From a virus, in IMG/VR virus record IMGVR_UViG_3300025872_000395, positions 1-20,339 of that record: 20,339 nt of DNA; one strand, given 5' to 3'. The notes beneath the pieces were generated by a model. That model was not told where the DNA came from and ran no database searches. It saw only the letters and a list, made by a program, of their open reading frames with translations. The position numbers and the translations under genes are program-made. Positions 1 to 20,339 of this stretch are shown piece after piece (the stretch's first letter is position 1; every line of letters starts with the position of its first letter).

Positions 1-2
1 GC

Positions 3-281
3 TACGGCAGTGCGTCGTTCGCGCCTCCTACGGAGAACTTCACGCCGTATCCTGACCTCACGCAGGATCAGGTGCTGGGGTGGTGCTGGAGCAACGGCGT
101 CGATCAGACGGCCATCGAGGCGAACGTGACGCAGCAGATTGCCGATCAAGTGAATCCTCCGGTCGTCGCTCCGCCGCTGCCGTGGCTTCCTCCTGTGATG
201 ATCGTGCCTCCGATGTTGCCGCAGGTGACGCCGGTTTTGGTTGCGTCCGATGCGAGCGTCTCCGATGCTCCGGCGGCATGA
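3..281 (+). CDS. Small phage protein, 5' end cut by window edge
   Basis: The reading frame is open from the left edge to a TGA at 279-281, so only the C-terminal 92 residues are visible and the true start lies outside. The visible part has a segment reading LTQDQVLGWCWSNGVD followed by an acidic helix and a Pro-rich tail with QVNPPVV and PPLPW. From memory, this combination (QVLGW, then a helix, then NPPVV..PLPW) recurs in small uncharacterised proteins of tailed phages, but no function is established. An internal GTG at 72 could start a shorter product, yet the coding signal continues upstream of it. The stop overlaps the next start (ATGA at 278-281), which indicates translational coupling with the small genes that follow. 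Confidence 0.6.
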   Translation, partial: YGSASFAPPTENFTPYPDLTQDQVLGWCWSNGVDQTAIEANVTQQIADQVNPPVVAPPLPWLPPVMIVPPMLPQVTPVLVASDASVSDAPAA

Positions 282-436
282 TTAAAATCGAACTCACCAC
301 CGAACAAGCGAACAACCTCCTGCAACTCATCGATATCGCCATCAAGGCTGGCGGCTTCCAGAATGCGAAAGTCGGCGTTCCTCTGGCCGATCTGATTTTG
401 GAAGCTGCCAAGCAGTCACAGGCGGACGCTAACTAA
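278..436 (+). CDS. Small conserved-type phage protein, 52 aa
   Basis: ATG at 278 overlaps the TGA of the upstream gene, and the frame ends at TAA 434-436. A longer version of this frame beginning at 80 would run inside the preceding gene and gives an Arg/Ser-rich, unlikely N-terminus, so the 278 start is preferred. The product begins MIKIELTTEQANNLLQLID and is mostly one or two amphipathic helices with alternating hydrophobic residues, without signal peptide or membrane segment. Similar short proteins opening with IKIELT..QA.NLLQLID appear near lysis or head genes of tailed phages (recalled, not searched). Function is unknown; a dimeric helical accessory protein is the most that can be inferred. 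Confidence 0.6.
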   Translation: MIKIELTTEQANNLLQLIDIAIKAGGFQNAKVGVPLADLILEAAKQSQADAN

Positions 437-445
437 CCAAGCACG

Positions 446-643
446 ATGACGGACCACCACGCTTTCATTCGAGATATCTCAATCGGCGTCGGTGGTCCGG
501 TCATCGGCATCATGGGGAACGCCATGTTCTCCGATCCGAATCTCAAGACGGCATCCCTGGCGCTCGGCGCTTTTGCCGCGTTTCTGACATGCGTCGTCAA
601 GCTGGTTGACCTGTATCAGAAATTCAAAAATCGAAACAAATGA
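446..643 (+). CDS. Small membrane protein, holin-like
   Basis: A 65-residue protein starting at ATG 446, ten bases after the previous gene. It has two hydrophobic stretches, roughly residues 10-28 (ISIGVGGPVIGIMGNAMF) and 36-56 (ASLALGAFAAFLTCVVKLV), followed by a basic tail (KFKNRNK). Two short membrane segments with a charged C-terminus are typical of class II holins, which permeabilise the inner membrane at lysis time. A second holin-like gene follows directly and overlaps it by four bases, so the two could form a holin/antiholin pair. Identity as a holin rests on size, topology and position only; it could be another small phage membrane protein. Confidence 0.55.
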   Translation: MTDHHAFIRDISIGVGGPVIGIMGNAMFSDPNLKTASLALGAFAAFLTCVVKLVDLYQKFKNRNK

Positions 644-834
644 ACCCGAACATTTCCTCTCTTCTCCGCCACGGTCTTAGCGCGCTTGGCGGTTTTCTCG
701 TTGCCAAAGGGTTGGCCAGTGCTGATCAGGTTGCCGAGATTGCTGGTGCGACTGTCACTCTGCTCGGTGCTGTCTGGTCGATCTGGAAGAACAAGCAATC
801 AGCCGCTGCCGCACCCGTCAAACAGACGGAATGA
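640..834 (+). CDS. Putative phage holin
   Basis: A 64-residue protein starting at ATG 640, overlapping the upstream stop by ATGA. The N-terminal half reads LLRHGLSALGGFLVAKGLA, then an acidic turn (SADQVAEI) and a second hydrophobic segment (GATVTLLGAVWSIWKNK), ending in a hydrophilic tail. This pattern (RHGL..LGGFLVAKG and then a VTLLGAVWSIW helix) closely matches what I recall of the Pam3-gp28-type putative phage holins, which are predicted to form lesions in the inner membrane. The stop overlaps the start of the next gene (ATGA at 831-834), so the lysis-type genes look translationally coupled. No endolysin gene is visible in this window, although one may lie beyond the left edge. Confidence 0.65.
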   Translation: MNPNISSLLRHGLSALGGFLVAKGLASADQVAEIAGATVTLLGAVWSIWKNKQSAAAAPVKQTE

Positions 835-1010
835 ACTTCCTGGCTGACTTCGTGATGAAGCTTGTCATCTGGCTTCATTCGCTGACGAAGCAGGATACGA
901 CGAACGAAGATGCTAAGAAGCAACCCGATCTTAAGCGCGGTCTTCTTGATCGTGTGCGCGAGCATGAGCGTGAGCTGCGCGAGCCGGGTGATTTACGTCC
1001 CCCACGGTGA
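831..1010 (+). CDS. Small helical protein, possible i-spanin-like partner
   Basis: A 59-residue frame from ATG 831 to TGA 1008-1010, coupled by ATGA to the holin gene. The N-terminus has a hydrophobic helix (FLADFVMKLVIWLHSL, residues 3-18); the rest is highly charged and helical (LKRGLLDRVREHERELREP). The last 101 bases overlap a different frame that encodes a secreted lipoprotein-like product starting at 910. An N-terminally anchored charged helix overlapped out of frame by a small lipoprotein gene is the arrangement of Rz/Rz1 spanins, which disrupt the outer membrane. Length is short for an i-spanin and the hydrophobic helix contains Asp and Lys, so the assignment is tentative. Confidence 0.5.
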   Translation: MNFLADFVMKLVIWLHSLTKQDTTNEDAKKQPDLKRGLLDRVREHERELREPGDLRPPR

Positions 1011-1134
1011 GCCTGTGAGGCTTGCTGAGGACGTTAAGGCCAAGGTTTGGGTCGTTGACGCCAGCGGCAAAACGGTGCGTAGTAAGAACCGCATTATCAT
1101 CCATGAAGGCTGGTATGCGCTTCCAAAGGACTAA
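910..1134 (+). CDS. Small secreted (lipo)protein, o-spanin-like
   Basis: A 74-residue protein starting at ATG 910, out of frame with and partly inside the 831-1010 gene. Residues 1-23 form a signal peptide (basic MLRSN, hydrophobic ILSAVFLIVCA) ending in SVSC, a possible but non-canonical lipobox because position -3 is Ser rather than Leu. The mature part (RVIYVPHGEPVRLAEDVKA and then KVWVV...GWYALPKD) is a short beta-rich domain of a kind often seen next to phage holins. The nested position is as expected for the outer-membrane lipoprotein of a spanin pair. If the signal is cleaved elsewhere, it is simply a small secreted phage protein. Confidence 0.55.
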   Translation: MLRSNPILSAVFLIVCASMSVSCASRVIYVPHGEPVRLAEDVKAKVWVVDASGKTVRSKNRIIIHEGWYALPKD

Positions 1135-1136
1135 TT

Positions 1137-1280
1137 ATGAGCATCAGAGCGCCGTACAAAGGCTCGCCATCTGTCGGATCTTCCGGCAGCGGACCTTACA
1201 AGCAATCGCCGCCTCCGAAGCCGCCGGTTAAGCCGGTGCCGCAGCCGGTTCCGAGTGGCAGCGGTCCGTATCGTAAATGA
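1137..1280 (+). CDS. Pro/Gly/Ser-rich 47-residue protein
   Basis: A short frame from ATG 1137, two bases after the preceding stop, to TGA 1278-1280. The product is low-complexity: an N-terminal part with GSGPYKQ, a central proline run (PPPKPPVKPVPQPVP) and a C-terminal SGSGPYRK that repeats the earlier GSGPY(K/R) motif. It is basic, has no membrane segment or cysteine and is probably disordered. It is the last plus-strand gene before the hairpin at 1292-1324. The close spacing to the upstream gene supports it being translated, but there is no recognised family and no function can be given. Confidence 0.45.
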   Translation: MSIRAPYKGSPSVGSSGSGPYKQSPPPKPPVKPVPQPVPSGSGPYRK

Positions 1281-1291
1281 TTCAAACGAAA

Positions 1292-1324
1292 ATCCCCCGG
1301 TGGTAATGAAAACCATCGGGGGAT
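1292..1324. terminator. Hairpin between convergent genes, probable bidirectional terminator
   Basis: Arms 1292-1304 (ATCCCCCGGTGGT) and 1312-1324 (ACCATCGGGGGAT) pair over 13 positions with a single G-T wobble, around a 7-base A-rich loop. It lies between the last plus-strand gene (ends 1280) and the end of the minus-strand operon (1345). A short T-containing stretch follows the stem on both strands (AATTGTTT and, on the minus strand, TTCGTTTG), although the T tract is imperfect. Position and symmetry fit a terminator acting on both transcripts. Confidence 0.75.
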
Positions 1325-1344
1325 AATTGTTTCGGAGAGTGGTG

Positions 1345-2538
1345 TCAGCGTCCTAACGATTTCATCACGCTGGCAACGAAGTCTTCGCTCTTCGCGGCGT
1401 TCGTATTTGCCGGTCGAGAACCGCCGCTTGTCGCGCGCGAGCTGACTCCAGGTTCGCTTCCGCGATACTTCGACAGCTCAGCTTGGAGACGCTTGTTCAC
1501 CTCGACCTGAGCGTAGAGCAGTTCGCGGTACTTGGGAGCGGCAGCGGCCCACAGGGCAGCTTTGGCCAGATCCTCTTCGCTGTTCTCACCGTTGAAGATT
1601 TGCTGGGCGAGACTGAGACGCTGGTTCAGTTCGCTATTCCACTCCTCGTCGTTCTCACGCGGCTCGAAGATTTCGAGAGAGCGAGCATCGCTGGAAACCT
1701 TCTGCCAGGTCTTCGTGGCCGACTCCAACGCAGCTTTCGTTCCCTCCTCGTTATCCTGCTGGTACTTGGAGATGACCGCATCGTAATCGGCCTTCGCCTC
1801 GGACAATTCGGACGCGCGTTCGCCATTGATTTCGTCGTACTTAACGATGAGAGCGCCAAGTTTGGCCTTCTTGGACGGTGAAAGACCTTCAACGATGTCG
1901 TCGATCTGCGAGTTGCGATAATCGCTCTCGGGCGATTTCAGCAGCGAAACAAGGCGTTCGCCGTCGGTTCCGACAAGACTCTTCACCGAATCAAAGACGC
2001 CATTGATCTTGCCCTCGTACTTCTTGATGAAGTCGGGATGACGCTCGATGTCCAGCAGTCGAACACGCTCCGAAAGCGCATCACGCTCCTCCTGCAACGC
2101 CTTGAGCTGCGATTCGAAATCAGGATTGGTAGACTTTCCAGCCTTCAGCTCGTCCAGTTGCTTCGCAAGCTGCGCCTTCTCTTCCTTGATCTTGCGAAAA
2201 GCATCAGCGGCTTTCGTTGACTTGATCGTCTCGGGGATGTCGGCGTCGTCAGTCGCGGCGGGAGCGGTGGATTCAGCAGCCGGTTTCTTACTTCCGAACA
2301 TCCGCTCGATGTCCTTCTCAGCTTTACTGAGCTTCGGAGATGTATCGTCCGAGGATGGCTTGGCCGACTTCTGCTTCTGCTGCTGCTTAGGTTCTTCGGT
2401 AACCTGAGAGGCAGAATTTGCAGCCTCATCAGCCGACGCGGCATCATCAACTCCGCTCGCTTTGAAGGCGTCGATGAACGAGCTGCCGAAGTCAGGAGTT
2501 TGGCTATTGACGAGAGGTGAATTCAGGGGTTCTTCCAT
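1345..2538 (-). CDS. Scaffold-like head assembly protein
   Basis: A 397-residue acidic, Lys/Glu/Ser/Ala-rich protein without a globular fold signature. The first ~100 residues are low-complexity (TEEPKQQQKQKSAKPSSDD). A long coiled coil follows, about residues 108-170 (KIKEEKAQLAKQLDELKAG, LKALQEERDALSERVRLLD). More helices run to about residue 350, then a Ser/Gly linker and a short basic C-terminal helix (FVASVMKSLGR). Scaffolding proteins, which drive procapsid assembly and are then expelled, typically have this elongated helical form and a short basic helix that contacts the capsid protein. It is the last gene of the operon that holds terminase and portal. No Shine-Dalgarno sequence is visible before the ATG; the leader is AT-rich. 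Unusually, no major capsid gene follows it. Confidence 0.6.
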   Translation of the reverse strand: MEEPLNSPLVNSQTPDFGSSFIDAFKASGVDDAASADEAANSASQVTEEPKQQQKQKSAKPSSDDTSPKLSKAEKDIERMFGSKKPAAESTAPAATDDADIPETIKSTKAADAFRKIKEEKAQLAKQLDELKAGKSTNPDFESQLKALQEERDALSERVRLLDIERHPDFIKKYEGKINGVFDSVKSLVGTDGERLVSLLKSPESDYRNSQIDDIVEGLSPSKKAKLGALIVKYDEINGERASELSEAKADYDAVISKYQQDNEEGTKAALESATKTWQKVSSDARSLEIFEPRENDEEWNSELNQRLSLAQQIFNGENSEEDLAKAALWAAAAPKYRELLYAQVEVNKRLQAELSKYRGSEPGVSSRATSGGSRPANTNAAKSEDFVASVMKSLGR

Positions 2539-2549
2539 ATTTTTAGAGA

Positions 2550-2882
2550 TTAGTATTGTTTCTCAAAAGTCGCTTCAGGTTCTTTCGCTGTTTCAATTAC
2601 GGCCAATTTTCGAAGGTTTTCAAGACAATGCGCGTAGCCAGCGGTTACACCGGCTGCAAAAATGATGTCCGATTCCTTGCTGCCATGAGACGGCATCGGC
2701 ACCGGGATTGACTCCGACACGATGCGAATCGCCATGCGGAGGATCGGATTCTTCATAATCGCTGCAAGTTCTGCCTGCTGCCCTTCGTTCTGCCATTCGC
2801 TCAGGTTTACTTCAGGCAGATTCAGCAGGTCCTGCTTCGTCTGATTGCTTGGGTTCTTCGTCAAGCCTCTTAGCCAGTTCAT
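2550..2882 (-). CDS. Small protein between portal module and scaffold
   Basis: A 110-residue protein; ATG at 2882 lies inside the 3' end of the upstream GH130-like gene, giving a 71-base overlap. The only later in-frame ATG (2756) would remove the segment VNLSEWQNEGQQAELAAIM, which looks like the natural core start, so the long form is preferred. The core has a helix, then a charged loop (PSHGSKESD) and a helix ending AGYAHCLENLRKLAVIE. In many phages a small protein of the form 'W..hP..qal...., then .aG...GL..vl..l' sits between portal and scaffold genes; position and pattern agree, but its function is unknown. The scaffold-like gene starts 11 bases after its stop. Confidence 0.55.
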   Translation of the reverse strand: MNWLRGLTKNPSNQTKQDLLNLPEVNLSEWQNEGQQAELAAIMKNPILRMAIRIVSESIPVPMPSHGSKESDIIFAAGVTAGYAHCLENLRKLAVIETAKEPEATFEKQY

Positions 2883-4170
2883 TGTATTTAGACTTCTTGT
2901 TTCGTTTCAGTTTATGCCGCTCGGGAATCGGGTCGATGACATCAACCAATGTCGGCGGATTGGTCTTATTGACGACATCGCGTTTCGGTCGAATCACCTT
3001 CGTCACCTCAAGCAAGTCGGCCAGTGGCAGCTTCATGTAGCCACAGTCCACATCGTTGATGCCGTACGAGATGACGAAGTGATTCTTCGCGCTGTCGAAG
3101 AAAGCACCGCACGGGAATACGACCGCTGGCAATCCGGGCCACCAGTCTTGCTGGTTCGTGCCGGTGAGAAGCGGCAGCGTCGTCATGCGGACGATGCGGA
3201 ACGGAGCTTTGGCTTCGAAAGCGTACGCACCCATGTAGTAGCGGCGCTTGCGGTTTATCCACGGCAACGAGCTGTGGAAGAAGGTCCAGTAAAGGCCGTC
3301 GCAGAGAATTGGATTAGTTCCGCCTCGAACCTCGCCAAATTTCCAGAGCGGATTGAACTCCTCGGTGACGTACTCGGCTTCCTTCTCTAGTCGCCCATTG
3401 AGGCGCACAACGACATGGGGATTGGCCGAATACACCATGTGTGGCGCATTATCGTGGACGAAGTAGAGCCAGTTCTTTTCATGGCCATCGTTGATCATGG
3501 CCTGCGCGTAGTTGTTGCCGTAGATCGGATCGAATCGGCCCACGTTCAGAAACTGCTTGTCGAGCAGGAACACCGCCTGATGCGCGTAGCTCTTGAACGG
3601 AACGAACGTGCAGCAGCTTATTCCGTACTTGTCTCCGAACTTCACGACGCGCGGATCTTCGAACTGCTCGTTCGGATAACCGGCGGTGAGCTGAAGGATC
3701 GACTTTTTTGTGGCTCGTAAATCTTTACTCAGCTCGAAGGCAACGATGTCGTTCTTCTCGGTGTAAACGTCCTCGTCTTTCTCACGCTTGTTCCGGCAGC
3801 GACGGGCGAAAAGCATGATTCGTCCATCTGCCTCCTGCATGATGGCTGGGTTGAAGTAGTACGTCCCTGTTTCAGCCGGAAGCACGATTTTGCCAATTTC
3901 CCAATCGGTTTGTTCGGCCAACTTTGGGACATCATTTTTTGCGTAGCTCATTAGAAACTCGGCTGCGAATTTGAGTTCGTCGTACAGTGAAAGCCAATGG
4001 TCGCGTTCCTCGCGGACCTCGGTGAGATGTTCCTCATGCTCCTTGGTGCGAATCTCCAGCGTTTTGCGGAGGTCTTCAATCTGCATGAGAAGATCGGCAT
4101 GACCATCGCCGCCATTGGCGAAGCGTTTAAGAGCCTTGAGGCTGATGTCTCGGATGATGTCTCTCATCAT
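2812..4170 (-). CDS. GH130-like beta-propeller protein with N-terminal coiled coil
   Basis: ATG at 4170 (ATGATG) overlaps the upstream stop; a longer frame to 4275 exists but runs into the previous gene. The 452-residue product has a helical, charged N-terminus (coiled coil about residues 25-70) and then a propeller-type domain. That domain carries motifs in the order expected for family GH130 mannoside phosphorylases and related five-bladed propellers: FNPAIM at about 106, FEDPR at 170, RGGTNPI at 282, VVFPCG at 350 and SYGINDVDCGYMKL at 368. GH130 enzymes cleave mannosides, mostly by phosphorolysis. Activity is not assured, because the loops around the EDPR and GGT motifs diverge from what I recall of the family. 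It follows two GT25 glycosyltransferases, so a role in trimming, binding or displaying the same glycan is plausible. The C-terminus is charged and probably disordered. Confidence 0.65.
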   Translation of the reverse strand: MMRDIIRDISLKALKRFANGGDGHADLLMQIEDLRKTLEIRTKEHEEHLTEVREERDHWLSLYDELKFAAEFLMSYAKNDVPKLAEQTDWEIGKIVLPAETGTYYFNPAIMQEADGRIMLFARRCRNKREKDEDVYTEKNDIVAFELSKDLRATKKSILQLTAGYPNEQFEDPRVVKFGDKYGISCCTFVPFKSYAHQAVFLLDKQFLNVGRFDPIYGNNYAQAMINDGHEKNWLYFVHDNAPHMVYSANPHVVVRLNGRLEKEAEYVTEEFNPLWKFGEVRGGTNPILCDGLYWTFFHSSLPWINRKRRYYMGAYAFEAKAPFRIVRMTTLPLLTGTNQQDWWPGLPAVVFPCGAFFDSAKNHFVISYGINDVDCGYMKLPLADLLEVTKVIRPKRDVVNKTNPPTLVDVIDPIPERHKLKRNKKSKYNELAKRLDEEPKQSDEAGPAESA

Positions 4171-4796
4171 GGATACAAGTTTGTGTTCTCCTGCGTCGCC
4201 AATCTCGGAAGAATTCCGTAGAAATTCATCCTGGGCATCGAATCGATCAGCATCTGAATGTCGATTGGACCCCAAACCTTTTGGTTCGTTTCAAGGAGCT
4301 TACAAGCCCCCTCGTAGTTTACAAGATATGCATGGGTACACATGCCTCGAACCAGTTTGTACAGGTTTGATGCGATGTAGCCATGATCTTCAATCGGATC
4401 AGCGCAGCAGCTTCCGAGGTAGACGACATGCCAATCGTTCGGAACGAATTGCAGGTTGTCGTTGGCCAGCGACTTCCAGTTCTTGTCGAGAAACTCAACA
4501 TCATCCTCAACGATCAGAAAGGTGCGATGATCGGTCAGCTTCGCCTCAACCATCCATTTGATGGCCGACCATGCGGCAAAGTGGCTGAGTCCGGCGACGA
4601 TGGTTTTGACCTTCGCCTTCTCCTTTTCCCGAGTGTGGTAGTAGTCGGTTGAAATGCCGCAGTTGTGCGCGCGAAAGCCATAGATCGGAACCGCATCGAT
4701 TCCGAACGACTTCATGTACCGAATGCACCGCCTCTCCTTCTCGCTCTCAGGATTTGAGATGATGAAGGTCGGTGTGTTCTCGAAATCGACTCTCAT
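4167..4796 (-). CDS. GT25-family glycosyltransferase (second copy)
   Basis: ATG 4796 overlaps the TGA of the upstream methyltransferase (ATGA), which selects this start over the longer frame to 4841. The 209-residue protein has the GT25 layout. It opens with a strand (TFIISNPESEKERRC), then a variant of the GC.LSH..aW hallmark (VAGLSHFAAW, residues 67-76), a metal/nucleotide-sugar binding acidic motif (VEDDVEF, EDD at 97-99), and the C-terminal GPIDIQM segment near 177. GT25 members transfer galactose or glucose, for example to lipooligosaccharide or to collagen hydroxylysine in animals. It is clearly related to the 5387-5989 product (shared GSCCA, CTH.Y.V, L.ET, PID.QM and ATQE/ADQE-type ends), so the two are duplicated copies. 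Acceptor and donor are unknown. Confidence 0.8.
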   Translation of the reverse strand: MRVDFENTPTFIISNPESEKERRCIRYMKSFGIDAVPIYGFRAHNCGISTDYYHTREKEKAKVKTIVAGLSHFAAWSAIKWMVEAKLTDHRTFLIVEDDVEFLDKNWKSLANDNLQFVPNDWHVVYLGSCCADPIEDHGYIASNLYKLVRGMCTHAYLVNYEGACKLLETNQKVWGPIDIQMLIDSMPRMNFYGILPRLATQENTNLYP

Positions 4797-5383
4797 CGGT
4801 TGGGGAGGATGTAGATGATGCCGCGCCGAGCGCCGACGCATCGGCTCGGATGGTTGTAGTAGTAGCTGTAGCCGTACTTCTGTGTCAGCGTCTTCGCTCG
4901 ATAAATCGCATCCAGCTTCTCCTTGATGTAGCCGAAGCAGATGTCGTGGTTGTTGTAGCTGTCGAATCCAAGCTGTCCGGTCGGCTCCTTGAAGTCGTGG
5001 ATGGCGATGACCGGATGCAGATCGTACCGATTGATTGCCTCAAGCTCCTCAAGCAGCGGAAGGTAATCGTTCCAGTGGGCGTCGAGGAAGAAGATCGTGT
5101 CGTGTCCAACACCGTGATGCGGGATGAACCAGTTCATGCAGGCATCGCTGCTGCCTTCGAACATCTCCACATGGAGCTTCTCACGCTTGAACCGCTCCTT
5201 CGCCTTCTCGACACGATCATGGTCAAGCTCGCATGAGACGGTCTTCAGGAAGTTCCTGGCCAACCAGACTGTCGTGTCGGCTTCGTGCGTTCCGGTTTCG
5301 ACCGCAGTCGTAAGCTCGAAGCGTTCTTTGAGGTAAAGAAACTCCTGCTCGATGAACGTGTCTCCGTTAAATGGTGAACCCAT
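4793..5383 (-). CDS. SAM-dependent methyltransferase-like protein
   Basis: A 196-residue protein starting at ATG 5383, three bases after the preceding stop. It has a class I (Rossmann) methyltransferase pattern. Motif I is TAVETGTHEADTTVWLA (residues 26-42, Glu/Gly loop for S-adenosylmethionine), Glu52 ends the second strand (VSCELD), FFLDAHW (98-104) fits the third acidic motif, and VIAIHDF (125-131) fits the next strand. This resembles the Methyltransf_24 type used on sugars and small phenolics. It lies between the two GT25 genes, which suggests O-methylation of a sugar they add; this is inference. It is only distantly similar to the 5997-6617 methyltransferase. A Tyr-rich C-terminal segment (YGYSYYYNHPSRCVGARRG) is a distinguishing feature. 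Confidence 0.7.
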   Translation of the reverse strand: MGSPFNGDTFIEQEFLYLKERFELTTAVETGTHEADTTVWLARNFLKTVSCELDHDRVEKAKERFKREKLHVEMFEGSSDACMNWFIPHHGVGHDTIFFLDAHWNDYLPLLEELEAINRYDLHPVIAIHDFKEPTGQLGFDSYNNHDICFGYIKEKLDAIYRAKTLTQKYGYSYYYNHPSRCVGARRGIIYILPNR

Positions 5384-5386
5384 GTT

Positions 5387-5989
5387 TTAGTCGGCTAGAA
5401 TCATTCCCTCCTGATCGGCAACACGCGGGAAAATGGTGAAGCAGTTGAGATGCGGTCTACTGTTGAAATACATCTGCAAATCGATTGGGGCGTTAATCGC
5501 CTCGTTCGTTTCGATCAGCGTCTTGAGAGCTTTCTTTCGGACGATGTAACAGTGAGTGCAAAGTGGCATCCCTTCGAACAGGTTTGAATCGTACTCGCGG
5601 CTGATCTTGCCGTGCGCGCAGCATGAGCCTGGATAGAGCAAGTCCCAGTTTTCCGGCAGCTTTATCAGCGCGCGTTCAATCGTCTCGCGCCAGTGCGGCC
5701 TGAAAAGGATGTCGTCCTCAAGCACCATCACCATGTCTGGCGTCTTCGGATCGAACTCCAGCGCGTTCCAAAGCATCCAATGCGACATCGTGCATCCGAC
5801 ATGCTTATGGCAGATCAGATAGCCTGAGCCGGGATTATCGACCTCGTACGGAATGCTCGCCTTCAGACCGGACTTCTTTCCATTCAGGCCATAGAAGATC
5901 CGATAATCCGTAATGCCAGCGGCACTCAGATTCTCTTTTAAGCGCGGGATACGCGGCGAACCGCGCATCGTGATGACTACCGTTTCCAC
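5387..5989 (-). CDS. GT25-family glycosyltransferase (first copy)
   Basis: The preferred start is GTG 5989, seven bases after the upstream TAA (5997-5999), giving 200 residues. It begins VETVVITMRGSPR, a normal GT25 N-terminal strand. A start at 6055 would add 22 residues encoded inside the upstream gene that look non-native. Hallmarks are GCTMSHWMLW (residues 65-74, canonical GC.xSH..xW), VLEDDILF (EDD 91-93, donor/metal site) and APIDLQM near 167. GT25 enzymes move galactose or glucose onto glycans or onto hydroxylysine of collagen-type proteins. Its paralogue is two genes downstream, with a methyltransferase on the 5' side of each copy. Conserved Cys-Cys in GSCCA and CTHCY may form disulfides or bind metal. 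The biological acceptor is not known. Confidence 0.8.
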   Translation of the reverse strand: METVVITMRGSPRIPRLKENLSAAGITDYRIFYGLNGKKSGLKASIPYEVDNPGSGYLICHKHVGCTMSHWMLWNALEFDPKTPDMVMVLEDDILFRPHWRETIERALIKLPENWDLLYPGSCCAHGKISREYDSNLFEGMPLCTHCYIVRKKALKTLIETNEAINAPIDLQMYFNSRPHLNCFTIFPRVADQEGMILAD

Positions 5990-5996
5990 GGTTCGA

Positions 5997-6617
5997 TTAT
6001 TTGAGCTTCCGATAAACCGCGAAGCAGCTCTCAGCGAGGTCGTAACGAGCAACAAACTCGCAACGCTTCAGAACGAACTTGAGAGCGGTCTGAGTCGATT
6101 CCCAATTCACATCATCCATGACGATGTATCCGCCGACCTTGAGCTTTGGAAGCCAGTTCACGACATCGCTCGTAGACGGCCATTCGGCGTGGTTTGCATC
6201 GATGTGAACCATGTCCATGTCGGGCAGAGAACGGGACGCATCCCAGCTCGACATGCGGCAGTATTGGATGTGGCGGACAACCTTTGCGCGAACGGTGTGT
6301 CCGACGAACGATTCGTAGTGCTTGTCCAGATCGAGCGTTGCCCACCATTCCTGATTCGCTGCTGATTCGTCGTCGATGCAGTCCTCTTTCTTCCAAGAGT
6401 CGATGGCATAGACGGTTCCGCTGCCGTTCAGCTTGCAGGCGTAGGCCAAGGCGAGCGTTGATTTGCCCTCGAAGACACCGACTTCGGCAATCTTCTGAGG
6501 CTTGGTATCGAGGACGAGCTTCGCAATTTCGAAGCCTTTGCGTTGATCGCACCAGCCGCCCATCTTGGGAAACTGATCTGCGATGAATTGAGAGACGAGT
6601 TCTTCGTTCTGGCTCAT
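5997..6617 (-). CDS. SAM-dependent methyltransferase (class I, Methyltransf_24-like)
   Basis: A 206-residue protein that starts a few bases after the portal stop. The class I fold signature is clear: motif I IAEVGVFEGKSTLALAYA (residues 43-60), an acidic end of strand two (VYAIDSW, Asp73), MDMVHIDANHAE (134-145, with Asp140 and His143) and GGYIVMDDVNW (162-172). The pair HID.NH and MDDV is typical of enzymes that methylate hydroxyls of sugars or catechols with a bound metal, often found in glycan gene clusters. Here it is the first gene of the five-gene cassette inserted between portal and scaffold. Substrate is unknown; sugar O-methylation is the best inference from the GT25 neighbours. No N6-adenine or cytosine DNA-methyltransferase motif (DPPY, PCQ) is present. 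Confidence 0.8.
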   Translation of the reverse strand: MSQNEELVSQFIADQFPKMGGWCDQRKGFEIAKLVLDTKPQKIAEVGVFEGKSTLALAYACKLNGSGTVYAIDSWKKEDCIDDESAANQEWWATLDLDKHYESFVGHTVRAKVVRHIQYCRMSSWDASRSLPDMDMVHIDANHAEWPSTSDVVNWLPKLKVGGYIVMDDVNWESTQTALKFVLKRCEFVARYDLAESCFAVYRKLK

Positions 6618-6622
6618 AAATT

Positions 6623-8872
6623 TTAACCCTGACGCGCCAAGTTCGACTCAGCAGTTGCGTTCGCTCGTTGAATGTCCGCCGTCGTCTTCGCATTCCGGCG
6701 AGCCAAGTCGGCCATCGCCTTCGTGTTCTGACGCTGAATGTTGGCCATAGTCTCGGCGTTCTGACGAGCAATTTTCGACTGAACTTCCGCGTTGAGAACA
6801 GCGGTCTTCGGATCAACGCCCTGCTGAATCGCCATCGCCTGCTGCTGCTGCGCCATCGCCTGAGCTTGCTCCTGAATCAACTGACCAAGCTGCTCAATGG
6901 TCTGACTAAGCATCTGGAGCTGCTGCGCGTAGGCGTCAACCTGCGGACGGCGCGTCGGATCGGTGGACAGACGTTGCAGATGATCCTGAACGTGCTGACC
7001 GATGCCCTGAAGGAAGAGAACAATCTCCTGCGGATTGCCGCCCTGTTGGAGCGAAGCAGCAGCTTCGTTCGCAGCCGCCAGATGCGTGTCGATGTGGACG
7101 ATGTGATTTTGCGTGTCCGTGACGACCGCCATGTTGCCCTGGCGCAGCGACGAATGCTCAAGGACGGCCAGAGCGGTCTGATCCTGAACCTTCGAAGTCT
7201 GCAACTGGGTCGGCAGATACCGATCAACCATCTGCTGGCCAACCTGAGCGGCAATGTAGTCCTGCAAAAGGTTCACTTTGCCACCCTCGGGGAGCGAACC
7301 GAGCAAACCGAGGAGCGAACCGAGAAGCTGTTGCTTGGCGAACTGAGAACCTTGGCCAACCGTACGAGTCGCCTCGACGTAATCGATGTCGAGCATGGCT
7401 TGCTGCGGAACACCGCGCTCACGGCAACGGCGCTGGAACTCAATCGCGTCCTTATCCGAGCGGGTAATTGGATTCAGATTCGGATTCGAAGCGCGGCGAT
7501 ACCGTTCCTCAAAGAAAGAATCGAGCTGGGTGTAATACCGGCTTAGCTGCGTCTTACCGATTGCGGATTGTTGGGCAACAATCGCCTGAACTTCGGTGGC
7601 AGTACGGGGATTGCCCGACGGCTTGTTGAGCGTTTGGCGATACTGAGAGAGATTGCCTTGAAGAACATTTTCAAGGTCTTGATTGACCGCCATAGGAGCG
7701 TCCAGAACGCCAGCAATGTTCTGCTGAATGACTTCGTAGTCTGGCGGGAGTATCGCATACGGTCCTTGTTGAACGACGCTCGTTTTGCTGAGCGCATTGG
7801 GGTTGAGCGGACGGAACAGGATCTGGGTGCGAGCGAATGCGCTATCGACCATCGAGCAGCGCAGACGATTCTTCAGCTCCATCGCCTGAAGCATCTTGAT
7901 ACCCAAGCCTTTGACACCGTGATGCTCGCCATCACCACGGTCGTAATACATCGGATGAATCACCTGCTCCCACTTCTTGAAGCGACGGAGCTTGCGGTAC
8001 ATGAAGTCCTGGCTGTCACGCTCATCGATGATGGCGTGGCTGATCTGACCATCGAATTCCTTGTAGAAAACGTGGCACATCAGCACAACCTCGGAGCGAG
8101 CTGAGAACGTGATGTCGTTCGAACGAAGCTGGCGCTGGAAGAACTCCCAGTCGTACTGAACACCGGAACGATACGGCTCGGGCATCGCAGCACGGATACG
8201 CTCACGGACGTAATCGACGTTCCAGCCAGCGGCGCGAGCAGCCTCCTCGTCCTGAATCTTCTCAAACAGGTCATCGACACCCATGCGGGTGCGGACGCAG
8301 GCCACCTTCCAGTCGCTGACATTCGACTTGGTTCCATCGGGGACGAGAAGATCCGTCGCCATGATGGCTTTGCAGCGCCAGTTGGTGCTGTCTTCGAAGA
8401 TCAGCGGACCATCGCCAATGAGAACCATTTCACGCTGCGAGAGCTGGACGAGGTAATCGAAGTCCTTGTCGAGCTTCTGAAGCCGGTCGAACTCCTCGGT
8501 GATGATCTTCGACCATTCCTCCCGTTTATCCATGTCGTTGCCGTAAGCGGTACGGACATTCGCGTAGGTCGGAACCTCGGCGAACACATCATAGAAGGCT
8601 GACATGGCCAACGTGAGGAACGCTTCCGACTCGCGGAAGTTCACATTGGTTCGGAACGCCTGATTGTTACGACGTAGTTCGGCGGGGTTGTACGGAGGAT
8701 TGCCATCAACCAGACCGCGCAACTTGGCTCGCGTATTATTCCGAAGCTCGTCGGCCATGATGAGCTTCTGGAAGATTTCACGGGCCGATGCCGCGTCGGC
8801 TATGCGCGTCTCTGGCGCTTTACCGTCTTCGTTGAGGGTTTCAAGCGGCAGTTGGGCTATTGATCCGTACAT
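6623..8872 (-). CDS. Portal protein (head-tail connector)
   Basis: A 749-residue protein encoded after terminase and the Cys-rich gene. Portal proteins form the dodecameric ring at one capsid vertex through which DNA is packaged and ejected. Supporting features are the length (close to P22-type portals of about 725 residues), the N-terminal helical region, a central beta-rich part, the conserved-looking MVLIGDGPLIFED and a long region YEVIQQNIAGVLDAPMAVN with TATEVQAIVAQQSAIGKTQLSR (typical of the portal stem/clip helices). The C-terminus (from about residue 650) is Gln/Ala-rich and helical, ending in four 11-residue repeats. P22 portal has a C-terminal helical barrel in the same place, so the tail may form one. 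The start at ATG 8872 overlaps the upstream gene by 16 bases. Confidence 0.85.
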   Translation of the reverse strand: MYGSIAQLPLETLNEDGKAPETRIADAASAREIFQKLIMADELRNNTRAKLRGLVDGNPPYNPAELRRNNQAFRTNVNFRESEAFLTLAMSAFYDVFAEVPTYANVRTAYGNDMDKREEWSKIITEEFDRLQKLDKDFDYLVQLSQREMVLIGDGPLIFEDSTNWRCKAIMATDLLVPDGTKSNVSDWKVACVRTRMGVDDLFEKIQDEEAARAAGWNVDYVRERIRAAMPEPYRSGVQYDWEFFQRQLRSNDITFSARSEVVLMCHVFYKEFDGQISHAIIDERDSQDFMYRKLRRFKKWEQVIHPMYYDRGDGEHHGVKGLGIKMLQAMELKNRLRCSMVDSAFARTQILFRPLNPNALSKTSVVQQGPYAILPPDYEVIQQNIAGVLDAPMAVNQDLENVLQGNLSQYRQTLNKPSGNPRTATEVQAIVAQQSAIGKTQLSRYYTQLDSFFEERYRRASNPNLNPITRSDKDAIEFQRRCRERGVPQQAMLDIDYVEATRTVGQGSQFAKQQLLGSLLGLLGSLPEGGKVNLLQDYIAAQVGQQMVDRYLPTQLQTSKVQDQTALAVLEHSSLRQGNMAVVTDTQNHIVHIDTHLAAANEAAASLQQGGNPQEIVLFLQGIGQHVQDHLQRLSTDPTRRPQVDAYAQQLQMLSQTIEQLGQLIQEQAQAMAQQQQAMAIQQGVDPKTAVLNAEVQSKIARQNAETMANIQRQNTKAMADLARRNAKTTADIQRANATAESNLARQG
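6626..6772 (-). repeat. Four 11-residue repeats at the portal C-terminus
   Basis: Codons 701-749 of the portal gene encode IARQNAETMAN, IQRQNTKAMAD, LARRNAKTTAD and IQRANATAESN, then a partial LARQG. Each repeat starts with a hydrophobic residue, has Arg at position 3 and Asn at position 5. An 11-residue periodicity fits a right-handed (hendecad) coiled coil or helical barrel. Confidence 0.8.
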
Positions 8873-9486
8873 GGTCGTTTTTTCCAGCAGTGGGCCGGAA
8901 GGTTTTTGTTCTCTGTAGCGTCTGTAAATTTATGGAGCGTTTCAATGGGAAACCACACCATGCTCCTGATAAAGCAACCGCAAAATTCGCAGCTTTGCAG
9001 CGATTCGTCCAGAGGTGTGCTGCCGTGCTGAGAAAAAGTTTTTACCGCTTCTTTCAGCACCCGAGCGTTGCAGCCGGTGCATCCGAGCGGTTTACGGTTG
9101 TACATGCAGGTCGAGCAAATTGACGCCCTGCGCGTCGCCTCCGCTTGGCTCACCTTGCCTCCGCCAACGGTCAGCCCATGAAGCAAACTCATGCTGAACC
9201 GGATTACATCTCCAATCTGGAGCGATTTGCGGCCTTCCGGCTTTGGAATCTCCACCTCATTGAACATGCAGTCAGCCCCGTTACGACACGCATACTCGGT
9301 GATTAATGTGTCAAGATTGGGCGGGATGGGTATCGCGTTGGCCGTGTAATGGTTACGAACGAACTCATGGAGCTGCGGCCATGATCCGCCCATGATTTCA
9401 ATCCCAGTCTCGGGGACGCGGTAATGCCATCCGCCGGGGATGACCATGTGTTCGTTCAGGACTTTGTAACCCGTCTTTGCGCTCAT
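8857..9486 (-). CDS. Cys-rich, probable zinc-binding protein next to terminase
   Basis: A 209-residue protein whose ATG (9486) overlaps the terminase stop (ATGA). The C-terminal half has regularly spaced cysteines at 124, 127, 136, 139, 166, 169, 171, 200 and 206 (CSTC, CTGC, CEFCGC), enough for two zinc sites of ribbon type; two more lie at 67 and 73. The preceding segment VSQAEATRRASIC and the following CEFCGCFIRSMVWFPIE match a pattern I recall from uncharacterised phage proteins: R..iC..C..N then C..C.C.....v..P.e. The N-terminal half has the aromatic-rich MVIPGGWHYRVPETG. Its constant place between terminase and portal suggests a packaging or head-assembly role, but none is established. 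Confidence 0.65.
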   Translation of the reverse strand: MSAKTGYKVLNEHMVIPGGWHYRVPETGIEIMGGSWPQLHEFVRNHYTANAIPIPPNLDTLITEYACRNGADCMFNEVEIPKPEGRKSLQIGDVIRFSMSLLHGLTVGGGKVSQAEATRRASICSTCMYNRKPLGCTGCNARVLKEAVKTFSQHGSTPLDESLQSCEFCGCFIRSMVWFPIETLHKFTDATENKNLPAHCWKKRPCTDQ

Positions 9487-11159
9487 AAGTCGTCGTAATA
9501 GATCGAATCAGCGTCTCGAACGAGCTTTTCCCAGACTTTATCCATCTTGGTTGCTCGCGGTTCGAGAACAGCGGTTTTGCGGACTAGATCAAGCAAGACT
9601 ACAGCAGCGTCGGCCAAATCAGGCGATTTTCCGGTTCGCTGCTTCATCACGGTCTTGGATTCGACCGATATCTTCCGCTTGGAATCATCAAACATGCGCG
9701 AGCAGAACTCCTGCAATGTCTCGATGTCCACGCCTCCGACACGCTCTTCGATGACCCATTTCCGCATCGAGAACCAAAGTTCCGTCACCTTGCGGTCGTA
9801 TGCCTCATTGCATGGCCGACTATCCTCATCGCTGACCGGAATGGTTGACGGCGAGCCGCCGAACTCGACGCGGTGAACAACACCCCATTCGCGGGTCAGA
9901 ATGTCAGCCAAACCTCCACCCTCACCGCTTGAATCCAGAGCGAACTTGTCAGGCGGTATGCTTCGCTTGATGCACTCTTCTTTGACCCGATTGGCAATCT
10001 GGTAGTGAACCGGCTCGGTCAGCGCGGCATTTGGAGAGATTTGGACGACATCGCCAAAAAGTATGCTCAGCTTGTCATTTGCGGTGCCAACCTTGGCAAA
10101 GCGAAGGATACACCTGTCGCCGCCGAAACCAGGGTCGAGAGCTGCCACCTGCTCGACATTGGTCGTAAACGTCAACTTTCTTGTAGGTGTGTGCGTCTCG
10201 ATCAGTGATTCGGACAGCACCGTCTTGACCATACCATCCGGCGCCCAGAATCCGCGTGTGTACTTCCAGAACGTAGGGCTTTGCTCACCCTCATGTCGCA
10301 TAGCGGATAAAACCTGATCATGCGTTATGAGGTATGGATACTTGGTTCGCCCTTCGCTGATGTTCGGCGACTTCATGCCGTCGAACCGTCGGCACATGCC
10401 GCGTTCTGTCAGCCAATGCTGATCTTCAATCGTTACGCTCCTCCAACCCTTTGCCGGTGTGCAGAATCGTCCGTGCGGATCGTACTTCGAAGCGGGGTTT
10501 CCGATGACCAACATCTTGAATTCGCGGCAACCCTTGGAAAGGTTGGTACACGCCTCGAAAGCCGCCTCTGGCGTGTCAGTCGCTTCGTCGATGATGACCA
10601 TCACGCGTTCGGCATGGATACCCTGGATGTTGGCCACAGCCTTCGCCGTATTGCCTTCCGCGACAGCAATGGCCGATATTGAGTGTCTGTCGTCACCTTT
10701 AATGGCCTGAAGCGCCATCTTGGAATCGACCATGTTGCCGGGAAACCCACGCGACTTACGGACCAGATCCTGAAGATTGGCCCACATACGCTTACGGATC
10801 ATCTTCGCTGTCGTCGAGGTCAGGACAACGGTGGACTTGGAAGGATTGGCCAACCACCAGACGGTAGCGAAAAGAGTCGCTCCGAACGTCTTGCCGGATG
10901 CGCCGCAGCCAGCCCAGCCGACATAATCGTGTTCGCAGAGACTTTCGACCTGAGCTTCCAGCCACGGATTCCAGCTCAGCTTCGGCCAGAGCATCTTTGT
11001 GGCGTTCTGAAAATGCTCAAAAGTGCCTAAACCACCCTCGTTTGGCTGGAGTCGATTTCGGAATGCGTAAAGTTCCAGTTCTAGGTCTGGAATCTTGACG
11101 GGTGAACGTATCCCGTACTTATGCTGAATCAGTGGATGCTCGGACGCTTGCTCTGCCAT
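9483..11159 (-). CDS. terL: Terminase large subunit (DNA packaging ATPase/nuclease)
   Basis: The start is set at ATG 11159 (558 residues), which has AAGG eight bases upstream; the frame extends to 11225 but would run through the divergent gap into the opposing gene. The ATPase part has a Walker A variant GCGASGKT (residues 84-91), Walker B VMVIIDEAT (186-194, Asp191-Glu192) and a coupling-type motif LVIGNPA (217-223). The C-terminal RNase H-like nuclease shows three acidic sites: ALDPGFGGDR (Asp342), FALDSSGEGGG (Asp409) and SPDLADA (Asp514, Asp517). The enzyme cuts concatemeric phage DNA and pumps it through the portal into the prohead. No separate small-subunit gene is evident in the window. 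It opens the minus-strand head operon. All key residues seem intact. Confidence 0.93.
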   Translation of the reverse strand: MAEQASEHPLIQHKYGIRSPVKIPDLELELYAFRNRLQPNEGGLGTFEHFQNATKMLWPKLSWNPWLEAQVESLCEHDYVGWAGCGASGKTFGATLFATVWWLANPSKSTVVLTSTTAKMIRKRMWANLQDLVRKSRGFPGNMVDSKMALQAIKGDDRHSISAIAVAEGNTAKAVANIQGIHAERVMVIIDEATDTPEAAFEACTNLSKGCREFKMLVIGNPASKYDPHGRFCTPAKGWRSVTIEDQHWLTERGMCRRFDGMKSPNISEGRTKYPYLITHDQVLSAMRHEGEQSPTFWKYTRGFWAPDGMVKTVLSESLIETHTPTRKLTFTTNVEQVAALDPGFGGDRCILRFAKVGTANDKLSILFGDVVQISPNAALTEPVHYQIANRVKEECIKRSIPPDKFALDSSGEGGGLADILTREWGVVHRVEFGGSPSTIPVSDEDSRPCNEAYDRKVTELWFSMRKWVIEERVGGVDIETLQEFCSRMFDDSKRKISVESKTVMKQRTGKSPDLADAAVVLLDLVRKTAVLEPRATKMDKVWEKLVRDADSIYYDDL

Positions 11160-11213
11160 AGTTTGGCCTTGCAATAGTTCACTCTGGACTTGACCGTCTG
11201 GCAAAGGAAAAAT
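11160..11213. promoter_or_regulatory. Divergent intergenic gap between head and tail operons
   Basis: Only 54 bases separate the start codons of terminase (minus) and the tail fibre (plus). These genes head two long divergent operons, so start signals for both must lie here or within the flanking coding sequence. Ribosome sites are visible: AAAGGAAA for the fibre and AAGG for terminase. No convincing pair of sigma70 -35/-10 boxes was found in either direction, which would fit a phage-specific or activator-dependent promoter. Confidence 0.4.
11203..11210 (+). promoter_or_regulatory. Ribosome binding site of the tail fibre gene
   Basis: AAAGGAAA ends three bases before ATG 11214, with its GG about five to seven bases away. 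It supports the 11214 start over the upstream in-frame codon at 11190, which has no such site. Confidence 0.6.
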
Positions 11214-12419
11214 ATGCCGTCGCAACTTGTTTCTTCATCCGGCTGTTGCCAGCCTTGCGACTCCGAGCCGGTTGTCGTGAATATCCCCGGCCCTCAAGGT
11301 CCGGCTGGAACCAACGGCACGAATGGCACGAACGGAATCAATTCGTTCACCTACACGACCGCTCCGTTCTTCGTCCCGGCACTCGGTTCGAGCGTCTACG
11401 TTTACGTCGATAACACCGATTTCTTGCCAGAATCCGTCGCTGGCCAGTTCTTCGTATCGGTTCAGGGTCTTGGGTACATGCAGGTTACGTCGGTTGACGG
11501 TCTGCGCCTGACGCTCCAAAACCCCGCTGCTGGAGTCCTGGGAATTGCCAATGCTGTTCCGACTACGCTGATTCCGACTGGTTCGCTTATCACGCTTGCC
11601 GGTGCGATTGGGGCGACTGGCGCTCCCGGCGTATCTGGTGGCGCTCCGGTTGGAGCGACGTACATTTGCCGCACTTCGGATGCGACTCTGACGAGCGAGA
11701 CTGCTCTTGATTCTCTGTCTGCTGGCTACATCAAGACTCAAGGATCGAGCGGTTTTGGTGCTGTTTCGACGGTTTCCACGATTCCGATTGCTGATGTCAC
11801 CGGAACGGTTCCGGTTGCGAAGGGTGGCACGAACCTGACGACTGCTCCGTTGAACAAGATTCCGGTGGGCGATGGTTCGACCTACCTCCAGAAAGAGATT
11901 GTCGGAACGCTTCCGATTGTCGTTACGAACAGCGCGGGAAACATCACGCTGTCGGCTCCGTCGATTGTTCCATTCAGCTACGTCACGTTTACGCGCAGAG
12001 TTACCGGAATCGGTGCTGCAAATGCCCCGCTGCTGGTTGGCGCTACGACCACGAATCCGTTCAGCCTGACAACTTATCCGCTGGCATCGTACGCCGGAGT
12101 TGATACGGCATCTGGATTCAATGCGACACTCGGACGGTTTACCGTTCCATTTACCGGATACTACACGATTGACGTTTTGCTCAATCTTGACGCGGTAACA
12201 ACCACCGCGTCGGTCAGGGTTTTCATTAGGAAAACCGGCTCCGACATCATCGCGTCGTTTCCGTTCAACGTGACAAGTTCTGGGTTTCAGCCGATATCAA
12301 TGAACTACATTGATAACGCGACTTCAGTGTCAAACTACTACGAGGTTTTTATCAGCACCACGCACGATATTTACGTCGATCAAGGCTCCTCGTTCTCTGT
12401 TCAGCGGATTCAGGCTTAA
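11214..12419 (+). CDS. Collagen-like tail fibre protein with C1q-like C-terminus
   Basis: A 401-residue protein starting MPSQLVSSSGCCQPC. The N-terminal CCQPC is followed by six Gly-X-Y triplets (GPQ GPA GTN GTN GTN GIN, residues 26-43) and, after a beta domain, a second short run GAI GAT GAP GVS (130-141). The middle holds VTGTVPVAKGGTNLTT, a motif common in phage tail-fibre repeats. The last ~140 residues look like a C1q/TNF-type trimeric beta-sandwich (ASGFNATLGRFTVPFTGYYTI). Collagen-like stalk plus C1q-like head is a known design for trimeric adhesins, including phage fibres, and suits receptor binding. It heads the plus-strand tail operon. The X and Y positions have Asn and Thr but no Lys. 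Confidence 0.75.
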   Translation: MPSQLVSSSGCCQPCDSEPVVVNIPGPQGPAGTNGTNGTNGINSFTYTTAPFFVPALGSSVYVYVDNTDFLPESVAGQFFVSVQGLGYMQVTSVDGLRLTLQNPAAGVLGIANAVPTTLIPTGSLITLAGAIGATGAPGVSGGAPVGATYICRTSDATLTSETALDSLSAGYIKTQGSSGFGAVSTVSTIPIADVTGTVPVAKGGTNLTTAPLNKIPVGDGSTYLQKEIVGTLPIVVTNSAGNITLSAPSIVPFSYVTFTRRVTGIGAANAPLLVGATTTNPFSLTTYPLASYAGVDTASGFNATLGRFTVPFTGYYTIDVLLNLDAVTTTASVRVFIRKTGSDIIASFPFNVTSSGFQPISMNYIDNATSVSNYYEVFISTTHDIYVDQGSSFSVQRIQA

Positions 12420-12422
12420 ACC

Positions 12423-14291
12423 ATGAGCGAACGCGCACCACGGAGGTACACGGACGGATCTGTCACCTTTGAGGGTGGCATCGATTCCGGCGTGATGCCG
12501 TCGGAAGTGGACAAGAATCAGGTGGCGTTCGCGGTCAATGCCAGCTTCCGGCAAAGCTACGTCTCTCCTCGCCCCGGTTTTGTTCAGAAAGATTACGACC
12601 TGTGCGTCACCATCACGGCTGACAACGATCAGATTACCGCTGATCAGACGAATGTGACAGCGGATGGCTGGTCGGAAGAATGCTACGGCCCTCAGTCGCT
12701 GACTGGCACATTCCAATGTGCGCTTCCCTACATCGCCGACGATGGACGCACGTTCATCCTGATGCTGATCAGCGGTAACGTCTGGCTGTACGACACGGAG
12801 CAGAACAAGGCTCAGAACCTGACGGTTTCACCGGATCTTGAGAACCCGTCGAACCTGCTTGATGGCTGGATGGTTCAGGCTGAGAACTTCGTCGTCATTC
12901 AAGATGGGTTCAGCAAGCCGTTGATCTTCAACGGAACGAATCTGCGCCGTGCTACGGATGACGAAATCAAGTGCGGCAGAATGATGGCCTACGTCAATGG
13001 CCGCATCTGGTACGCGCTGCCGAATGGATTCTCATTCCGTGCGACTGACATCGTTTATGGAGATGGAACGCGAGCCAGTGTTCTCAAAGAAACCGAGAAC
13101 ACCTTCCTCAATGAAGGCGGCGACTTTGCGGTTCCGTCGGATTCAGGAGGTATCACGGCAATGGCCGTCCCAGGGAATCCAGATACGTCGCTTGGGCAAG
13201 GGCCGCTTCTAGTCTTCACGCCTCGTTACGTTTTCAGCGTAAACGCTCCTGTTGATCGTGAGGTTTGGAAGAACCTGAACTATCCGATTCAGGCCATCAG
13301 CTTGCTTACGAGCGGTGCGCTTGGTTCTCGGTCGGCCATCACTGTCAATGGCGATGTATTCTACCGCGCTGTCGATGGCGTTCGCTCCTTTATCATCGCT
13401 CGTCGCTCGTTCAATGACTGGGGAAATACACCCATCAGCAACGAGATTCTGAACATTGCCGAGAACGATCAGACTAATCTGCTGTGGGCCAGCTCTGCGG
13501 TCGTGTTCGACAACCGTCTGCTGATGACTGGCCAACCTCGGTACAATGCCGAGGGCGTCATTCACAAAGCGCTGATGGTCTTGGACTTCGACCTGATTAC
13601 GTCGCTGCGGAAGAAGTTTCCTCCGGCTTGGGCTGGAATCTGGACCGGCCTGAATGTGTTGCAGCTCGTCAAGACCGAGAACGCTTACGGTGACAGGTGC
13701 TTCTCAATCGCTCGCGGATCGGACGACACGATTCAAATCTGGGAGATTACGAAGGGCGACAAGTTCGATAACAACATCACTGACGGTAAGAAGGAAATCG
13801 AATGGATGGTGCAGACTCGCGCCTACAACTTCGAGGTTCCTTTCGGACTGAAGCGGCTCGATTCCGGCGACTTGTTCATTGACTCGCTTGAGGGTGATGT
13901 TTCGTTCAACGTCACCTATCGGCCAGATCAGTATCCTGGCTGGATCGAGTGGATCGACTTCTCCGAATGCGCGACGACGACGCAGTGCTTGGATCTGTGT
14001 CCGCTAACAAACTTCAAGCCGCAGTATCGCCCGAAGATGCGTTTTCCGACGCCTTCGGATGCGCCGTGCAATGAGACGATCAGCACACCGGCTCGGAATC
14101 TCTACGAGGTTCAGGTCATGCTGAACATCATTGGGTATTGCCGGATAAAGAGTATTCGCGTTCACGCCTACGATGTTCAGGAGCCGAGTGTCGGTGAATG
14201 CCGGACGGTGTATCCGGCCTGCACTCCGCTTGATGTCTGCGATATCAATCCGCTGACCTACACATCGGAATCGGTTAATCCTCTCGCATAA
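12423..14291 (+). CDS. Large virion structural protein, tail nozzle-like
   Basis: A 622-residue protein starting three bases after the fibre gene. The N-terminus (VTFEGGIDSGVMPSEVDKNQ, then AFAVNASFRQSYVSPRPGFV) resembles the opening of short-tail tube proteins, where a GG...P..v...q...N....v..RPG pattern is found. A later stretch (LLVFTPRYVFSV, ITVNGDVFYRAVDGVRSF) is typical of beta-propeller tail-accessory proteins such as P22 gp10 and T7 gp12. Such proteins form the lower tail tube or nozzle. The last ~120 residues are cysteine-rich (SECATTTQCLDLC, CNETIS, GYCRI, GECRTVYPACTPLDVCDI), unusual for this family and possibly a metal- or disulfide-stabilised module. The family link is by remembered pattern only. 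Confidence 0.55.
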   Translation: MSERAPRRYTDGSVTFEGGIDSGVMPSEVDKNQVAFAVNASFRQSYVSPRPGFVQKDYDLCVTITADNDQITADQTNVTADGWSEECYGPQSLTGTFQCALPYIADDGRTFILMLISGNVWLYDTEQNKAQNLTVSPDLENPSNLLDGWMVQAENFVVIQDGFSKPLIFNGTNLRRATDDEIKCGRMMAYVNGRIWYALPNGFSFRATDIVYGDGTRASVLKETENTFLNEGGDFAVPSDSGGITAMAVPGNPDTSLGQGPLLVFTPRYVFSVNAPVDREVWKNLNYPIQAISLLTSGALGSRSAITVNGDVFYRAVDGVRSFIIARRSFNDWGNTPISNEILNIAENDQTNLLWASSAVVFDNRLLMTGQPRYNAEGVIHKALMVLDFDLITSLRKKFPPAWAGIWTGLNVLQLVKTENAYGDRCFSIARGSDDTIQIWEITKGDKFDNNITDGKKEIEWMVQTRAYNFEVPFGLKRLDSGDLFIDSLEGDVSFNVTYRPDQYPGWIEWIDFSECATTTQCLDLCPLTNFKPQYRPKMRFPTPSDAPCNETISTPARNLYEVQVMLNIIGYCRIKSIRVHAYDVQEPSVGECRTVYPACTPLDVCDINPLTYTSESVNPLA

Positions 14292-14298
14292 CAAAGAT

Positions 14299-15021
14299 AT
14301 GCCAAATCTTACTCTCATCACGCTGACTCCGCCGAGCTTGCCGGTCGGATATTGCCCGACCAATTACCAGCAGTTGGCCAACGATGTCATCAGCGGCACT
14401 CAGGCAAACTTCAACAGCTCGATTGGAAACTCGTTTTTCAACTTTGGACCGACGACTCCGACGCTGAACAATCAGGTTTACCCGTGGCTCGATAACAACG
14501 GTAACTGGTGGGTCTTTCAGGGTGGATATTGGTCGAGGGAGAATCCTGTTGTCGCAAACAGCAGCGAACGCCGCATCTTTGTTGGAACGAGTGCCGATGT
14601 CCTCTCTTACGATGGTGGCGATGGAACGGTTTACTCTGGAAACCCTTACGCCGGTTCGATGTGGGCTATCGACACGAATTTCGAAGCCCGATTCCCGGTC
14701 GGCGCTGGAACGTTTGCGGCGAGCGGAGTTGTCAGCGTCAACGGAACGACCACCTCGACAGCCATTGCCGGTGAGGACAAGCACACGCTTGTTACCGCAG
14801 AGATGCCGTCGCACACGCATCAGATTCTCGACCAGTACATCAATCTGGTTCAGCGCGGAACCGCTGACAGCGGTGTGTTCAGCGCGACGAATCGTTCGGA
14901 AGGCGTGGCCAACCTGCTGCCTACCACTTCGTCCGGTGGAGATGCGGCGCACAACAATCTCCCGCCGTTCTACGGTGTTTATTTCATCAAGCGAACCGCC
15001 CGAGTCTACTACACCAAATGA
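14299..15021 (+). CDS. Tail collar / short-fibre protein
   Basis: A 240-residue protein. Its C-terminal half carries the features of phage tail-collar and receptor-binding domains: TNFEARFPVGAGTFA, then TLVTAEMPSHTHQI (the LT..EMP.H.H motif with paired His that bind metal in trimeric fibre tips) and AHNNLPPFYGVYFIKRT (the H.N.PP....yfIk.. end). The N-terminus has a Pro-rich start and an aromatic segment (YPWLDNNGNWWVFQGGYW) likely to form a carbohydrate- or attachment-facing domain. Such proteins sit at the tail tip and bind the host. The gene lies between the nozzle-like and connector-like genes and its stop overlaps the next start (ATGA at 15018-15021). Small bacterial 'microcystin-dependent' proteins share the same C-terminal domain. 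Confidence 0.8.
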   Translation: MPNLTLITLTPPSLPVGYCPTNYQQLANDVISGTQANFNSSIGNSFFNFGPTTPTLNNQVYPWLDNNGNWWVFQGGYWSRENPVVANSSERRIFVGTSADVLSYDGGDGTVYSGNPYAGSMWAIDTNFEARFPVGAGTFAASGVVSVNGTTTSTAIAGEDKHTLVTAEMPSHTHQILDQYINLVQRGTADSGVFSATNRSEGVANLLPTTSSGGDAAHNNLPPFYGVYFIKRTARVYYTK

Positions 15022-15989
15022 AGCTGATCGTCCAAGATATCAGGTCAACGATTGCTCGGGCTATCGGCGTTTGCGTCGATGACGCGCGCGTTTACGACTA
15101 CATCAATCAGGCCTGCCGCCGACTGCTTCACAAGGGTCTGTGGGCCGGTGCGTACGGACGCTTCACGATTCATACCGTTGGCGGCTGCATCACTTGGCCG
15201 CGTCAGATCGAGACGATTGAAGCTGTCGCCGATTGCTGCGGAGTCGGAACCGTTCGCAATCAATGGTTCGAGTTTCAGGAAACCGGATACGGCCTTCTCA
15301 ATGGAAACCAAGTGTGCGTCGGCAAGCAGCTTATTGACCGTGGCACTGTGGTTTCTTACCGCGACATGTCTGGCGGTACTAACAGCTATCTTCGAGTCTA
15401 CCCTGGTGATGCTTCGGATGTCGGCAAGACCATCACCTTGCAGGGCGTCGATCAAAACGGTCAGTGGATTCGCACCCAGAGCGGTGGCGTGTGGATCGAC
15501 GGAGAAAAGCTAACGCTCGCTTTGCCGTACGTTCAGTCTACCAAGAAATTCACCGAACTGACCGGCGTCATTCGTGAGGCGACGAACACGGTGAGTCGTT
15601 TGTACGAGTACGACGCTACGACCGCGCTTGAGACGGATCTGGCAGTTTACGACCCTGATGAAACTTTGCCGCAGTATCGTCGCAGCTACCTCGCGGATCG
15701 TTGCAACAATGAGGCGGACAAGCCGGTGACGGTGATGGCGAAGATGCGCCACATCAACGCGACGAGCGTGAATGACTACCTCATTCCTCCGTGTCCTGAT
15801 GCCATCAAGCTGATGGTCATGGCAATTCGGAAGGAAGAGAACGATTTGATTCAGGAAGCAGTGGCCTACGAAGCCAAAGCTGTTCAAGCTGTGCAGGAAC
15901 AGACGATGCAGTATTTGGGCGACGCTGTTCACACGATCCGAATGGTCGGAGTCGGGTTGAATGGCGGAGGATTTTACCAGTGGTTCTAA
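15018..15989 (+). CDS. Virion structural protein, connector/adaptor-like
   Basis: A 323-residue protein coupled to the collar gene by ATGA. The N-terminus is a helical bundle-type segment (IRSTIARAIGVCVDDARVYDY, INQACRRLLHKGLW), followed by a beta-rich middle (FTIHTVGGCITWPRQIETIEA) and a C-terminal helical pair (AIKLMVMAIRKEENDLIQEA, then AKAVQAVQEQTMQYLG). A helix-start with conserved acidic/aromatic residues, beta centre and helical end is often seen in phage head-tail adaptor and tail-tube-A-type proteins, so a connector role is proposed at low confidence. Its neighbours are tail collar upstream and sulfotransferase-like downstream. No enzymatic motif is seen. Confidence 0.5.
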   Translation: MKLIVQDIRSTIARAIGVCVDDARVYDYINQACRRLLHKGLWAGAYGRFTIHTVGGCITWPRQIETIEAVADCCGVGTVRNQWFEFQETGYGLLNGNQVCVGKQLIDRGTVVSYRDMSGGTNSYLRVYPGDASDVGKTITLQGVDQNGQWIRTQSGGVWIDGEKLTLALPYVQSTKKFTELTGVIREATNTVSRLYEYDATTALETDLAVYDPDETLPQYRRSYLADRCNNEADKPVTVMAKMRHINATSVNDYLIPPCPDAIKLMVMAIRKEENDLIQEAVAYEAKAVQAVQEQTMQYLGDAVHTIRMVGVGLNGGGFYQWF

Positions 15990-16531
15990 TGGGCAAACTC
16001 TTTCAAATTTGCGGTCTTCCGAGATTTGGATCGGCATTCATGTCGGTCCTTTTCTCGTTGGAAGCGGACTGCATTGGCCTACATGAGCAGGGAGCGACTG
16101 ATCCGAATTGGCGGAAGTCGATTAAAGAGTATCGCTCTCGTTACAAGTACGTCGCCGACTGCTCGACTTACGGATATCTTCCGAAAGCTTTCGTCGAGGA
16201 CTCGATCAAAGTGTACGTCAAAAAGAATCCCGAGTCGTCGGCCAAAGAATGTTCCGAGCGATTCGGCTACGAGATTCATCTTCCGACGGTTCAAGCGTTG
16301 CGCGAGTACGCTGACAAGTGGGCAGCTGCTCACAACGTGATGACAATCGGTGAAGACGAGCTTTTTAAGGTGGATACTTTGAGGCGTGTGTGGGTTCATT
16401 GCTTCCAGAACGAGCGAGCTTTTCCTGAGGAAAAGGCTGCACGACTGGTTACCATGAACATCCAACGTCACGAACCTGAAAAGGTGTTCTCGATTGAGAA
16501 CGGCAATCGTCTTGCGAAGGAGGTATTTTAA
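15989..16531 (+). CDS. Sulfotransferase-like P-loop protein
   Basis: A 180-residue protein whose ATG overlaps the preceding TAA (TAATG). An alternative GTG at 15980 has GGAGG nine bases upstream, so the start is open. The N-terminus LFQICGLPRFGSAFMSVLF (residues 4-22) closely resembles the phosphosulfate-binding loop of sulfotransferases (GLPRSGT..L), with Phe in place of the usual Ser. It is followed by CIGLHEQG, then YKYVADCSTYGYLP, a layout I recall in phage and proteobacterial proteins annotated as sulfotransferase family. Sulfotransferases move sulfate from PAPS to sugars or tyrosine. The protein is short for the family and catalytic competence is uncertain; it may be a nucleotide-binding relative. 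Its place among tail and internal-protein genes is unexpected for an enzyme. Confidence 0.6.
   Translation: MGKLFQICGLPRFGSAFMSVLFSLEADCIGLHEQGATDPNWRKSIKEYRSRYKYVADCSTYGYLPKAFVEDSIKVYVKKNPESSAKECSERFGYEIHLPTVQALREYADKWAAAHNVMTIGEDELFKVDTLRRVWVHCFQNERAFPEEKAARLVTMNIQRHEPEKVFSIENGNRLAKEVF
16517..16523 (+). promoter_or_regulatory. Strong Shine-Dalgarno before the 16535 gene
   Basis: AAGGAGG lies 11 bases before ATG 16535, inside the end of the previous gene. It is the best ribosome site in the window; most other genes lack one and rely on overlap with the upstream stop, so this internal-protein gene may be translated more independently. Confidence 0.7.
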
Positions 16532-16534
16532 TTT

Positions 16535-17422
16535 ATGGGAGCTATTCTAGGTGGTGCGGCAATTCTGGGTGCGAGCAGCTTGCTTGGCGGTCTTCTCGGA
16601 AAGGGAAGCAAGCCGAAGATTCCCGAGTTGAAGCCGATCAATTTCGAGCAGGAACAGCAGAAGGCGATTCAGCAAAACATCGCGTCGCTCGAACCTGCGA
16701 CTGAGTTGGCCAGAAAGACGACCGCTGCTGAGCAGACTCAGCTTGAGGAGCAGCTTCGTCGTGCGATTCCTGGTTACGATCAGATCGTTCAGCAGGCCAG
16801 CAAGAACATCGGATCAGCTTTGCGCGGTGAATTGCCGACTGATGTTGCTGCTCAGATTCAGCGTTCGACCGCTGGACGCGCTCTTGCCGGTGGATTTGGT
16901 GGCGCATCTGGATTTGGTAGAGCTTTGACCGCGCGCGATCTTGGGCTGACTTCGTTGCAGCTTCAGAATCAAGGTCTTGCTCAAGCTCAGAACTTCATCC
17001 AGCAGCAGCGAGCGTATGGCATGACTCAGCCGTTCTCGGTGAGCAGCATGTTCATCACCCCTGCTCAGCGTGTTGGTGTTTTGCAGAACCAGCAGCAGGC
17101 GATGTACAGCCGGAATCTTGCCGCTGCTCAGGCCGCTGCGATGCCTGATCCTACGCTTGCTGCGATTGGCGGAGCGCTGTCTCAGGCTGGATCGTTCGCT
17201 GGTGGCGCTTACATGCAGCGTGGATTGATGCAGCAGATGCCGCAAACCGGTGGAGCCGGTGGTTCTGGGTACGGATTTGAAAACTCTGGAACCGTCAGCG
17301 GAGGAACGATCGATTACGGCACCGGAGAAACCGCTCGACTTGGAACTCCGTACGCTAACCCGATGTCTCCATCTACCGTTTACGCTGTTCCTCCTTCTTC
17401 CTACTACCCTGGAATTCGCTGA
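16535..17422 (+). CDS. Putative internal virion protein, small
   Basis: A 295-residue protein with a strong ribosome site. Residues 1-25 form a hydrophobic Gly/Ala segment (AILGGAAILGASSLLGGLLG), and then a Gln/Glu-rich helical part runs to about residue 100. The remainder has Gly/Ala-rich stretches (GRALAGGFGGASGFGRAL) and helices rich in Gln/Ala. This pattern is common among short-tailed phage ejection proteins, which leave the virion with the DNA and help form a conduit through the cell envelope. It is followed by two more proteins of similar nature, making three in a row as in T7-like and P22-like virions. The assignment rests on composition and position, not on a recognised domain. Confidence 0.5.
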   Translation: MGAILGGAAILGASSLLGGLLGKGSKPKIPELKPINFEQEQQKAIQQNIASLEPATELARKTTAAEQTQLEEQLRRAIPGYDQIVQQASKNIGSALRGELPTDVAAQIQRSTAGRALAGGFGGASGFGRALTARDLGLTSLQLQNQGLAQAQNFIQQQRAYGMTQPFSVSSMFITPAQRVGVLQNQQQAMYSRNLAAAQAAAMPDPTLAAIGGALSQAGSFAGGAYMQRGLMQQMPQTGGAGGSGYGFENSGTVSGGTIDYGTGETARLGTPYANPMSPSTVYAVPPSSYYPGIR

Positions 17423-17425
17423 TTT

Positions 17426-18790
17426 ATGGCCGACGAAACTCTTCAAGCATTTCAGCTAGGCGCAAGCCTCTACGACCGCGCGCAGACGCAGAAGCGGATG
17501 ATGGAGCAGTTCAATCTGCAACTGGCTGATCAGGCGATGCGTAAGGAGCATTACGACATCCAGAACAAGATTGCGACGGACAACGCCAAGCGCACTCTTG
17601 ATGAGCAAAATGCGTTCAATCAAGACCTCCCGTTGATCCAAGATTGGCAGGCTCAATTCTTGAGATGGAACGCCGCCGGAAAACCTAACGATCCATTTCC
17701 TGCTCCTCCCACAAACCTCAAGAGCGCGACTGGACTCAAAATGCTTGGAGATATGAGCGGACCAGTTCTCCAATCGCTTCCGATGATGAGGAATCAGGCG
17801 TTGGGAAGAACCGCGTATGAAAAAGAAATGGAATCTCTCAACAACGAGATAAAATTTCTTACGGAAAACGGAAAAAGTGATGTTGTTCTAAAATACAACC
17901 GTGGGATTAACCCTGAAACCAATCAGATCGACCTTAATGCAAGGGACGCGATTTTTAACGCTTCCAAGCCTTTGAGAGAACAAGAATCTAGGCTGAAAAG
18001 ACTCGCCGCTGTTGGACTTGCTGGACAAAGAACGACCAAAGAAGGTCTTAAAAACCTTTTGGCATCTGGAGAAATTGATCAAGCCGAATACGATCGGCTT
18101 CTTCCAACCGCAAGAACAGAAGGTGGCGTGGTTGCCCAGCGAGCCGAAAAGGCTTTGGATGGACTTAAAAAACAAGGCATCGTTCAGAATGATTCTGACG
18201 AAACGAATGCCATGACGTTTTTGATGGGAGCAAATCAAGGAAGAGTTCCGGCTGACATTTTGAAGTCGCTCAACGCTTCAAATGGAGCCGTCGTTGAACT
18301 TGATGACGCATTCAGAAAACTTAATGCGTTTGAAAATAAATATGGAAAAGGGTCTTTTTCCGAATATGTAGGACCGCTTGATGCTCCAATTTTTGACTTA
18401 AAAGGAAGGTTTGCTGGATTGACGTCGAAAGAGCAGGAAGACGCCAGAGATATTCACTCAAAAATTAAACTGGTTGTTACCGATTATCAGAACAACAAAT
18501 ATGGAGCCACTCTAACTCCGTCAGAAGAAAACAACCTCAAGAAGATTGTAAGCTCACCTTCCAGAAACGATTACATGCAGGTCATATCAGCTTTTAATAG
18601 CAACTTGCGCTCTGGAGCTGAAAACAAGATTTGGGATTTCAGGTTTTCACCTGACATTCCTTACGACTTGAAAAAGAGGTATCTTGAGGGTGCCAGACAA
18701 AAATTTGAGTTTGGACAGACTAGTCAGCCCAAACCTGCAACTCTTTCATCTGGAGGCATCAAGATCGAATCCGTTGAAGTCATACCGTAA
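17426..18790 (+). CDS. Putative internal virion protein, medium
   Basis: A 454-residue, mainly helical protein starting three bases after the previous stop. The first ~60 residues are a charged helix (AFQLGASLYDRAQTQKRMME, IQNKIATDNAKRTLDEQ). The rest is rich in Lys, Asn and Glu with helical stretches. No signal, membrane segment or enzymatic motif was seen. Position between two other putative ejection proteins suggests the same class. From about codon 125 (17.8 kb) the gene becomes AT-rich: 24/60 G+C in 17881-17940 and 18481-18540, and 19/60 in 18301-18360, against 31/60 in 17521-17580. This implies an internal exchange or a different codon bias. No stop or frameshift interrupts it. Confidence 0.5.
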   Translation: MADETLQAFQLGASLYDRAQTQKRMMEQFNLQLADQAMRKEHYDIQNKIATDNAKRTLDEQNAFNQDLPLIQDWQAQFLRWNAAGKPNDPFPAPPTNLKSATGLKMLGDMSGPVLQSLPMMRNQALGRTAYEKEMESLNNEIKFLTENGKSDVVLKYNRGINPETNQIDLNARDAIFNASKPLREQESRLKRLAAVGLAGQRTTKEGLKNLLASGEIDQAEYDRLLPTARTEGGVVAQRAEKALDGLKKQGIVQNDSDETNAMTFLMGANQGRVPADILKSLNASNGAVVELDDAFRKLNAFENKYGKGSFSEYVGPLDAPIFDLKGRFAGLTSKEQEDARDIHSKIKLVVTDYQNNKYGATLTPSEENNLKKIVSSPSRNDYMQVISAFNSNLRSGAENKIWDFRFSPDIPYDLKKRYLEGARQKFEFGQTSQPKPATLSSGGIKIESVEVIP

Positions 18791-18795
18791 TAACT

Positions 18796-20339
18796 ATGCC
18801 AAAATTTGCTGTAACGGTTAACGACAACGGAGTTCGAAAGCGCGTTGTTTTGGAGTCCGATACGCAGCCGACAGAAGCTGACGTTCTTTCTGCGTTGAGC
18901 GGATCGGCGCAGCCATCAGGTCCTGCTACTATCGCCGAAATGCGTCGGCGTGAAGAAGCTGGCCAAGTCTCCGCGTTGACTCCTGCTCAGGTTCAGGCGC
19001 AGGTTGGTTCTCCTCAGCAGCTCGAACAGGCGGTTCAGGATGCGAAGGATGTTGGCCAAAAACAGGAGGGGTTTCTTGGAACACTTAAGGAAACATTTAG
19101 AGGACTCGGGGCAGGAGGATCTGGTCTTGCTGGCGGAGAAGTAGCTTTCGCCCCAGTCGGTGATAGCCCTGAAGCAAAAAGATATCGAGAAGCTATTGCG
19201 TTTCAGACTCGAACTGTTCCGGTTATTGCAGCCGGATTGTCTACAGGCGGTCTTGGCGCGATTCCTACCGCTTTAACCATGGCTGGAACATCTGCTGCGG
19301 CAGAACAGACAGCTCAGGAGTATGAAAAGGCGACTGGATTAAGGGAAAAACGAGAACCTGGAAAAGTCGTTGGAGCTGGCATTTTTGGAGCAACTCCTGG
19401 GCTTGGGCCTGTTCAAGGTGCTTCAGGTCCACTCGCCGCTGGAATTTGGCAAGCAGGTAAACAGGCACTTTTAAACGCTAGTACTGCTGCACTTTCTAAA
19501 ACCGTTGAGAAAGCCATTGATGAAGGTCGTAAACCTACTCTTGAAGAACTTGAAAAGGCCATCGAGCTTCCAGCTATTTTTGGTGCTGGAACTGGATTTA
19601 TCGGCGGTGCATTAGCTCGTGGCCAACAACCGTTAACAACGGAACAACAGGTTGCTCAGCAAGGACTCGAAGCTGGACAACGAATTGAACAACAGGTTGG
19701 AGCCGGTGCTGCACCTCTTACTGCATCGCAGCAGACTGGACGAAATATTCCAGGTCAATTTGGAGCTGGATCTGCCGGACTTTCTGCTCAGCAAAATCTA
19801 GTTCAACGACTCAGGAATGTTCTCAACCTCAATCCTCAACAGGAACAAGCTGTTGGACAGGCTGTTCAACAAGAACTTGGTGCCGCCGAGGACATTTCGA
19901 GACAGGCTTTGAGGCGGCAAATTCAAGCTGGCCAAGCTGCCGCTCAAGGAGAAGTTGAAGGCGTTGTTCGCTCGATAATTCCAAACGCTCAGCGAGCGGC
20001 TTCTTCTGAAGCATCTGCAAACAACGCTTTGTCCGCAATTCGACAAGAGGACCAAAGGCTCGGCGGACTTGTTGACAATGCTTACAACACAATGCGAACG
20101 GCGTTGTCAAATCGACTCGGCGGTCGGCCAGAACCTCGTGTCGCTCCAACTGCGGCTCTTGGGCAAAGGATCGATGATCTTTTGTCAACCTTGGCCACCG
20201 AAGAAAGAGTCACGACGACTCCATCTCCAATCATCGGAGGACAACCAACTGTCACTGTTGAAAATATTCCGTCTCAGTTTTTCAACGAAGCAACTCGTAG
20301 GGCGCAAGCTCTTCGAGAGGTTGCTCGTAGTCCTCAGAC
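18796..20339 (+). CDS. Large putative internal virion protein, 3' end beyond window
   Basis: The frame begins at ATG 18796, five bases after the preceding stop, and stays open to the right edge (514 complete codons, no stop). The N-terminus (MPKFAVTVNDNGVRKRVVLE and on to about residue 35) looks like a small beta-rich lead domain. Residues ~95-125 are Gly/Ala-rich, and 141-168 form a hydrophobic segment (VPVIAAGLSTGGLGAIPTAL) that could insert in a membrane. The rest is Gln/Ala-rich and helical. A long protein of this composition after two smaller internal proteins fits the large ejection proteins of podoviruses, some of which carry a peptidoglycan-cleaving domain; none is visible in the portion here. 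The C-terminal part must be read outside the window. Confidence 0.6.
   Translation, partial: MPKFAVTVNDNGVRKRVVLESDTQPTEADVLSALSGSAQPSGPATIAEMRRREEAGQVSALTPAQVQAQVGSPQQLEQAVQDAKDVGQKQEGFLGTLKETFRGLGAGGSGLAGGEVAFAPVGDSPEAKRYREAIAFQTRTVPVIAAGLSTGGLGAIPTALTMAGTSAAAEQTAQEYEKATGLREKREPGKVVGAGIFGATPGLGPVQGASGPLAAGIWQAGKQALLNASTAALSKTVEKAIDEGRKPTLEELEKAIELPAIFGAGTGFIGGALARGQQPLTTEQQVAQQGLEAGQRIEQQVGAGAAPLTASQQTGRNIPGQFGAGSAGLSAQQNLVQRLRNVLNLNPQQEQAVGQAVQQELGAAEDISRQALRRQIQAGQAAAQGEVEGVVRSIIPNAQRAASSEASANNALSAIRQEDQRLGGLVDNAYNTMRTALSNRLGGRPEPRVAPTAALGQRIDDLLSTLATEERVTTTPSPIIGGQPTVTVENIPSQFFNEATRRAQALREVARSPQ

Follow-up and report, generated by a model that had tools for sequence, protein, structure and literature searches.

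The window analysed here, by which we mean the whole 20,339-nt stretch of IMG/VR virus record IMGVR_UViG_3300025872_000395, contains a minus-strand operon in which TerL, a small cysteine-rich gene (ZnR), a portal candidate, MT1, GTa, MT2, GTb, a GH130-like gene, g110 and a scaffold candidate follow one another (Table 1). Of TerL and the two candidates, only TerL has a confirmed identity, through phrog_2; the names portal and scaffold are candidate names based on size and position. The portal candidate, which is 87–100% identical at the amino acid level across relatives, matched nothing convincingly in Pfam or PHROG and had no hit when 50,697 phage genomes were searched by tblastn; twelve of its homologues gave no significant match to PHROG, and the scaffold candidate matched no Pfam family. 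A collagen-like gene, Col, is transcribed divergently from TerL, at a distance of 5 kb from the glycosyltransferase and methyltransferase genes that we call the cassette.

Comparison with relatives places the start of GTa at GTG 5989, leaving a gap of 7 nt after MT1, and that of GTb at ATG 4796, where an ATGA forms a 4-nt overlap with MT2; the GH130-like gene starts at ATG 4167 or 4170, at its junction with GTb. The earlier note had described five tightly packed or overlapping genes, and the packing is real, all five lying in one tight operon, whereas the long overlaps are a product of first-start ORF calling. Consensus scanning found no promoter-like site within the cassette, and the stem at the operon end was the only strong terminator-like one in a scan whose overall terminator count was at chance level.

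Table 1 Features of the head operon and the divergent fibre gene (positions within the window)
Feature	Position	Strand	Remarks
Terminator-like 13-bp stem	1292..1324	+	Operon end, between convergent genes
Scaffold candidate, acidic, charged	1345..2538	-	Operon's last gene; 73-96% identity in relatives
g110, conserved 110-aa gene	2550..2882	-	Between the GH130-like gene and the scaffold candidate
GH130-like propeller, helical N-terminus	2812..4170	-	Constant right anchor; Pfam 2e-11
GTb, GT25 glycosyltransferase	4167..4796	-	Pfam 3.2e-4; motifs
MT2, probable class I methyltransferase, partner of GTb	4793..5383	-	Weak Pfam; 31% to S-SCSM1 methyltransferase
GTa, GT25 glycosyltransferase	5387..5989	-	Pfam Glyco_transf_25 1.4e-11; EDD motif
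MT1, class I O-methyltransferase (Methyltransf_24), partner of GTa	5997..6617	-	Pfam E 6.6e-20
Portal candidate, 749 aa	6623..8872	-	Constant left anchor; its stop codon bounds the variable slot on the left
TerL, terminase large subunit	9483..11159	-	Operon's first gene; phrog_2 3.3e-23
Col, collagen-like/C1q tail fibre	11214..12419	+	Divergent from TerL; fold and PHROG matches
Col residues 61-120, beta-domain	11394..11573	+	Alleles covary with MT1+GTa (Ser93, Asp95, Gln102)

Profile searches place MT1 among class I S-adenosylmethionine methyltransferases, and its PDB profile matches are O-methyltransferases (2hnk, NovP and CmcI). MT2 is probably a class I methyltransferase as well, as suggested by its 31% identity to an annotated methyltransferase of cyanophage S-SCSM1 and by a Methyltransf_25 match that reaches E 5e-4 at best among nine relatives and falls below the cut-off for the window copy. 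The GT25 profile (PF01755) is matched by GTa, by the related family GTd (1.7e-22) and by GTb, for which the window copy lies below the curated cut-off and a relative (L011) above it (1.1e-5, 25.9 versus 24 bits). The acidic metal-binding EDD motif (E113, D114 and D115 in the numbering of the long GTa ORF) is invariant in 18 of 18 sequences, and the PDB profile matches of the cassette GT25 families include a procollagen galactosyltransferase, a GT25, and, as the best match, the viral glycosyltransferase R655 (PDB 9crz). Relatives carry further families, namely GTc (a PF04488 DXD glycosyltransferase), GTd (GT25), GTe (GT2/GT7-like), MTc (Methyltransf_11) and MTd (Methyltransf_24), so named from Pfam, such that the enzymes found at this site across the lineage are GT25 proteins in three groups, PF04488 and GT2/GT7-like glycosyltransferases, and O-methyltransferases. 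Judged by these family assignments, the cassette enzymes would transfer sugars and methyl groups. A Pfam scan of the cassette proteins detected no GtrA-like flippase or GtrB-like bactoprenol glycosyltransferase.

To the right of the cassette, the GH130-like protein scores 43.9 bits against PF04041, above the curated cut-off of 26, and its residues N106, R122, E170-D171 and D372 are invariant. D171, within an EDPR motif invariant in 20 sequences, aligns with the catalytic aspartate of Lin0857, the residue that corresponds to Asp142 in BT3780 (PMC4599007); N106, R122 and D372 pair by motif only with Asn74, Arg89 and Asp363 of BT3780 (PMC4599007). By sequence alignment only, E279 takes the position of the arginine or lysine that contacts phosphate in phosphorylases, and H298 is kept. 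The protein could be a hydrolase, a phosphorylase or a glycan-binding protein; its AlphaFold2 (AF2) model had a pLDDT of 40 and was set aside as unusable.

We gathered relatives through the portal candidate, the GH130-like protein and TerL, extracted the region bounded by the portal stop codon and the GH130 start, and clustered these into a sample of 80 distinct related regions. The arrangement seen in the window, MT1-GTa-MT2-GTb, occurs in 31 of the 80, followed by GTc-MTc-MT1-GTa (19), GTe-MT2-GTb and GTc-MTc-GTd-MTd (8 each), GTc-GTd-MTd and MT1-GTa alone (4 each), and MT1-GTa-MT2-GTb-MTd (2). Each of the remaining 4 occurs once; among them, L024 probably has the window arrangement, its MT1 having been mis-called. 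Regions unlike the window show at least nine other combinations, mostly glycosyltransferase/methyltransferase pairs. Every one of the 80 regions holds at least one glycosyltransferase and at least one methyltransferase, no empty slot was found among them, and the GH130-like gene lies downstream wherever the flank is sufficient. A fixed alternation of genes, which the earlier note had read as a single pathway, is not borne out, the window order being present in only 31 of 80 relatives; what the comparison did reveal is that glycosyltransferases and methyltransferases recur at a conserved site. In a GT25 search for unrelated phages carrying the module, the best 80 loci listed all looked like members of this lineage.

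The edges of the slot are the portal stop codon and the GH130 ATG, with identity of ~95–100% outside and ~0.2–0.4 inside; past the portal stop, it drops immediately from ~0.95 to ~0.3. Entirely different cassettes can lie between portal and GH130 genes that are ~97% identical in nucleotide sequence (for example L088/L094 and L010/L011), and mean portal identity is nearly the same for genome pairs sharing a cassette (0.862) as for pairs with different cassettes (0.851). When the architectures of 73 genomes are mapped onto their portal tree, 28 changes are needed; the possible minimum is 9, and shuffling gives 40.4 on average. All nine cassette families are under strong purifying selection, with median dN/dS values of 0.048–0.087, against 0.060 for the portal candidate and 0.094 for GH130. 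Since the same enzyme families occupy the same site in all 80 regions and are kept under purifying selection, the cassette is not a chance assembly, which upholds the earlier proposal of a glycosyltransferase and methyltransferase cassette within the head operon.

Partner genes diverge together, with correlations of 0.85 for MT1-GTa, 0.93 for MT2-GTb, 0.95 for GTc-MTc and 0.92 for GTd-MTd, whereas the cassette families compared correlate with the portal at only 0.12–0.47. GH130 behaves in the opposite way (0.78 with the portal, 0.21–0.44 with cassette genes). The exchanged unit is therefore the glycosyltransferase/methyltransferase module, and GH130, which the earlier note had counted within the cassette, is a constant gene of the backbone; we reject it as a member of the swapped modules.

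The divergent Col gene encodes six G-X-Y triplets, a beta-domain (residues 44–132), another short run of G-X-Y and a C-terminal C1q/TNF-like domain, a layout suggestive of a collagen-like/C1q (BclA-like) fibre. In the AF2 model, most of the beta-domain has a pLDDT of ~75, with Ser93-Asp95 at the end of a strand, ahead of the next one, and residues ~255–400 are mostly above 90. Residues ~252–401 align with C1q and BclA folds at Z 13.7–15.4 (VIA-align, covering mainly the C1q domain), Foldseek matches Col over its full length to one chain from the portal-tail complex of cyanophage A4, and 35 of 63 Col homologues match phrog_31660 (tail fiber). The six triplets are conserved, at a Pfam Collagen E of 0.19, below the cut-off. 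This first stretch contains no lysine, so glycosylation by GT25 of hydroxylysine in the manner of ColGalT is unlikely there; the cassette showed no lysyl hydroxylase. Searches for isolate relatives of Col, its neighbour P620, the portal candidate and the capsid candidate found none, and portal and MT2 alignments gave no host match among bacterial genome contigs.

When gene distances were compared with cassette difference while controlling for portal distance, the N-terminal half of Col gave the clearest signal after dereplication, with a weaker association in the adjoining P620 (p 0.0085). Whole-length Col, significant before dereplication, was not so afterwards (r 0.075, p 0.12), and no covariation with cassette type was found for the capsid candidate, TerL, the scaffold candidate or the C1q-like tip of Col. 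Scanning 12 genes column by column, with 2,343 residue states in 29 dereplicated genomes, we found every one of the ten strongest associations in Col columns 63–118 (zero-based alignment numbering, in which the window's Asp95 stands at column 94). Asp95 is present in 44 of 47 genomes with MT1 and in none of the 14 without; Gln102 is present in 46 of 47 and 1 of 14, respectively, and both tables are identical for the MT1+GTa pair. Mean r2 with MT1+GTa is 0.198 for Col 61–120, against 0.03–0.08 in the rest of Col, TerL, ZnR, portal, GH130 and scaffold. TerL, ZnR and the portal candidate lie between Col and the cassette without covarying, which argues that simple linkage is not the explanation. 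Exceptions to the association are L029, L037 and L071.

In shuffles of the cassette labels, the best column scored as high in 50 of 2000 (family-wise p 0.025) and the best 60-column window in 149 of 2000 (p 0.075), and independent contrasts on the portal tree gave 7:0 (sign p 0.016); because the shuffles ignore phylogeny and the contrasts use columns already picked by the scan, the true significance of these values is uncertain. A prediction on Col alleles, fixed beforehand, was checked in six contigs outside the discovery set. The four with MT1 first in the cassette all carry Ser93 and Gln102, and three carry Asp95 (L007 has Asn); both contigs lacking the MT1+GTa pair are without the SVDGL motif and without Gln102. 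One of these (L294, no MT1) agrees with the prediction, while the other (L308, MT1 without GTa) carries the no-MT1 allele, against the prediction as written for MT1 alone and in keeping with the MT1+GTa pair. Having emerged from a scan, this covariation counts as a strong lead and falls short of proof.

We propose that the slot flanked by the portal candidate and the GH130-like gene serves as an exchangeable site for glycan decoration, the modules of which combine a glycosyltransferase with an S-adenosylmethionine methyltransferase and would decorate a virion protein, most likely Col, with methylated sugars, a reading to which we give an even chance. Whole cassettes or single modules are swapped between relatives through homologous recombination in the flanking backbone genes. 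The enzymes would act late in infection, attaching sugars to a virion protein and O-methylating them, with the beta-domain of Col as the likeliest acceptor. A swap may then alter the surface chemistry of the particle and with it adsorption, rebinding to debris or recognition by surface defences, and the constant GH130-like protein may act on, or dock, the glycan produced; from the timing of transcription to enzyme activities, acceptor, benefit and GH130 role, these steps are what we infer from the genes. The earlier suggestion of a virion protein as target gains indirect support from the tail-fibre covariation. In a more specific and tentative version, on balance improbable, each module modifies its own Col 61–120 allele, giving matched glyco-types that recombine like serotypes with loci 5 kb apart. 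The hydroxyl modified might, for instance, be at Ser93 in MT1+GTa genomes and at residue 95 in most GTe-MT2-GTb genomes, with most GTd-MTd genomes modified at neither.

In the main rival reading, the enzymes remodel LPS or exopolysaccharide on the host surface during infection, for superinfection exclusion or to keep progeny from rebinding to debris, and Col and cassette both follow the host receptor type; the Col 61–120 domain could then track that type instead of carrying a glycan. GT25 is named for LPS biosynthesis, the matching phage families are classed in PHROGs as moron and host takeover, swappable enzyme sets resemble serotype loci, and Col is itself a tail fibre. We nevertheless regard this as possible but unlikely: the genes lie within the head operon and not in an early or moron position, the cassette proteins scanned include none of the flippase or bactoprenol-glycosyltransferase type, and the covariation is N-terminal and absent from the C1q-like tip, the part expected to bind a receptor.

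The virion might also be glycosylated on a head protein (portal, major capsid or GH130-like), the Col signal being due to chance or indirect. The operon shared with head genes would fit this, as would glycosylation of phage capsids, known from Che8 and Rita (cited in PMC11256854). Capsid candidate, TerL and scaffold do not covary with the cassette and the portal is at background; a head acceptor need not covary, making this a weak argument, and we consider a head acceptor doubtful. Least probable, and in our view very unlikely, is that the slot is a recombination-prone site for other cargo, such as modification of phage DNA or small molecules. MT1 does match a PHROG described as DNA methyltransferase (1.7e-15), yet Pfam and PDB profiles place it among small-molecule and sugar O-methyltransferases, a glycosyltransferase is kept with a methyltransferase in every variant, and a non-exhaustive scan of early genes found no hydroxymethylating or base-modifying enzyme that would support DNA modification.

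The proposed decoration of Col can be compared with several known systems. The Gtr-type seroconversion cassettes of temperate phages are likewise exchangeable phage glycosyltransferase modules with a constant neighbour; the present cassette differs in having no GtrA/GtrB partners, in lying outside a lysogenic-conversion position and in pairing methyltransferases with its glycosyltransferases. BclA of the Bacillus exosporium, which carries O-methylated sugars, shares with Col a short collagen-like stretch and a C1q/TNF-like trimer domain (fold Z 13.7–13.8), but is a bacterial spore protein, matched to Col here by fold. Chloroviruses and mimivirus are known to glycosylate their particles with methylated sugars (PMC4691112, PMC9614988). 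Chlorovirus PBCV-1 glycosylates autonomously (PMC4691112, PMC9614988), its own glycosyltransferase and methyltransferase activities decorating the major capsid protein such that their loss or mutation yields antigenic variants; it is, however, a eukaryotic giant virus with an N-linked capsid glycan, and its variants arise mainly by mutation or deletion. Mimivirus combines collagen-like virion proteins with viral glycosyltransferases, among them L230 (PMC9614988), but L230 acts on hydroxylysine in collagen-like proteins, while the Col repeat is short and lacks lysine. The cluster F1 mycobacteriophages Che8 and Rita, whose virions are glycosylated (cited in PMC11256854), resemble this lineage in having glycosyltransferases of their own, for which decoration of virion proteins has been proposed or shown; in the F1 phage Maravista, these genes are located close to the 3' genome end, whereas the lineage studied here swaps glycosyltransferase and methyltransferase pairs in a head-operon slot. 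In the literature searched, we found no case in which such pairs are exchanged as modules at a single site while fibre alleles match them.

A few systems are known in which viruses encode the glycosylation of their particles. The swapped enzymes match the version of the Col domain, indicating that phages of this lineage probably alter the sugars coating their own virions. Dozens of naturally occurring genomes, almost identical in backbone but differing in their swapped modules, amount to a ready comparative experiment on phage glycan function, and, if the fibre association holds, an acceptor domain and candidate residues are already named and could be tested with a few recombinant proteins, even in an uncultured lineage.

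At two related metagenomic loci (L133 and L308), the cassette was found to be a hybrid, GTe-MT1-MT2-GTb, in which the methyltransferase MT1 stands without its partner glycosyltransferase GTa, and the collagen-like tail fibre (Col) at these loci is the no-MT1 allele, the version of residues 61-120 typical of genomes without the MT1+GTa pair. This combination suggests that it is the pair, not MT1 by itself, that counts for the Col allele. A second variable spot adjoins TerL, in the window and at loci L009-L012, L029, L066, L067, L069 and L079; in several relatives, three additional genes (~805, 116 and 140 aa) separate TerL from the collagen-like fibre, and these are absent from the window.

The probable major capsid protein, for which no family match was found, is encoded on the strand opposite to that of TerL and the portal and scaffold candidates, an unusual arrangement that divides the head module over both strands. 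Scanning with the portal alone recovered 167 related metagenomic stretches; tblastn of the portal candidate, Col, its neighbour P620 and the capsid candidate against 50,697 phage genomes returned no matches, a search by which the whole lineage appears to have no isolate relative.

Coordinates of the features discussed
Feature	Location	Strand	Remarks
Probable major capsid protein	L237:8618-9889 (G002 record)	- (in record)	424 aa; strongly conserved
Second variable spot	window 11160-12423		
Small lipoprotein-like gene	window 910-1134	+	

Inspection of the 18 nt upstream of genes of at least 150 aa in three records of the lineage (G001, G002 and G006) showed A-rich leaders, with a Shine-Dalgarno-like core before just 5-6 of the 28-35 genes per record, and the host may therefore not depend on Shine-Dalgarno initiation. 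The small lipoprotein-like gene, with its Rz1-like lipobox and its holin-like neighbours, suggests a Gram-negative host.
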